From Clostridia bacterium (lineage in GTDB: Bacteria > Bacillota > DSM-521 > Neomoorellales > SLTJ01): a DNA stretch of 64,000 bases. Of this stretch, positions 1-64,000 are shown piece after piece. Within the stretch, counting starts at the first letter, position 1. Each line of letters opens with the position of its first letter. A model generated the notes under the pieces. That model did not search any database. It had not been told where the DNA came from and worked only from the letters and a program-made list of their open reading frames with translations. The stretch is from contig SLTJ01000048.1 in assembly GCA_004347685.1 (NCBI GenBank), positions 1 to 64,000 of the forward strand, read 5' to 3'. Made by a program: the position numbers and the translations under genes.

Positions 1-84
1 GGTGAGAGGTGGGAAGTGGGAGGTGGGACACTTGTAGGAACCGGCTGCGCCGGTTCCTGATCTTAACTCCCGTCTCTGCCACCG
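1..84. repeat. 84-bp palindrome-centred repeat, copy A
   Basis: Reverse complement of 19791-19874 with only two mismatches over 84 bases. The core is a perfect hairpin, AGGAACCGGC-TGC-GCCGGTTCCT, flanked by a purine-rich arm (runs of GAGGTGGGAAGTGGG type) and by a TTAACTCCCGTCTCTGCC arm. The left end is cut by the window, so its full length is unknown. It sits just downstream of the gene ending at 101. A diverged relative lies at 39198-39270. It could double as a terminator for the upstream minus-strand gene, but there is no T-run. Confidence 0.85.
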
Positions 85-100
85 CCTCGTTTTCATCCCT

Positions 101-1153
101 CTATAATTTGAGGTGCGCTACTATCGCCTGCCAGTTACAGTACCGCTCCAGGTTCTCCACGGCCAGCTTCAGGCTGCGCTGATCTCCGGGCCGGATCTTG
201 CGCGTCACTTCCTGCAGCATATTGATCACGCTGTAAGTGTCGTGGCTCACCAGGAGCAAAGGCACGCCCTTTTCCCGAGCGCGATTGATGACCTTCACGT
301 CCGGGTAGAGGCCGCCCGTGAGCACGATAACCGAAGTGCTGGTCTCCAGCGCGGCCAGAGCCAGATCCGCCCGGTCGCCGCCGGTTATCACCGCCTTATT
401 CAGCGCCCGGCGGAAGTAGCGCAGCGCGCTCTCCAGGGTCATGGCCCCAATGACCACATCTTCAACTGCCTGCTCCATCTTATCTTCGCCGGCCAGGATT
501 TCCCCGCCCAGGAGGTCGTGAAACTCGGCCACAGTGGGGGCCGAAATGTCGGCCCGCTGGGGGATGATCCCCAGCACCTGGTAGCCCTGGTCTTCCAGCA
601 AAGGCGCGTACACGCCCCTGGCCTTATCCCACAGGGCCCGGGGGACATGGTTCAGGATAGTGCCCAAGGCCGGCACCTCCCGGAAGCGGACAAACTGGTT
701 GTAGGCAATGGCCAGATCCAGGCTTAAATCGTTAATTACCTTTTGCACCAACAGGACGGAGGCGCCCAGGTGTCCGGCAACGCTGCCGGCATCCAGTCCC
801 AGGGAAGCCATGGAATAAGGGGAGGGGGCCCCGCCGATGATGACCACATCTGCCCCCGCGGCCACGGACCGGTGGGCCATCGCCACCCGCTCGAGATAAC
901 CCCCGGACTTCTCGTACCGGGACAAGTAGTGAGAGCCGACATCGAAAAGCACCATTTCCTCCAGGGGCAGAGACATCCCCAGAACCTCGCGCATCAGCAC
1001 GGCGTCTTCGTCCACGCGCTTCTCGCCTACCATGGCCCCGACGGGCTTGAAATAGGCGACCCGCACACCCTGTTCCTTGAGCTTTAAGGCCAGAGCCACG
1101 CCCACGGCCGTCTTGCCGCTCCCGGTAGGCCCCATGATATAGAGGTTTCGCAT
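101..1153 (-). CDS. BioD-like/DRTGG-domain P-loop protein (COG0857 type)
   Basis: A 350-residue protein with an N-terminal P-loop NTPase fold of the dethiobiotin synthetase/cobyrinate synthase group (Walker A GPTGSGKT near residue 8) and a C-terminal half resembling the DRTGG domain (TGGLYPDVKV region near residue 285). This arrangement matches the extra N-terminal region of some phosphotransacetylases without the catalytic transferase domain. The ATG at 1153 was chosen because GAGGTGG lies six bases upstream; a TTG at 1171 is the longer alternative. It starts 10 bases after the ADP-forming acyl-CoA synthetase, suggesting co-transcription and a link to acetyl-CoA metabolism, which is inference. 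Its reaction is not known. Confidence 0.75.
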   Translation of the reverse strand: MRNLYIMGPTGSGKTAVGVALALKLKEQGVRVAYFKPVGAMVGEKRVDEDAVLMREVLGMSLPLEEMVLFDVGSHYLSRYEKSGGYLERVAMAHRSVAAGADVVIIGGAPSPYSMASLGLDAGSVAGHLGASVLLVQKVINDLSLDLAIAYNQFVRFREVPALGTILNHVPRALWDKARGVYAPLLEDQGYQVLGIIPQRADISAPTVAEFHDLLGGEILAGEDKMEQAVEDVVIGAMTLESALRYFRRALNKAVITGGDRADLALAALETSTSVIVLTGGLYPDVKVINRAREKGVPLLLVSHDTYSVINMLQEVTRKIRPGDQRSLKLAVENLERYCNWQAIVAHLKL

Positions 1154-1163
1154 CCAGGCCACC

Positions 1164-3260
1164 TCACCCAATGCTGATTTTCACGTCTATGGCCATTACT
1201 CCTTGCGGATAGGCCAAGAGGGGGTTAATGTCCATCTCGCTGATCGCGGGGAAATCGCGTACCAGCATGGCTACCCGGCCGATGGCTTCCTCCAGGGCGG
1301 CCATATCCGCTGGCGGCTGCCCGCGGTAACCCCGGAGCAGGCGGTAGGCGCGGGTCTCAGCTATCATTTCTTTTATGTCCCGCAGCCGCAGGCCGTCCGC
1401 CAGGCGAAAGGACACGTCCTCCAGCAGGTTGACGTAAATCCCGCCCAGGCCGAACATGAGCAGAGGGCCGAACTGCACGTCCCGGTTGACCCCGACGATC
1501 AGCTCCAGGCCCGGATCGGCCATGGCCTGCACCTCCACCCCCAGGACTTCCGCTCCCGGCAGATAACGCTGGACATCCTCGAGAATGCGGAAAAAGGCCT
1601 GCCGAACCGCCTCCGGATCCGCGAGATTGGCCCGCACCCCGCCCACGTCAGACTTGTGCACGATCCGGGGCGAAGCCACCTTAAGTACCACCGGATAGCC
1701 GACCGAGGCGGCAATCTCTACCGCCGCCTCGACGGTGGTCGCCAGGTAAGACCTGGCCGTGGGGATGCCGTAGGCAGCCGTGATCTCCGAGGCCTCACTG
1801 CCCAGCAGCACCACCCGGCCCTGCTCCCGCACCCCGGCCAGGACCGCGGATACTGCCTCCCGATTGACACTGCCGTAGATGCTTTCCTCCCCGCCGGCCA
1901 GCCGCGCCTGTGTCTCCCGCACCGAGGCCAGGCCGCTCATCGCGGCGATGGCCCGTTCGGGAGTGGAGTAGCAAGGAACCCCGCCGGCCTCCAAGGCTCT
2001 CACCCCGGCGGCCACGCTTTCGCCGCCGATGAAGGACGCGGTCGCCACTTTCTCGGGGTGGGCGCGCCGGTTGCGCAGGATGGCGGCGGCGATCTCGGAC
2101 ATATTTACCGTGGCCGTGGGCGTGAGCAGCACCAGGCAGTTGTCTACATGCGGGTCGGCCAGCACCTGGCGCAGGGCCAAGTCGTAGCGGTCGCCGGCGG
2201 CGTCCCCCAGGATGTCCACCGGGTTGTAAACGCTGGCTTCTTCCGGCAGGGCGTGGCGCAGGCTTTCGCTGGTTTCGCGTTCGAACCCGGCCATTTCCAT
2301 GCCGTAGGTTTCGGCGGCATCGGTGGCGATTATCCCCGGGCCGCCCGAGTTGGTCACGATGGCCAACCGGCGGCCCCGGGCCGGCGGCTGGGTGATAAAG
2401 GCCCGGGCCAGGTCGAAAAGCTCGTCTATGGTATCGGCCCGCAAGACCCCAGCCTGGCGAAAAGCCGTGTCGTACGCCCGGTCACTCCCGGCCAGAGCCC
2501 CGGTGTGGGAGGAAGCGGCCCTGGCCCCCGCCTGGGAACGGCCGGACTTGAGGATGATAATTGGTTTGCGGCCGGCATTCTCCCTGGCTACTCGTAAGAA
2601 ATAAACGCCGTCGGCCACATCCTCAAGGTAACAGAGGATAACCTTGGTGCCTTCGTCCGCTAGGGCCTCGGCCATAAAGTCAGATTCGTTCAGGCCAGCC
2701 TTGTTGCCAAAACTCACAAACTTGCTGAAGCCCAATCCTTCCTCCAGGCTCCAGTCCAGGATGGCCAGGCAGAGGGCGCCACTCTGAGAAAAAAAGGCGA
2801 TTTTCCCCGGCAGGGGTGAGCGCACGGCAAAGGAAGCGTTGATCGGAGTATGGGTATCCATGAAGCCCAAGCAATTGGGCCCCAGGAGGCGCATCTGGTG
2901 CTGCCGGCAGATGTCTACTAGGTCCCGCTCCAGGTCGGCCCGCCCTATCTCCTTGAAGCCGGCGCTGATGACCACCAGAAACCTGCTTCCCTTTTCCCCG
3001 CAAGCTCTGGCCACCTGGAGGACCCGGGCCGCGGGGACCACCACCACTACCATTTCCGGCACTTCCGGCAAATCCCCCACCTCCGGGTAGGCTGGCAGGT
3101 CGAATACCCGTTCCTGACCCGGATTTACGGGATAAATGACTCCGGGGAACTTACTCTCGATGATGTTTTTCATGACGGCATAGCCGATCTTCCCCGGGGT
3201 ATTGGATGCCCCGACGACAGCGACGGCTCTAGGAGCAAAAAAGCCCTGCAGGTCGCCCAT
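1164..3260 (-). CDS. acetate-CoA ligase (ADP-forming), fused alpha-beta subunits
   Basis: About 698 residues, the usual size of single-chain NDP-forming acyl-CoA synthetases, which convert acyl-CoA + ADP + Pi to acid + CoA + ATP. The order is CoA-binding domain (AVVGASNTPGKIGYAVMKNI near residue 15), succinyl-CoA-ligase-like domain with the phosphohistidine motif ASSHTGALAGSD, then a C-terminal ATP-grasp domain (YPVVLKVASP, KSDVGGV). The ATG at 3260 has GGAAGGTG nine bases upstream; an upstream frame-open start at 3308 would add a non-conserved stretch. It lies 84 bases downstream of trpF, in the same direction, and may be read from the trp promoter or its own. It probably gives ATP from acetyl-CoA during fermentation. 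Confidence 0.88.
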   Translation of the reverse strand: MGDLQGFFAPRAVAVVGASNTPGKIGYAVMKNIIESKFPGVIYPVNPGQERVFDLPAYPEVGDLPEVPEMVVVVVPAARVLQVARACGEKGSRFLVVISAGFKEIGRADLERDLVDICRQHQMRLLGPNCLGFMDTHTPINASFAVRSPLPGKIAFFSQSGALCLAILDWSLEEGLGFSKFVSFGNKAGLNESDFMAEALADEGTKVILCYLEDVADGVYFLRVARENAGRKPIIILKSGRSQAGARAASSHTGALAGSDRAYDTAFRQAGVLRADTIDELFDLARAFITQPPARGRRLAIVTNSGGPGIIATDAAETYGMEMAGFERETSESLRHALPEEASVYNPVDILGDAAGDRYDLALRQVLADPHVDNCLVLLTPTATVNMSEIAAAILRNRRAHPEKVATASFIGGESVAAGVRALEAGGVPCYSTPERAIAAMSGLASVRETQARLAGGEESIYGSVNREAVSAVLAGVREQGRVVLLGSEASEITAAYGIPTARSYLATTVEAAVEIAASVGYPVVLKVASPRIVHKSDVGGVRANLADPEAVRQAFFRILEDVQRYLPGAEVLGVEVQAMADPGLELIVGVNRDVQFGPLLMFGLGGIYVNLLEDVSFRLADGLRLRDIKEMIAETRAYRLLRGYRGQPPADMAALEEAIGRVAMLVRDFPAISEMDINPLLAYPQGVMAIDVKISIG

Positions 3261-3344
3261 AAATGATTGCACCTTCCATGTTTCAAGCTCCAACCTCCGC
3301 TTTTTCACCGGCCAGCCAGCCCGACAAAGCCAGGCGAAGTTTTA

Positions 3345-3945
3345 CTAACAGGCTCCCAGCACCTGCTGCATGAACCGCTCCACCTTGGCGCGACACTTCG
3401 CCCCTCCTTCTTCCACCCCGCTCGAGACATCCACGGCGTAGGGCCGCACCTTTTCGGCGGCCAGGCGGACGTTATCCGGATTCAACCCCCCGGCCAGGAT
3501 GAGGCAATCTACCCGCTCCCGCACGGCCACGGCCGCGTCCCAGTTAAAGCTTTCCCCAGTCCCGCCGTACTTACCCGCCACGTAAGCATCCAGGAGAACG
3601 GCATCAACCGGGTAGGAACCGGCTGCCCCGGGTGCGAAATCCGCCCCTACCCGCAGGGCCTTGATCACCTGATACCCCGGCCACCGCTGGCAGTAGGCCG
3701 GGTCCTCGTCGCCGTGGAACTGGAGAGCCTGCAGGTTGCAGAAACTGGCTATTTCCTGCACCTCGTACCGGGGCTGGTTCACGAAGACTCCTACCCGGGC
3801 CACAAAGGGGGGAAGCCTGAGGATTATTTCCCGGGCCGCCTCAGGATTGATCCGCCTGGGGCTGGAGGCAAAGACAAAGCCCAAGGCATGGGCTCCGGCG
3901 TCCACCGCCATTTTCGCCTCTTCCCAGGTGCGGATGCCGCAGATC

Positions 3946-3959
<14 letters not shown>
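3345..3959 (-). CDS. trpF: phosphoribosylanthranilate isomerase
   Basis: A 204-residue TIM-barrel enzyme that isomerises N-(5-phosphoribosyl)anthranilate to CdRP in tryptophan synthesis. The N-terminus MVRVKICGIRTWEEA carries the catalytic-Cys KICG motif; later motifs VQFHGDE-like (ALQFHGDEDP) and LAGGLNPDNV are typical. The ATG at 3959 follows GGGAGGTGG and overlaps the end of trpC by 14 bases, which implies translational coupling. Last recognisable trp gene of the operon: trpB and trpA do not follow. Confidence 0.95.
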
Positions 3960-4742
<783 letters not shown>

Positions 4743-4743
<1 letters not shown>

Positions 4744-5762
4744 CAGGCAGCACAACTCCGGGAAAAGGTGACCAGTCGTTCCAGCACTTGCATGGCCGCA
4801 CCGGAATCGACGGCGGCAGCAGCCATGACCACACCTTCCTCAATGCCAGGAGCCTGGCCGGCCGCTACCAGGGCCAGGGCGGCGTTGAGCAGCACGATGT
4901 CCCGCCGCGCCCCCTTCTCCCCCTGCAAGAGGGCGAGAATGATCCGGGCATTATCCTCCGCTGGTCCTCCCTGCAAGGCTTCCTCCGGCCAACGGGCCAA
5001 ACCGACATCCTCGGGGTGGAGGGCAAAGGTCCGTACCCCCCCGCCATGAAGTTCGCTCACCGTGGTGGGGCCGGTAACAGTGGCTTCATCCAGGCCGTCC
5101 TCGCCGTGCACGACAAAAACATGTTCACTGCCCAGGCGCCCTAGGACCAGGGCCAGGACTTCGGTCAGACGGCCATCATAAACGCCAAGCACCTGGGCGC
5201 GGGCCCCGGCCGGATTGGTGAGGGGTCCGAGGAGGTTAAAGACAGTGCGGATGCCCAGCTCCCGCCGTGGGGCGGCGGCGTATTTCATGGCCAGGTGAAA
5301 ACTGGGGGCAAACAGGAAGGTCAACCCTACTTCTTCCAGGCAGGCCGTGGCCTGCTCGGCCGTCAGGAGCACATTTACCCCCAGGGCTTCCAGCACGTCA
5401 GCACTACCGCAGGAACTGGAAACCGAGCGGTTGCCGTGCTTGGCCACCGGCACCCCGCAGGCGGCGGTAACGATGGCCGCGGCCGTGGAAATATTAAAGG
5501 TGCCCTTGCTATCTCCCCCGGTGCCGCAGGTGTCTACCACCAGGCGGTGATTAACTGGCATGGGGACAGCCTTGGCCCGCATGGCCCGGGCAAACCCGGT
5601 AATCTCGGCCACTGTCTCCCCCTTCAGGCGCAGGGCAGCCAGGAAAGCGCCAATCTGGGCCGGAGTAGCCTGGCCCTCCATGATGACGCTCATGACCTGC
5701 TGTGCCTCCTCTTCCGCCAGGGCCTGACCCTGGACTATCTGGCTGATGGCTTGCTGGATCAT
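4743..5762 (-). CDS. trpD: anthranilate phosphoribosyltransferase
   Basis: A 339-residue enzyme joining PRPP to anthranilate. The PRPP-binding motif [17 protein letters not shown] and the KHGNRSVSS motif are visible. The ATG at 5762 overlaps the trpG stop as ATGA, with GGAG just upstream. Length matches stand-alone TrpD, so the TrpG amidotransferase is not fused to it here. Confidence 0.96.
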
Positions 5763-6320
5763 GGCTCCTCTCCTCTCAGCTCAAGAAAATTTCGCAGGAT
5801 CGTCTTTCCCTCCTGGGTGAGGATAGATTCCGGGTGAAACTGCACCCCCTCCACCGGCCACCGCCGGTGCCGCAGCCCCATGAGTTCACCTGTTTCGCTC
5901 CGGGCCGAAATCTCCAGCTCCAGTGAGAGCGAGGCCTCCTCTACGATCAAAGAGTGATAACGGGTGGCGGTAAAAGGATTGCTGACGCGGCGGAAAATGG
6001 TCCGGCCGTCATGGTAGATACTGGAGGTCTTCCCGTGCATCAGGCGGCTGGCACGCACCACCCGGCTGCCGAAGGCCTGGGCAATGCACTGGTGACCCAG
6101 ACACACTCCCAGGATGGGAACCCGGCCAGCCAAGGCGCGGATGGCCTCCACAGAGACGCCGGCCTCATTGGGGGTGCAGGGACCGGGGGAAACGATTAGG
6201 TGGCTGGGGGCTAGGCTGATGATTTCCGGCACCCCTATCTGGTCGTTGCGGTAGACGACGACCTCCTGGTCCAACTCCCCCAGATACTGGACCAGGTTAT
6301 AGGTAAAGGAGTCGTAGTTG

Positions 6321-6337
<17 letters not shown>
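5759..6337 (-). CDS. trpG: anthranilate synthase glutamine amidotransferase component
   Basis: A 192-residue class I glutamine amidotransferase that supplies ammonia to TrpE. The N-terminus [19 protein letters not shown], the nucleophile motif [10 protein letters not shown] and the VQFHPES triad motif are all present. The start at 6337 has GGAG ten bases upstream and overlaps trpE by 17 bases. The protein could also serve para-aminobenzoate synthase, as in bacilli; no pabA/pabB is visible here. Confidence 0.94.
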
Positions 6338-7811
<1,474 letters not shown>

Positions 7812-7830
7812 AATAACCCTCCTTAGACTC

Positions 7831-7924
7831 AAAAAAGCCAGAGCCCAAACCCGCCCTGGCTTTCTCTCTAAGCCAAAAGCCGTCTGCCTCATCTCGTCTA
7901 GTCTTGTCTCGTCTCAACTCACTA
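7831..7924 (-). promoter_or_regulatory. trp leader: TRAP-like triplet repeats with antiterminator/terminator
   Basis: On the transcript there are seven GAG/UAG triplets plus one AAG and one CAG between 7924 and 7884, mostly separated by two bases, then UAG and GAG at 7870-7864, eleven in all. They run into a hairpin TGGCTT-AGAGAGA-AAGCCA (7857-7875) whose 3' arm is also the 5' arm of a terminator, AAAGCCAG/CTGGCTTT plus six T (7831-7863). That is the layout of the TRAP attenuators known from Bacillus trp operons. Caution: this genome also has short-period intergenic repeats of similar base make-up. A TTGACA lies at 7931-7936, with no clear -10. Confidence 0.6.
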
Positions 7925-7987
7925 TGCAGTTGTCAAACCGTTATGCGCCATGTTTCTTTTGACCGCCCCCGGGAATGCCAGCACCCC

Positions 7988-8287
7988 CTAGAAGCTCCGC
8001 GGGTTGTAACACGTCCGGCAATATACCGGTTTGCCCGGCACCGGCTCAAAGGGAACTTCACACACCGCCCCGCAGCGAGCGCACACCGCCTGATACATGC
8101 GCCGCGGTCCCCTGGAATAGGACGACCGGCTATCCGGCCGCCGTTCATTCTTGCGGCGGGCCCGGCATTCCGGACAACGGGTAGGTTCGTTGGCAAACCC
8201 CTTGCTAGCGTAAAACTCTTGTTCGCCGGCCGTAAAGATGAATTTCTCGCCACAATCGCGGCACACCAATTCCTTGTCGGTATACAT
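7988..8287 (-). CDS. zinc-ribbon protein with four CxxC pairs
   Basis: A 99-residue protein with CRDC near residue 9, CPEC near 38, then after a basic Arg/Ser linker CARC near 71 and CRTC near 91. The first half resembles the small zinc-ribbon domain often found as a stand-alone gene in Firmicutes, the second half the CxxC-x17-CxxC type of repeat. Binding of two zinc ions is likely; the role is unknown. A TATAAT-like hexamer lies upstream on the minus strand near 8412, without a good -35. Confidence 0.7.
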   Translation of the reverse strand: MYTDKELVCRDCGEKFIFTAGEQEFYASKGFANEPTRCPECRARRKNERRPDSRSSYSRGPRRMYQAVCARCGAVCEVPFEPVPGKPVYCRTCYNPRSF

Positions 8288-8436
8288 GGATGGCCTTCCT
8301 TTCTTTCCCTGATTTCGTCCTCAAATCAACCGGCACTGATGGGAAGGCCATGGAGGAAGCAACCTCGCCAGCCAAGCTCTTTACGGCCGATCAGTTCTGG
8401 ACGCGCACTTATTATACCATCTTTGCCCTACGCTGG

Positions 8437-8814
8437 CTAGACCCTTTCTTGTTTTTCCTGCCAGTCCGGCCGCAATTTCACCGCTTCTCCCAGGTAAATG
8501 TGCCGGACTGCGGCCGCCTCCTTCTCGGTATAGGCGTGCAGCAACACCCGCACCACCCGTGACAAACTCCCCGGCACCCCGATCTCCGTGGCGCACAGCA
8601 GCGGCACCTCCCGCCACCCCAGCCGGCGGGCGGCCGCGGCCGGAAACTCGGCGTTAAGGTCAGGTGTTACCGTGAAAATAATGCTCACGATATCCTCCAC
8701 CTGCAGGTCGTTGGCCTGCAGTATTTCCGCGAGCAGGCGTTCCGTAGCCGCCAGAATGGCCCCAGCGCTGTTCTCCTCTACCGTAACCGCTCCCCTGATC
8801 CCTCGAACCCGCGT
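8437..8814 (-). CDS. aroH: chorismate mutase (AroH type), apparent ACG start
   Basis: A 125-residue protein converting chorismate to prephenate. The C-terminal part ([44 protein letters not shown]) is unmistakably AroH. Reading upstream without a break gives the expected N-terminus [14 protein letters not shown]. No ATG, GTG or TTG exists between the ilvC stop and this motif; the codon at the expected place is ACG (8812-8814), preceded by GGGGGGAGAAGGA. A conventional start search would truncate the protein to 87 residues beginning at 8700. Either the start is ACG (or an upstream CTG) or a point change has damaged it. Eighteen bases after ilvC, so probably co-transcribed. Confidence 0.85.
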
Positions 8815-8832
8815 TCCTTCTCCCCCCAGGGT

Positions 8833-9825
8833 TTACTTCCGCAGCCAGCTCATCATGGAACGGAGTTCGCTGCCGACCTTTTCCAAAAGGCTCTCTTTGT
8901 CGCGGCGGTCCAGAGCATTAAATACCGGCCGGTTGACACGGTTCTCCAACAGCCATTCCCTGGCGAACTGGCCGCTCTGGATCTCCTCCAGCACCTGCTT
9001 CATAGTCTGCCGCGCGTGCTCGTCAATGATCCGCGGTCCCCGGGTCAAATCCCCGTACTGGGCCGTGTCACTAATGGAAAAGCGCATGTTGCTGAGCCCG
9101 CCCTCATAGATCAGATCCACAATCAGCTTCATCTCGTGCAGGCATTCAAAATAAGCGATTTCCGGCTGGTAGCCGGCTTCCACCAGGGTCTCAAAGCCGG
9201 CCTTGACCAGGCTGCTCACCCCGCCGCACAAGACCGCCTGCTCCCCGAAGAGGTCGGTTTCAGTTTCTTCCCGAAAGCTGGTTTCGATCACGCCCGCCCT
9301 GGTGGCCCCGATGCCCTTGGCGTAGGCCAGGGCCAGGGCTTTGGCCTGCCCGGTATGATCCTGGTGCACGGCAATCAAGGCCGGTACCCCGGCCCCCTCG
9401 GTGTAAACGCGACGTACCAGGTGCCCCGGGCCCTTAGGCGCTACCATAAAAACATCCACGTCAGGCGGAGGCACAATCTGGCCGAAATGAATATTGAACC
9501 CATGGGAAAAAACCAGGGCCCGGCCTGTATCCAAATGCGGTTTTATCTCAGCCTGGTACACCGCCGCCTGGGTCTCATCAGGCAGGAGAACCTGGATCAC
9601 CTGGGCCTGTCCGGCCGCCTCGGCCACCGAGGCCACCTTTAAGCCGTCCTCCTCGGCTCTAGCCCAGGACTTGCTGCCCGGCCGCAGCCCCACCACCACG
9701 TTCAGCCCGCTATCCCGCAGGTTCTGGGCCTGGGCGTGACCCTGGCTGCCGTACCCCAGCACGGCGATAGTCCTGGAGCGCAAGATCTCCAGATCGGCAT
9801 CGGCGTCGTAATACATCTTGGCCAT
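8833..9825 (-). CDS. ilvC: ketol-acid reductoisomerase
   Basis: A 330-residue class I enzyme of isoleucine/valine synthesis, using NADPH and Mg2+. The Rossmann motif [13 protein letters not shown] sits near residue 24; the metal/catalytic region carries [12 protein letters not shown] and the C-terminal [22 protein letters not shown] at 9825 follows GAGGAGGAAAT. It stands apart from other ilv/leu genes here and is followed by aroH. A good promoter lies at 9889-9917. Confidence 0.97.
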
Positions 9826-9888
9826 TCCTATTTCCTCCTCATCAAGTAGGTAAGCGCTTGTTACGCTGCTTTCCCGGCGCTACGGCTA

Positions 9889-9917
9889 ATTATGCCACAA
9901 CCGGTGGTGAATGGCAA
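9889..9917 (-). promoter_or_regulatory. sigma-A type promoter of ilvC-aroH
   Basis: On the minus strand TTGCCA (9912-9917) and CATAAT (9889-9894) are separated by exactly 17 bases, about 65 bases upstream of the ilvC ATG. No terminator or T-box motif was seen between promoter and gene. Confidence 0.6.
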
Positions 9918-9973
9918 GCCGCCATCACCTAGCCGTTTGCCCCCGGTAAGGGCCACCCGGCCCGACCCGACTG

Positions 9974-10822
9974 CTATCCCCACATGGCCTCGCTGTCTCC
10001 CAGACTGTCGCCCACGGCAGCCATTACCTTCTCCAGGTGGGAAGGCTGCAGGCCGCTAGCCTCCAAGCAACCGGCGTCCAGGGGATAGAGCAGGCCGTCC
10101 ACGCCAACCCCCATTCCCAGCATCAGGCTCACGGCATCAGCGGCATGGGTGATGGTCGTCAAACGTGGATCTACCTGGGCCTGGCCAGGGTGATGGTGAA
10201 AGGACACGGCTTCTACCAATTCCCGTGGGAGATTCCACTTCTCGGCAACCAGCCCGCCCACCTGGGCGTGGTGAAACCCGAGGACCTCCGCCTCGGCCGC
10301 CATAAAGGGGATGTTTTCCTCCTGCACGCGGCGGATGATCTCTTGGAACTCTCCGGAAACATACAGGCTGAGGACCACCTTGCCGATGTCATGCAGCAGG
10401 CCGGCAATAAAGGCCTGCTCGTGGGCCCGGTACCTGATCTCACGAGCCAGCAGCCGCGCGGCCATGGCCGCAGTCAGGGAATGGTGCCATAACTCGCCCC
10501 GGGCCAGTTCGTAGCCGGTCACCTCACGCTCCAGGATGTGGCTCACGGAGGCGGCCATGACCAGATTGCGGATGGTGTTGAAGCCCAGCAAAATTACGGC
10601 CTCCGTAACCGTGCCGATGCGGCGGGCAAACCCGTAATAGGCTGAATTGGCTAGACGCAGCACCCTGGCCGTCAGGTTCTGATCAGTGGTAATTACCTTG
10701 TTGAGATCTTCAGGGGTCGCCTCGGGGTCATCCGTAAGCCTGAGGACCTGGGTCACCACCAGAGGCAGGGACGGCAAATCGTCCACTTTGGCGACAAGTT
10801 CGTTCAGGTTGAGAGCGCCCAC
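9974..10822 (-). CDS. HDOD-domain signalling protein
   Basis: About 282 residues. The N-terminal HDOD region begins LPSLPLVVTQVL and contains NSAYYGFARRIGTVTEAVIL; an HD-like GLLHDIGKVVLS motif follows near residue 155. HDOD proteins are output domains linked to stress, motility or c-di-GMP signalling; no GGDEF, EAL or receiver domain is attached. I chose the GTG at 10822 with GGGGAGGA six bases upstream, because the open frame up to 10882 runs through a low-complexity intergenic repeat. Confidence 0.8.
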   Translation of the reverse strand: MGALNLNELVAKVDDLPSLPLVVTQVLRLTDDPEATPEDLNKVITTDQNLTARVLRLANSAYYGFARRIGTVTEAVILLGFNTIRNLVMAASVSHILEREVTGYELARGELWHHSLTAAMAARLLAREIRYRAHEQAFIAGLLHDIGKVVLSLYVSGEFQEIIRRVQEENIPFMAAEAEVLGFHHAQVGGLVAEKWNLPRELVEAVSFHHHPGQAQVDPRLTTITHAADAVSLMLGMGVGVDGLLYPLDAGCLEASGLQPSHLEKVMAAVGDSLGDSEAMWG

Positions 10823-10878
10823 CCCGATTCCTCCCCGTAGACTTAAACTCCCACCTCTACCTCGCCCATTTTCATCTT

Positions 10879-11313
10879 TCACCTGGCGCTGGCCCTCTTG
10901 GCGAGTTCCATCAGGGCCTGGCGGGTTTCCATGTTCATGCGCACCAGCAACCTCTGCACATCCCCGGCGGAAAGGTGAAACTCCTGGGGTTCGATCACTT
11001 CCAGCTTACGCAGTTCTTCCATGATCAGAAAAGGCACGAGGTCTTCCAGCCTGTCCAAGCGCGCGGTAACAATAATGGGCGCGTAAACCACTTCCCGGCC
11101 GGTCTCACGGTCGGTAATAGTATATACTTCCAGACTGCTGTCTACATCCTCAATCTCAAGGCCCTGCACGGGTACGTTGCGGAAAAGGGCGATCCTCTGC
11201 TCCCGTACTTCCTCGGCCGCCTTCTGGTTGCTCCGGTGACCAAACAGCCGGGTGCGAACCTCCCCCAGGTAATCCAGCCGCACCCGGACCCGAATCCCTG
11301 CCTGCGCCTCCAC
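10879..11313 (-). CDS. conserved-looking protein of unknown function
   Basis: A 144-residue, mostly hydrophilic protein, rich in Glu/Arg, with no signal peptide, membrane segment or cysteine cluster. The middle has a beta-rich stretch (ITDRETGREVVYAPIIVTAR), the end is helical. GTG at 11313 is preceded by GGGGGA; a longer frame to 11352 lacks a ribosome site. It is 10 bases downstream of cobO and upstream of the HDOD gene, in the same direction. I do not recognise the family. Confidence 0.6.
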   Translation of the reverse strand: MEAQAGIRVRVRLDYLGEVRTRLFGHRSNQKAAEEVREQRIALFRNVPVQGLEIEDVDSSLEVYTITDRETGREVVYAPIIVTARLDRLEDLVPFLIMEELRKLEVIEPQEFHLSAGDVQRLLVRMNMETRQALMELAKRASAR

Positions 11314-11323
11314 AATTATCCCC

Positions 11324-11851
11324 CTAGTACTCGATGCCGGCCCGGCTCCCAATGCCCTGCTGGTACGGGTGCTTCACCTCAAGCATTTCCGTGACCAGGT
11401 CGGCCCGCTCGGTGATCTCCCGGGGAGCATTGCGGCCGGTAAGGACAAGTTCAATTTGCGGTGGCTTGGCCGCCAGAAACTCCAGCACCGCCTCCAGGGG
11501 GAGAAGGCCGAAATAAAGGGCATTGTTTATCTCATCCAAGATCAGAACATCGGCCCGGCCCGAGAGCATTATCTCCCGCGCGTAATCCAGGGCCTGGACA
11601 GCCAGCTCGTAGTCCTCAGCCCTGGCCCCGCCCCGGTGAATGAACCCCTTTCGGCCAAAGGCCCTGACCTCAATCTCTGGGGCCAGGCGGGCCAAGGTCT
11701 TATTTTCGCCGTAATCGCCGGTCTTCATGAACTGGACGATATGTACTTTCAGGCCGTGGCCAGCCGCCCTGACGGCCAGACCAAAGGCAGCGGTACTCTT
11801 GCCCTTGGCGTTGCCGGTATAGACCTGGATCAGCCCCTGGTTTAGCGGCAA
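11324..11851 (-). CDS. cobO: cob(I)yrinic acid a,c-diamide adenosyltransferase
   Basis: A 175-residue CobA/CobO/BtuR-family enzyme that transfers the adenosyl group of ATP to cob(I)alamin or its precursors. Walker A GNAKGKSTAAFG near residue 14, VQFMKTGDYGE near 40 and DEINNALYFG near 100 are family hallmarks. The start codon is TTG at 11851, with GGTGGAAAG upstream. The unusual triplet repeat at 11871-11925 lies directly in its upstream region. It fits the B12/cobalt theme of the 29-49 kb region but is not beside it. Confidence 0.93.
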   Translation of the reverse strand: MPLNQGLIQVYTGNAKGKSTAAFGLAVRAAGHGLKVHIVQFMKTGDYGENKTLARLAPEIEVRAFGRKGFIHRGGARAEDYELAVQALDYAREIMLSGRADVLILDEINNALYFGLLPLEAVLEFLAAKPPQIELVLTGRNAPREITERADLVTEMLEVKHPYQQGIGSRAGIEY

Positions 11852-11870
11852 GGTCTTTCCACCCCGTTCG

Positions 11871-11925
11871 TTCCGAGTTCCGAGTTCCGAGTTGTAATAA
11901 AACCCGTAACTCGTAACTCGTAACT
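11871..11925. repeat. two facing 7-bp tandem triplets
   Basis: Three copies of TTCCGAG (11871 on) are followed, after an AT-rich gap, by three copies of CGTAACT type units to 11925. On the minus strand these read as ACGAGTT x3 then AACTCGG x3, so GAGTT and AACTC blocks can pair in register into a loose hairpin directly upstream of cobO. Confidence 0.7.
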
Positions 11926-11987
11926 ATCTGATTCTAGCCCCGGCTACAATTTCCTCTCTGCCGGAGAAAAATTATCCCGTCTTTTCT

Positions 11988-12524
11988 TTATCGGCCGAAA
12001 TACCAGTTGGTGAAGAGCACGGAGGCGACCAGGCCGACAATATCGGCCGTAAGGCCAAGGAGCAAGGCGTAGCGGTACTTGCGAATCCCTACCGAGCCGA
12101 AATAGACCGTCAAGACGTAAAAGGTGGTGTCGGTGCTCCCCTGCATCACCGAAGCCAGCCGGCCGACCAGGGAATCCGGGCCGTAGGTGTTGATGAGTGC
12201 TGCTGTTATGCCCAGGGCGCCGCCACCGGAAAGGGGACGCATAATAGCCAGGGGCAGGAGTTCGGCCGGTAGGCCCAAGGGCTGGATCAGGGGATTGAGC
12301 CAGGCGGCAAAGACCTGCATGGCCCCGGAAGCCCGGAAAACCCCGATGGCTACCAGCATGCCCACCAGAAACGGGATTATCTTCACGGCGGTGGTAAAGC
12401 CCTCCTGGGCGCCGGCGACAAAAGATTCATAGACCCCCACGCGGCGCAGAAAGGCGTAAACAGGGATAAAAAAAATAAGGGCGGGAATAGCCCAGTCCGA
12501 TAAGGTGCTGATGGCCGCAACCAT
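11988..12524 (-). CDS. spmB: spore maturation protein B
   Basis: A 178-residue membrane protein needed, with SpmA, for proper dehydration of the spore core. Nucleoside-recognition/Gate-type repeats are visible (PFLVGMLVAIGVFRASGAM, RPLSGGGALG, STDTTFYVLTVYFG). Four to five membrane segments. ATG at 12524 follows GGGGGAGGAG; a GTG at 12542 is the alternative. Lies 24 bases downstream of spmA. Confidence 0.93.
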   Translation of the reverse strand: MVAAISTLSDWAIPALIFFIPVYAFLRRVGVYESFVAGAQEGFTTAVKIIPFLVGMLVAIGVFRASGAMQVFAAWLNPLIQPLGLPAELLPLAIMRPLSGGGALGITAALINTYGPDSLVGRLASVMQGSTDTTFYVLTVYFGSVGIRKYRYALLLGLTADIVGLVASVLFTNWYFGR

Positions 12525-12548
12525 CCGGTTCTCCTCCCCCACGAATTC

Positions 12549-13136
12549 CTAGCCTCGCCAGCGGTAGTAGCGCCGCAGGAACTGGTCGGCAATGATCGCT
12601 GCCACGGTACCGCAGGTGGTGGCCAGGATGGTGGGCCCTACAATCTCCGCCGGGTTGACCGAGCCGGCTGCGGCCCGGAGGCCGATTACCGTGGCTGGGA
12701 TCAAGGTAATGCAGGACGTATTCAGGGCCAGAAAGGTACACATGGCTTCGCTGGCCTCGTCTGGATTAGGGTTGAGGCGCTGCATCTCCTGCATAGCCTT
12801 CAGGCCAAAGGGGGTGGCGGCGTTCCCAAGGCCCAGGAGGCTGGCCGTCAGGTTCATGAGGATGGCTCCCAGGGCCGGGTGGTGGCGCGGAATGCTGGGG
12901 AAAAGGCGGCGCATCAGCGGGTGTACCGCCCTGGCCAGCAGCGCCACCAGGCCGGCATCCTCCGCGATTTTCAACAGGCCGAGCCACAGGGCCATCAAAC
13001 CCACCAGTTCAAAGGCGATCTGCACGGCATCGGTCGCGGCCGTGAAAGCTGCCTGGGTCACCACGGCTACGTTGCCGTTGATGACAGCCGCGACTCCCCC
13101 GCCGGCTAACAGCAGTAACCAGATCAGGTTAACCAT
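12549..13136 (-). CDS. spmA: spore maturation protein A
   Basis: A 195-residue membrane protein with hydrophobic N-terminus (VNLIWLLLLAGGGVAAVING) and the family motifs NLTASLLGLGNAATPFGLKA and LNTSCITLIPATVIGLRAA. ATG at 13136 follows GGAGGGAG. Partner of SpmB. The dac-spmA-spmB order is the same as in Bacillus. Confidence 0.94.
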   Translation of the reverse strand: MVNLIWLLLLAGGGVAAVINGNVAVVTQAAFTAATDAVQIAFELVGLMALWLGLLKIAEDAGLVALLARAVHPLMRRLFPSIPRHHPALGAILMNLTASLLGLGNAATPFGLKAMQEMQRLNPNPDEASEAMCTFLALNTSCITLIPATVIGLRAAAGSVNPAEIVGPTILATTCGTVAAIIADQFLRRYYRWRG

Positions 13137-13191
13137 AGCTCTCCCTCCAGCATCTACCAATAAAGTATGCCGGCCGGGAGAGGATTAGAAC

Positions 13192-14334
13192 TCAGGCCAA
13201 CCCGAGGATGGCCTTAAGACCAATGAGGAACCAATCCCAAAAACTGCGCCGGGGCACGGCCCGAGCCGCCGCCAGAGGAACCTCGGCTACCTTTTCCCCC
13301 TTGAGGGATACCACCAGGGTCCCTACCTGCTCGCCCTGGCTGACCGGGGCCTCGATCTCCGGCGGTACCTTAACCTCCCTTTCCACGGGGATATCTTCAC
13401 CTACCGGCAGAGGCAGGGCCACGGCTTCGCCGGTAACCACCGGGGCATATTCCTGGTAACCCTGCCTGACCCGTACCTGCGCCGCCACCTCGCCCCGGCT
13501 TACCAGGTGCACCGGGCGGAAGGAAGCAAAGGCGTAGTCCAGCAGGCTGGCCGCCTCGCCGTAGATATCCGGCGAGTTCAGCACCACGGCTATCAACTCC
13601 CACCCGTCCCGGGAAGCGGCAGCCACCAAACAACGGCCGGCTTCCTGGGTATAGCCGGTTTTCACCCCGATGGCCCCCGGATAACTCCGCGGCCCGAAAA
13701 GAAAGCCGTTTATGTTCTGTAGGAGCCGTGACCATTCGTGCCCTTCCCAGGGGATGACCCGTTCCCGGGTCTGGACAATCTCCCTGAAGGCCGGCATCTG
13801 CAGGGCGTACCTGCTCAAAAGGGCCAAATCGTAGGCCGAAGAATAGTGCTCCGGGTCCGGCAGGCCGTGAGGGTTGGCGTAATGGGTGTCGCCGGCCCCG
13901 ATCTCCTTGGCCTTGGCGTTCATCATGGCCACGAAGGCCTCCTCGCTGCCGGCCACATGCTCGGCGATGGCCACGGCTGCGTCGTTGGCCGAATCGAGCA
14001 TCAAGGCATAAACAAGGTCGTCCAGGGAATGTACTTCGCCTTCCGCCAGCCAGATGGACGATCCCCCGGTTTCCGCGGCGTGGCGGCTGACCCGGACCCT
14101 ATCTTTGCGATTGCCCTTTTCCAGGGCCAGAATGGCGGTGGTAATCTTGGTGGTACTGGCCTGAGAGAGCCGCATATGGATGTTCCGGTCATACAATACC
14201 CGGCCGCTGCCTACATCCATGACAATGGCCGCCCGGGCCTGGATCTCCGGCTCTGGCCGGCCGGCGGCATAGGCAGGTGAAGAAACTATTACCAATAGAA
14301 ATATCCATAAAAAAAGAGCCCGGCTCTCTTTCAT
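13192..14334 (-). CDS. dacB: sporulation-type D-alanyl-D-alanine carboxypeptidase (PBP5 family)
   Basis: A 380-residue secreted serine peptidase trimming peptidoglycan, probably in the spore cortex given its position before spmA-spmB. Signal peptide at residues 1-23 (LFLWIFLLVIVSSPAYA). Active-site motifs in order: STTK (SxxK), SAN (SxN) in MLDSANDAAV, and KTG in GVKTGYT. The C-terminal beta domain ends in an amphipathic helix (SFWDWFLIGLKAILGLA) that should attach it to the membrane. The symbol dacB rests on synteny; dacF is the alternative. Confidence 0.88.
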   Translation of the reverse strand: MKESRALFLWIFLLVIVSSPAYAAGRPEPEIQARAAIVMDVGSGRVLYDRNIHMRLSQASTTKITTAILALEKGNRKDRVRVSRHAAETGGSSIWLAEGEVHSLDDLVYALMLDSANDAAVAIAEHVAGSEEAFVAMMNAKAKEIGAGDTHYANPHGLPDPEHYSSAYDLALLSRYALQMPAFREIVQTRERVIPWEGHEWSRLLQNINGFLFGPRSYPGAIGVKTGYTQEAGRCLVAAASRDGWELIAVVLNSPDIYGEAASLLDYAFASFRPVHLVSRGEVAAQVRVRQGYQEYAPVVTGEAVALPLPVGEDIPVEREVKVPPEIEAPVSQGEQVGTLVVSLKGEKVAEVPLAAARAVPRRSFWDWFLIGLKAILGLA

Positions 14335-14361
14335 ACCTCTCCCCTGATCCCTATATATACG

Positions 14362-14811
14362 TTAAACGCTTGTCCACGTCCTCGGTATTTTTTCCGCCGG
14401 CTTTTCCGCCTCGCGGCCCGCGACCCGGCTGTCCCCGCCGCCCAACCTGTCCAGAAACTGCGGGACCAAGTCCAAGATGCGGTCCACGAAGAAGTTGGCT
14501 TCCACCGGCAAGAAACGTACGTACCCGTTGTTCCCCACCACCAGGAACCCCACCGGGTGTACCGAGACCCCGGCCCCGCTGCCGCCGCCAAAGGGAACGA
14601 ATTCCGGCGCGGACTTCCCACGGTCTTCTTCGACTTCCAGTTCGCTACCGCCGGCAGCAAACCCGCAGCTCACCCGGGAGACAGGGATAATAACCGCACC
14701 ACCCGGCGCCTCCACGGCCTCGCCGATTACCGTGTTGACTTCCATCATGCCCTTGATATTTTCCATGGCCGTCTTCATGAGGCCTTCAATGGGATGACTG
14801 CCGTTGGCCAA
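14362..14811 (-). CDS. ytfJ: GerW/YtfJ-family sporulation protein
   Basis: A 149-residue protein with the family core HPIEGLM-TAMENIKGMMEVN, IPVSRVSCGFAAGGSE and a glycine-rich FGGGSGAGVSVHPVGFLVV. YtfJ/GerW is made in the spore compartment and is needed for lysozyme-type germination responses in Bacillus. I chose TTG at 14811, the nearest start that keeps HPIEGLM; it overlaps the upstream gene by 26 bases. ATG at 14778 would lose conserved residues. Confidence 0.85.
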   Translation of the reverse strand: MANGSHPIEGLMKTAMENIKGMMEVNTVIGEAVEAPGGAVIIPVSRVSCGFAAGGSELEVEEDRGKSAPEFVPFGGGSGAGVSVHPVGFLVVGNNGYVRFLPVEANFFVDRILDLVPQFLDRLGGGDSRVAGREAEKPAEKIPRTWTSV

Positions 14812-15433
14812 GGACGACCCCCCGCCTCCGCAAGTGACTTCGGACAAAATATCCGGCTACCCTAAGGATGCCACTTATAATATGGCCGGGCGCCAGGGTA
14901 AATATGCACCAGAGGTCCAGCCACAGCCCAGTATGATTGAAGTCCGGGCTTACCTGTAAGTCCGGCCGGGACCGAAACTGCCGGCCCCGGCGCTGGGGGA
15001 TTTGCCAGGCCAAGGCCCCGAGGCCGGGGATGATGCCGGCCAGGAGGGCCGTCAGAGCCGCGTCGCCGGTGCCGAAACGCAGCCGGCCCTCGAGGTGGTA
15101 AATCCGGACCCCGACCAGAACCCTCTCCACGGCCGTCACCAGCACCCGGTAAAGGCCGGTCAACCATGCCAGACTGCGTAGCCGGAGACGGCGCCTTTTT
15201 CGCCCCCGGCCCTGGTTCCAGGTGGACAGGTTTTCGGCCAGGGAGGCCGCCGTCAATCCCGCAGGCAGTTCCACCTGCCAGCCCCGGCCGGAATAAAGCC
15301 CGGGCGCCAGCCAGGCCCGGCCCCAAGGGGGACTTCCCGGAGCCAGCCGCAACTCCAGCTCTACCCGCCAAGGCCAGAACCACAGCAGGAACAAAAAAAT
15401 GGCTATGCCCAGGATAAAACCCAAAGCCGTCAC
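14786..15433 (-). CDS. DUF2953 (YtfI-like) membrane protein
   Basis: A 215-residue protein with an N-terminal membrane anchor (FILGIAIFLFLLWFWPW), a basic linker, and a C-terminal region with ISGILRVAGYFVR. Position directly before ytfJ is the same as ytfI-ytfJ in Bacillus. Start is GTG at 15433. Function is unknown; a spore or envelope role is inferred only from position. Confidence 0.75.
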   Translation of the reverse strand: MTALGFILGIAIFLFLLWFWPWRVELELRLAPGSPPWGRAWLAPGLYSGRGWQVELPAGLTAASLAENLSTWNQGRGRKRRRLRLRSLAWLTGLYRVLVTAVERVLVGVRIYHLEGRLRFGTGDAALTALLAGIIPGLGALAWQIPQRRGRQFRSRPDLQVSPDFNHTGLWLDLWCIFTLAPGHIISGILRVAGYFVRSHLRRRGVVLGQRQSSH

Positions 15434-15472
15434 GCTTGTTCACCCGGTTCCAGATCAGGAGACTGCTTCCGG

Positions 15473-16003
15473 CTATCCCTCCCGGGCCTCGCCGCCGGCG
15501 TCTTCCCCCGGTTCTTCCGGCCGGGGTAACTGTGCCAGGCTCTCCAGGCCGAAATACTCCAGGAAGTAAGGGGTAGTCCCGTACAGGATCGGGTTGCCCG
15601 GAGCCGGTTTGGTCCCCATTTCCTTGATCAATCCTCTCTCCAGCAGGTTGGCCAGGACCCCTTCCACTTTTACCCCCCGGACAGCCTCAATCTCAGCCCG
15701 GGTAACCGGCTGGCGATAGGCAATCACCGCCAGGGTCTCCAGCGCCGCCTGGGAAAGGGGAAGCAAACGGCGGCCGCTGAAAGCTTCCACCTGGGCCGCG
15801 TATTCCGGCCGGGTGGTGAGCCGGTACCCCTCGGCCAGCTTGACCACCTGCAGGCCACGATACCCGCCGCCCAGGCCGGCCAGGATTTCCTCCACTTCGG
15901 CCTCGGCCAGGCCGGTGGCCCTGGCCAGAGCCGCAGCCGGTACCGGCGCCGAAGCCACAAAGAGGAGGCATTCGATTACCGCCGCACCCTCTTCCCCGGA
16001 CAT
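15473..16003 (-). CDS. scpB: segregation and condensation protein B
   Basis: A 176-residue kleisin-binding winged-helix protein of the SMC-ScpAB complex. Motifs IECLLFVASAPV, LSQAALETLAVIAYRQPVTR and YGTTPYFLEYFGL are diagnostic. Its ATG lies one base after the scpA stop. Acts on the nucleoid in chromosome segregation. Confidence 0.96.
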   Translation of the reverse strand: MSGEEGAAVIECLLFVASAPVPAAALARATGLAEAEVEEILAGLGGGYRGLQVVKLAEGYRLTTRPEYAAQVEAFSGRRLLPLSQAALETLAVIAYRQPVTRAEIEAVRGVKVEGVLANLLERGLIKEMGTKPAPGNPILYGTTPYFLEYFGLESLAQLPRPEEPGEDAGGEAREG

Positions 16004-16004
16004 A

Positions 16005-16733
16005 TTATCCCTCCCCAGGGAGGATTTTTATCTCACCAAAGGTTTCTTCCTGTTCTAGGTGCACGTAGCCCAGACGGCAGAGTTCCAGAACCGCCAGAAA
16101 GGTGACCACGATATCGGCCCGGCTCGTGGTCCCGGCCACCAGCTCCGTGAAGCAGGCTACCGCTGGGGACCTGCGCCGGAGGGTCCTCCTTATCTCGGCC
16201 ATCCGTTGCATTACGGTCACCCGCCTCCTGGCGACCGTCCGGGCTAGGGCCCGGCGCTGCTCCCCAGCCCGGCCGGCGGCCTCCACCATTCTGGTCCAGG
16301 CTGCCAGCAAATCCTTCAGGTCGCCCGGAGCCAGGCCCCTTTCGTGCACCGCCGGGCGGTGATATACGCGTCCGTGCCCAGCCTCCAACTGCTGCAAATA
16401 CTGGGCCAGGATCTTGATCTGCCGGTAATCGGCCAGCATTAAAGCCAGTTCCCGGGACGGGTCAGTTTCCTGGGTTTCAGCCTCCGATGCCGGTACGGGG
16501 TGGGGCAGGAGCATCCGCGCCTTCAGGAGCAGCAGGGTAGCGGCCATAACCATGAACTCGCTGGCCGTATCCAGATCCTTGATATCCAGGGATTCCCAAA
16601 AGGCCAGGTACTGGTCAGTAACCTCAGCCACACTGACGTGGTAAATGTCGAGTTCCTGGGCTTCTATCAGCCGCAGGAGCAAGTCCAGCGGGCCCTCGAA
16701 AACGTCGAGCTTTAGGGCATAGTTTGCCTTCAT
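16005..16733 (-). CDS. scpA: segregation and condensation protein A (kleisin)
   Basis: A 242-residue kleisin that bridges the SMC heads. N-terminal motif LDVFEGPLDLLLRLIEAQELDI and MAATLLLLKARMLLP are typical. ATG at 16733 overlaps the trpS stop (ATGA). The frame stays open to 17000 but that part is a shadow of trpS. Confidence 0.96.
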   Translation of the reverse strand: MKANYALKLDVFEGPLDLLLRLIEAQELDIYHVSVAEVTDQYLAFWESLDIKDLDTASEFMVMAATLLLLKARMLLPHPVPASEAETQETDPSRELALMLADYRQIKILAQYLQQLEAGHGRVYHRPAVHERGLAPGDLKDLLAAWTRMVEAAGRAGEQRRALARTVARRRVTVMQRMAEIRRTLRRRSPAVACFTELVAGTTSRADIVVTFLAVLELCRLGYVHLEQEETFGEIKILPGEG

Positions 16734-17719
16734 ATCCCCATGGCTTCTCTGACCTCGGTCATGGTCCGGCCCGCCACTTGCCGCGCCCGCTCTGCCCCCT
16801 GGGCCAGGATGTCCTCCAGCACCCCGGGGGAGGCTACTAGTTCCTCCCGCCGCTCCCGGTATGGAGCCAGGGTCTTTTCCAGGACGGCGGCCAACCTCTC
16901 CTTGCAGGGCACGCAGCCAATGGCCGCCTGACGACAGGCTGTTTCCACTTCTTCCAGCCCCTCGGCAGCATAGACGTGGTAGTACTTGTGGGCCACGCAT
17001 ACCTCCGGGTGGCCAGGATCGGTTTTGTGGATGCGGGCCGGGTCAGTTATCATCGCCCGCACCTTGATCCGAATCTCCTCCGGGGTGGCGGCGATCATGA
17101 TATCATTGCCGTAGCTCTTGCTCATCTTGCGGCCGTCAATCCCGGGCAGCAGCGGCACGCGGGCCAGCCTGGCCTGGGGCTCCGGCAACAGCTTCACCTG
17201 GTACAAATAGTTAAAACGCCTGGCCACTTCCCGGCAAAGCTCCAGGTGCGGCAACTGGTCCTCCCCCACCGGCACCGTATCCGCCTTGTACACCAGGATG
17301 TCGGCGGCCTGGAGCAGAGGGTAGCCCAGGAAGCCGTAGGTAGAGATATCCTTCCCTTCCAGGCCGAATTGCTGCACCTGGTCCTTGTAAGTAGGGCACC
17401 TCTCCAGCCAGGATACAGGGGTGATCATGGAGAGGAGGAGATGTAGTTCCGCGTGTTCCTTCACCTGGGACTGGATAAAAAGGACGCTTTTGGCCGGGTC
17501 GAGCCCCACACTCAGCCAGTCCAGGAGCATCTCGCGGATGTTTTCTTTGATCTGCGAGGTCTCATCAAAACTGGTCGTCAAGGCGTGCCAGTCCACAATG
17601 GCGTAAAAACATTCGTATTCATTCTGGAGCGCAGCCCAGTTTTGCAAAACGCTCAAATGCCCGATATGCAGGCGGCCGGTCGGCCGCATCCCGCTCAAGA
17701 TCCTTCCCTTAACCGGCAT
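16730..17719 (-). CDS. trpS: tryptophanyl-tRNA synthetase
   Basis: A 329-residue class Ic synthetase. HIGH motif GRLHIGHL near residue 15, KMSKS motif DGRKMSKSYGN near residue 195, and the tryptophan-pocket region YPLLQAADILVYKAD. It is translationally coupled to scpA. No T-box was seen upstream of 17719. Confidence 0.97.
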   Translation of the reverse strand: MPVKGRILSGMRPTGRLHIGHLSVLQNWAALQNEYECFYAIVDWHALTTSFDETSQIKENIREMLLDWLSVGLDPAKSVLFIQSQVKEHAELHLLLSMITPVSWLERCPTYKDQVQQFGLEGKDISTYGFLGYPLLQAADILVYKADTVPVGEDQLPHLELCREVARRFNYLYQVKLLPEPQARLARVPLLPGIDGRKMSKSYGNDIMIAATPEEIRIKVRAMITDPARIHKTDPGHPEVCVAHKYYHVYAAEGLEEVETACRQAAIGCVPCKERLAAVLEKTLAPYRERREELVASPGVLEDILAQGAERARQVAGRTMTEVREAMGI

Positions 17720-17769
17720 TGCATCCCTTCCTCACCTGATAAGATTGCTTCTATCAAACCATCAAGCCA

Positions 17770-18384
17770 TCAAGCCATGCCTACGGCCAGCGTCAGCAGG
17801 CGCCACAGGGCGTTCACCAGCGGGTTGAGAATATACCCGATCACCCCGAAAAATACCAGTGCCAGCAAAATGATCGGACCGTACCGTTCAATCCCATAAT
17901 AGGCAGCCAGGGAACGGGATGGCAAGACCCCCGCCAGGATCCGGGAGCCGTCCAGGGGCGGCAGGGGGATAAGGTTAAAGACGGCCAAGACCAGGTTATA
18001 GATGACCAGGTAGTAGAGAAAGCGGAATAAAAGCAGGTGCCCGTGGCCCACCAGGGAGAGGGCCACTGCCGCAATAAAGGCCAACAAGAGATTCGCCAGC
18101 GGCCCGGCGGCACCCACCATCATGGTCCCTACCCGGTAGCCGTTACGGAAGTACATGGGGTTGATCTGCACCGGCTTGGCCCAGCCGAAACGGAACAGCA
18201 CCAACATCAGCGTCCCTAGGAGATCCAGGTGGGCCAGGGGGTTTAAAGTCAGCCGCCCCTGCTGCCCCGGGGTGGGGTCCCCAAGGTAGTTGGCCACCTG
18301 CCCGTGGGCATATTCATGAAAGGTAAGGGCGATGAGGATGGCCGGGATGCCGACCAGCAAATCGTACAGGTTACTAAAAAGCAA
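17770..18384 (-). CDS. site-2-type M50 metalloprotease
   Basis: A 204-residue integral membrane zinc peptidase. Zinc motif H23-EYA-H27 lies in the first membrane helix; the third ligand motif FNLIPLPPLDGSR is near residue 143. Five or six membrane segments. Start is TTG at 18384 with GGGGAG upstream. This short subgroup lacks the PDZ domain of SpoIVFB/RseP types; substrate unknown. The scpA-trpS-M50-lysA neighbourhood is common in clostridia. Confidence 0.88.
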   Translation of the reverse strand: MLFSNLYDLLVGIPAILIALTFHEYAHGQVANYLGDPTPGQQGRLTLNPLAHLDLLGTLMLVLFRFGWAKPVQINPMYFRNGYRVGTMMVGAAGPLANLLLAFIAAVALSLVGHGHLLLFRFLYYLVIYNLVLAVFNLIPLPPLDGSRILAGVLPSRSLAAYYGIERYGPIILLALVFFGVIGYILNPLVNALWRLLTLAVGMA

Positions 18385-18389
18385 TAAGT

Positions 18390-19700
18390 TCAGCTCCCCG
18401 TCCGCAGGCGCGCGGGCATTACATCGTGGCTCACCAGATCCTGGTAGGTCTCGCGCCGGACTATCCGGTCCGCCTGCCCATCCCTGACCAGCACCATGGC
18501 CGGGCGCGGCAGGCGATTGTAATTGCTGGCCATGCTATACCCGTAGGCGCCGGTACAGAGGACCGCCACGAGGTCCCCCGGCTTGAGGGCCGGCAACTCG
18601 GCATCCCAGATCAGCATGTCCCCGGATTCACAGCACTTACCTGTAATGGAAACAACCTCCTGCGGTCCATCATAAACCCGGTTGGCCAAAACAGCCCGAT
18701 ACCTGGCCTGGTACAGAGCCGGCCGGATATTATCAGCCATACCCCCGTCCACCGCCACGTACCGCCGCACTCCGGTTATCTCCTTGATGGACCCCACCGT
18801 ATACAGGGTGGTTCCCGCCGGCCCGACGATAGACCGGCCCGGCTCCACCGCCACCCGCGGTTCCGGCAGGCCGTACTCCCGGGCCTTTTCTCCTACCACC
18901 GCCTGGACGGCCTGACCGTAAACCGCAGGCGGGAGAGGCGCATCTCCCGGAACATAATAAATGCCAAAACCGCCGCCCAGGTTTATTTCCTCCAGCACCA
19001 GCCCAGTGTTTTCCCGCACCTCGTCCAGGAAATCCATCAACACGCCGGCGGCTTCGGCATAGGGCTGCACCTGGAATACCTGCGAGCCGATGTGGCTGTG
19101 GAGGCCCCGCAGGCGCAGGCCGGGAATATCGGCCACGGCCTTGACCGCCTGCAGGGCCTGGCCTCCGGGCAAGGTGAAACCAAATTTGGAATCGATCTGC
19201 CCAGTCTTAATATACTCGTGGGTGTGGGCTTCAATACCTGGAGTTACCCGTAGAAAAATATCGGCTCCCCGCCCCATCCCCTCTGTCAGGCCAGCCAGCA
19301 GTTCCAGTTCCCAAAAATTATCTACCACAATCTGGCCCACACCCGCCTCCAAGGCCAGGGCCAGCTCGTCCCGGCTCTTGTTGTTGCCGTGAAAGTAAAT
19401 CCGCTCCGGCGGGAACCCGGCCGCCAGGGCGGTGTACAGCTCGCCGCCTGACACCACGTCCAGGCACAGGCCTTCCTCCTCCACCAGGCGGCAGATGGCC
19501 ATGGTCATGAGCGCCTTACTGGCGTAAATCACCCGGGGAAAAGCCTGGCGGAAAAGGCGGCAGTTACGGCGAACAGCGGCCTCGTCGATAACATAAAGGG
19601 GGGTACCGAATTCCCCGGCCAGGTCTACGGCGTCACAGCCGCCGAGGAGCAGGTGTCCCTTTTCGTTCACCTGGATATCTTCGCAGCCCAAACTTGCCAC
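18390..19700 (-). CDS. lysA: diaminopimelate decarboxylase
   Basis: A 436-residue PLP enzyme making L-lysine from meso-diaminopimelate. PLP lysine K62 in YASKA, glycine-rich phosphate loop EINLGGGFGIYY, and the C-terminal CES (GKCCESGD) active-site motif are present. GTG start at 19700 with AGGTGA four bases upstream. Confidence 0.96.
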   Translation of the reverse strand: MASLGCEDIQVNEKGHLLLGGCDAVDLAGEFGTPLYVIDEAAVRRNCRLFRQAFPRVIYASKALMTMAICRLVEEEGLCLDVVSGGELYTALAAGFPPERIYFHGNNKSRDELALALEAGVGQIVVDNFWELELLAGLTEGMGRGADIFLRVTPGIEAHTHEYIKTGQIDSKFGFTLPGGQALQAVKAVADIPGLRLRGLHSHIGSQVFQVQPYAEAAGVLMDFLDEVRENTGLVLEEINLGGGFGIYYVPGDAPLPPAVYGQAVQAVVGEKAREYGLPEPRVAVEPGRSIVGPAGTTLYTVGSIKEITGVRRYVAVDGGMADNIRPALYQARYRAVLANRVYDGPQEVVSITGKCCESGDMLIWDAELPALKPGDLVAVLCTGAYGYSMASNYNRLPRPAMVLVRDGQADRIVRRETYQDLVSHDVMPARLRTGS

Positions 19701-19790
19701 AGATTCACCTCACAACTCGACTGACCTCTATTTTCAGGGCAGACCCCCACGACGCCGCCGGCGTCACCATCAAAGGTATAAAAACGGGAG

Positions 19791-19874
19791 CGATGGCAGA
19801 GACGGGAGTTAAGATCAGGAATCGGCGCAGCCGGTTCCTACAAGTGTCCCACCTCCCACTTCCCACCTCTCACC
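19791..19874. repeat. 84-bp palindrome-centred repeat, copy B (inverted relative to copy A)
   Basis: Matches the reverse complement of 1-84 at 82 of 84 positions. Here one base of the palindrome differs (CCGATTCC rather than CCGGTTCC). The Y-rich arm ends eight bases before the trpB stop codon. The lysA-trpB gap of 182 bases consists mostly of this repeat. Confidence 0.9.
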
Positions 19875-19882
19875 TCTCATTT

Positions 19883-21235
19883 TCAGGGCAGCGCCGCCAG
19901 GCTGCGGGCCAGTTCCTCTTCGCTATAGGGAACATCTGCCAGTTGCCCGGCCAGGTAATTGTCGTAGGCCGCAAGGTCAAAGTGCCCGTGACCTGACAGG
20001 CCAAACAGGATCGCCCTCGCCGCACCGCTCTCCTTGCAGGCCAGGGCTTCATCCACCGCCACCTTGATGGCATGGGCACTTTCCGGGGCCGGGAGGATCC
20101 CCTCCTGGCGGGCAAAGAGGACGGCGGCCGCGAAAACTTCGGTTTGGTTGCACGCGCGGGCCGTGATGTACCCGTCGTGGACCAGTCGGCTTAGCAGGGG
20201 CGAATCACCGTGGTAGCGCAGCCCGCCGGCGTGGATGCCCGGCGGCATGAAGTCGTGCCCCAGAGTATACATATTCAACAAGGGGGTAAGTTGCGCGGTA
20301 TCGCCGAAATCATAGGTGAACGTCCCGCGGGTCAGGGTAGGGCAGGCTGTAGGCTCAACGGCAATGAGCTCTACTTGCCGGCCGGCCAGCTTGTCCGGGA
20401 TAAAAGGAAATGCCAGGCCGGAAAAGTTGCTGCCTCCGCCGCAGCAGCCGATAACTACGTCAGGATAAGCGTCCATACTTTCCAGTTGCTTCTTAGCCTC
20501 CAGGCCGATAACCGTCTGGTGCAGGACCACATGGTTCAGAACGCTGCCCAGGGAGTAGTTGGTATCACCCCGCGAGGCCGCTTCCTCGATAGCCTCGCTG
20601 ATGGCTATCCCTAGGCTGCCAAGGGAATCCGGGTTCTCGGCCAGGATCCGCCGGCCGGATTCAGTGGCGTTGCTAGGGCTGGGGATAACCTCGGCCCCGT
20701 AAACTTCCATAAAGGAACGCCGGTAGGGCTTTTGCTGGTAACTCACCCGCACCATGTATACCCGGCACTCCAGCCCGAAAAAGTTGCAGGCCAGGGCCAG
20801 GGCGCTGCCCCACTGGCCGGCGCCGGTTTCGGTGGTCAGCCGCTTTATCCCGGCTTTTTTGTTGTAATAGGCCTGGGCAATGGCCGTGTTGGGCTTGTGG
20901 CTCCCGGCCGGGCTGACCCCTTCGTACTTATAGTAGATGCGGGCCGGGGTATCTAAAGCCTTCTCCAGGCGCCGGGCCCGATAAACCGGAGTGGGCCGCC
21001 ACAAGCGGTAGATCTCCCAGACCTCCTGGGGGATCTCAATCCACCTGTCGGTGCTTACTTCCTGCATGATCAGGTCCATGGGGAAGATGGCGCTCAGGTC
21101 CTCAGGTCCAGCCGGCTGCCGGGTGGCTGGGTTGAGGGGCGGTCCCGCCGGGTTGGGCATGTCTGCCTGCACGTTATACCAGAAGCGGGGGATATCCTCC
21201 TCTTGCAACACGATTTTTACCTTATCCTGGCTCAT
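19883..21235 (-). CDS. trpB: tryptophan synthase beta chain-like protein, TrpB2 type
   Basis: A 450-residue PLP enzyme. PLP-lysine motif [21 protein letters not shown] and the phosphate loop [11 protein letters not shown] are seen. The N-terminal extension ([16 protein letters not shown]) and 450-residue length mark the TrpB2 group, which often works without TrpA and can use free indole or O-phosphoserine. It is 12 kb from trpEGDCF, and no trpA occurs in the window. Own promoter at 21276-21304; SD GAGGAGAG before ATG at 21235. Confidence 0.92.
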
Positions 21236-21275
21236 CTAGGCTCTCCTCTCACCAATAACTTTACCAGACGCCATT

Positions 21276-21304
21276 ATTTTACTAAATATGTCCGGGCTTG
21301 TCTA
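21276..21304 (-). promoter_or_regulatory. sigma-A type promoter of trpB
   Basis: Minus-strand TAGACA (21299-21304) and TAAAAT (21276-21281) with a 17-base spacer, about 40 bases upstream of the trpB ATG, and just downstream of a T-run that may end an upstream transcript. Confidence 0.55.
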
Positions 21305-21309
21305 CCAAA

Positions 21310-21480
21310 AGAAAAAACCCGGCGCGAGAAGAGGGCTGAAGGTAACTACTCAGGCTCCTTTTACGTCGGGCAATGAGCGGTCTCCATCACGGCTGGCGTT
21401 GATCCTTGCCAACCAAGCTAACGCTCGGTGGAGGCCGCATACTCGCGAGGCAGGCTAAGCAGTTACGGTTGAAGAAAGCT
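21310..21480 (-). ncRNA. candidate structured RNA ending in a terminator
   Basis: On the minus strand GTAACTGCTTAG and CTGAGTAGTTAC can form a 12-bp helix (two G-U pairs) closing about 105 bases. The 3' strand of that helix overlaps the 5' arm of a second helix (GAGCCTGA with TCAGCCCTC), which is followed by CGCCGGGTTTTTT. Mutually exclusive helices ending in a T-run are typical of riboswitches or small RNAs. No known riboswitch consensus was recognised, and no protein-coding frame fits. Confidence 0.4.
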
Positions 21481-21518
21481 TTCTGCCTGGCGGCGGGGCT
21501 GGCGCAGGCAAGGTCTAT

Positions 21519-22628
21519 TTAGGCCAGGCCGGCCACCCGTTCCCTTTTTCGCTTTTTGCGCAGGCTCACCATATCCACGAAGGCCTCCAGCCTGGTCACC
21601 AGGCCGGCCTCCCCGGTCTGCTCGTCCAGGAAGATAGTCATGACCGGGATACCTTGTTCGTGGCTGACCGTGGGCAAGATGGATTCGGCCACAATCTCCG
21701 GCATACAGGTAAGGGGCGCCACCTGGATGAGACCGTCAAAGCCTTGCCGGGCATAGTAGACGGCACTGCCTACCGTTTCCAGCCCGTGCCCGCCGACGAA
21801 ATGGTTGAGGTACGGGGCCGCCATCTTCTTAGCTTCCTTGGCGCTGCCTTTAACCCGCAGCAGCCCGCCAAAAAGGTGCTCGTTAATCCATTCGCTCAGA
21901 TAGATGCCCCGGGTAACTTCCGCCCCCAGGCGGCCCAGGTGCCGTTCCAGGTTCAGATTCATAAAGGGCTCCAGCACGGTGTATATTTCGCCCACCAAGG
22001 CGATGCGCACCACTTCTTCTTCCGCGCGGCCGGTTTCCACTGCGGCCAGGGCCGCGCTCGCCTCCTCCACGGCGGCCCTGATCGTTTTTTTGGTCCAGGC
22101 CTGGTCAATCCTGTCCCGCGCCTGCTCGTAAATCTTGTCAGCCGTGCCGTAAGCTGTCTCCCGGGCCCTGGTCTTCTCCACCAGTCGCTCCACATCGTCC
22201 ACGGCCTTGGTCTTCCACCAAGCTATCTGGGCGTAGTGAAGTCTCTCCCGCCAGCTCGTCCTGGCCACATAGTTCAACTTGTCTATCAGCTCCCGAAAAT
22301 GGGCATCGGGCGGCTCCAGCACTACCATCTCCATATCGTAACCCAGATCCTGCAATATTTCCCGCTGGATTTGGGCATAGTAGCCGAAACGGCACGGACC
22401 CACCCCGCCGGCCATGACCACCACCTCGGCCCCCATTTCAGCGGCTTCCAGGTAGTTGCCGAGGTTGATCTTCAGCGGCAGACAAGAAAACTCGGGCGCA
22501 TACTGGGTGCCCAGGCTCAGGGTTTTCTTGGTACACGGCGGCGGCACCACCGCTTCCTGGCCAAAACCGGCCACCAAAGCCCTGGCCGTAAGGTAGAGAT
22601 TGCCCATATGGGGAAAGGTAACCTTCAT
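21519..22628 (-). CDS. CoA-dehydratase-activase-related protein (COG3581 type)
   Basis: A 369-residue protein of the DUF2229/2-hydroxyglutaryl-CoA dehydratase-component family. Cysteines in PEFSCLPLKINLG, GGVGPCRFGYYAQIQ and PLTCMPE could hold an Fe-S cluster. The C-terminal motif IPVMTIFLDEQTGEAGLVTRLE is shared with the neighbouring gene at 22628-23608, so the two are paralogues and probable partners. ATG at 22628 overlaps that gene's stop (ATGA). No ATPase activase or dehydratase subunit accompanies them, so the client enzyme is unknown. Confidence 0.7.
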   Translation of the reverse strand: MKVTFPHMGNLYLTARALVAGFGQEAVVPPPCTKKTLSLGTQYAPEFSCLPLKINLGNYLEAAEMGAEVVVMAGGVGPCRFGYYAQIQREILQDLGYDMEMVVLEPPDAHFRELIDKLNYVARTSWRERLHYAQIAWWKTKAVDDVERLVEKTRARETAYGTADKIYEQARDRIDQAWTKKTIRAAVEEASAALAAVETGRAEEEVVRIALVGEIYTVLEPFMNLNLERHLGRLGAEVTRGIYLSEWINEHLFGGLLRVKGSAKEAKKMAAPYLNHFVGGHGLETVGSAVYYARQGFDGLIQVAPLTCMPEIVAESILPTVSHEQGIPVMTIFLDEQTGEAGLVTRLEAFVDMVSLRKKRKRERVAGLA

Positions 22629-23608
22629 CAGGAAGCCCCCTTCCAGGCCAGCATGTCGGTGAATGCCTCGATCCTGGTCTGTATCCCGGCCTCGCCGGTT
22701 TGCTCGTCAATGGTGATGTATAGAAAAGGTATTTTCCCCGAGCGGTGGCTGTACCGCTCCACCAGGTCTCCTACCAGGGAATCCGGGCCGCAGCCAAAGG
22801 AGGCCACGTGAATCAGGCCATTGATATCGCTTTGCTGCAAAAAGTGCAGGGTACTGCCGATGATGCGCTTGCCCAGGCTCCAAAACATGCGCTTGGGCAG
22901 CCGGGCCGCTTCCGTATTGATGACTTCGTCGGGCAGAAAATCAGGAGTGACCACGCTAGCGCCCAGCCGGGAAAGCCGGTCAATAATGTTCATGCTGATA
23001 TACCGGTCGTAGAGGTTGTAGGCATGACCCACCAAAGCCACTTTGAACCTCTTGGCCCCGGTATCCACCGTCAGTCCTTCCGCCTCACCGGCCAGGAAGC
23101 TCCAGACGTTGTCCACCATATGGCCTTGCCGTATCAGGCCTTCGGCATACTCCTGCGCTCGCGTGGCCTCGTGCCAGGCGGCCATGATCTCCTTTTTCTT
23201 GCCGGTGAAAAAACGCCCCACCTCCAGGACTAATTCCGGCAGCTTCTCCGGCTTCTTGCTCAGGTCAACGGTCACATCAATGATCCGCGGCAGGTCCTTG
23301 ATACTGGCCCGAAGCATATCCGGCAGCCCCATGAGCTTAGGACAGATGTAGGCCTTGTGTTCCACGCTCACCAGCCTAGGGAGGAAAAGGACATCCACCT
23401 GGCCGATGAGAGCCAGGACGTGGCCATAGAATACCTTGACCGGGAGGCAAGCCTCATCCACCGCCAGCTTCACTCCGTCATTAAGGACGGCCTTGTTGGT
23501 TTCCGGCGAAACGACCACTTCCGCGCCCAGAGCCTCCAGAAAGGCCTTCCACCATGGGAAGTAATAATAGTAAAACAGGGCCCGGGGGATACCTACCCTA
23601 AGCTTCAC
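22628..23608 (-). CDS. CoA-dehydratase-activase-related protein (COG3580/DUF2229 type)
   Basis: About 326 residues, starting KLRVGIPRALFYYYYFPWW, the usual N-terminus of the family. Conserved cysteines occur in VDEACLPVKVFYGH, AYICPKLMG and ASFGCGPDSL; the end carries IPFLYITIDEQTGEAGIQTR. GTG at 23608 was preferred (GAGAGG nine bases upstream); GTG at 23614 is possible. Operon with the next gene. Probably cytoplasmic and oxygen-sensitive; function inferred from family only. Confidence 0.7.
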   Translation of the reverse strand: MKLRVGIPRALFYYYYFPWWKAFLEALGAEVVVSPETNKAVLNDGVKLAVDEACLPVKVFYGHVLALIGQVDVLFLPRLVSVEHKAYICPKLMGLPDMLRASIKDLPRIIDVTVDLSKKPEKLPELVLEVGRFFTGKKKEIMAAWHEATRAQEYAEGLIRQGHMVDNVWSFLAGEAEGLTVDTGAKRFKVALVGHAYNLYDRYISMNIIDRLSRLGASVVTPDFLPDEVINTEAARLPKRMFWSLGKRIIGSTLHFLQQSDINGLIHVASFGCGPDSLVGDLVERYSHRSGKIPFLYITIDEQTGEAGIQTRIEAFTDMLAWKGAS

Positions 23609-23706
23609 CGCCACACACCTCTCTACTTTAGGAGGCTGCTGAAAAAACTTCGCCTGCCACTAATTATAACCATCCCCGATGCCATTTTCCACCCTTATTT
23701 GTTAAA

Positions 23707-24063
23707 TCAGCCTTGAGGTCTAAAAATAACTGCCATGACGTAGCCGAAAACCACGGCCGCCACCACCCCGGCGGCCGTAGCCTGCAGCCCGCCGGCGAAG
23801 GCGCCGATCAGGCCGTTGGCCCGGACACCCTCCAGCACCCCCTGGGCCAGGTTATGGCCGAAACCGCTCAAGGGAATGGTGGCCCCGGCGCCGCCGATAT
23901 TCACCAGGGGCTGGTACAGGCCCAGGGCGCTCAAGACCGCCCCCCCGGTGACAAACCCTACCAGCACGTGGGCCGGGGTCACGGTAAAGGGAGTCAGGTC
24001 CATCACCAATTGGGCCACCAGACAAATGGCCCCGCCGACAAGAAAGGCCAGCAGTATTTCCAT
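23707..24063 (-). CDS. spoVAE: stage V sporulation protein AE (SpoVAEb)
   Basis: A 118-residue, very hydrophobic protein with VTPAHVLVGFVTGGAVLSALGLY and the ATIPLSGFGHNLAQGV motif of SpoVAE. It is part of the inner-membrane channel moving Ca-dipicolinate in spores. Twelve bases after spoVAD. Confidence 0.9.
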   Translation of the reverse strand: MEILLAFLVGGAICLVAQLVMDLTPFTVTPAHVLVGFVTGGAVLSALGLYQPLVNIGGAGATIPLSGFGHNLAQGVLEGVRANGLIGAFAGGLQATAAGVVAAVVFGYVMAVIFRPQG

Positions 24064-24075
24064 GCTTTCCCCTCC

Positions 24076-25083
24076 TTACGCTTCCATGACCACAGCATGG
24101 CCAATGCCGGGGATGGATTCGCCCTGGGATACTGAAGTTGGGCTCTGCAGGGAACCGGTTCCGATGCCCAGAACCTTACGTAACCGCTTGCCCTGCAGTT
24201 CCTGGTAGATGTACCCAGCCGTCACCACCGCCGAGCAGGCGCAGCCGCTGCCACCAGCGTGGGTATCCTGCTGTCGGATATCATAAATAAGGAGGCCGCC
24301 GTCCTGGTAATTATCGCCTAACTGGTAGCCGTTCTGCCCGGCAAGCTGGCCTATCAGGGTGCTGCCCACTTTCCCCAGATCCCCGGTGATAATCAGATCG
24401 TAGTCACCCGTCTGCCGGCCGGTATCCTGCAGGTGGCGAACAAGCGTGTCAGATGCCGCTGGCGCCATGGCGCCCCCCATATCGGCCGCGTCCTTTACCC
24501 CGAGGTCCAGGACCCGGCCCACAGTGGCCATGGTTACCCTGGGTCCCTGCCCCCGAGCCCCCAAAATGATGGCACCGGCGCCGGTGACCGTCCACTGGGC
24601 CGACATCGGCCGCTGGGTGGCCTGCTCCGTGGGCAGGCGGTACTGCCTCTCGGCCGCCCCGTAGTGGCTGGAAGCAGCGACGATTACGTGGTCGGCAAAG
24701 CCGCCGTCAATTAACATGGCCGCCAGAGAAAGGCCCTCAAACATGGTCGAACAGGCGCCGTACAGGCCGAGGAAGGGGATGCCGTACTGGCTAGCCATGA
24801 AATTAGCTGAGATGGTCTGGTTGAGCAAGTCCCCGGCCAGGAGGAACTGCACCTCCTCAGGCTTGAGGGTGGCCTTTTCCAGGGCCATCTTTACCGCCTC
24901 AGCCAGCATCTTCCGCTCTGTCAGCTCCCACGACGTCTCCCCCCAGTAGGTATCAGGCAGGATGAGGTCAAAAGTATCCCGCAAGGGCCCCGCTCCCTCC
25001 TTGGGGCCGACTACTGCGGCCGTAGCCAGAATTACCGGCGGCTGGCTAAATTTTACGGTATACCGGCCAAGCCTCTTGTCCAC
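24076..25083 (-). CDS. spoVAD: stage V sporulation protein AD
   Basis: A 335-residue protein with a thiolase/KAS-III-like fold, reported to bind dipicolinic acid. Motifs FLGLYGACSTMFEGLSLAA, LIITGDLGKVGS and HAGGSGCACSA are typical. Start is GTG at 25083. spoVAC, which usually precedes it, is absent: upstream lies the non-coding region 25084-25794. Confidence 0.93.
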   Translation of the reverse strand: MDKRLGRYTVKFSQPPVILATAAVVGPKEGAGPLRDTFDLILPDTYWGETSWELTERKMLAEAVKMALEKATLKPEEVQFLLAGDLLNQTISANFMASQYGIPFLGLYGACSTMFEGLSLAAMLIDGGFADHVIVAASSHYGAAERQYRLPTEQATQRPMSAQWTVTGAGAIILGARGQGPRVTMATVGRVLDLGVKDAADMGGAMAPAASDTLVRHLQDTGRQTGDYDLIITGDLGKVGSTLIGQLAGQNGYQLGDNYQDGGLLIYDIRQQDTHAGGSGCACSAVVTAGYIYQELQGKRLRKVLGIGTGSLQSPTSVSQGESIPGIGHAVVMEA

Positions 25084-25395
25084 CGTATCACCCTTTCCGA
25101 AAGCCAGATCCTATCCTTCTAATCGATATAAGTATTTTATCCGCCGGCAAATAAAGCTATCCCGAAGGACTAACCCGGCACAGTCTGACTGTGATGGGAA
25201 AAACCGGGTGATCAGGGACGGGCAGAGATACCGGGTTGTCCTTGACCATGGGCGGGAGCAGGAACTCCCCAGAGCCCGGGCGGCCGCCCCGTTTCCTTTG
25301 CGGCGACGGCGTGCCGCAAGGAGTCAGCAATATTGGTTAACAGTGAGTTCGCTGGCCCCCTCTAAAGCCACCTGGAGGTTATCCCGGTTACGGGC
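25084..25395. other. intergenic stretch without a recognisable gene
   Basis: A 312-base gap between spoVAD and the RNA-like stretch. Several G/C-rich palindromic pieces (CGGGCGGCCGCCCCG, GCGGCGACGGCGTGCCGC) but no start codon with ribosome site and no protein motif. The T/A-rich part near 25105-25150 should hold the spoVAD promoter; a forespore sigma-G box was not clear. Confidence 0.5.
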
Positions 25396-25735
25396 ATAAA
25401 AAAAACTCCCTTTCGGGAGCTATATATACTCGTAGCTTTGCTCTCAAGCAAGGCCACGAGCTGGGGGCAAACTAAGTCGCCAGCCTTAGGATAGCTAGGT
25501 TGTATGTTTGAGGTAGTGGCCACAAAAGATATTGGTGGCTCTGCGACCCACCGGTTAGCGGTGAAAGCGCCAGGGAGGCGGGGGCTTATGCCCTTGGGAC
25601 ATAACCACTAATGAAAATAGGTGGAAGGCACGAACCTATTTTCTCGTCATACGGTAACTCTTAGCGAGTTGGGGTATCCGCCCAGCAGTCCCGCGAAGCA
25701 TAGGGGCCTCCTTAGCCGTCCGCCTCCAGCCAGCT
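25396..25735 (-). ncRNA. candidate structured RNA of about 330 nt, class unknown
   Basis: No coding frame fits, yet the stretch is rich in strong stems: AAAATAGG with CCTATTTT at 25613-25642, GGGCTTATGCCC near 25585, and a nested hairpin CTCGTGGC...GCTACGAG (25427-25463) with TTGCT/AGCAA inside. On the minus strand it ends in a clean terminator at 25398-25420. I compared from memory with tmRNA, RNase P RNA, SRP RNA, 6S RNA and common riboswitches and saw no match. It may instead be the remains of a mobile element. Confidence 0.45.
25398..25420 (-). terminator. Rho-independent terminator
   Basis: On the minus strand GCTCCC-GAAA-GGGAGT is followed by eight T. It ends the transcript of the structured stretch 25421-25735, or of merR. 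Confidence 0.75.
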
Positions 25736-25794
25736 AGGCTGAGTACCTACCACCCACCATACCTCGCAGCCCAGGCGTGCTTTTTCCAGCCCGC

Positions 25795-26217
25795 CTACGC
25801 CAAACCCTTTCTTTTCTCCTCCTGCCTGTGCTGGCAAAGGCCACATTGCGCACAGAGATCGGCCTGATCAGCGACAGTATTGCAGTACGTGCCCTCGTAC
25901 TTCCAGCACTGCCGTCCGGAACTGGAATTGTCCGTGTTGCGGGCGCCACCTCCGGGGCAATCATCCAGGTGCCAGCAATGGTAAAGCGCTACCAATTCTT
26001 TCACCCCGGCCATGTTCAAGCCCTTGGCCTTGACCAGATGGTGAACATATTTTAGCCGCTGGAGGTCATTGTTGGAGTAAAGACGCTGCCCGTTGCGGCG
26101 GGATGGTTTCACGAGCCCGTTCCGCTCCCAGATGCGCAACGTCTCTGGATGCACGCCTAATAAGCTGGCTACCACGCCTATTGGATACAACGGCTGATCG
26201 GCACCAGGAATAAACAT
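25795..26217 (-). CDS. MerR-family regulator with a cysteine-rich C-terminus
   Basis: A 140-residue protein. The winged-helix N-terminus (IGVVASLLGVHPETLRIWER, RLYSNNDLQRLKYVHHLV) is HspR/MerR type. The C-terminal part holds at least seven Cys: YHCWHLDDCPGG, GRQCWKYEGTYCN and LCAQCGLCQ, a likely metal or Fe-S site. It is preceded by a strong promoter whose spacer is a dyad, suggesting autoregulation. It lies upstream of a selenium/sulfur-type cluster in the opposite transcription order (tusA is upstream of it), so a link is only suggestive. Confidence 0.85.
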   Translation of the reverse strand: MFIPGADQPLYPIGVVASLLGVHPETLRIWERNGLVKPSRRNGQRLYSNNDLQRLKYVHHLVKAKGLNMAGVKELVALYHCWHLDDCPGGGARNTDNSSSGRQCWKYEGTYCNTVADQADLCAQCGLCQHRQEEKRKGLA

Positions 26218-26236
26218 GACGCATCCCCTCGCCGAT

Positions 26237-26265
26237 ATTATAACTCCCGCGAGGTAGTTTGTAAA
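26237..26265 (-). promoter_or_regulatory. merR promoter with operator dyad in the spacer
   Basis: Minus-strand TTTACA (26260-26265), 17 bases, TATAAT (26237-26242). The spacer with one flanking base (26242-26259) is an imperfect palindrome, AACTACC-TCGC-GGGAGTT. MerR proteins bind dyads in the spacer; 17 bases is a normal spacing, which favours autorepression over the untwisting activation used with 19-20-base spacers. Confidence 0.7.
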
Positions 26266-26375
26266 TACCCTGATAGGATCAAGCTAAAGCCACTTCAATT
26301 ATCTTGTTGAAGCGTCTTGCATACAGTAGAATGGCTCGCTGGTCTCCAGCAACCCCAACGCTTTCCTGCTACTGA

Positions 26376-26600
26376 CTACTGATTTCCGATTTCCAGCCGG
26401 AAAACGTCGCTGTCCTCGCTTATTCTCACCTTCCAGCCACGGCCGGCCGCATGGCGGCTGATGTTGTCCCGCGCCGCGGCGCTGTCGGCCATGACAACAA
26501 ACCGGCCGCCGCCAGGCATGCTATCAATTTCTTTCTTTACCCGCAATACTGGCTCCGGGCACAGGAGGCCCCGGCAGTCAATTATCTTATCCTCCGCCAA
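26376..26600 (-). CDS. TusA/YedF-type sulfur or selenium carrier
   Basis: A 74-residue SirA/TusA-fold protein. The motif IIDCRGLLCPEPVLR contains the CPxP signature, whose cysteine (about residue 15) carries persulfide or selenide in relatives. Start is TTG at 26600 with GGAGGTGA five bases upstream; longer frames to 26681 lack a ribosome site. It follows yedE and the tRNA at 26754-26851 in the same direction. Pairing with YedE is seen in selenium-using bacteria as well as in thiosulfate uptake. Confidence 0.85.
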   Translation of the reverse strand: MAEDKIIDCRGLLCPEPVLRVKKEIDSMPGGGRFVVMADSAAARDNISRHAAGRGWKVRISEDSDVFRLEIGNQ

Positions 26601-26753
26601 TATGTTCACCTCCGGCAATGATCGCCAGTTAATTCTGCTACCCATGGCCCTGCGTAACCCGGCCGGGATGGCCCGGGCCACCTCCTGCCTGGTTAATCTT
26701 GTTGCCTGTAGCCCTACGTAACGCTTGTCTACACCTGGAGTTCAAGTCCCGGC

Positions 26754-26851
26754 TGGAGGAGGAGAGTGGGAATCGAACCCGACCCCAGGCCGCTTGTCGG
26801 TCCCGGCCACCGGGTTTGCAGCCCGTGGGGAGCACCAGCTCCATCCCCTCC
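26754..26851 (-). tRNA. tRNA-Cys (GCA) with tRNA-Sec-like architecture
   Basis: 98 nt including an encoded CCA (26756-26754). The 8-bp acceptor GGAGGGGA/TCTCCTCC is complete (one G-U). D arm: GGAGC-TGGT-GCTCC with a four-base loop. Anticodon loop CTGCAAA with GCA at 26819-26817; its stem GGG/CCC extends with one bulged G. Variable arm: CCGGG(A)CCG-ACAAG-CGGCCTGG, eight pairs with a bulge. T arm: GT(C)GGG-TTCGATT-CCCAC, one bulged C. Discriminator is U (26757). The long acceptor, tight D loop and long variable arm are tRNA-Sec traits; GCA plus U73 are cysteine identity elements. It starts 14 bases after the yedE stop. Confidence 0.8.
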
Positions 26852-26864
26852 CCGGTACCTGATC

Positions 26865-27920
26865 TCAGGCCCGGACCGGCTCCCGGTTGAACCAGGCCAG
26901 AAGCATAACAGCCATAATACCTGTGATTACGACTACCTGCCCGGCCAGCGGCACTCCCTGGGGGCTGGCTGCCAGGCCAAAGTTGTGGGCCGTGGCGGCC
27001 CCTGCCAGCATGCCCAGGATGGCCACGGCCGCATCGGTATTTCCTTCGCCAGCCAGCACCAGTTGGCGCAGGGGGCACCCGCCAAGGAGCACGGATCCCA
27101 TACCGGCCAGGCTCATACCTAGGAAATTCCAGAGAAACTGGTTGTGGGCTATGGGCTGATTGGCAAAGCCAGCATGAAAATTGCCGGTAAGCAAGGAGCC
27201 GGCAAAGGCCACGACTCCGACCGCGGCAAACCCGCTCAGCAGGTGGGTATCCCGGAACAGCAGAAAGTCGCGGATACCGCCCACCATGCAGAGGCGGGCC
27301 CGCTGCGCCAGGACCCCTACCGCCACGCCGGCGGCCAGGGCCACAAACACCGGCGCCCGCATGGAGCCCGGGCCTTCCTGGCTGAAGAAGATAAAGGCCG
27401 GCCTGGCCAGCAAGAGCACCAGCCCTGCCAGGACCAGGGCCGGGAAAACGTAACCGTTAACCTGCCGGAGCGGGTTAGCCCGGCCCAGGCTGAAGCCACG
27501 TTTCAGGAACTCGTTGCCGGCCGCCACCCCGGCCACCAGGCCGGCCAGGCCTATCAAAGCGTTCAGGTCGCCGGCAGCCAGTCGCAGCACCAGGCGCAGG
27601 GGACACCCCAGGAATACCAGCATACCCAGCATGACCAGGAAGCCCAGAAGAAAACGAGTAAGGGAACTGGCCCCTCCGGCGGGCCTAAACTCCCGGGTAG
27701 CCACGGCTACGCCAAAGGAACCCAGCGCCAGGCCAAGGATTTCCGGCCGGATGTACTGCGCTGCGGCTGCCCGGTGCAGGCCCAGGCCCCCGGCCGTGTC
27801 CCGTAGAAAGCAGGCAATGCAAAAGCCCATATTAGGCGGGTTGCCCAGGGCAACCAGACAGATGGCCAGGAGGCCCACGATACCACCGGCAAAAAGTAGT
27901 AGAGCTCTCTCCCGGGTCAA
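26865..27920 (-). CDS. YedE/YeeE-family membrane transporter
   Basis: A 351-residue protein with about ten membrane segments. Two internal repeats each carry the GCPLR motif (FLGCPLRLVLRLAAGD near residue 105 and LLGGCPLRQLVLAGEGN near 290), plus Cys in NMGFCIACFLRD and RARLCMVGGIRD. The family moves thiosulfate or, in the seleno_YedE subgroup, is tied to selenium metabolism. TTG at 27920 is chosen (AAGGAGG eight bases upstream). It leads the yedE-tRNA-tusA run. Confidence 0.87.
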   Translation of the reverse strand: MTRERALLLFAGGIVGLLAICLVALGNPPNMGFCIACFLRDTAGGLGLHRAAAAQYIRPEILGLALGSFGVAVATREFRPAGGASSLTRFLLGFLVMLGMLVFLGCPLRLVLRLAAGDLNALIGLAGLVAGVAAGNEFLKRGFSLGRANPLRQVNGYVFPALVLAGLVLLLARPAFIFFSQEGPGSMRAPVFVALAAGVAVGVLAQRARLCMVGGIRDFLLFRDTHLLSGFAAVGVVAFAGSLLTGNFHAGFANQPIAHNQFLWNFLGMSLAGMGSVLLGGCPLRQLVLAGEGNTDAAVAILGMLAGAATAHNFGLAASPQGVPLAGQVVVITGIMAVMLLAWFNREPVRA

Positions 27921-28118
27921 GAACAACACCTCCTTTCCCTTAGGCTGGTAAGAGATATTCTCCCCGGCAGAGAAAGTTCCTGGCAGAGCAAGTATGAGAA
28001 ATTCTTATTCTCCTGGTGGCGGCTAAAAGAATTGTTTATAGCCCTTTGCTGTCCGCTCGGCGAAGTTAATAAAGCTTCCTAATCGTGGCCCACTTCTTCT
28101 TGCCGCCGGCTTAACTCT

Positions 28119-28853
28119 TTAGACGCTGCTGCGCCGCACCGCGGCCAGGCAGGCCAAGGAAAAGGCCACGGTAAGGGCGACCATTACCGCCAGGGAAGGC
28201 CAGGGAAAAGGCCATCCCAGGGCCAGGGCCCGCAGGGTGGAAGTAACGTGACTTAGCGGCAAAAGGTAAAGAACGAACCGCACCCCGCGCGGCACGCCGG
28301 CCAGGGAGAAGAAGGTGCCGCCTAAAAAGGTCATGGGCAGCAGGAACAGGGTGCTGAAGGTGGCCATATCCTCATGGGACCTGGCCAGGAAGGCCGCCAG
28401 CACCCCCAGGAAGGCAAAGAGAAAGCAGGATAAAATTATTACCATCAGGAACCAGATACCCGGGGTAAACCCGGAGGAGATGAGATAAGCTACCAGCCAG
28501 AAGGCAGCCGCCGTCACCAGGCCCCGCACCACGCCGATCAAGGCCTTGCCCAAAACAATGGACCAGGGGCTGAGCGGGGCCATCATCAGCTCGTCAAAGC
28601 ATTTGTAAAAAAGCCGGTCAACGTTGAGCTTAGTGCCGGCGCCGTTAAAGCTGGCCGTCATGGCGGCGGCGGCCATGATCCCTGGAATCACAAACTCCAG
28701 GTAGCTAGTACCGCCCATGTTAACCCCCCGACCAAGTCCCCAGCCAAAGGCCAGCAGATACAGCAGGGGGCTGATAAGGGTGGTCAAAAGATAACGGGCC
28801 AGGCGCCGCCGCAAAATCAACAGGTCAGGCCAGAGAACGGTAAGAAAATCCAT
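28119..28853 (-). CDS. ABC-2 type transporter permease
   Basis: A 244-residue protein with six membrane segments, ABC-2 family (LEFVIPGIMAAAAMTASFNGAG and LPLSHVTSTLRALALG). ATG at 28853 or 28856, following GGGGAGGAAG, and overlapping the ATPase gene. Exporter of unknown substrate; sits downstream of chlI in the same direction. Confidence 0.88.
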   Translation of the reverse strand: MDFLTVLWPDLLILRRRLARYLLTTLISPLLYLLAFGWGLGRGVNMGGTSYLEFVIPGIMAAAAMTASFNGAGTKLNVDRLFYKCFDELMMAPLSPWSIVLGKALIGVVRGLVTAAAFWLVAYLISSGFTPGIWFLMVIILSCFLFAFLGVLAAFLARSHEDMATFSTLFLLPMTFLGGTFFSLAGVPRGVRFVLYLLPLSHVTSTLRALALGWPFPWPSLAVMVALTVAFSLACLAAVRRSSV

Positions 28854-29709
28854 CATCTTCCTCCCCTACCTTGCGGCCGGTGAGTTCCACAAAAACATCC
28901 TCCAGGTTGGATTCCCGTACCACCACGGTCTTTACTTCGGGCGGAAGGCCCTGGCTGTAGGCTACGGCCCGGGAACGGTCGGGGAAATAGGTATAACGGG
29001 TATCCCGGCCGTTCCAGAGGGCCTCTACGGTGTAAAGCCCTACCCGCTCCCGCAACCGGCGGGGCGTGCCCAGGGCGATCATCTTTCCCCGGTGCATGAT
29101 CCCTACCCGGTGGCAAAGGGCCTCGGCTTCCTCGATGTAGTGGGTGGTGAGAAAAACCGTGGTGCCTTCAGAGTTCAGGCGCCGGATGAGAGCCCAGAGG
29201 CGCCGCCGGGTCTGGGCGTCCAGCCCCACCGTCGGCTCGTCGAGGAAGAGGACCCGGGGCCGGTGCAAGAGCGCCCGGGCAAGCATCACCCGGCGCTTCA
29301 TGCCCCCCGATAGCTCCTCCACCAGGCGGCCTGCCGCCTCCTCCAGTTCCACGTACGCCAGCATTTCCGTGATGCACCGCTGCCTTTCCTTCCTCCCCAG
29401 GTGGCGCAGGCGGGCTGTCAGTTCCAGGTTCTCCCATACCGTCAGTTCCCGGTCCAGGCTCAGGTGCTGCTGTACCACCCCGAACTCCCTTTTGGCGGCC
29501 AGCGGCTGGGCCACCACGTCAAAGCCGTTGATGCTGGCCCGGCCGGAAGTCGGCCTAGTCAGCGTGGTGAGCATCCTGATAGTGGTGGTCTTGCCGGCAC
29601 CGTTAGGGCCGAGGAAACCAAAGATCTCGCCCGGCTTCACTTCCAGGTCCAGCCCGTCTACGGCCACCACCCGGCCGTAAGTTTTACTGAGTTTCTCGGT
29701 AACGATCAA
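28825..29709 (-). CDS. ABC-2 type transporter ATP-binding protein
   Basis: A 294-residue ATPase with Walker A GPNGAGKTTT, signature LSGGMKRRVML, Walker B RVLFLDEP and a C-terminal extension of the drug-exporter (DrrA-like) kind. TTG at 29709 has AGGAG seven bases upstream; the ORF extends to 29787 without a ribosome site. Works with the following permease. Confidence 0.88.
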   Translation of the reverse strand: MIVTEKLSKTYGRVVAVDGLDLEVKPGEIFGFLGPNGAGKTTTIRMLTTLTRPTSGRASINGFDVVAQPLAAKREFGVVQQHLSLDRELTVWENLELTARLRHLGRKERQRCITEMLAYVELEEAAGRLVEELSGGMKRRVMLARALLHRPRVLFLDEPTVGLDAQTRRRLWALIRRLNSEGTTVFLTTHYIEEAEALCHRVGIMHRGKMIALGTPRRLRERVGLYTVEALWNGRDTRYTYFPDRSRAVAYSQGLPPEVKTVVVRESNLEDVFVELTGRKVGEEDDGFSYRSLA

Positions 29710-29838
29710 AGGACTGCTCCTTTCTAGAGGTTGGGGAAAAAAAGAAGCTCCCTGGCCCGCCAGGAACGATCGGCTGGTATATTCCACGCCCTGGCTGGGG
29801 CTATGACAGGTGACAGAAGGGCTCCCATGTGAGCCGGG

Positions 29839-30879
29839 TTAGCCAGCTTTGGCACCCAGTAACTGATCCAGTTTCCGGTCGTCCAGGGTCAGGTCCTGGA
29901 ACGGCTGGCGGCGCATGCGGTGCACCAGGGCCAGGGGTGCCGTCCGGCGGATGTCTTCCCGGGTCACCTCCAGCCGTCCTTCCAGGGCCGCACTCGCCCT
30001 GGCTGCCTGCATCATGACCAGGTCGGCGCGGTGGCCATCCACCCCCATCTCTACAGCAATGGTGGCGATTAAAAGCAGCATGTCGTCGCTGATGTTGACC
30101 TGAGGCAGAATCTCCCGGGCAGCGACCATCTTCTCCCGGAGCCTCTGTCGCTCCCCTTCCCAGAGGGCGGCAAACCCCTCCGGGTCGTCCTCGAAGGCTC
30201 CGCGGCGCTTAACGATCTCCACCCGCAGGGCCGGGTCGGTTACCCCGGCAATGTTGACGCAAAGACCAAAGCGGTCCAGCAGTTGCGGCCGCAACTCCCC
30301 TTCCTCCGGGTTCATGGTGCCCACCAGGATAAACTGCGCGGGATGGGTAAAGGAAATCCCCTCCCGCTCCACGGTATTCACCCCCATGGCGGCCGCGTCC
30401 AACAACACGTCCACCACGTGGTCGTCCAGCAAATTAACCTCATCCACGTAAAGGATGCCCCGGTTGGCCTCGGCCAGCACCCCCGGCTCAAAGTGTTTTT
30501 CTCCTTTTTTGATGGCCTGCTCGAGGTCCAGGGTACCTACCACCCGGTCTTCGGTGGCCGATACAGGCAGCTCCACCACCCGCATGGGACGGCGCTGGCG
30601 GGGAAGCTCCGTGCCGCTCTGCAGCCGCTGCTGGCACCGGCCGCACATGGCTGTAACATCGCCGGGATCGCAATTGAAGAGGCAGTCGGCTACCACCTCG
30701 ATCTCCGGCAGGAGCGCGGCCAGGGCCCGCACCGCCGTGGACTTGGCTGTACCCTTCTCTCCCCGGATAAGCACGCCGGAAAGCCGAGGGTTGACCGCGT
30801 TCAAGAGCAGGGCCTGCTTTAGGGCCTCCTGGCCCACGATAGCAGCAAAGGGATAGGTATGTCTGCCGGATGCTTGCAT
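29839..30879 (-). CDS. AAA+ chelatase subunit, ChlI/BchI type
   Basis: A 346-residue AAA+ ATPase with Walker [15 protein letters not shown] near residue 42, Walker [11 protein letters not shown], and a cysteine cluster (CLFNCDP, CGRCQQ) inserted after the first strand. ChlI/BchI subunits drive metal insertion by a large CobN/ChlH subunit. ATG at 30879 follows GGGAGGAA, 27 bases after the chlI/D fusion. No photosynthesis or chlorophyll genes are present, so the partner is expected to be CobN1, CobN2 or both. Confidence 0.9.
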
Positions 30880-30906
30880 AGTGTACCAATTCCTCCCTTA
30901 AAGTCA

Positions 30907-32985
30907 TTAAAGCCATCCCCCGTCCTGCATATCCCGGACTGCTCTTACCAGGGTATCCGCCTTAAGGGCCTCAATCTGATAATGTCCAGCCTCCAGTACC
31001 CCGGCCAGCTCCCGGGCCAGGCCAAAGGCCAAAAACCCGTCCTTTTCCACATCCACCACCAAGACCTTAATCCTTTCCTCGCGGCGAATGAGATCCGCCA
31101 CCTGGCGTACCTCATCCCACGGTTTTCCCTGCCCCAGGCCCACGTTACCCCGGCCGTCGGAGACCACAATAACTAAAGGCGTAAGATCCGGGTCCTTCAA
31201 AAGATGCGCCCGGGTTACCTCATAGGCCTTCAGCAACCCCGCAGCCAGCGGCGTCCGCCCGCCGGTAGGCAGTTCGGCCAGGCATTTTTGCGCCAGCTCT
31301 ACGCTGCTGGTAGGCGGCAGCAGTATTTCGGCCTGCTCGCCCCGGAAGGCCACCATCCCCACCCGGTCCCGCTTCTGGTAGGCGTCCAGAAGAAGGGAGA
31401 GCACCGCTCCCTTGGCCGCGACCATGCGCTGCTGCGCGGCCATGGAGCCGGAGGCGTCCACCAGGAATAACAATAAATTGCCGACGCGCTTCTCCCGCAC
31501 CTTCTCCCGGATGTCGGGCGGCTCAATGACCACGGCCAGTCCGTCCCTGGCCCGCCGGCCCTGGTAGGGCGCGGCGGCCCGTAAAGTGGCATCAAAGGCC
31601 AGGTCATGGCGCTCCCGGCGCAGGGTGGCCCGGACGTAGCGTCCGACTTTGACCGGAGTCCGGGTGCGGGAGCGCCGGCCGGAGCCTTTTCGCCAGACCC
31701 GGTCGCGGTGGTGCTCGATGCGCCGTACGGGAAAGGGCTCACCGACAGTAAAGAGGGCCTCGCCGGCCACCCCGGCCGGGGACTGTTCCTCCTGAGATTC
31801 GCGGTGTTCATGCTCCTGCTGGCCGGCCTCTGGTGATATTTCCGGCGCTGGTTGCTGCCGCCCTGTCACCTCGTCATCTACCTGATCCCCCTGAGGTTCT
31901 TGGTCTTCGGGCAACTCGGGGGGGTCACCTGCTTTACTTTCTTCTTTTTCCCGCTGCTGTTGGGCGGGCGGCGGGGGTTGGCGGCGCCGGTGACAGAGCA
32001 CCAGCTCGGCCACCCGTTCCAAGTCCGCCGTGGTAACTCCCCGGCGGCCCTCCCAGGCCGCCAGGGCTCTGGCCGCCTGTACCAGGGTAATCTCCGCCCG
32101 GTGCCCGGCCACCAGGGCTTCCATCGCCTGGTCAACGGCCAGCCGCAATACCTCCGTGGGAGTCCCCACCTGCGGCAACAGATCCCTGGCCCGCTGGAGG
32201 CGGCGCCGCATGTCTTCTTCCTGAGCAGCAAAGCCGGCCCGAAAACCCAGCGGGTCCTTATCAAAGGCCTCCCGCTGCCGGGTAATGGCCGCCCGGGTCG
32301 CCGGGTCGTCCACCCCTTCCACCGGCACGCAGAGGCCGAAGCGGTCCAGGAGCTGCGGCCGCAACTCCCCTTCCTCCGGGTTCATGGTGCCTACCAGGAT
32401 GAACCGCGCGGGATGGGTGAATTTTATCCCCTCCCGCTCCACTACGTTTGTCCCCGAGGCGGCCGCGTCCAGCAGGATGTCCACCAGGTGGTCGTCCAGC
32501 AGGTTGATCTCGTCCACGTAGATGATACCCCGGCTAGCCTGTGCCAGGAGCCCCGGCGCCAGCCGCCGCTCCCCGTGACGGATGGCCTGCTCAAAATCGA
32601 GACTCCCCACCACCCGGTCTTCGGTGGCCGAGACCGGCAGCTCCACCAGGGGCACCCGGCGGGTTACCGCCTTAAGCTTATTCCCCGCGGCCAGTCGCTC
32701 CTGGCAAAACGGGCAGAGCCACTCTTCATCCCGGGGGTCGCAGTTGCACGGGCACCCGGCCACCACCTCGATCTCGGGTAACAGGGCGGCCAGGGCCCGC
32801 ACCGCCGTGGACTTGGCCGTCCCCTTCTCCCCCCGCACCAGCACCCCGCCCGCCAGCGGGTTGATGGCGTTCAGGACAAGGGCGAGCTTCATCTTCTCCT
32901 GGCCGATGATAGCCGTAAAGGGGTAAGTGTAACGAAGGTAAGAGACCACCGGAATTTCCCTCCTCGGGCCCAAGTGCTCTTTCAT
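30907..32985 (-). CDS. AAA+ and von Willebrand A chelatase subunit, ChlI-ChlD type
   Basis: About 692 residues. N-terminal ChlI-like AAA+ domain (GEKGTAKST near 50, YVDEINLL near 145, Cys cluster CPCNCDP/CPFCQE), a Pro/Glu/Gln-rich linker around 340-420, then a von Willebrand A domain with the MIDAS motif DASGSMA near residue 510. Unlike many ChlD proteins its ATPase motifs are intact. ATG at 32985 has GGAGG six bases upstream; the frame continues to 33189 through the hairpin leader. It is preceded by cobN1. Confidence 0.88.
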   Translation of the reverse strand: MKEHLGPRREIPVVSYLRYTYPFTAIIGQEKMKLALVLNAINPLAGGVLVRGEKGTAKSTAVRALAALLPEIEVVAGCPCNCDPRDEEWLCPFCQERLAAGNKLKAVTRRVPLVELPVSATEDRVVGSLDFEQAIRHGERRLAPGLLAQASRGIIYVDEINLLDDHLVDILLDAAASGTNVVEREGIKFTHPARFILVGTMNPEEGELRPQLLDRFGLCVPVEGVDDPATRAAITRQREAFDKDPLGFRAGFAAQEEDMRRRLQRARDLLPQVGTPTEVLRLAVDQAMEALVAGHRAEITLVQAARALAAWEGRRGVTTADLERVAELVLCHRRRQPPPPAQQQREKEESKAGDPPELPEDQEPQGDQVDDEVTGRQQPAPEISPEAGQQEHEHRESQEEQSPAGVAGEALFTVGEPFPVRRIEHHRDRVWRKGSGRRSRTRTPVKVGRYVRATLRRERHDLAFDATLRAAAPYQGRRARDGLAVVIEPPDIREKVREKRVGNLLLFLVDASGSMAAQQRMVAAKGAVLSLLLDAYQKRDRVGMVAFRGEQAEILLPPTSSVELAQKCLAELPTGGRTPLAAGLLKAYEVTRAHLLKDPDLTPLVIVVSDGRGNVGLGQGKPWDEVRQVADLIRREERIKVLVVDVEKDGFLAFGLARELAGVLEAGHYQIEALKADTLVRAVRDMQDGGWL

Positions 32986-33285
32986 TGCCAACCTCCACGC
33001 CAGGGGCGCAGGCTTGGCATTACATAGCAGGAAAACAAAAATGAACGAACCGTAACGCCTATAAAGTAAGAAGCCATGGAAGCCCCTTCCCTGCTGGAAG
33101 GAAACAGCCTCCATGGCTGCCGATTGCCGGGATAACCTCTGACCAAACGGCCCGGTGGGCCTCCCACCTGCCGGGGTGGCTCCGGCCACCCTTCTTCCGG
33201 AATAGTATTCGGCATAAGAAAGATGTTTCCTGCCGGTTCCACAACCATGGAGAAACTAAATTACCCTGCTGCCTTCCGTTATCTG
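32986..33285 (-). promoter_or_regulatory. 300-base leader between cobN1 and chlI/D, with a long hairpin
   Basis: On the minus strand a near-perfect stem AGCCATGGA...TTCCATGGCT (33072-33119) with an inner TTCCTTCC/GGGAAGG arm is followed by a T-rich stretch without a pure T-run. Upstream are more stems (GGTGGCCGGAGCCACC; CCCACCGGG). No coding frame with motifs was found. It may regulate the AAA+ subunits separately from cobN1, or process the message. Confidence 0.4.
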
Positions 33286-36200
33286 CTATGTAGGGGCCGG
33301 CTCGGTCCTCCCCTCCATCTCCCCTTCCACCTCCAGGTAAAGTTCCTTTAAGGCCTGCAACATTTCCGGCGGGGCCGACCACATACCCCTTTCAACGGCT
33401 TCCAGCAGACGGGACACGATGTTCTCCAGGGCCCAGGGATTAACTTCTTGGAACCACTGCTGCATATCCGGGTCCAGGGCGTACTTCCGGGCCAGAGCCT
33501 CGTATTCCCAGTCTTCCAGCACGCCGGCGCTGGCGTCCCAACCGAAGGCGATCTCCACCAGGTGGGAAAGATCTCCGGCCCCCTTGTACCCGTGGCGCTT
33601 CATCCCCTCGATCCATTTGGGGTTGAGCACCCGGGAGCGGAAAATATGCCGCGTTTCCTCTTCCAGGGTGCGTACCCGCACCCGCTGGGGGTCGGAACTG
33701 TCGCCGCTGAAGGAGCGGGGCGCCACCCCTTTAACCGCCTTTACCGCGGCCACCATGCCGCCGTGGTAGGCGTAAAAATCGTCGCAATCGAAGATGTCGA
33801 TCTCCCGGCTGTCTTCGTTCTTGACTGTGGCCTCCACTAGGGCCAGGCGCCGGCGGAAAATCTCCCTGGCTTTCCGGCCGAAGGTACGGCAGCCGTAGGC
33901 GTAGCCGCCCCAGGTGATATAGGCCTCCCCCAGGTCTCTCGCCTCCTGCCAGTTACCGGCGGTGACCAGTTCATTGACCCCGGCGCCGTAGGCCCCCGGC
34001 GGGTCGCTGAAGACGCGCCACCGCGCTTCCTCCCGGGCTTCCTCTCGCCTCTTACCCGCGGCGATCCCGGCGGCCGTCTCCGCCCGCACGTGGGCGGCTA
34101 CGAAGTTCATCTCCTCCGGCTCCTCCAGGCCGGCCACCATTTCCACCGCCCGGTCCAGCAGGTGGATGACATTCAGGAAGGCGTCCCGGAAAAGGCCGCT
34201 GGCCCGGACGGTCACGTCAACCCGGGGCTGGCCCAACTCCGCCAAGGGAATTACCTCCAGGTCCTTCACCCGCCCGCTCCTCTCTTCCCATACCGGCCTT
34301 ACCCCCAGGAGATAAAGGGCCTGGGCAATATCGTCGCCGCCGGTGCGCATGTTACTGGTGGCCCACACCACCATCCCCACGCTCCGGGGGTAGGTGCCGG
34401 TCTCTTCCCGGTATCTCTCCAGAAGCGCTTCGCCTAACGCCCGGCCCACCTCCCAGGCGGCGCGGGTCGGTACGGCCCGGGGATCGATAGAGTAAAAATT
34501 GCGGCCAGTGGGGAGGATGTCGGCCATGCCCCGGGTAGGGGCGCCGGAAGGCCCGGGGGGAATGAAGCCTCCCTCCAGGGCGGTGAGACAACTGCTCAGT
34601 TCCTGCCGCGTACTCGTAAGCCGCGGTACCAGACGGGTGGCCACGTAATCCAGCACCGCCAGCAATCCAGCGTCTTCACGGCCCACCACTTCCTCCATTA
34701 CCCGGCCGATGTGCTGGCGGGCAAAACCAAAGGCCGCGAAGATGGCGAGCAGGTCCCGAGCCCGGTCATCAATCTCCATGAGGATCTGGCCGTAGGTGCG
34801 GCCTGCGGCCGGGGAAAAGTAACCAGGGCGGGATAAAAGCTCCTGATAGGTGTAACCGGCCAGCCCGGCCAGAGCTTCCCGTAACGAAGGGACGGAGCCG
34901 GTGGCCAGCCGGGTCAGGGCCAGGAGCATCTCCACCAGGGCCTCTCCGGACGGCGGCTGACCCAGGATGTGCAGGCCGTCCCGGATCAGAGTATCCTTTA
35001 TCTCGAAGAGATAGGAGTGAAGGTGTTCCAGGAAGGTTTCCCAGCCTTCCGGACCGGGTTTTCCGGCCAGGCCCAGGTCCCGGTCCAGGTGGGCCGCCGT
35101 CACCCTGTCCCAGATGGCCTGCTGCAGAACCGGTAGTCTGCTCTGGTCCATGGTTCTGGCCGTATAATATTCCTGAAGCAGTACCTCGATGGCGGCCAGT
35201 TCATCGTAGGTATCGGCCCGGGTCATTACCGGCACCAGGTGATCAATGATGCAGGCATGGGAGCGGCGTTTGGCCTGGGTCCCCTCCCCCGGGTCGTTGA
35301 CGATATAGGGGTAGACGTGGGGCAGGTCAGCGATGGCCAGGTCCGGGAAGCAGGCTGCCGAGAGCCCTGTTCCCTTCCCCGGCAACCACTCCAGGGAGCC
35401 GTGCTTGCCCATGTGAAAGATGAGATCCGCACCGAATTCGTCCCGCAGCCAGCGGTAGTACGCCAGGTAATGGTGGGGCGGCGCCAGGTCCGGGCTGTGG
35501 TAAATTTTGACGGGGTCCTCCTGGAAGCCGCGGGGCGGCTGCACGCCTAAAAATACGTTGCCCAACAAAAAGCCGGGAAGAAGCAGGTTTCTTCCAATAA
35601 CAAAAACTTCGCCGGGCGGGGGTCCCCAGTCCCGGGCAAGGTGCTCCTGCACCCGGGCCGGGAAACAGCCAAACCATTCACCATACCTGTGGCGGTCTAC
35701 CCGGACCGCGGCCCGGCGCTCCAGTTCCGGAGCCGGTAGCCATTCTCGCTCGTTGGTGAGGCCGGCCAGCAGCCTCTCCATCAGTGCGGCCCCGTCCGGC
35801 GGTACCTCCCCTACGTTATACCCGGCTTCCCGCAGGGCCACGAGCAAGCGGTGGACGCTGGCCGGGGTATCCAGGCCGAAGGCACAGCCGATGCGGTCGT
35901 TGCGGGGCGGGTAGTTATGCAGGATGACGGCCACCTTCTTTTCCCGGTTGGGCTTATGCCGCAGCCTCGCCCAGCGGAGGGCCAGAGCGGCCACCCGCGC
36001 AACCCGTTCCGGGTAGGCTACATAGCGCACCAGGGTGGCGCCGGTGAAATCGTCTTCCTCCACTTCCTCCCGGAAGGCCACAGGCACCGTGATCAGGGCT
36101 CCGTCGAACTCCGGCAGAGCCACATTCATCACCACATCCAGGGGGCTCAGACCACGTAGGTTCTCATCCCATTCTCCTTGCGGGGTGAGGGAAAGGATGG

Positions 36201-37047
36201 CTTTAATCAGCGGCACCCCCAGCCGCCGGTATACATCGCTCTCCGGTACCCGGCCAAAGGTAGGGGTGGCCATGGTCTGGGCAAACATCATGGTGGTGAT
36301 CAAGACGTCTACCACCGGTTGCCCGTTGTCCATCAGGTAGTTATCCACCACCCAGGCCAGCCCCCGGCTGCCGAGCTCGTCCTTCTTGGTGGCATAGAGG
36401 AAAACCGGCAGGGCCACCCCGCCCCCGGCCTCGATCTCCCGCACCAGGGCCTCGACGAACTCCGTATTGCCGGCCAGCCAGTGACTCTGATAAAAAAGGA
36501 TGCCAATGACGGGCCGGCCCGTCTTCCTTTCTTCCTGCAGGAACGCGACCGCCTCCTCCGGCCGGGGACAGTCCGGGTGGTAGAGCCCCTGCCAGGGCAC
36601 AGGTTGGGGAGGGTTAAAGCCCACTGCCGCGGCGCCGTAGCGGCCGGCGGCCCATAGGAGAAGGTTGGTAAAATTGACCTCGCCGCCGTAACCGACATAC
36701 AGCCGTACCTGCCGGTAATCTTCTGGGGGTATGTGGCTCATACCCAGTAGCCCCTCTCCTTCCTCCCCCAGGGAGGGGAGCACGGCCAAGGGGATATCCT
36801 TCTCCCGGGCTGTCTCGATTATCTCCTCCAGGCCGGGCAGGGAATCCGGGCCTCCCATGAGGTGCACCACAATCAGGTCCGCCGCCACAGCCAGGTTCGC
36901 CACCCCTTCTTCCCTCGGGCCGCGGCGGCGGGAGCGGGCGACCACCTGCACCAGTTCCCCGTACTCCTGCCATACTTTCCTGGCGGCCCGGCTCAGGTTG
37001 ACCAGTTCGCCTTCCACCGCGGTATAGAAAAAGATGCGCAAGCTCAC
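33286..37047 (-). CDS. cobN: CobN-type metal chelatase large subunit, set A
   Basis: A 1253-residue protein of the CobN/BchH family, in which the large subunit binds the tetrapyrrole and metal. The core motif HMGKHGSLEWLPGKGTGLSA lies near residue 544, with PTGRNFYSIDPRAVPTRAAW and HGGMVAAVKAVKG further on. GTG at 37047 is the longest start; TTG at 37041 follows AGAGGTGA closely. Downstream of btuFCD and upstream of the ChlI/D subunits, so a complete three-part chelatase can be made from this set. Its metal (Co is the default for CobN) is not proven. Confidence 0.88.
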   Translation of the reverse strand: MSLRIFFYTAVEGELVNLSRAARKVWQEYGELVQVVARSRRRGPREEGVANLAVAADLIVVHLMGGPDSLPGLEEIIETAREKDIPLAVLPSLGEEGEGLLGMSHIPPEDYRQVRLYVGYGGEVNFTNLLLWAAGRYGAAAVGFNPPQPVPWQGLYHPDCPRPEEAVAFLQEERKTGRPVIGILFYQSHWLAGNTEFVEALVREIEAGGGVALPVFLYATKKDELGSRGLAWVVDNYLMDNGQPVVDVLITTMMFAQTMATPTFGRVPESDVYRRLGVPLIKAILSLTPQGEWDENLRGLSPLDVVMNVALPEFDGALITVPVAFREEVEEDDFTGATLVRYVAYPERVARVAALALRWARLRHKPNREKKVAVILHNYPPRNDRIGCAFGLDTPASVHRLLVALREAGYNVGEVPPDGAALMERLLAGLTNEREWLPAPELERRAAVRVDRHRYGEWFGCFPARVQEHLARDWGPPPGEVFVIGRNLLLPGFLLGNVFLGVQPPRGFQEDPVKIYHSPDLAPPHHYLAYYRWLRDEFGADLIFHMGKHGSLEWLPGKGTGLSAACFPDLAIADLPHVYPYIVNDPGEGTQAKRRSHACIIDHLVPVMTRADTYDELAAIEVLLQEYYTARTMDQSRLPVLQQAIWDRVTAAHLDRDLGLAGKPGPEGWETFLEHLHSYLFEIKDTLIRDGLHILGQPPSGEALVEMLLALTRLATGSVPSLREALAGLAGYTYQELLSRPGYFSPAAGRTYGQILMEIDDRARDLLAIFAAFGFARQHIGRVMEEVVGREDAGLLAVLDYVATRLVPRLTSTRQELSSCLTALEGGFIPPGPSGAPTRGMADILPTGRNFYSIDPRAVPTRAAWEVGRALGEALLERYREETGTYPRSVGMVVWATSNMRTGGDDIAQALYLLGVRPVWEERSGRVKDLEVIPLAELGQPRVDVTVRASGLFRDAFLNVIHLLDRAVEMVAGLEEPEEMNFVAAHVRAETAAGIAAGKRREEAREEARWRVFSDPPGAYGAGVNELVTAGNWQEARDLGEAYITWGGYAYGCRTFGRKAREIFRRRLALVEATVKNEDSREIDIFDCDDFYAYHGGMVAAVKAVKGVAPRSFSGDSSDPQRVRVRTLEEETRHIFRSRVLNPKWIEGMKRHGYKGAGDLSHLVEIAFGWDASAGVLEDWEYEALARKYALDPDMQQWFQEVNPWALENIVSRLLEAVERGMWSAPPEMLQALKELYLEVEGEMEGRTEPAPT

Positions 37048-37129
37048 CTCTGTTTCTCTCCCTTCCTCCCGGCGCCGGGTAGCCTGCCGTGCCCCGCCCG
37101 GGAACTCTAGGTCCGGTTACCCTCCCCTC

Positions 37130-37963
37130 CTACTTGTTTCCTCTGGACCCGTTCGCCGGGCCAATCCCGGCCTCCGCCGGCCCTGGCAACCACCCCTCCG
37201 TGGGACAGAGGGCCACCACCTGCAGGCCCACCCCATCCTCCCACAGCCGGGCCTCCACCCCGTAGACCGCCCGGATGTTCTCCGGGGAAAGCACCTGCCG
37301 GGGGCTACCCGCGGCGAAGACGCGGCCCTGGTGTAAAAGTAGCATCTTTTCCGCAAAGCGGGCGGCCAAGTTTAGATCGTGGAGCACCAGGAAAACGATG
37401 ATCCCCCGGCGGCGGACCAGGGCTTGTAAGAGCCCTAATACCTCCAACTGGTGCCGGATGTCCAGGTTGGCCGTAGGTTCGTCCAGCAGGAGCAGTTGCG
37501 GTTCCTGGGCCAGGGCCCGGGCCAAGGCCACCCGCTGTTTCTCCCCGCCGCTCAACTGGTCGAGGGTTCTCGCGGCGAGGTGCTCCAGGTGTAAAAGCCG
37601 GAGCACTTCTTCCACCACCTGACGATTCCCGGCCGACACCGACCAGCCAAGGTACGGCCTGCGGCCCAGCAGTACGGCCTCATAGACCGTCAGGGGAAAT
37701 ACCTGCGGGGTCTCCTGGGGCACGTAACCCAGCCGGGTGGCCAGCTCCCGCCCGGAGAGCCCGGCCACGTCACGGCCATCCAGGTAGACGGCTCCCCCCA
37801 CGGGCCGGAGGACCCGGGCCAGACACTTCAGGCAGGTGCTTTTCCCCGAGCCGTTGGGGCCGACCAGGGAGAGCAACTCGCCCGCCTCCGCCTCCAGGGC
37901 CACCTCCTGCAGTACCGGATGACCGGGATAGTTAAAGGAGAGGTTTTGCACCGCCAGCCTCAT
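37130..37963 (-). CDS. btuD: cobalamin/iron-siderophore-type ABC ATPase, set A
   Basis: A 277-residue FecE/BtuD-type ATPase: Walker A GPNGSGKST, signature LSGGEKQRVALARAL, Walker B LLLLDEP. Its ATG at 37963 overlaps the btuC stop as ATGA. The frame is open to 38116 as a shadow of btuC. The C-terminal 40 residues after AVYGVEARL are typical of B12 importers of clostridia. Confidence 0.92.
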   Translation of the reverse strand: MRLAVQNLSFNYPGHPVLQEVALEAEAGELLSLVGPNGSGKSTCLKCLARVLRPVGGAVYLDGRDVAGLSGRELATRLGYVPQETPQVFPLTVYEAVLLGRRPYLGWSVSAGNRQVVEEVLRLLHLEHLAARTLDQLSGGEKQRVALARALAQEPQLLLLDEPTANLDIRHQLEVLGLLQALVRRRGIIVFLVLHDLNLAARFAEKMLLLHQGRVFAAGSPRQVLSPENIRAVYGVEARLWEDGVGLQVVALCPTEGWLPGPAEAGIGPANGSRGNK

Positions 37964-39117
37964 GACCACCACCGCCTCCGCTGGCGAAAGAGCAGGGAAA
38001 GGAAAAAGGGCACGCCGATTAAAGAGGTAATAATACCCACCGGGATTTCCACCGGACGGGCCAGGGTGCGGGCGCAGGTGTCGGCGGCCAGTAACAGGAG
38101 CGCGCCTAAAAGGCACGAAACCGGCACCAAATACCGGTAGTCATTGCCCACCAGGAAACGGCCGATGTGCGGCGCCACCAGCCCCACGAAGCCGATAATG
38201 CCGGTAAAGGCCACCGTGGCGCTGGCCAGCAGGGAAGCCAGAACGGCGCCGTTGCGCCGCAGACGGGCCACGTTTACTCCCAGATTGGCCGCCACCTCCT
38301 CCCCCGCGGCCAGGGCATTGAGATCCCAGGCATAGCGAAGGAGTAAGAGTAAAGTGGCCAGGGCGACAGGGAAAAGCAGGGTCAGCGTCTCCCACTTAGC
38401 CCCCACCAGGCCGCCCATGAGCCATAGCGTTAACTCCCGCAGCTCCTCGTGGGACGACAGGTACTTGAGCAAGGAAACCCCGGCGGAGAAGAGATAGCCC
38501 AGGGCCACCCCGGTCAGGATCAGGGTTTCCGGGGCCAGGCCCCGCAGGCTGGCCAGCCCGAAAATCAGGAAAGTGGTCAGCAGGCCGAAAACAAAGGCAT
38601 TGGCTACCACCACCCACTGGCTGGCCAGCCCGGAGCCTGTCACCAGCCCCACTCCCAGCACCACGGCCAGGGCCGCACCAAAGGAGGCTCCGGCGGAGAT
38701 GCCCAAAATGTAGGGGTCGGCCAGAGGATTGCGCAGCAGCCCCTGCATGACCACTCCCGCTCCGGCCAGGCTGCCGCCCGCCATTACGGCCAGTAGCACC
38801 CGGGGCAGCCGCAGGTTGAGGATTACGGTTTGGGCCACGGGACGCGCCTCCCCGGGGGTGGCGGTAACGGCTCCGATCAGAATATCCCAGATTTCCCCCA
38901 GGCGGATACCGGCACTGCCGATACATACGGCCCCCAACACCGCCGCCACCAGGGCCACCACCAGCCCGGCCAGCTTCAGGCGGCGCCGGCCCACCAGGTG
39001 GATATAAGGTCCGGATCGCTTCTGTTCTCCCAGTTGCCCTCCAGGACGCCGGGCTACCTCCTCTCCGGCGGCCGGTCCCCTCTTTTTCAGTTCCCTAACC
39101 TCAGTTTCCGGGTCCAA
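37960..39117 (-). CDS. btuC: FecCD-family ABC permease, set A
   Basis: A 385-residue permease with about ten membrane segments. The family motifs RLPRVLLAVMAGGSLAGAG, NPLADPYILGISAGASFGA and GFVGLVAPHIGRFLVG are present. A 45-residue charged N-terminus precedes the first helix. TTG start at 39117. Between btuF and btuD of the same set. Confidence 0.93.
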   Translation of the reverse strand: MDPETEVRELKKRGPAAGEEVARRPGGQLGEQKRSGPYIHLVGRRRLKLAGLVVALVAAVLGAVCIGSAGIRLGEIWDILIGAVTATPGEARPVAQTVILNLRLPRVLLAVMAGGSLAGAGVVMQGLLRNPLADPYILGISAGASFGAALAVVLGVGLVTGSGLASQWVVVANAFVFGLLTTFLIFGLASLRGLAPETLILTGVALGYLFSAGVSLLKYLSSHEELRELTLWLMGGLVGAKWETLTLLFPVALATLLLLLRYAWDLNALAAGEEVAANLGVNVARLRRNGAVLASLLASATVAFTGIIGFVGLVAPHIGRFLVGNDYRYLVPVSCLLGALLLLAADTCARTLARPVEIPVGIITSLIGVPFFLSLLFRQRRRWWS

Positions 39118-39197
39118 AACGGCTACCCCCTCCCGTGACGACCACCCTAGCGCTTACGGCGTCCCCCAAGTAGGGCTACGTAGAAATCCGGAACTTC

Positions 39198-39270
39198 AAG
39201 GGGAACAGGCTCCGCCTGTTCCTACGAGTTCCGACCTCCGACTTCTTGCCTCTGACCTCCGTTTTCAGGG
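39198..39270. repeat. diverged relative of the 84-bp repeat
   Basis: Same build as copies A and B: a palindrome GGAACAGGC-TCC-GCCTGTTCC (39202-39222), then CTACGAGT and a Y-rich arm (ACCTCCGACTTCTTGCC type) ending TTTTCAGGG, as at 19881-19888. Its arm encodes the last residues of BtuF set A. Confidence 0.7.
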
Positions 39271-40301
39271 TATACCCAGTCACCTTCCAGCTCCAGGCCG
39301 TAGAAATCTCGCAATAGCTCCCGGTGCACGGCCTCCGGATCAAGATCGGCGAAAACTTCGGGCTGAAACCACTTGGCCCAGTATAGGGAGCCGATCACCG
39401 ACCGGATACCCGTTCCCAGACCCCAGCTCATGACGTAGACCCGGCCTTCCCGGACGGCTGTCGCCTGCTCCAGCCCGGGCCGGCCGAGAATTTCGTCACG
39501 CAGGGCCTGCATTTTTTCTCCCTCCTCGGTGCGGCTGGCCATGCGCACAATCACCTGGGGATCCCGGGTGGCCAGCCATTCGGGGGCCAGATCGGGATAC
39601 TTGACCGGCTGGGCACCCGCTATATTGACTCCCCCCGCCAGACTGATGCGCTCGTCGGCAGGCGTCGCGGGGCCCGCGCTGTGGAAGGGCTTTTGCCACT
39701 CATAGTAGACGCGGGGCTTAGCCTCGCCTTCCAGCCCGGCCACCCTTTCTTTAATCAGGCCATAGTACCTCTCGCTGAACTCCACCAGCCGGGCCGCCCT
39801 TTCTTCCTGGCCCACCAGCCGGCCCATCTGAGTGACCACCAGTTCCGTCTGTTCCGGGTAAGAAGTGGTATAGACCAGGACCGGAATCCCGGCTTCCTCC
39901 AGCCTGGCCCGCAGGTCGTCCTTGAGCATGGTGTCGGCAATAACCACGTCCGGCGCCATCTCTACGATGGCCTCCAGATTAGGAGAATGGGAGGATTCAG
40001 CCACCACCGGGATACCCTCCAGGGACGGCGGGAAAACCGAGTAACTGTCCCGGGCCACGATTTTATCCGCGCTGCCCAGGACGTAGAGGATCTCCGACAC
40101 CCCTGAGGTGATAGAAACTACTTTGTCCACCGGGCAAAGGATCTGCACTTCCTGGTCCGTACCGTCAACGAAGGTCACCGGCGCCTTTTCCACCGGGCCG
40201 GACGGCTCCGGCGCCGTTTCGGTAGCGCACCCGCCGGAGAAGAGGGGCAAAAGTGATAGGGCGGTCACGAAAAAGCAAACCATAAGTACCTTTGAGCGCA
40301 A
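39222..40301 (-). CDS. btuF: BtuF-type substrate-binding lipoprotein, set A
   Basis: About 359 residues: lipoprotein signal with lipobox FSGGC, then a type III (cobalamin/siderophore) binding fold with APDVVIADTMLKDDL and the C-terminal half VNIAGAQPVKYPDLAPEWL. I chose TTG at 40301, with GGAGGG eight bases upstream. The protein should end VYPE as in set B, but here about 12 extra residues (NGGQRQEVGGRNS) are read from the repeat at 39198-39270 before the stop. It lies directly downstream of the cobalamin riboswitch. Its 5' 100 bases are duplicated at 55 kb. Confidence 0.9.
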   Translation of the reverse strand: MRSKVLMVCFFVTALSLLPLFSGGCATETAPEPSGPVEKAPVTFVDGTDQEVQILCPVDKVVSITSGVSEILYVLGSADKIVARDSYSVFPPSLEGIPVVAESSHSPNLEAIVEMAPDVVIADTMLKDDLRARLEEAGIPVLVYTTSYPEQTELVVTQMGRLVGQEERAARLVEFSERYYGLIKERVAGLEGEAKPRVYYEWQKPFHSAGPATPADERISLAGGVNIAGAQPVKYPDLAPEWLATRDPQVIVRMASRTEEGEKMQALRDEILGRPGLEQATAVREGRVYVMSWGLGTGIRSVIGSLYWAKWFQPEVFADLDPEAVHRELLRDFYGLELEGDWVYPENGGQRQEVGGRNS

Positions 40302-40447
40302 ATCATCATCCCTCCGCAAGTTAATAATGCTGGCTTCCCCAGTACCCTGCCGACACCGGCCGCCTCTAGGGCTTTGGCCCGGCTGCCCCGGCCCCTCCCG
40401 GCGACCAGGAGGTGGGCTTATCTACCTTGATCAAAGTTGCTCCTAAC

Positions 40448-40473
40448 AAAAAATCCCAACCGCCCGGTTGGGA
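40448..40473 (-). terminator. terminator of the cobalamin riboswitch
   Basis: Minus-strand CCCAACCG-GGC-GGTTGGG then ATTTTTT, about 45 bases after the aptamer and 150 bases before btuF. Suggests control by transcription termination when cobalamin is bound. Confidence 0.8.
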
Positions 40474-40515
40474 AAGAAAAACCCACCTCCCATCCGCGTG
40501 AGAAGTAGCTTTGCT

Positions 40516-40690
40516 TACCAGGCAGGCAGGTTTCCTGGCTAGGGTTCACCACCGCCCTAACGCCTTCCCGGGTCTCCCCAGTGGCTTACGTGTCGGGGCG
40601 GCTCCCCCTCACAGTGGCGGGACCGCGCCGGATTCGCACCGGCTTCCCTCTTCGCCTGCTCATGCAGGCACCTGCTGGTACGCTTATACT
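40516..40690 (-). promoter_or_regulatory. cobalamin riboswitch
   Basis: Read on the minus strand, the core GGTGCGAATCC, GCGGTCCCGCCACTGTGA, AAGCCACTGGGGAGACC and the B12 box AGCCAGGAAACCTGCC appear in the right order. With the terminator at 40448-40473 it should repress btuFCD-cobN of set A when adenosylcobalamin is plentiful. Confidence 0.93.
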
Positions 40691-40969
40691 GTTTTTACTT
40701 CATGCTCTATTCGCCGCCTGGGAGGAAAATCCTGCTTCATACTTAATTATTTTTTACTGACCATAGAGTAAAACGGGCATATCTCCTTCGGTTCGCCGCC
40801 CGGAAGAAGAATCCCCCCGCTTCCCTGCCCTTTCCGCCTCCCGGCGAGGGGGCTGGTACTGGCCAAATACTGGTTAGAGGCCCCACCGTGAGCAGGCCTC
40901 GTGCGGCCGCAGAAAAACGGTTTCCCGGTAACGCCCGTATGAACCCGGCTTGCGCCGCGGCTCAAAGTT

Positions 40970-41143
<174 letters not shown>

Positions 41144-41156
<13 letters not shown>

Positions 41157-41404
41157 ACAAGGTACCGCTTGATTTCGGGCGCGGTGGCCAGGCTGGCCTC
41201 CGCAGCCAGTAAGAGTTTCTCCGCATTGCTATGCACCTTTTCCGCCACTTCCGGGCTAAAATATACTTCGTGGCAGTTTGGGCAGACCATAGCTTCTACT
41301 TCCGAGATCGTTACCTTTATTCCCTTTCGTTCAAAGTCAAGGGGCACCTTCTGCCAAACGGTTTGTCTGCCACACTCGCTACACTTACGGGTTTTGCTAC
41401 TCAC
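41144..41404 (-). CDS. YgiT-type zinc-finger antitoxin
   Basis: An 86-residue protein with CSECG and CPNCHEVYFSPEVAEKV, the MqsA/YgiT zinc-finger signature. GTG at 41404 follows GGGGGTG and overlaps the upstream toxin stop (GTGA). It lacks a clear C-terminal HTH and so is the short form. Toxin-first order with overlap is typical of such pairs. Confidence 0.82.
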
Positions 41405-41730
41405 CTTTGGCACCCCCTTCTTCGCTTGGTAGGCGGCGTTTCCCATACTTCACTATCAGGCACGTATGCCGTAACGATGTCCAGCATGTCGTGATCCCCA
41501 TAGTCGCATACGACATGGAGATCAATGTTTACCCGCGCCGTTAGCCTGGCCCTGCCGCAGACAAGGCACCTGTTGCGGTCGGAATAGCTCTCGATTACCC
41601 TGCCGTTTTGTATAGCCTCGGCAATATGTTTTGGTGAAAACCCCTCTGCCAAAGCGTGCTGCACGGCATGAGGACGGACCGAATATGTCCCAGCCTGTAT
41701 TTGCTTCTTAAGGATTGCCTCCAGGTCCAC
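41401..41730 (-). CDS. DUF4258-domain toxin-like protein
   Basis: A 109-residue protein: RPHAVQHALAEGFSPKHIAE, CLVCGRARLTARVNIDLHVV and DIVTAYVPDSEVWE match the DUF4258 family, a RelE-like presumed RNase partner of YgiT-type antitoxins. Contains an added CxxC. ATG at 41730. Confidence 0.8.
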   Translation of the reverse strand: MDLEAILKKQIQAGTYSVRPHAVQHALAEGFSPKHIAEAIQNGRVIESYSDRNRCLVCGRARLTARVNIDLHVVCDYGDHDMLDIVTAYVPDSEVWETPPTKRRRGCQR

Positions 41731-42038
41731 GACAAGCTTCCTAATTCCTCTCGCTTTGCCTCTATTTTACGCCTTGACGTACAAAAAGGCAAGTGGGTTG
41801 AGACTAGCCGCAGACTAGCCCCAGGAATTCCGCATCCGGCTTTATCAAATTGGCCCTGCGGTTGGGCACGCAGGGCCGAAAAATGTCTCAAAACGGGTTG
41901 TTGAGCATCAGGGATAAAGTTATCCCTTTCTCCTGTCCCTAGGTTCAACAGGAAAATTATGTAATAGATTAACCCGGTCACAAGAGGTCTTAAAAAATAG
42001 CGGTCGGAGGCATGAGGTCAGAGATCAGACGCGGATTA
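41731..42038. other. 308-base gap with hairpins, no gene
   Basis: Holds the palindrome GGCCCTGCG-GTTGGGCA-CGCAGGGCC (41850-41875), a second dyad AGGGATAA-AG-TTATCCCT near 41912, and a purine-rich stretch of GAGGTCAGAGATCAGA type (42010-42030) like the other intergenic repeats. No T-run follows the palindromes. It should contain the toxin promoter and the end of the set B transcript. Confidence 0.5.
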
Positions 42039-42842
42039 TCAGGTCGTATCGTCCCCCCCGAGGGTGCCCCGGCCGGCAACCGGCCGCAGAGGCAAAACCT
42101 CGAGGCCGAACCGGCCCTCGCTTACTACTGCTTCTACCCCGTAGACCGCTTTGAGGCTGGCTACCGAGAGCACCTTTTCTGGCCTGCCGGCAGCGAAGAT
42201 GGACCCATCTTTCAACAAAACAAGCTTATCGGAGAACCTGGCGGCCAGGTTCAGCTCATGCATCACCATAATCACGGCTTTTCCCTGTTCTACGGCCAGT
42301 TGCCTGAGCAGTTCCAGGATTTCCAACTGGTGCAGGATGTCCAGGCTGGTGGTCGGTTCGTCGAGGAGGAGGACTTCCGGTTCCTGGGCCAAAGCCCGCG
42401 CCAGCAGCACCTTTTGCCTCTCCCCACCGCTCAGTTCCCCCAGGGGGCGGCGGGCCATTTCTTCAACCCCGGTGTAGCGCATGGCCCGTTCCACTGCTTC
42501 CAGGTCCCTGGGCATTACCCCCCACCGAATGTGGGGCTTGCGGCCCATCAAGACGGCTTCCAGGACGGTTATGGGAAAGGACGTTCCCCCGGCCTGGGGC
42601 AAATAGCCCACCTGCCTGGCCCACTGCCGGGCATCAATGGCCAATATCTCCCTCCCGTCCAGGAAAATTGCCCCTCGCCGCGGCTGCAGCACCCGGGCCA
42701 GGCAGCGCAGCAGGGTACTCTTACCCGAGCCGTTGGGCCCGATAATGCTTACTATCTCTCCCTCAGCCACCCCCAGGCTGACGCCGTGCAAAACGGCATG
42801 GCTGTTGTAGGCGAAGGTTACGTCCCTGACTACTATCTTCAC
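42039..42842 (-). CDS. btuD: cobalamin/iron-siderophore-type ABC ATPase, set B
   Basis: A 267-residue ATPase with Walker A GPNGSGKST, signature LSGGERQKVLLARAL, Walker B LLLLDEP. GTG at 42842 follows GGGGGTGG; GTG at 42851 is possible. Same C-terminal AVYGVEAVV motif as set A, so the two are paralogues. Last gene of set B; 157 bases after btuC. Confidence 0.92.
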   Translation of the reverse strand: MKIVVRDVTFAYNSHAVLHGVSLGVAEGEIVSIIGPNGSGKSTLLRCLARVLQPRRGAIFLDGREILAIDARQWARQVGYLPQAGGTSFPITVLEAVLMGRKPHIRWGVMPRDLEAVERAMRYTGVEEMARRPLGELSGGERQKVLLARALAQEPEVLLLDEPTTSLDILHQLEILELLRQLAVEQGKAVIMVMHELNLAARFSDKLVLLKDGSIFAAGRPEKVLSVASLKAVYGVEAVVSEGRFGLEVLPLRPVAGRGTLGGDDTT

Positions 42843-42999
42843 GGCTGCCACCCCCTACTTGAAATTAGAAGTCGGAGGTTGGATCTCATAGAAAATGGCT
42901 GATAGGAACAGGCTGAAAGAAATTTAGATTGGGATCCTGAGCTGCTAGCCAGCCGCCATTTCTCTAACTATAGGTAACACCTGAGGCGTCACGGAAGTC

Positions 43000-44022
43000 T
43001 CATAGCGAGATTTGACTTCTGCGCTTCAAAAGCAGGCCCAGGAAAAAGGGAACCCCGATCAGCGAAGTTATCACCCCCACCGGGATCTCGGTAGGAGCCA
43101 TAATGGTGCGGGCGCCCGTGTCGGCCACCAGCAAAAGTGCCGCTCCCAGCAGGGAGGAGCAGGGAATCAGGAAGCGGTAGTCGTTGCCGATAAGTAGGCG
43201 GCAGATGTGGGGAGCCACTAGGCCGACAAAGCCGATGATGCCGGTAAAGGCCACCGTGGCCGCCGCGGCCATGGAGGCTGCCCCCAGGTAAAGCAGGCGT
43301 ACCCGCCGGACGTTCACCCCCAGGCTCCCGGCTACTTCCTCTCCGGCCAGCAGGGCATTCACGTCCCAGGCGTAATAAAGGAGGACGGCCTGGCTGGCCA
43401 GCACCAAGGGGAAAAGGAGCCGCACCGCCTCCCAGGTAGCCCCCCACAGGCCCCCCATCAGCCACACCACCAGTTCCTTGAGGGCTTCGTTTTCGGAAAC
43501 ATACTTTAACAGGGCCACCCCGGCCGAAAAAAGATAGCCGATGGCCACCCCGCCTAAAATCAAGGTTTCCGGGGCCGTGCCCCGCAGCCGGGCGATGCCG
43601 TAAACCAACCACATGGCCAGGATCCCGAAGACAAAGGCGTTGGTGATCACCAAGTAGGGGCCGACGCTGCCGTAAACCGGGGCCAGGAAGCCCGCTCCCA
43701 GCACAATGGCCAGGGCGGCCCCGAAGGCGGCCCCGCTGGAAAGGCCGAGGATATAGGGGTCCACCAGGGGGTTGTGGAGCACCCCCTGCATGGCCGCGCC
43801 GGCCCCGGCCAGGCTCATGCCGGTGATCACCGCCAGCAAGATCCGGGGCAGGCGCAAGTCCACTACCACCGTCCTGGCCAGTTCTCCGGCCGTACCCCGG
43901 TAAGCAGGTAGAAATTTGCCGGCTACCACCCGCCAGACATCGCCCGCGCCCACCTGGGCGGCCCCGGCGGTTGCCGCCACCAGCCCGGCGGCGGCCAGCA
44001 AGATTACCAGGCCGACCAGCAA
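43000..44022 (-). CDS. btuC: FecCD-family ABC permease, set B
   Basis: About 340 residues from TTG at 44022 (AGGAAGG five bases upstream), the usual family length. Motifs RLPRILLAVITGMSLAGAG, NPLVDPYILGLSSGAAFGA and GFVGLVAPHICRLLIG. The frame remains open to 44334 but those residues are a shadow of btuF. No ATG or GTG is available near the first helix, so the start is uncertain. Confidence 0.88.
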   Translation of the reverse strand: MLVGLVILLAAAGLVAATAGAAQVGAGDVWRVVAGKFLPAYRGTAGELARTVVVDLRLPRILLAVITGMSLAGAGAAMQGVLHNPLVDPYILGLSSGAAFGAALAIVLGAGFLAPVYGSVGPYLVITNAFVFGILAMWLVYGIARLRGTAPETLILGGVAIGYLFSAGVALLKYVSENEALKELVVWLMGGLWGATWEAVRLLFPLVLASQAVLLYYAWDVNALLAGEEVAGSLGVNVRRVRLLYLGAASMAAAATVAFTGIIGFVGLVAPHICRLLIGNDYRFLIPCSSLLGAALLLVADTGARTIMAPTEIPVGVITSLIGVPFFLGLLLKRRSQISL

Positions 44023-44167
44023 TAATGCCTTCCTGAACGTGGTAGACGCATAGATTTCCTCAACCGTACCCCTTCTATCTCTCGGCCGGGGTACCGGGGA
44101 GGGCCGTAGCGCCAGAAAACGCCGGGCCCTGCCGGTGCAATCCCTTCCCTGATTCCAGGGGTCTGTC

Positions 44168-45235
44168 CTATGCTTCAGGGTAAACATAGGTCCCTTGCAA
44201 CTCCAGCCCATGGAACTTCTCCAGTATCTCCCGGTGCACCTTTTGGGGGTCCAGGTCGGCAAAGAGCTCGGGGTGCAGCCATTTGGCAAAGTAAGAGAAG
44301 CCCACCACCCCGCGGGGAGCAGTGTAAATTTCACTGGAAATCAGGTATACCCGGCCTTCCTTGACCGCCTTGATATTATGCCAGCCGGGCCGGGAGATGA
44401 TGGCTTCCCGCTCTTTAGCCATCTCCTCCGGCGAAGCGCCATACCCGGAGGCCACCCTGGAACTCACCGCCTTGATGATCACATCGGGGTCCTGGGCCAC
44501 CACCCACTCCGGGCTTACCTGGGGGTAGGGCACCGGTTCGGCGGCGGCGATGTTTATTCCCCCGGCGATCTCCAGCAGCTCGTGCCCGCCGGAGCCGGCA
44601 GAGACGGTCTTGTAGTCGGTATAGCCCTCCAAGTAAACCCGGGGCCTGGCCTCCGGTTTGAGGTCTTTAGTCATCTCTCTTACCAGCCCCAGGTACTTTT
44701 CCCACAGTTCAAGATAGGCGTCTGCTTCCTCCTGCCGCCCGAGGATCAAGCCCAGGGTCCGGATATCCCGCTCCATGGTTTCTATCTTGTAACAATCAAG
44801 AGATACCAGGGGTATGCCGGCCTGTTCCACCTGCCGGGCCAGTTCCGGCTTCAGGAACCGGCCGTAGCCGAAAACCACGTCGGGCTGCAGTTCCACGATC
44901 TTCTCCACGCTGGGGGTAAAGGATTCCCCTACCCGGGGCTTTTCTTTGACCAGGGGCGGGAACTTGGCCGTGTCGCTCACCCCCACCACCAGGTCAGCCC
45001 CGCCTAGGGCGCAGATAACTTCCAAAACGTCGCTGTTAATGGTTACAATCCGCTTCACCGGCCGGGGTACTTCTACCGCGCGGCCGGCGGAATCCACGAT
45101 GAGTAGCCTCTCCGCCTGGGAAGCACCTTCCTTTTCCCCCGGGGACTGGGTGCCGCCGGGGGCACAACCAGAAAATAACAGGAGCAAAAGAGACAGGGCC
45201 GCCAAAACAAACCCGATCCCCAACTTAGGTAGCAT
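44168..45235 (-). CDS. btuF: BtuF-type substrate-binding lipoprotein, set B
   Basis: A 355-residue lipoprotein (lipobox LFSGC, Cys about 24). Fold markers LQPDVVFGYGRFLKPEL and INIAAAEPVPYPQVSPEWV; ends VYPEA. Differs clearly from set A in the ligand-pocket half (SLDCYKIETMERD, YLEGYTDYKT), so ligand or metal complex may differ. Ninety-five bases after cobN set B. Confidence 0.9.
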   Translation of the reverse strand: MLPKLGIGFVLAALSLLLLLFSGCAPGGTQSPGEKEGASQAERLLIVDSAGRAVEVPRPVKRIVTINSDVLEVICALGGADLVVGVSDTAKFPPLVKEKPRVGESFTPSVEKIVELQPDVVFGYGRFLKPELARQVEQAGIPLVSLDCYKIETMERDIRTLGLILGRQEEADAYLELWEKYLGLVREMTKDLKPEARPRVYLEGYTDYKTVSAGSGGHELLEIAGGINIAAAEPVPYPQVSPEWVVAQDPDVIIKAVSSRVASGYGASPEEMAKEREAIISRPGWHNIKAVKEGRVYLISSEIYTAPRGVVGFSYFAKWLHPELFADLDPQKVHREILEKFHGLELQGTYVYPEA

Positions 45236-45329
45236 ATAGACCCCCTCCTTGAATTTAACTTCTTACCCTGGCCCGCGATGTTCCAGGCAACTGGCACTAC
45301 GTTTGAATAGTTCCAAGCCAGGGGGGCGC

Positions 45330-48300
45330 TTAGTTCTTCTTCCCACCCGCGATCTTCGCCTTCACTTCCTCCATCCTGGCGCCCCACCGGCTTACCTCGG
45401 CCGTGGTGAGGATGTCAATGGCTCCGCCCTGGAAGTCTCCCTGGGTGCCGTCCATCTTTTCTTCCAGCCAGCCCTCGATCTCCAAATAGTACTCCTTTAG
45501 GCCGGCCAAAACCTCGGGGTCCGCCTGCCAGAGCCCCCGTTGCGCGGCCTCCAACAGCCGGCGGGCTATCTCCTCCAAGGCCCAGGGGTTATGCTCGGCG
45601 AAGAAACGGCGGTTCTCTTCGTCCATGATGAAGGTCTTGGTAATATCGTCAAAGATCCAGTCGTCCACCTCCCGGGTACTGGCCTCCCAGCCGTACACCC
45701 GGCCCACCCGCTTGGAGATGTCTGCCGCTCCCTTATACCCGTGCCTTTTCTGCCCCTCAATCCACTTGGGGTTTAAGAGCTTTGTCCTTACCACCCGCCG
45801 GATCTCCTCGGCCAGGGTGCGCACCTCCACATGCTCCGGCTCCCGGGTATCACCGTAGTAGGTTTTCACCTCCTTCCCGGAGGCCGCCCGGGCCGCGGCC
45901 GTCAAACCGCCGTGGGTGCCGAAGTAGCAGCAGCACCCGAAAAGGTCGTGCTCGTCGCTCACCACCTTGTTGTAAGTAACATCCACCGTCGCCAGACTGG
46001 CCTGCAACTGGCCGAAGGCCTCCCGGCCGTAGACTCCTTTGCCGTAGGCGTAGCCGTTCCAGTAGATGAAGATGTCGGCCAGGTCCTTTTCTTCCTTCCA
46101 GGCCGAGGCGTAAACGGCCAGGTTCACCCCGGCCTGGTAGGTGCCGGGCCGGGAAGCGAAGATGCGCAAGGTGGCGTCACGCCAGGCCTCCTGGTCATTC
46201 TGCCCGCCCAGCCTGGCCAGGGCATGCTGGCGCACGTAATTCTGCTCCGGCGGTTCGTCCAACTGGGCTACCGTCTGGATGGCCTGGTCCAAAAGCTCCA
46301 CGCAGTTGGGGAAGTTATCCCTGAGGATGCCGGAAACCCGGACGGTCAGATCAACCCGCGGCCGCCCCAGTTCATGCAAGGGAATTACCTCAACACCTCC
46401 TACCCGGCCATTGGGCAACCACCTGGGCTTCACACCCAGGAGGTAGAGCATCTGGCCCAGCCCCTCGCCGTCGGCCCACATGATGTCGTTGGCCATCCAG
46501 TAGATGGCGATGTTCTCCGGGTAGCGGCCTTCCTCGGCCAGGTGCTTGGCCAGCACCTTTTCCGCCAGGCCCTTGCCCACCTCCCAGGCCGCCCGGGTGG
46601 GCACCCGGTGGGGGTCGAGGGAATAGAAGTTGCGACCTGTGGGAAGCACGTCATCCCGGCCGCGGGTGATGAGCCCGGACGGCCCAGCCGGGATGTACCG
46701 GCCATCCAACCCAGTCATGAGCGCTTCTATTTCCCGGGAGGCCTCAAGGCGGCTATCCAGGTCCGCCACCCGGGAGCGGACCCTGTTCAACTCCGGCAAG
46801 AGGTGGGGGCAGAAGAAGTCCTCGCCCAGCGCCTGGCGGGCCAGATGTTCGTTGATTTCGCGGCCATCCAGGAAATGCTCAATAAACAAGGTAGCCGCAG
46901 CATCGGTCTTTTCCAGCAGCGCACCGTACGACTTGCCATGCCGGGAAGAAAACCTCTCCTGGTGGGCCAAGAGCTCGGCCAGTTCCACGCCCATCAACCC
47001 GGTAACGGTACGGCGGAGGGAGATTTCCTGGCCGGCGTCGAAACGCAAGATGGCGCCGATCATTTCGGCCCGCCTCCGGCCCCGGGGAATCTCGCCCAGG
47101 ATGTGCTGGCCGTCCTGTACCCGGGTATTGCGCAGGCGGGAAAGGACCTCATGGGCCCGGGCCGCAGCTAGCGGGAAGGAGCGGTGGCCGCCTTCTATGG
47201 GGATCTCCCCGTCCAGGTTGGCCCTCTTAATTTCCTTGATAATGAGGTGTTCCAGCTTGTGGGCCCGGGCCGGGTCGGCCACCCGGGCCTTTTCGTATTC
47301 TTCCAGGTAGCGCTCCAGTTCGGCCAGGTCCCCGTAAAGCCCGCCGGCGGTGAGCACCGTCTGCATGTGGTCCACCAGGGCGGCATAGCTCCGCCTCTTG
47401 GCGATGGTCCCCTCCGGCGGGTTATCGGCGTTGTAGATGTACAGGTGGGGTAGGGTGCCAATGGCCAGGTCGGGATAGCAATCGGCCGAGAGCCCTACGC
47501 CCTTACCCGGGAGAAATTCCAGGTTGCCGTGGGTGCCTACGTGCACCACCACGTCGGCCCCGAAATCCTCCTCCAGGTAGCGGTAAGTGGCGAGGTACTG
47601 GTGCGGGGGAGGGATGTCCGGGTCATGGAGGATCTTGCATACCTGCCCGTCACAGCGGGCCCCGGCACAGCCGCGCTTGGGCTGCACGCAGACCACGGCG
47701 TGGCCAAAGCTCACGCCGGTGACCACTATCCGGCCCTCATGGACCATGGCCACCGGGACGCCTTCCCTGGCCTCGCCCGGCGGGTAACCCCAGGCCTGGA
47801 TGAGTTGCTCCCTTACCCAGGGCGAAAAGGTGTCGAACCACCTCAAATACTCCTCTACCGGCACTAGCTTCAGGGCCCCACCCCTGGATACCATCTCGGC
47901 CGTGGTGGTCCAGCGAAACTCGGAGATGGCCTTGCGCTCCATGATTGTAGTGATAAGCTCTTTCCCGCTGGCCGGCGGATGGACCCGGTAACCGGCTTCC
48001 CGCATGCGCCGCAGTACCCTGGCCACGCTCTCTAAAGTGTCCAGGTTGGCCCCGCCGCCCACCGTGCCTTCCACCGAGGCGCAGGGGTTATTATGGAGGA
48101 TAAAGGCCACCCTGCGCTCGGCCGGGTCCTTTTGCGCCAGGCGGGTCCAGGCGGCCACCCGGTCCGCCAGGCGTTCTACCCGTTCGGCCACCGGCTGCCG
48201 CACCTCTATCTCTCCCTCCCGCCGGGCTGCGCCCAGAAAGAGGGGCTCGATAACCCCTTCGAATTCCGGCATGGCCACCGTCCAGGCCAGCTCCTGGATG

Positions 48301-49199
48301 AGCCCCTGGGGATCGGCTTGCCACTCCTCTATCGTTTTGTAAAAGGAAAGGGCCGGCTGAAAGACGGGTACGCCGAGCTTTTGCAATACCTCTACCCCGG
48401 AGGTAGCCACTCCCTCCTGCAGGAAGTCATTAGTGCGCGCCCTGGCCGCCAGAAAAAAAGCAATCATCTTCACCAGCGCGGCGATGCGCGGCCGGCCGTC
48501 CGGGGCCAGGAAGTAGTCCTGCACCACCTCGCCTGAACTTCTGGTGCCCAGTTCTACATCCCGAAGGGAGTAGCAGAAGACCGGCAGCACGTTAAGCCTG
48601 CGTCTTTCCAAAGCAGAGATAAGGGCGTCTTCCACCGCCAGGTTGCGGTTGACCCACTGGTTGCGGGCCAAAAGGAGGCCCACCGTGGGCGCCGGCCGCG
48701 GCCGGTACCAGGAGAAGTATTCTTCCACACTGGAAAAGGGAGCGGGTGCCCGCGGGTGGTAAATCCCCTCCCAGGGGTAAACCACCGCCTCTTCTACCGG
48801 GAGGTCCTCCCCCAGCACCTCCGCCGCCAGGTAGCGCAGCAGGCGGGTGAAATTGTCCTCGCCGTTCTGCACCACGTACTGGTGACAGCGCCGCACCACT
48901 TCCGGCGCTACCGTGGACTTCAGCCAGAAGGCCGGGTCGTGGGCCAGGCACACCAGGGGGCGGTTGGCTTCCCGCGCCGCTCTCTCCAGTTCCTCCCAGA
49001 TGTTCTCCCCCGTTGACCGGTAGAAAAAAACCAGGTCGGCCGCCGCCAGGTCGGCCAGGGCTGCGGCCAGATCTTCCTTCCCCTCCTCCAGGAAGCGGGC
49101 CGAATAAACCTTGACCGCCAGGCTATCCTTCACCCTGGCTGCTGCGTGGCGCAGGGTTGTGGCATAGGAATGCCACACTACTGCCGTAATCCGTTTCAC
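45330..49199 (-). CDS. cobN: CobN-type metal chelatase large subunit, set B
   Basis: About 1289 residues. Core motif HVGTHGNLEFLPGKGVGLSA lies near residue 550. Two cysteine groups absent from set A: GCAGARCDGQVC near 513 and FGCCCYFGTHGG near 1086, where set A has FDCDDFYAYHGG. GTG at 49199 with GGAGGGG was chosen; the frame upstream runs through the terminator hairpin. No AAA+ subunits are in set B, so it may share those of set A. The extra Cys may fit a different metal or a cluster. Confidence 0.88.
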   Translation of the reverse strand: MKRITAVVWHSYATTLRHAAARVKDSLAVKVYSARFLEEGKEDLAAALADLAAADLVFFYRSTGENIWEELERAAREANRPLVCLAHDPAFWLKSTVAPEVVRRCHQYVVQNGEDNFTRLLRYLAAEVLGEDLPVEEAVVYPWEGIYHPRAPAPFSSVEEYFSWYRPRPAPTVGLLLARNQWVNRNLAVEDALISALERRRLNVLPVFCYSLRDVELGTRSSGEVVQDYFLAPDGRPRIAALVKMIAFFLAARARTNDFLQEGVATSGVEVLQKLGVPVFQPALSFYKTIEEWQADPQGLIQELAWTVAMPEFEGVIEPLFLGAARREGEIEVRQPVAERVERLADRVAAWTRLAQKDPAERRVAFILHNNPCASVEGTVGGGANLDTLESVARVLRRMREAGYRVHPPASGKELITTIMERKAISEFRWTTTAEMVSRGGALKLVPVEEYLRWFDTFSPWVREQLIQAWGYPPGEAREGVPVAMVHEGRIVVTGVSFGHAVVCVQPKRGCAGARCDGQVCKILHDPDIPPPHQYLATYRYLEEDFGADVVVHVGTHGNLEFLPGKGVGLSADCYPDLAIGTLPHLYIYNADNPPEGTIAKRRSYAALVDHMQTVLTAGGLYGDLAELERYLEEYEKARVADPARAHKLEHLIIKEIKRANLDGEIPIEGGHRSFPLAAARAHEVLSRLRNTRVQDGQHILGEIPRGRRRAEMIGAILRFDAGQEISLRRTVTGLMGVELAELLAHQERFSSRHGKSYGALLEKTDAAATLFIEHFLDGREINEHLARQALGEDFFCPHLLPELNRVRSRVADLDSRLEASREIEALMTGLDGRYIPAGPSGLITRGRDDVLPTGRNFYSLDPHRVPTRAAWEVGKGLAEKVLAKHLAEEGRYPENIAIYWMANDIMWADGEGLGQMLYLLGVKPRWLPNGRVGGVEVIPLHELGRPRVDLTVRVSGILRDNFPNCVELLDQAIQTVAQLDEPPEQNYVRQHALARLGGQNDQEAWRDATLRIFASRPGTYQAGVNLAVYASAWKEEKDLADIFIYWNGYAYGKGVYGREAFGQLQASLATVDVTYNKVVSDEHDLFGCCCYFGTHGGLTAAARAASGKEVKTYYGDTREPEHVEVRTLAEEIRRVVRTKLLNPKWIEGQKRHGYKGAADISKRVGRVYGWEASTREVDDWIFDDITKTFIMDEENRRFFAEHNPWALEEIARRLLEAAQRGLWQADPEVLAGLKEYYLEIEGWLEEKMDGTQGDFQGGAIDILTTAEVSRWGARMEEVKAKIAGGKKN

Positions 49200-49221
49200 C
49201 AAATCCCCTCCTCGGGCGAGA

Positions 49222-49256
49222 ATAAAAAAGACCACGGAAAAGACCTCCGTGGTCTT
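49222..49256 (-). terminator. terminator in the cobN set B leader
   Basis: On the minus strand AAGACCACGGA-GGTCTTT-TCCGTGGTCTT, an 11-bp stem, runs straight into TTTTATTC, only 25 bases before the cobN start codon. That position implies attenuation of set B. Confidence 0.8.
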
Positions 49257-49395
49257 GAAAATCCTTAATAACCTCGGCACGTCCCACACGGCCGGCTACA
49301 TGCCGGTCGTGGCCCCTAGGCAACCTCCATGGTCACCCTGCATCCCGATCTGCCCCTTGGGGCCTAGTTTTGACCTATGGGGACGGCGGCTCCTT
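49257..49395 (-). promoter_or_regulatory. structured leader of cobN set B, possible riboswitch
   Basis: About 140 bases with a 12-bp hairpin CCACGACCGGC-ATGTA-GCCGGCCGTGTGG (49288-49314), a GGCCCC/GGGGCC pair and the motifs GGTCAAAACTAGG, GGAGGTTGCC and GACGTGCCGAGG that are not explained by pairing. It lacks the cobalamin core seen at 40516-40690. A TATAAA sits at about 49400. I could not name the class; Moco/tungsten-cofactor and Ni/Co riboswitches are worth testing. Confidence 0.4.
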
Positions 49396-49499
49396 ACCAC
49401 CTATAATTTTATAGCATTCGCCATCAGAAGGCCGACTCCTGCTGGGTGGGAAAATCTCTCCCCGCCCTTCCAGCTCTCTTTCAACTTCCAGGATGTGCT

Positions 49500-49711
49500 G
49501 CAGGGCCCGGCCGGCACCTTGTAATCCACGGCTACCGTATCCACCAGCCCCCGGCGCAGCAGGGCCTCCACCACTTCGGGAAAAGAGCCGTTGGTATCCA
49601 GTTTCACGTCCAGGCCGATCTCCTTCTTGATCCGGGCCAAAAACTCCGCCAGCCCTGGCTGCAGGGTCGGCTCACCGCCCGAGATTACCACCCCGTCCAG
49701 CAGTTCCCTGT
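49500..49711 (-). pseudogene. fragment of an NrdG-like radical SAM activase
   Basis: Seventy codons: LLDGVVISGGEPTLQPGLAE, RIKKEIGLDVKLDTNGSFPE and GLVDTVAVDYKVPAGP. This matches the middle of anaerobic ribonucleotide reductase activating proteins. The N-terminal CxxxCxxC cluster is missing, replaced in frame by a transposase piece, and the C-terminus is lost. Confidence 0.75.
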
Positions 49712-49912
49712 ATTGGCTGAGCCACGCGCCAGCCGTGTTTTCGTCCAGCAACTCCAGCCACTTGTAGTACACCGACTTGTGCAGGCCGTACTTCTGGCAG
49801 ACCTGCTCCACGGCGAAGTGCTTCTCCTGGACCTCCTCCAGGACCCGCAGCTTGAAGTCCTTGCCGTAGCGTTTCTACGACAGCTATCATTTGTGGCCGT
49901 ATACGACACATA
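49712..49912 (-). mobile_element. fragment of an IS3-type transposase orfA
   Basis: In frame: KRYGKDFKLRVLEEVQEKHF, VEQVCQKYGLHKSVYYKWLE, the HTH region of an IS3-family OrfA-like protein. A stop codon stands directly before KRYG. No orfB or second end is present. The left end (about 49912) cuts the dppF-like gene. Confidence 0.7.
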
Positions 49913-50627
49913 GGTGGGAGAAAACGCTTGCGGCAGGCCCCTGCTCAACGAGGCGACCTTGATGCAGGACCGCCACTTCACCGGCCACCCGGGAAACCAG
50001 CTCCAGGTCATGGGAGATAAGAAGATATGCCAGCCTCATCTTGTTTTGGATTTGCTTCAAAAGCTGGAAGACCTGGGCCTGAACGGAAACGTCCAGAGCG
50101 GAAGTCGGCTCATCCAGTACCAACAGCGAAGGCCCCAGGCTCAGGGCGCGGGCGATGACGACGCGCTGGTTCTGACCGCCGCTCATTTCCCAGGGGTAAC
50201 GGGAATAAAATTCCGGCCCGAGACCGACCATCGCCAACAACTCTCCCACACGTTCCCGCACGTGCCTCCCCCGTACCAAACGGTGTACGAGCAGAGGTTC
50301 CGCCAGGATTTCGCCGATCCGCATGCGCGGGTTGAGCGCCCCTTCAGGGTTCTGAAAAATGATCTGTATCTTGCGCCGGAGGTAAAAGGCTTCTCTTCCG
50401 TTCGCTTTAAAAATGTCCCGTCCCTCGAAAAGAACACGGCCATCAGTAGGGCGCAACAGTCCGGCTACCAGGCGGCCAACAGTACTTTTCCCGGCGCCGC
50501 TTTCGCCCACCAGTCCAAATGTAGAGCCGGCTTCGATGGCAAAGGAAACGCCGTCAACCGCCTTTACTAGCCGTCGCCCCCACCAACCGTCACGAAAATA
50601 CTTTCTAAGGTTTTCTACCTGAAGCAC
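49887..50627 (-). CDS. oligopeptide/nickel ABC ATPase (DppF/NikE type), C-terminus cut
   Basis: A 246-residue ATPase: Walker A GESGAGKST, signature MSGGQNQRVVIARAL, Walker B LLVLDEP. After GRLVEQGPAASVFS the expected HPYTR motif is replaced by HLCVVYGHK from the IS junction, so about 20 residues of the C-terminus are missing. GTG at 50627 overlaps dppD by 13 bases. Activity may survive because the catalytic core is whole. Confidence 0.85.
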   Translation of the reverse strand: MLQVENLRKYFRDGWWGRRLVKAVDGVSFAIEAGSTFGLVGESGAGKSTVGRLVAGLLRPTDGRVLFEGRDIFKANGREAFYLRRKIQIIFQNPEGALNPRMRIGEILAEPLLVHRLVRGRHVRERVGELLAMVGLGPEFYSRYPWEMSGGQNQRVVIARALSLGPSLLVLDEPTSALDVSVQAQVFQLLKQIQNKMRLAYLLISHDLELVSRVAGEVAVLHQGRLVEQGPAASVFSHLCVVYGHK

Positions 50628-51553
50628 CTATGACACCTCACGAAGTATCCCTCGCTTATTTCAACGAACGGCGGGTCCTCTCGCGCGCAGACCGGTCTGG
50701 CCTGCCCGCAACGTGGTTGAAAGCGGCAACCCCGCGAAAGGGAAGTGAGCACGGGTGCCATGCCAGGGATCGGCTTTAACCCGCGGGCCGGATGGGAGGC
50801 AAAGAGGCCACGGGTGTAGGGGTGGCGGGGGAGAGAAAAAAGGTCCTCTGCCAGGCCGTATTCCACCACCTGGCCCGCGTAAAGCACGGCGACTCTCTCC
50901 GCCAGATACCGCGCGGCGGCAAGATCGTGGGTGATCAGGATGAAAGCCCGCTGCCCGGCCGTAATGTCCTGAAGAAGTTGCACTATTTGTGACCTCAGAG
51001 ACCAATCCAATCCCTTGGTCGGCTCGTCGGCGATGAGGAGGCGGGGTGCCAGGGCCAGGCCCAGGGAAAGCAGTAACCGCTGCTGCATGCCTCCGCTGAG
51101 CTGGTGCGGGTAGCTTGAGGCGGCCCGCTCCGGAAGCCCCACCCTTGCCAGGAGTTCCGCCACCTTCCCTTGGGCCAGGCGTTTGGCAAGACGCCCGCGG
51201 CGGAGCACCGCTTCCCGCACCTGGTATCCCCCGGTTAAAACAGGGTTCAGAGCCGAAGCGGGGTTCTGCATTACCAGGGCGATCTCGCTTCCCCGGAAGC
51301 GACGCATCTCCTCAGGCGAAAGGGCGAGAAGGTTGGTTCCCCGATACCAGATCTCCCCCCGGACCCGGGCCTGAGCTGGAAGGAGGCGCAAAATAGCCCC
51401 GGCAAGCACGCTTTTGCCCGAGCCGGTCTCCCCGATGAGCGCCAGCCGCTCCTCCTCCCCCAGCTCCAGGCTGACGCCGCTTAAGGCGTAAACCGTTCCT
51501 TCCGGAAGCGGGAAATCGACCGACAGTTCTCTAATCACGAGCAGGGACATCAT
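50615..51553 (-). CDS. oligopeptide/nickel ABC ATPase (DppD/NikD type)
   Basis: A 312-residue ATPase: Walker A GETGSGKS, signature LSGGMQQRLLLSLGL, Walker B LLIADEP, and the C-terminal oligopeptide-transporter motif HPYTRGLFASHP with Cys pattern GCRFQPRCGQARPVC. Intact. Overlaps dppF; 44 bases after dppC. Confidence 0.9.
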   Translation of the reverse strand: MMSLLVIRELSVDFPLPEGTVYALSGVSLELGEEERLALIGETGSGKSVLAGAILRLLPAQARVRGEIWYRGTNLLALSPEEMRRFRGSEIALVMQNPASALNPVLTGGYQVREAVLRRGRLAKRLAQGKVAELLARVGLPERAASSYPHQLSGGMQQRLLLSLGLALAPRLLIADEPTKGLDWSLRSQIVQLLQDITAGQRAFILITHDLAAARYLAERVAVLYAGQVVEYGLAEDLFSLPRHPYTRGLFASHPARGLKPIPGMAPVLTSLSRGCRFQPRCGQARPVCAREDPPFVEISEGYFVRCHRCFR

Positions 51554-51597
51554 TTCACCTCTTACCAGATGCGCAACGCCAATCCTCTCCTGACCGA

Positions 51598-52479
51598 TTA
51601 AAAAGTGAATCTACTTCTCCTCCGCGGATCGAGGGCGTCCCGCAAACCGTTACCCACCAGGTTAAAGGCCAGCACCGTTAAAAAAACCATCAGCCCGGGA
51701 GCAACCATCTGGAGCGGGTAGGTGCGCATCGAGGAGCGGGCGGCGTTCAGCATGGCTCCCCATTCCGGCGTTGGGGGCTGAACGCCAAGGCCCAGAAAGC
51801 TCAACCCGGCCACTGCCAGGATGGCGTGCGGGATGTGGAGAGTGGCCAGCACCACCACCGGCCCGAGCGCGTGTGGCAGGATGTGCCGGACCATGATCCG
51901 CCAGTGGCTGAAACCCAGGGCCCGGGCGGCTTGGACGAACTCCCTTTCCTTAAGGGACAAGACGCTTCCACGGACCAGGCGGGCAAAAGGCACCCAGCCC
52001 ATGACCACCAGCGCCAGGACGGTATGCTTCAGCCCCGGCCCTAAAACTCCCACTACGGCCAAAACAAAGACAATGTTCGGGAGGCCCATGAAAATATCTG
52101 TAAGGCGCATCAGGACCTCATCCAAAAGGCCGCCGTAGTAACCAGCCACCAGGCCGATAAACATACCCAAAATAGCTGCCAACCCCCCGACGAAAAAGCC
52201 CACAGCAAGAGAGATGCGCGCCCCAAAAAGCACCCGGCTCAAAAGGCAACGCCCCATCTCGTCTGTTCCTAGCGGATATTCCCCGCCAGGTGGAAGAAGA
52301 GCGCGAGCCAGGTCCTGCCGCACCGGGTCGTGGGGCGCCAACCAGGGCGCAAAGAGTGCGACGAACACCAGCAGGATAACCAATATCCCGCCGGCGAAGG
52401 CCGCACGGTCCCGGGTAATTGCCGACCACAGTTCTCCCCGGTGAAACGAGACATGGGGTGTAATCACCGTCTCACTCAT
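51598..52479 (-). CDS. oligopeptide/nickel ABC permease (DppC/NikC type)
   Basis: A 293-residue permease with six membrane segments, N-terminal OppC-type region (HDPVRQDLARALLPPGGEYP, LGTDEMGRCLLSRVLFGAR) and EAA loop VQAARALGFSHWRIMVRHI. ATG at 52479 overlaps dppB by eight bases. Intact. Confidence 0.92.
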   Translation of the reverse strand: MSETVITPHVSFHRGELWSAITRDRAAFAGGILVILLVFVALFAPWLAPHDPVRQDLARALLPPGGEYPLGTDEMGRCLLSRVLFGARISLAVGFFVGGLAAILGMFIGLVAGYYGGLLDEVLMRLTDIFMGLPNIVFVLAVVGVLGPGLKHTVLALVVMGWVPFARLVRGSVLSLKEREFVQAARALGFSHWRIMVRHILPHALGPVVVLATLHIPHAILAVAGLSFLGLGVQPPTPEWGAMLNAARSSMRTYPLQMVAPGLMVFLTVLAFNLVGNGLRDALDPRRRSRFTF

Positions 52480-53425
52480 TGCCCTTTGCTCCCCCGTACC
52501 GGATGCGCGGGTCCAAAAACGTGTACGAAATATCGACCAGCAGATTAACCCCGGCAAAGCAAAAAGCAAGAAAGAGAACCACACCCTGTAAGAGGGGGAG
52601 ATCGCGGGAGGCGATGGCTTCTACCATCAACTGCCCCACCCCGGCGCGGCCGAAAACATTCTCCACGATGACCGTACCCCCGACCAAGTGGTTAAGCTGC
52701 AGGCCCAGCACCGTAAATACCGGGATCAGGGCGTTGCGCAAGGCGTGGCGCCAAAGCACCTCCCCTTCACCCAGGCCCTTAGTGCGCGCCATGGTGATGT
52801 AATCCTGCGCCAGCACCTCCAGGAGGCTCGCCCGGACGAGACGCGTGCTGACGGCAGCCATTCCCGCACCGAGGGTAAAGGCGGGAAGAACAAGGTGGGC
52901 CAAGCCGCCGCTCCCTGCCACGGGCAAAAGGTCCAGGGTCAGGGAGAAGATCAGAATCAGCAGCAGCCCCAGCCAGAAATTAGGCATGGCCACGCCGATC
53001 AGGGAGCCGGTCATGAGCAGGTTATCCCACCAGGAACCGGGGCGCCGCGCGCAGGCGATCCCCAGCGGCACGGCGGTCAGCGCGGCGAAGAAAAAGGCGG
53101 CTACCGCCAGCTCGAGCGTGGCTGGCACGCGGGCCAGGATCTCCGCGGCCACCGGCCGCCCGGTGACGAACGAATACCCAAGGTCGCCCCGGGCCACGCG
53201 GCCAAGCCACCAGGCATACTGTTGCGGGAAAGGGAGATCTTCGCCGATCTCCCGCCGCAACGTGGCCAATTCCTTGGCTGAGAGGTCGTCATAACCCCAG
53301 CGGTAAATGGCTACCAGCCGGGCGCGCTCCCCGGGGAGGAGGTACATTAAAGTGAAGGTAAGTACCGATACCCCCCAAAGGACAAAGACGAGCAAGCAGA
53401 TCCGGCGCAACAGGTAAGTGAACAT
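52472..53425 (-). CDS. oligopeptide/nickel ABC permease (DppB/NikB type)
   Basis: A 317-residue permease: N-terminus MFTYLLRRICLLVFVLWGVS, EAA loop MARTKGLGEGEVLWRHALRN, and VENVFGRAGVGQLMVEAI. Intact, ATG at 53425. Whether the system carries peptides or nickel cannot be told; the neighbouring metal genes make nickel attractive but unproven. Confidence 0.92.
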   Translation of the reverse strand: MFTYLLRRICLLVFVLWGVSVLTFTLMYLLPGERARLVAIYRWGYDDLSAKELATLRREIGEDLPFPQQYAWWLGRVARGDLGYSFVTGRPVAAEILARVPATLELAVAAFFFAALTAVPLGIACARRPGSWWDNLLMTGSLIGVAMPNFWLGLLLILIFSLTLDLLPVAGSGGLAHLVLPAFTLGAGMAAVSTRLVRASLLEVLAQDYITMARTKGLGEGEVLWRHALRNALIPVFTVLGLQLNHLVGGTVIVENVFGRAGVGQLMVEAIASRDLPLLQGVVLFLAFCFAGVNLLVDISYTFLDPRIRYGGAKGNE

Positions 53426-53492
53426 GGGTCCTACCCGCCTCGCTTTTTTGCGGTCACCGGGAGCCTTCGCTACCGCAAGGCCAGGCTTTCCG

Positions 53493-54777
53493 CTACTTTT
53501 CCACCGTCATCTCCGGGTTGGTATGCAAGTCATGGGCGTTCGGGTTAAAGCGAAATCCCTTGACGTATGCGCGCCTGCCGACCGCGACCTTATAGCAGGC
53601 CAAGTTAATCACTGGGGTATCTCTGGTAACGATCTCCTGGATTTGCCGGTAGATACCGTAACGCTTTTCCAGATCGGCGGTCACGGCAGCTTCTGCGAGC
53701 AACTTGTCTACGGCGGCATTGCTATACCCGGCCACGTTCTGGCTTCCCCCGCTGCCGTAAACATTCAAGAGGTATTTATAGGGGTTGCTGGTCTGGAAGG
53801 TGGCCAGAACCATATCCCAGTCACCCCGCTTTACCCGGTCGTAAATGGCTCCGTACTCAAGGATCTGGACTTGTGCCTCAATCCCGACTTCCCTAAACTG
53901 GGCCTGCAGGGCCTCGGCCATCGGCGGCATCCCGGGCCGCGAAGCCCAAGTCATGATGGTGATGGCGAAGGGGATCCCGTCTTTTTCCCGAACGCCGTCG
54001 CCGTTTTTGTCTACCCAGCCCGCTTCGCTCAGGAGGGTGCGGGCTTTATCCGGGTCATATTGGTAAATGCTTTCGATATCTTGGTTTCGCCATGGTGTAC
54101 CGGGCATGAACGGGCCGATGGCGGGCTCACCACTCCCGTGTAAAACGCTCCGCACAATACCGGACCGATCGATGGCGTAGTTCAGCGCCTGGCGGACCTT
54201 AGGATCGCGGAAAGGCTCGCGGCTCATATTCATCTCCAGCCGATAAATCCGCGGCACGGGATAAAGTTCGATCTCAACTCCGGGGACTTTCTGCAACCTT
54301 TCTATTTCTGCGTAGGGAAGATCAAAGGTAAAGTCAATTTCACCCTTTTCAAGGGCCAGGGTCCTGGTGTTTGCATCGGGGATGGGCCGGAAGACCATCC
54401 TGTCCAACCCCGCCGGCTTGCCCCAGTAGCCGGGGTTCTTCTCCACGGTAATGGACCACTTCAGATGCGGTCAAAGAGCTGCCGTCGTGGAACCTAACGC
54501 CTTCTCGGAGAACCAGCTCCCAGGTGGTCGGTGCGACCTGCTGCCAATTCACCGCCAGCAGGGGTTTTAACTGGTAATTTGCGTCCATCTCCAGGAGCGT
54601 TTCGGCAATGTGAGTTTTTTCCACAAGCAAGAAACCGCTGTCCAGCGTGCGGATGGCGTCGCGGTCGCCTACCACGAGAACCCGTTCGGTCCCTTTTCCA
54701 CCTTGGTTCTTTTCTCCCGCCTCGGGCCCTTTCTGTCCGCACCCCGCCAGAATGAGCCCGCACAGGGCAACGGTGGC
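53493..54777 (-). pseudogene. broken substrate-binding protein of the Dpp/Nik operon
   Basis: Family 5 solute-binding protein in two frames. First part (54777-54455): ATVALCGLILAGCGQKG lipobox, then LETLLEMD-type start and VRFHDGSSLTASEVV. Second part (54455-53493): EKNPGYWGKPAGLDRMVFRP to the stop. About 80-90 residues normally between these are missing and the frame shifts at the join. The 5' end is also lost: a stop codon precedes ATVAL and no start codon is left, because a methyltransferase fragment abuts it. Confidence 0.85.
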
Positions 54778-55069
54778 CTATCTCGCCCGGTCGGCGGGGA
54801 GAATAATCGACAAGGGCCCGCCCGTTCGGCCTCAATACCCGGTGCCACTCGGCGAGGGTTTGCTCCGGTAAGACTAACGTCCAGAGCACGTGCCTGGCAA
54901 CCACTAAGTCGAAAGAAGCGTCGGGAAAAGGGAGGTTTTCGATCTCCCCTTCGACAAAAGTGATCTCCAGCCCCGCCTTCTGGGCCTTTTCTCTTGCCTG
55001 GTCGAGCATGGTAACCGACCAGTCGATCCCCGTTACGCGGTGCCCTAGCTCGGCCAGGATTAAAGCCAC
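54778..55069 (-). pseudogene. fragment of a class I SAM-dependent methyltransferase
   Basis: About 97 codons: ALILAELGHRVTGIDWS (motif I end and post-I), GEIENLPFPDASFDLVVARH (motif II region) and LAEWHRVLRPNGRALV (motif III). Both ends are cut: before motif I by the btuF copy, after motif III by the binding-protein gene. UbiE/COQ5-like family. Confidence 0.8.
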
Positions 55070-55308
55070 GACGGCTCCGACGCCGTTTCGGTAGCGCACC
55101 CGCCGGAGAAGATGGTCAAAAGTGATAGGGCGGTCACGAAAAAGCAAACCATAAGTACCTTTGAGCGCAAATTATCATCACTCCGCATGTTAATAATGCT
55201 GGTTTCCCCAGTCCTGCCGACACCGGCCGCCTCTAGGGCTTCGGTCCGGCTGCCCCGGCCCCCTCCCGGCGACCAGGAGGTGGGCTTATCCATCTTGATA
55301 AAAGTGGT
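55070..55308 (-). repeat. duplicate of the btuF (set A) leader and first codons
   Basis: About 239 bases nearly identical, same orientation, to 40201-40437. It includes the spacer after the riboswitch terminator, the ribosome site and about 35 codons of the BtuF signal peptide (LRSKVLMVCFF, lipobox FSGGC), then joins the methyltransferase fragment at the shared GGAGCCGTC. The riboswitch and its terminator are not included. Beyond 55308 is a short open piece starting MKILILFGGPGGHWTT that matches nothing I know. Confidence 0.9.
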
Positions 55309-55387
55309 CCAGTGACCGCCCGGCCCTCCGAACAAAATCAAGATCTTCATCCAAAGTCCTGAACAAAACAGGCCTGGACGGCAGTCC

Positions 55388-56128
55388 TCAGACCTGCACC
55401 GCCACCCCTGCCTCCCGGAGAAAGGCGGCCGCCTGCCTGACCTGCTCGGCGGAGGCGGCAGGTACGTTTCCTAGGGGGTATTCCCAGCCCAGTTCCTCCC
55501 ATTTTTTTACCCCCAGGCGGTGGTAAGGGAGGATTTGCACGGCTACGGCCCGGGGGAGGCCGGCCATGACACCAGCCAACTCTTGGAGATCAGCCGGGCT
55601 GTCATTGACGGTGGGCAGCAACACATAGCGGATCTTCAAGGCCACCGGACTGGCGGCTACCTGCCGCAGGTTGGCCAGGATGGCCGCGTTGTCGCAGCCG
55701 GTAAGTGCCCGGTGCTTGTCCGGGTTGATGACCTTCAGGGAGAAAAGTACCAGGTCGGTATGGGGCAGGATTTCCTCCAGGTGACCCCGGCGGCAGTAAC
55801 CCGAGGTATCCAGGGCCCGGTGGATGTGTTCTCGACCGCAGGCCGCGAGCAGCGCCGCCACAAACTTGTATTGTAGTAAAGGCTCGCCTCCGGAAACGGT
55901 CACCCCGCCGCCGGAGAGGCGGAAATAGGTCTGATAGGGGAGGATTTCCGGCAACACTTGCGCCACGGTAACCCGGCGGCCCCGGAGCAGCCAGGTATCG
56001 GGGTTGTGGCAAAACCCGCAACGCATGGGACACCCGCTCAGGAAAACCACTACCCGGAGGCCCCCGTTATCCAGGGTGCCCATGGTTTCAATGGAGTGCA
56101 GGTAACCCCCTACTTCCTCCCCAACCAC
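55388..56128 (-). CDS. pflA: pyruvate formate-lyase activating enzyme
   Basis: A 246-residue radical SAM enzyme that makes the glycyl radical on PflB. CxxxCxxC at C33, C37, C40 (GCPMRCGFCHNPDTW); GGGVTVSGGEPLLQ binds SAM; YHRLGVKKWEELG near the end is typical of PflA. GTG at 56128 gives the standard family length and keeps GGYLHSIETMG. It lies 67 bases downstream of pflB. Confidence 0.92.
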   Translation of the reverse strand: MVGEEVGGYLHSIETMGTLDNGGLRVVVFLSGCPMRCGFCHNPDTWLLRGRRVTVAQVLPEILPYQTYFRLSGGGVTVSGGEPLLQYKFVAALLAACGREHIHRALDTSGYCRRGHLEEILPHTDLVLFSLKVINPDKHRALTGCDNAAILANLRQVAASPVALKIRYVLLPTVNDSPADLQELAGVMAGLPRAVAVQILPYHRLGVKKWEELGWEYPLGNVPAASAEQVRQAAAFLREAGVAVQV

Positions 56129-56195
56129 CGTCTTCCTGTACCTCCCGGCCGGACCGGTCTCCGTATGCAGGCCGGCGAATCCCGAAACTACGCCC

Positions 56196-58421
56196 TTAGA
56201 ATATCGTCCTGGCGATAACCTCTTCCTGCTGTTCCCTAGAGAGCTTGATAAAATGCACCGCGTAACCGGAGACCCGAATGGTGAGCTGGGGATACTTCTC
56301 CGGGTGCTCCATGGCCTCCTGCAGGATTTCCCGGTCAAAGACATTGACGTTCTTGTGGTGCCCACCCTGCTTGAAGTAGCCGTCCAGCAGGGCGATCAGG
56401 TTGTCCACCCGGGCCTGCGGGTCAGGCCCCAGCGCCCGGGGCGTGATAGAAAAGGTGTAGGAAATGCCGTCGAGCGCGTCCTGGTAAGGGATTTTGGCCA
56501 CCGAACTGAGAGCGGCCAGGGCGCCCTTCCTGTCCCGGCCGTGCATGGGATTGGCCCCGGGGGCGAAGGGCTCTCCCGCCTGGCGGCCGTCGGGAGTGGC
56601 GCCGGTCTTGTGGCCGTATACCACATTACTGGTAATAGTAAGGACGGAAAGGGTATGCACCGCATTCCGGTAGGTGGGGTAGCGACGCAGGGCCTCCATG
56701 AAGGTCTGCACTAGCTCCACGGCCAGGCGGTCGACGCGGTCGTCATTATTCCCGAAGGCCGGGTATGCTCCTTCGATGCTGAACTCCCTGGCGATACCCC
56801 GGTCGTCCCGCCGAGCCCGCACCCGGGCATATTTCATGGCCGCCAGGGAATCCGCAGTTACCGAGAGCCCGGCCAAACCGAAGGCCATGAACCTCCCTAC
56901 CAGACTGTCGTGCAGGGCCATCTGCAGACTCTCGTAGGCGTATTTGTCATGCATGTAGTGGATGATGTTCATGACTTCCACATACTTAGACGCCAGCCAG
57001 TCCAGCACGCGCCGGAACGCCGGCCAGACTTCCCGGTAGTCCAGAACCTCCTCCCGGCCCCGCGGGAGGTAAAAGACCGGGGCGATCTTTTCGCCGGTCA
57101 GTTCATCCACACCCTGATTTAAGGTTAAGAGCAGGGCCTTGGGCACGTTGCACCGGGCGCCGAAGAACTGCATTTGCTTGCCTAGCCGCATGGCGGAGAC
57201 GCAGCAGGCAATGGCATAATCGTCCCCGAAAATGGGCCGCATCAGGTCGTCGTTCTCGTACTGCACCGCGCTGGTATCTATGGAAACCCGGGCGCAGTAT
57301 TCCTTGAAGGGCCGCGGCAGGTCCGCGGCCCAGAGCACCGTCATATTGGGCTCCGGCGCCGGGCCCAGGTTGTAGAGGGTCTGGAGGAAACGGTAGGTGG
57401 TCCGGGTGACCAGGGGGCGACCATCCAGGGCCATGCCGCCCAGGGCCTCGGTAACCCAGTTGGGATCCCCGGCAAAAAGCTCGTTGTAGCTGCGGGTGCG
57501 CAGGTGGCGGGTTAGGCGCAGCTTGATTACGAAGTCATCGATGAGTTGCTGGGCCTGCTCTTCGGTGAGCCGGCCGGCGTGCAGATCCCGCTCCAGGTAG
57601 ATGTCCAGGAAGGTACTGACCCGGCCGAGGGACATGGCCGCGCCGTTCTGCTGCTTGATGGCTCCCAGGTAGGCCAGGTATAGCCACTGGATGGCATCCC
57701 GGGCATCGGCGGCCGGCCGGGAAAGGTCAAAGCCGTAGCCCGCGGCCATTTTCTTAAGGTCTTCCAGGGAGTTGACCTGCTGGCGGATTTCTTCCCGCAA
57801 CTGGATGGTATCCCGGGTAATGCGCTGCAGGACGGGTAGCTCCCGGATGTCGGCCACCTTGGCGGCGATCAGCCGGTCCACGCCATACAGGGGCACCCGA
57901 CGGTAGTCGCCGATAATCCGGCCTCGGCCGTAGGCGTCGGGCAGTCCGGTAATCACGCCGCTGCGGCGCAGGGCCAGCATTTCATCGGTGTAAACGGCAA
58001 ATACCCCGTCATTGTGGGTGGTGCGGTACTCGGTGAAAATGCGGCAGACTTCCGGGTCCACATCCTCGCCGAACTCGGCGCAGGCCGAGCGGGCCATACG
58101 CAGGCCCCCGAAGGGGTTAACGGCCCGCTTCAGGGGCTCGTCGGTTTGCAGGCCCACGATAATCTCCAGGTCGCGGTCGATGTAGCCGGGAGGATGGCTG
58201 GTGATGGTAATCGGAGTGCGGGCATCGACTTTATATACCCCTCCCCGCCGGTGTTCCTCCTGGAGCAATTCCAGGCACTTATTCCACAGCTTACTGGTGC
58301 GGGGGGTGGGTCCGGTTAAAAAGGAGCTGTCCCCGAGATAAGGGGTATAGTTGGTGATAATGAAATCCCGGACGTTTATTTCTTCCTGCCAGGGACCCGG
58401 CTTAAAATCTGGTGTGGTCAA
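56196..58421 (-). CDS. pflB: pyruvate formate-lyase
   Basis: A 741-residue glycyl radical enzyme, pyruvate + CoA to acetyl-CoA + formate. The neighbouring cysteines of true PFL are in [12 protein letters not shown] (about 405-406), and the radical glycine is G719 in RVSGYAVHF. Together these distinguish it from glycerol or choline lyases. Start is TTG at 58421, preceded by GGGGGTTAG. A TACTAT/TATACT box lies near 58455. With pflA it forms a two-gene unit for anaerobic carbon metabolism. Confidence 0.95.
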
Positions 58422-58498
58422 CGCTCTAACCCCCGATAGACCGGTGTTTTCCAGTATAGTATGGCATGCCTGCCGGGTTATTAAACGGCCGGGCGGGG

Positions 58499-58654
58499 CT
58501 ACATGTATTCCACTACGTCTATAATCCTTCTGATAACCCCCCTCTCCTCCACCGCGCGCGCCTTCATTTCCAGCTTCACGGCATTATCAAAGACAGCCAG
58601 GGCAGGCCCCTCACTGCCCAAGGGTGCGAAATGGGGGTTCAGGACAAGTGCCAC
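58499..58654 (-). CDS. small protein of unknown function
   Basis: A 51-codon frame, open upstream to about 58700, starting at GTG 58654: [20 protein letters not shown], then [20 protein letters not shown] and a stop. The composition (alternating charged and hydrophobic residues predicting one helix) and codon use look coding, unlike the complementary frames. No good ribosome site, so it may be the C-terminal remnant of a longer gene. Family not recognised. The rest of 58422-58776 should hold the divergent promoters of pflB and gerA. Confidence 0.4.
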
Positions 58655-58776
58655 CAGGAAAATGAGACCTAAGTCGGAACGAGCCGGCGGCAGGTATAGC
58701 CACTACGTTCCTGACAGGTTGGCCGGGCTACATAAATGGGGTGCGGTGGCCAAAGACTAATCATTGGTGATAAAGT

Positions 58777-60327
58777 ATGTGGCTACCATGGACTAAATAC
58801 CGGCGACCACCCAGAGACAAGGTCACTCCAAGGCTGCTTTGGCACCGCAGTCTGGAGGGCAACCTGAAATCCATCCGGGAAGAGCTGGGCCATCCCTACG
58901 ACCTGGTGATCCGGGAATTCCAACTGGGCAGTGGCCAGACCCGGCCCGCGGCTGCCGCCTGGATCAACGGGCTGGCGGACGAGGCCGCCATTGACCAGCA
59001 CATCCTGCGGCCCCTGATGTTCGAGGCCGGGAATGCGGCCGGGCCGGGAGAGCTGGCCGACCACGCACTGTCCCTGGGCGGCCTGGAGACCACCGGAGAC
59101 CTCCGCCAAGTTGCGACTGCCCTCCTCGCCGGTGTCACGGTCATTTTAGTGCACGGCGCGGCCCGCGCCTATCTGGCCAGCACCCCGGGGTGGCCTACCC
59201 GCGCGTTGGCGGAACCTCCCAGCGAGGTCGCACTCCGGGGACCGCGGCAGGGCTTTGTGGAGGACATACGGGTAAATACCACGCTGTTACGCCGCTACCT
59301 GCGCACCCCTGACCTGCGGCTAGACAGCATGACCATCGGGCAGCGCACCCGGACGCCGGTGATTATCGCCTATATCGCCGGCGTAGTCAACCCTAGGATC
59401 GTGGAAGAAGTAAAGGCCCGGCTGGGCCGCATCCAGATAGACGGGATCCTTAGCGATAACTACCTGGAAGAACTTATCCGCGACGCCCCTTACTCCCCCT
59501 TCCCCACCATCGGTAACACCGAGCGGCCGGACGTGGTGGCCGCGGGACTGCTGGAGGGGCAGGTGGCTATTTTCACCGACGGGTCCCCCTTTGTCCTGCG
59601 GGTACCCACGCTCTTTTTGCAGTTTTTCCAGACCCCGGAGGACTACTACCTAAACTACCAGGTAGCCACCCTGGGCCGCTGGCTGCGCCTGGCCGGCTTA
59701 ACCGTGGCCCTGACCCTCCCCTCTATCTATGTGGCTGTCACCACCTTTCACCCGGAAATGATCCCGCCCCAGTTACTCATCACCATTGCCGCGGCTCGGG
59801 AAGGTGTACCCTTTCCCATGGTAATAGAGGCCCTGATCATGGAGTTTGCCTTCGAGGCCCTGCGGGAAGCCGGGCTGCGCATGCCCCGGGCCCTGGGTCA
59901 GGCCATGAGCATTGTCGGGGCCTTGATTTTGGGCCAGGCGGCCATTGACGCGGGGATTGTGTCGGCCCCCACGGTAGTAATCGTGGCCGGGACGGCCATC
60001 GCCTCCTTCCTGCTCACCCATCCGGACATTGTGGCCGTCTCCCGGCTCATCCGCTTCCCCCTCTTGCTGCTCGCTGGGACGCTAGGGCTTTTAGGGGTAA
60101 TGGCCGGGCTCATCTTGATGCACCTGCACATGCTTTCCTTGCGCTCCTTTGGCGTGCCGTATCTTTCCCCCCTGGCCCCCTTAAACTTGAGTCAGGCGCG
60201 AGATACCCTGGCCCTGTGGCCGCTGTGGAGCAAAACGGCCCGGCCGGACATGTTCACCTGGCAGAAAAGCAGGCGCCAGGCCCCCGGTAACCGCCCCGGG
60301 CCGCCTAAGAAGCGGAGGAGGATTTAA
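58777..60327 (+). CDS. gerAA: spore germination receptor subunit A (GerA family)
   Basis: A 516-residue inner spore membrane protein. Large N-terminal soluble region, then the family motifs GPRQGFVEDIRVNTTLLRR and PDLRLDSMTIGQRTRTPV, IDGILSDNYLEELI, PTIGNTERPDVVAAGLLEGQ, followed by about five membrane helices and a basic tail. ATG at 58777 follows GGTGATAA. First gene of a three-gene germinant receptor operon. Confidence 0.95.
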   Translation: MWLPWTKYRRPPRDKVTPRLLWHRSLEGNLKSIREELGHPYDLVIREFQLGSGQTRPAAAAWINGLADEAAIDQHILRPLMFEAGNAAGPGELADHALSLGGLETTGDLRQVATALLAGVTVILVHGAARAYLASTPGWPTRALAEPPSEVALRGPRQGFVEDIRVNTTLLRRYLRTPDLRLDSMTIGQRTRTPVIIAYIAGVVNPRIVEEVKARLGRIQIDGILSDNYLEELIRDAPYSPFPTIGNTERPDVVAAGLLEGQVAIFTDGSPFVLRVPTLFLQFFQTPEDYYLNYQVATLGRWLRLAGLTVALTLPSIYVAVTTFHPEMIPPQLLITIAAAREGVPFPMVIEALIMEFAFEALREAGLRMPRALGQAMSIVGALILGQAAIDAGIVSAPTVVIVAGTAIASFLLTHPDIVAVSRLIRFPLLLLAGTLGLLGVMAGLILMHLHMLSLRSFGVPYLSPLAPLNLSQARDTLALWPLWSKTARPDMFTWQKSRRQAPGNRPGPPKKRRRI

Positions 60328-60328
60328 G

Positions 60329-61558
60329 ATGCCCTGGCTGAAGGACCCTGTCCGGCCAAAGAGTGGCCGGCCCAAACTAAAGGCTCTGGGCCTGGCTGTG
60401 GCCGTAGCCGTCGCCGGCCTTTTCTTCCTTTCCGGCTGCTGGAGCGCCAAGGAGATCAACGAGCGGGTTTTCCTGGCCGCTGCCGGGGTGGATCCGGCCC
60501 CGCCGCCGGAGCGGGTAGAGGTCACCTACCAATTGATCCGGCCAGCCGCCGTGACCCCGGCCGGGAGGAGCGGCAGAGGCGGCAGCAGCGAGGAAAAAGG
60601 AGTCTGGGTTATCTCAAACACGGCGCCCACGATTCTTGAGGCCAGCCGGCGGGCCGCGCTGGAGACCGGGCGCAAGATCTTCTGGGGCCAGTTACAGGTT
60701 TTGGTGGTGGGAGAAGAGGTGGCCCGGCAGGGGCTCCAGCCCTATCTGGACGTGCTGGGCCGCATTCGGGAATCCCGGCACCTGGCCTGGCTGGTGGTGG
60801 CTAAAGGCAGCCCGGCCAAGGATATCCTGAAAGCCGAATCCCCCCTGGAGAAAATACCGGCCCGCACCATTGACGAGCAGCTCAAGGCCGCTCCTGTGTC
60901 TTCCCTGGCCATGCCTACCACCCTGCATGACTTCTGGAGAACCCTAGCCTGTGCGGCACCGTGCGGCCCGGTAGCGGCAGGCGTAGAACTGGTCAAGGAC
61001 AGCGAAGGAAAACCACGGGTGCGGCTGGCCGGCACCGCGGTCTTTCGGGGCGACCGCATGGCCGGCTGGCTGGACGAGAAAGAAACCCGCGGGCTGCTCT
61101 GGGTCCACGGGAAGGTGAAGAGCGGCATCATTACCGTGAAGCTGCCGGGTCGGGAAGATGGTGAAGTGGCGCTGCTGATCACCAGGGCCGGGGTGGAACG
61201 GCAACCCCTGCTGGAAAAGGGCCGGCCCCGCATCGCCATTCGGATTACCGCAGAAGGTAATTTATGGGAGCAGGCCATGGCCGAGAACCTGATAACCCCG
61301 GAGGGTTTTACCCGCCTGGAAGAAGAGGCAGCCCGGGCCATCCGGCAGGAGGTCTTAAGCGCCCTGGCCAAGGCCCGGGAGTACAAAAGCGATATCTTCG
61401 GCTTCGGCCGCGCCTTCTACCGCCACCACCCCCGGGAGTGGCCGGCCATGAAACCCTATTGGGAAGAAGAGATCTTTCCCCAACTGCCGGTTACTGTAGA
61501 GGTCACGGTCCGCCTGCGCCAAGGCGGGATGCTCTCGGCCCCGATTAGGAGGCGGTAA
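60329..61558 (+). CDS. gerAC: spore germination receptor lipoprotein C (GerC family)
   Basis: A 409-residue lipoprotein with lipobox FLSGC (Cys about 37) followed by WSAKEINERVFLAAAGVD, the universal start of Ger(x)C proteins. The middle PLEKIPARTIDEQLKA and the end TVEVTVRLRQGGML agree. One base after gerAA. The order A-C-B differs from the A-B-C order of Bacillus gerA but is common elsewhere. Confidence 0.93.
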   Translation: MPWLKDPVRPKSGRPKLKALGLAVAVAVAGLFFLSGCWSAKEINERVFLAAAGVDPAPPPERVEVTYQLIRPAAVTPAGRSGRGGSSEEKGVWVISNTAPTILEASRRAALETGRKIFWGQLQVLVVGEEVARQGLQPYLDVLGRIRESRHLAWLVVAKGSPAKDILKAESPLEKIPARTIDEQLKAAPVSSLAMPTTLHDFWRTLACAAPCGPVAAGVELVKDSEGKPRVRLAGTAVFRGDRMAGWLDEKETRGLLWVHGKVKSGIITVKLPGREDGEVALLITRAGVERQPLLEKGRPRIAIRITAEGNLWEQAMAENLITPEGFTRLEEEAARAIRQEVLSALAKAREYKSDIFGFGRAFYRHHPREWPAMKPYWEEEIFPQLPVTVEVTVRLRQGGMLSAPIRRR

Positions 61559-61560
61559 GG

Positions 61561-62649
61561 GTGCTGGAGGAAGGCCGTATTTCCCCCCGCCAGTTCTTTG
61601 CCTTCATCTTTGCCACCATCACCGCGGTCAGCACCTTTGAACTCCCCCACCTCCTCCTGCAGGCGGCCAAACACGATTTCTGGCTGGCCCTCTTGCTGGC
61701 CGTAGCCCTGGATCTCACGATCGGGGGCCTGCTCTTTTTCCTGGGGCGTCGCTATCCCGGCCGGGATCTTTTTGCCTACGCCGAGGAAATCTTGGGAAGG
61801 GTGGGGGGCAAAATAGCAGGCGTTATTTATTCCCTCTTTTTCCTGGAGGTCTGCGTCCTCGAGACCAGGAGCTTCGGTGAATTCCTGCTGGTCATGATGC
61901 CGGAAACTCCGCTCGTGGTCTTCGTGGGTATCCTGGTTTTGCTGGCCGCCTACGCTACCTACCTGGGACTGGAGGTAATCGGCCGGGCCGGGGAACTGGT
62001 GCTGCTCCTGTTGCTGCTGGTGACCATCGGCATCCCTTTACTGGCCTCCCCCAAAATGGACCTAGGCTACCTGCTTCCCCTCTACCAAACCCCTTTCCGA
62101 GACGTCCTGCGGGCCGGCCTGACGGTCACGGCCTTCTACGGCGTATGCCTGATGATGGGGGTGCTGATGGCCTACCTCAACCTGCCCCAGCACGCCTTGA
62201 AAACCAAGGCCGCCGCGGTCTCCCTGGCCGGCCTCCTCATGGCGGCCGGCTATGCCGCGGCCCTAGGCCTTTTCGGCCCCCAGGTGATCTTCCCCGGCCT
62301 CCGCTATATCAGCTACCAGGTGACCCGCCTGATCAGCATCCGGGGCTTCTTCGAGCGCCTGGACGCCCTGGCCATGATCCTCTGGTTCGCCGGGGCCTTC
62401 ATTGCCGTCTCCGTCCTGTTCTACTGTGGCGCCCTGGGCCTGGCCCGGGTGGCTTCCCTCAAGAGCTACCGCCCCCTGGTCATTCTTTTAGGCGTTGCCG
62501 TAGCCGCCCTGGCCGTCTACCAGTTCCCCGACAGTACCGCCCTGGAATCCTTTATCAAAAGTATTTTCGTCCCCGGGGCCCTGGCCGTCGAGGTCGGCCT
62601 CACCGGCCTGCTGGCCCTGGTGGCGGCAGTGCGACCCAAGAAGCCCTAA
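61561..62649 (+). CDS. gerAB: spore germination receptor subunit B (GerB family)
   Basis: A 362-residue, ten-helix APC-superfamily membrane protein (ISPRQFFAFIFATITAVSTF, FAYAEEILGRVGGKIAGVIY, FLEVCVLETRSFGEFL). GTG at 61561 directly after gerAC with GGAGGCGG upstream. Believed to bind the germinant. Confidence 0.93.
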   Translation: MLEEGRISPRQFFAFIFATITAVSTFELPHLLLQAAKHDFWLALLLAVALDLTIGGLLFFLGRRYPGRDLFAYAEEILGRVGGKIAGVIYSLFFLEVCVLETRSFGEFLLVMMPETPLVVFVGILVLLAAYATYLGLEVIGRAGELVLLLLLLVTIGIPLLASPKMDLGYLLPLYQTPFRDVLRAGLTVTAFYGVCLMMGVLMAYLNLPQHALKTKAAAVSLAGLLMAAGYAAALGLFGPQVIFPGLRYISYQVTRLISIRGFFERLDALAMILWFAGAFIAVSVLFYCGALGLARVASLKSYRPLVILLGVAVAALAVYQFPDSTALESFIKSIFVPGALAVEVGLTGLLALVAAVRPKKP

Positions 62650-62770
62650 TCCACCGGCCTGTAGGCCCGGCATACTACCGTACCAATCCAATCCCATAGG
62701 AGCGGCGGCAAAAAGAAAGGAAGACCTGACAGGAAAAAGTTAAGGAGATCGAGAAGTAAGATGATCGAGG

Positions 62771-62795
62771 AAAAAACCTGAGGCCTCGCCCTCAG
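62771..62795 (-). terminator. terminator-like hairpin facing gerAB
   Basis: On the minus strand CTGAGG-GCGAGG-CCTCAG is followed by G and six T. The T-run is on the minus side only, although all neighbouring genes are on the plus strand, so either an antisense transcript ends here or the hairpin has another role. No plus-strand terminator is visible after gerAB. Confidence 0.5.
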
Positions 62796-62832
62796 TAGGT
62801 GAAAAAAATGTTATAGACAGGGGGTAATGGGC

Positions 62833-63315
62833 TTGCGGGTGCGGAGCTGTGACCTGCCGGGGATCGGCAAACGCGTATCTATGACCACTAGTGCCGGGCA
62901 AATGCTGGTATTGATTATTCACCATACCGGCAAAAAAGAACTGTACTTTTTCTCCCGGCCGGATGCGGACGAGGCCGACTTTACCGTGGTGCTGACCAAC
63001 GAAGAGGCGCGGGAACTGGCGGCTGAATTGCTAGGCGTGACGTACCAGCCGGTTCCTTTTGATAAGGTGCAGGCTTTCCGCAAGGAGATTATGCTGGAGT
63101 GGCTGGAGGTGCAGCCCGGCTCCCTTCTGGTTGGCAAGAGCATAAAACAATCCCAGATCGGCAGCCGCACCGGGGTTTCCATTCTTGGTATCATCCGCGG
63201 CGACGACGTGATAGCCAGCCCGGTAGCTGATGAACTCATCCAGGCTGGGGACATCCTTATCGGAGCCGGCAGAGCAGAAGAGATTGCCTCCCTGGAAGAG
63301 TTATGCGGCAATTAG
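62833..63315 (+). CDS. khtT: KhtT-type regulatory subunit with RCK_C (TrkA-C) domain
   Basis: About 160 residues: N-terminal DLPGIGKRVSMTT domain, then a C-terminal RCK_C fold (LEVQPGSLLVGKSIKQSQIG, LGIIRGDDVIASP, LIQAGDILIGAGRAEEI). Resembles the regulatory partner of the K+(Na+)/H+ antiporter KhtU, which may respond to nucleotides such as c-di-AMP in relatives. TTG at 62833 has GGGGG eight bases upstream; ATG at 62827 is close to it. Confidence 0.85.
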   Translation: MRVRSCDLPGIGKRVSMTTSAGQMLVLIIHHTGKKELYFFSRPDADEADFTVVLTNEEARELAAELLGVTYQPVPFDKVQAFRKEIMLEWLEVQPGSLLVGKSIKQSQIGSRTGVSILGIIRGDDVIASPVADELIQAGDILIGAGRAEEIASLEELCGN

Positions 63316-63335
63316 ATGTGTTGAGGTGAGAGGTT

Positions 63336-64000
63336 ATAGCTTCAGCCTTCCCTTTCCTTCTAGAAGTAGGGTTGCTTTTTTGTCTGTTATTTATCCTTAA
63401 CCTGATCGGTGACAAGCTCCGGCTGCCGGCAGTTGTCGGGTTTTTGCTAGCGGGTTTGTTCCTGGGTTCTTTTTGGCATACCGAAGCCGTGGAAATTTTG
63501 GGCGAGCTGGGAATCGTCCTCCTTTTTTTTCTTTTAGGGGCGGAGTTCCCGGTAAGCAGACTGGGAAGTATGCTGTCCCAGACCTGGCCGGCCGGGCTAA
63601 TGGACGTGATTCTTAATTTCGCGCTTGCCTCTTTGTTGGCCCTGGCCTTTCACCTGCCGCCTATGGAGGCCCTGCTGGTGGGGGCCATCTGCTACGCCAG
63701 CAGTTCTTCCATCATCTTTAAGAGCCTCGAGGATACACGTCGGGTGGCCAATCCCGAGACTGAGTTCATCGTGGGACTGCTGGTGTTTGAGGACGTGTTG
63801 GCGCCAGTAATAGTGGCCGTCATGGCTGGTTTGCTGGAAACGGAAGCGGAAACCGCGACCGGCCTGGTGGAGACCGCCGTTCGCATGGTATTCCTTATCG
63901 TGGCCGCAGTTGCCGTTTCCTGGTTTTTGGGACGGGCCGGGGATTTCCTAGAAAAGCATCTGCAGAATGCCAGTCTGGCCCTTTTCTTACTGGCTGCGGC
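63336..64000 (+). CDS. khtU: KhtU-type cation/proton antiporter (CPA2), 5' part
   Basis: At least 221 residues, running off the window. Family start FLLEVGLLFCLLFILNLIGD, KLRLPAVVGFLLAGLFLGSF, LGIVLLFFLLGAEFPVSRL and FEDVLAPVIVAVMAG are typical of CPA2 exchangers. No ATG/GTG/TTG precedes FLLEVG after the in-frame stop at 63327-63329; the candidate is ATA at 63336, six bases after GAGGTGA. TTG further in would remove part of helix 1. Sits 20 bases after khtT, forming the usual pair. Confidence 0.82.
   Translation, partial: MASAFPFLLEVGLLFCLLFILNLIGDKLRLPAVVGFLLAGLFLGSFWHTEAVEILGELGIVLLFFLLGAEFPVSRLGSMLSQTWPAGLMDVILNFALASLLALAFHLPPMEALLVGAICYASSSSIIFKSLEDTRRVANPETEFIVGLLVFEDVLAPVIVAVMAGLLETEAETATGLVETAVRMVFLIVAAVAVSWFLGRAGDFLEKHLQNASLALFLLAA

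Follow-up and report, generated by a model that had tools for sequence, protein, structure and literature searches.

A tRNA combining the shape of tRNA-Sec with cysteine identity has been described as selC* tRNA-Cys. According to a review (PMC7609411), it was first reported by Mukai et al. in 2017, occurs in anaerobic bacteria including Firmicutes, and joins a tRNA-Sec-like shape to U73 and a cysteine anticodon. Its description comprises an 8-bp acceptor stem, a long variable arm, an extended anticodon stem, a Cys (GCA) or opal (UCA) anticodon, and a bulged T arm given as 4 bp with a bulged A51a; its partner genes are selB* and cysS*. The tRNA-Sec itself (selC, RF01852) has a UCA anticodon and G73, and its serylation requires G73 (PMC5330540). 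Canonical tRNA-Cys has a 7/5 acceptor/T domain and a short variable loop, and the same review names the GCA anticodon and U73 as the main CysRS identity elements (PMC7609411). Allo-tRNAs (8/4 or 9/3) have a long acceptor and variable arm with SerRS identity elements, and are described as mostly serine isoacceptors.

We analysed a 64,000-nucleotide stretch of bacterial DNA, here called the window, in which ARAGORN calls a single tRNA, a tRNA-Cys(gca) of 98 nt at 26754-26851 on the minus strand. It shares with selC* tRNA-Cys the 8-bp acceptor, here covarying, the long variable arm, the extended anticodon stem and U73, and of the two described anticodons it has GCA. Its T arm is bulged too, but with a C and in a stem of 5 bp, and neither selB* nor cysS* is found in the window's genome. 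The overall shape of tRNA-Sec is shared to the point that the gene scores above the family threshold, but the window tRNA has GCA and U73, and the host has a separate selC. With canonical tRNA-Cys it shares GCA and U73 but not the architecture, having an 8-bp acceptor and an 8-pair variable arm; with allo-tRNAs it shares the long acceptor and variable arm but carries cysteine identity elements. We assign it, on its sequence, to selC* tRNA-Cys as published in 2017 and not to a new tRNA type. An earlier note on this DNA had already said that bulged, Sec-like minor tRNA-Cys species are reported from some bacteria, and this type is indeed known.

Fold and identity elements of the tRNA

The tRNA-Sec model RF01852 scores the gene at 51.8 bits, above its gathering threshold of 47. 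A covariance model, R1, built from 24 family sequences with the window tRNA among them, gives it 92.1 bits versus 28.4 bits for the canonical tRNA-Cys of the host. The earlier note had read a tRNA at this position, and both the ARAGORN call and the RF01852 score bear this out.

All parts of the tRNA lie on the minus strand. The acceptor stem of 8 bp (GGAGGGGA/TCTCCTCC) is formed by a 5' strand at 26844-26851 and a 3' strand at 26758-26765, the latter placed in the 24-sequence alignment, and six of its eight pairs show double changes among the 24 sequences. In the D arm (26829-26842), which has 5 bp and the 4-nt loop TGGT, all alignment cells are paired and four of the five pairs show double changes. 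The GCA anticodon (26817-26819), on which ARAGORN and the family alignment agree, sits in the loop CTGCAAA, closed by a stem of seven pairs with one bulge, a G at 26810 in the 3' strand. Sequence and alignment together define a variable arm of eight pairs with a bulged A at 26801 (26785-26806) and a T arm of 5 bp with a bulged C at 26781 (26766-26783). The gene ends in the U73 discriminator (26757) and an encoded CCA (26754-26757 with U73). This Sec-like anatomy, including the three bulges, had been described from the letters alone, and every element of it proved correct.

The bulges are conserved to different degrees. That of the anticodon arm is found across the family alignment, that of the T arm is common but not universal, and that of the variable arm is missing in the nearest relative (L010). 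An A51a-like form of the T arm is present in delta-type relatives. The single-sequence minimum-free-energy fold of the window tRNA gives no cloverleaf (z -1.2), so that it is the comparison of related sequences on which this structure depends.

Family, covariation and distribution

We scanned 84,980 genomes, one per species, for the anticodon-arm and T-arm pattern, which demands GCA and exact arms and hence misses UCA or diverged members. Of the 72 matches, 62 are tRNAs of the general selC* type; the other ten were judged to be something else and excluded. Adding four tRNAs from the window genome and its relatives, some of which are metagenome-assembled genomes, gives a family set of 66. U73 occurs in all 66 when placed by acceptor pairing, with the placement score slightly favouring T and a few species represented twice. 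Six members (L058, L080, L087, L105, L116, L122), from Acidobacteria and Planctomycetes-type genomes, are tRNA-Cys-like with a long variable arm and a 7/5-looking acceptor/T domain, and may be a separate group.

Among 24 related tRNAs, 96.7% of the cells at 33 pairs are paired and 18 of the 33 pairs show double changes, values reached by none of 500 shuffled alignments. On this comparative record the window tRNA is a real, conserved minor cysteine isoacceptor with a tRNA-Sec-like shape.

The earlier note had counted absence from close relatives against the gene, and the tRNA is in fact rare there: among 22 genomes of the class only 1 has it, and among 398 sampled from the phylum, 15. Because it turns up again in distant lineages, where its changes are compensatory, this rarity reflects a patchy distribution and probable transfer, not an artefact. 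The copy in one genome of a different family (G023) is 90% identical to the window tRNA.

Selenium genes beside the tRNA and in the host

The host has a canonical tRNA-Cys (C4:42636-42711; 76 nt) that lacks a long variable arm, one CysRS and one SelB above cut-off, and a selA-selB cluster with a selC nearby that carries G73; no second cysS or selB scores above cut-off in the window's genome. Given this set, the host is a Sec-decoding bacterium in which the window tRNA is an extra isoacceptor. Separately, an integrated element with a phage-type integrase and a Prim-Pol/D5 primase lies at G000:C6, ~7.1-15.8 kb (L157). It is flanked by an intact selC on one side and by a selC copy altered at its 5' end on the other, which suggests that the element inserted into the tRNA-Sec gene.

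In the window the order is yedE-tRNA-tusA, all on the minus strand. The yedE gene (26865-27929; 354 aa), the sole copy in the genome, is of the selenium type (TIGR04112, 478 bits against a cut-off of 200), a model described as 'putative selenium transporter', and its stop lies 13 bases from the 5' end of the tRNA. Downstream of the tRNA is a tusA-like sulfurtransferase (26376-26681; PF01206, 2.9e-18), a 101-aa ORF whose TusA domain begins at residue 32 and whose true start is uncertain; its best NCBIfam match, to the N-terminal part of YedF, falls under that model's cut-off. TIGR04112/YedE is reported to be exclusive to selenium users, with SirA/TusA-like genes and 2-hydroxyglutaryl-CoA dehydratase/activase genes as neighbours (PMC5322559). 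Two DUF2229/HGD-D-type proteins, whose families are among those listed as YedE neighbours in selenium loci, are encoded in the window at 21519-23614 (minus strand), separated from tusA by merR, spoVAD and spoVAE genes. A structured non-coding stretch lies between the merR-like gene and spoVAD (25400-25760, minus strand); it has a terminator-like hairpin at its end (fold z -3.4), and no Rfam family matches it above threshold. Farther off is a cobalamin riboswitch (40507-40690, minus strand; RF00174, 116 bits).

The earlier note had found a functional link to yedE and tusA attractive, and the association is real and recurrent: a selC*-type tRNA adjoins yedE in at least eight genomes besides that of the window. 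It stands just upstream of yedE in an Ammonifex sp. (L064), a Desulfovirgula sp. (L098) and three Peptococcaceae (L114, L119, L127), and a YedE search in selC* genomes added Desulfallas sp. Bu1-1 (L182), Desulfoscipio geothermicus (L183) and Desulfotruncus arcticus (L188). Elsewhere the gene order is tRNA-yedE, with tusA next in several cases. We found no mention of yedE or tusA neighbours for selC* tRNA-Cys in the part of the review available (PMC7609411). The recurring arrangement suggests a role in selenium-linked protein synthesis.

Proximity to yedE is not general. Most Firmicutes copies of the tRNA are distant from it, and no yedE neighbours are found at L010, L011 and L012. The last three genomes listed above have a second selC* gene elsewhere (L121, L085 and L099), and their yedE-linked copies have altered bases in the D stem, anticodon stem or T loop; because these second copies look altered, yedE proximity is not required. 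One of the linked copies, at L182:2552-2648 (minus strand) before yedE, has an ACA anticodon, although its genome carries a GCA copy as well; it was found only through yedE and not by the tRNA pattern. A conserved ORF of ~71-77 aa with a Cys-rich C terminus follows the tRNA at L085, L099 and L121, and that of L099 has no Pfam match.

In a tree of 40 YedE sequences, all nine tRNA-linked YedEs fall within one 15-member clade (98/93), which holds unlinked YedEs too. An exclusive clade of linked YedEs, seen when six stood alone in a 24-YedE tree, was rejected on the larger tree. Since L172, which belongs to the window's own family, and L173-L175, which belong to its order, have YedEs outside this clade, the tree suggests that the yedE-tRNA module reached the window lineage by transfer. 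In two of these relatives (L172, L175) yedE is followed by a TusA-like gene, but the tRNA is missing.

In other lineages the selenium connection takes another form. At ~18 loci, from Deltaproteobacteria, Actinomycetota and other groups, the tRNA is followed by a SelB gene, and in genomes with two SelBs the tRNA-linked ones cluster together (89/69), apart from the second copies, in a tree whose row L201, read in the wrong frame, is disregarded. The pairing has been reported for Syntrophobacterales and Desulfobacterales in the review (PMC7609411), and the Actinomycetota members extend it beyond these orders. SelB is present in 46 of 50 selC* genomes tested, and its absence from the other four may be incompleteness. 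It is also common in phylum relatives at large (49 of 61), so the co-occurrence is weak within the phylum. Other lineages further place the tRNA beside fdhA, mvhD-like and hdrA-like genes, named by sequence inspection, in which a Cys stands where Sec is usual or close to that site.

Possible roles of the tRNA

Decoding UGC/UGU with cysteine, which the earlier note had put forward, is partly supported and is the most likely candidate function of the window tRNA. Roughly an even call is the fuller reading that it is a Cys-charged, SelB-compatible minor isoacceptor, co-expressed with selenium genes and supplying cysteine at these codons. The tRNA would be transcribed together with yedE and tusA and then cut from the operon RNA. 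The single housekeeping CysRS would charge it with cysteine via U73 and GCA, and the SelB-like acceptor/T domain and long variable arm would let the single SelB bring it to some of the UGC/UGU codons, a task that may fall to the adjacent second SelB in other phyla. Placement in the yedE operon would tie tRNA supply to selenium status, such that the Sec-shaped Cys-tRNA is made when the selenium genes are on, for example supporting Cys forms of selenoproteins under selenium shortage.

When M. maripaludis is depleted of selenium, its yedE mRNA goes up by 5.3 log2 and a TusAD system by ~4.5 log2; among the transporter deletions tested in that organism, including yedE, none was clearly tied to a selenium species (PMC11097638). 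The induction data, from a distant archaeon, would fit a role in selenium shortage. Against the SelB-linked reading stand this archaeal source, the normal host tRNA-Cys, which already reads UGC/UGU, the many Firmicutes copies away from yedE, the altered look of the second, yedE-linked copies, and the frequency of SelB in phylum relatives that lack the tRNA. A bolder form of this reading, which we regard as unlikely, is that the yedE-linked tRNA responds to selenium: scarcity would bring on its production, it would hand Cys-tRNA to SelB, and cysteine would be directed to particular UGC/UGU codons in selenium-related enzymes, with the tRNA, not a protein, switching the proteome between selenium and sulfur forms.

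The rival that survives best, a tenable though minority prospect, is an ordinary extra tRNA-Cys, delivered by EF-Tu to all Cys codons, for which proximity to yedE records a history of module co-transfer and not a function. The tRNA is found in many unrelated loci, co-transfer is suggested by where the YedE falls in its tree, and the bulge in the T arm might give back a geometry that suits EF-Tu. However, an ordinary isoacceptor would not need an 8-bp acceptor, a long variable arm, and SelB or yedE neighbours that recur across phyla.

It is rather improbable that SECIS-like hairpins guide a SelB-delivered tRNA to Cys codons in genes of selenoprotein families, where it would place cysteine or, through a mixed route, selenocysteine. 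The tRNAs that neighbour selB* and the Cys-bearing fdhA, mvhD-like and hdrA-like genes speak for this reading, but no convincing conserved hairpin was found after the few Cys codons inspected in neighbouring fdhA/mvhD-like genes, and U73 argues against SerRS and SelA on the selenocysteine route. Sec insertion at Cys codons, which the earlier note had entertained, is not supported: Sec charging is unlikely because the tRNA has U73, as does the whole family, tRNA-Sec needs G73 (PMC5330540), and the host's own selC has it. A true tRNA-Sec with an altered anticodon is ruled out by U73 and the separate host selC.

TusA family proteins act in sulfur relay, and the tRNA lies between transporter and sulfurtransferase genes, a setting that would suit a role outside translation. 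The tRNA could supply a biosynthetic enzyme with Cys-tRNA, carry sulfur or selenium together with TusA, or mark a site for processing in the yedE-tusA mRNA. We think any such role quite improbable: the anticodon loop, U73 and CCA are conserved, none of which a processing signal needs, and in most genomes the same tRNA is far from yedE and tusA. The carrier role proposed earlier is not supported. A decayed or chance tRNA-like sequence, to which absence from close relatives and the fold without a cloverleaf might point, has next to no likelihood left, being rejected on the covariation across 24 tRNAs, with the intact identity elements and the 90% identical copy in a different family also against it.

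The selC* tRNA-Cys has been described from its structure and has no settled cellular job in the literature consulted. Its repeated pairing with a selenium-type transporter in one Firmicutes group and, in other groups, with a second SelB is a pointer to selenium-linked translation and supplies specific genes that can be tested. Should the tRNA respond to the supply of selenium, a special tRNA would link the genetic code to a trace element.
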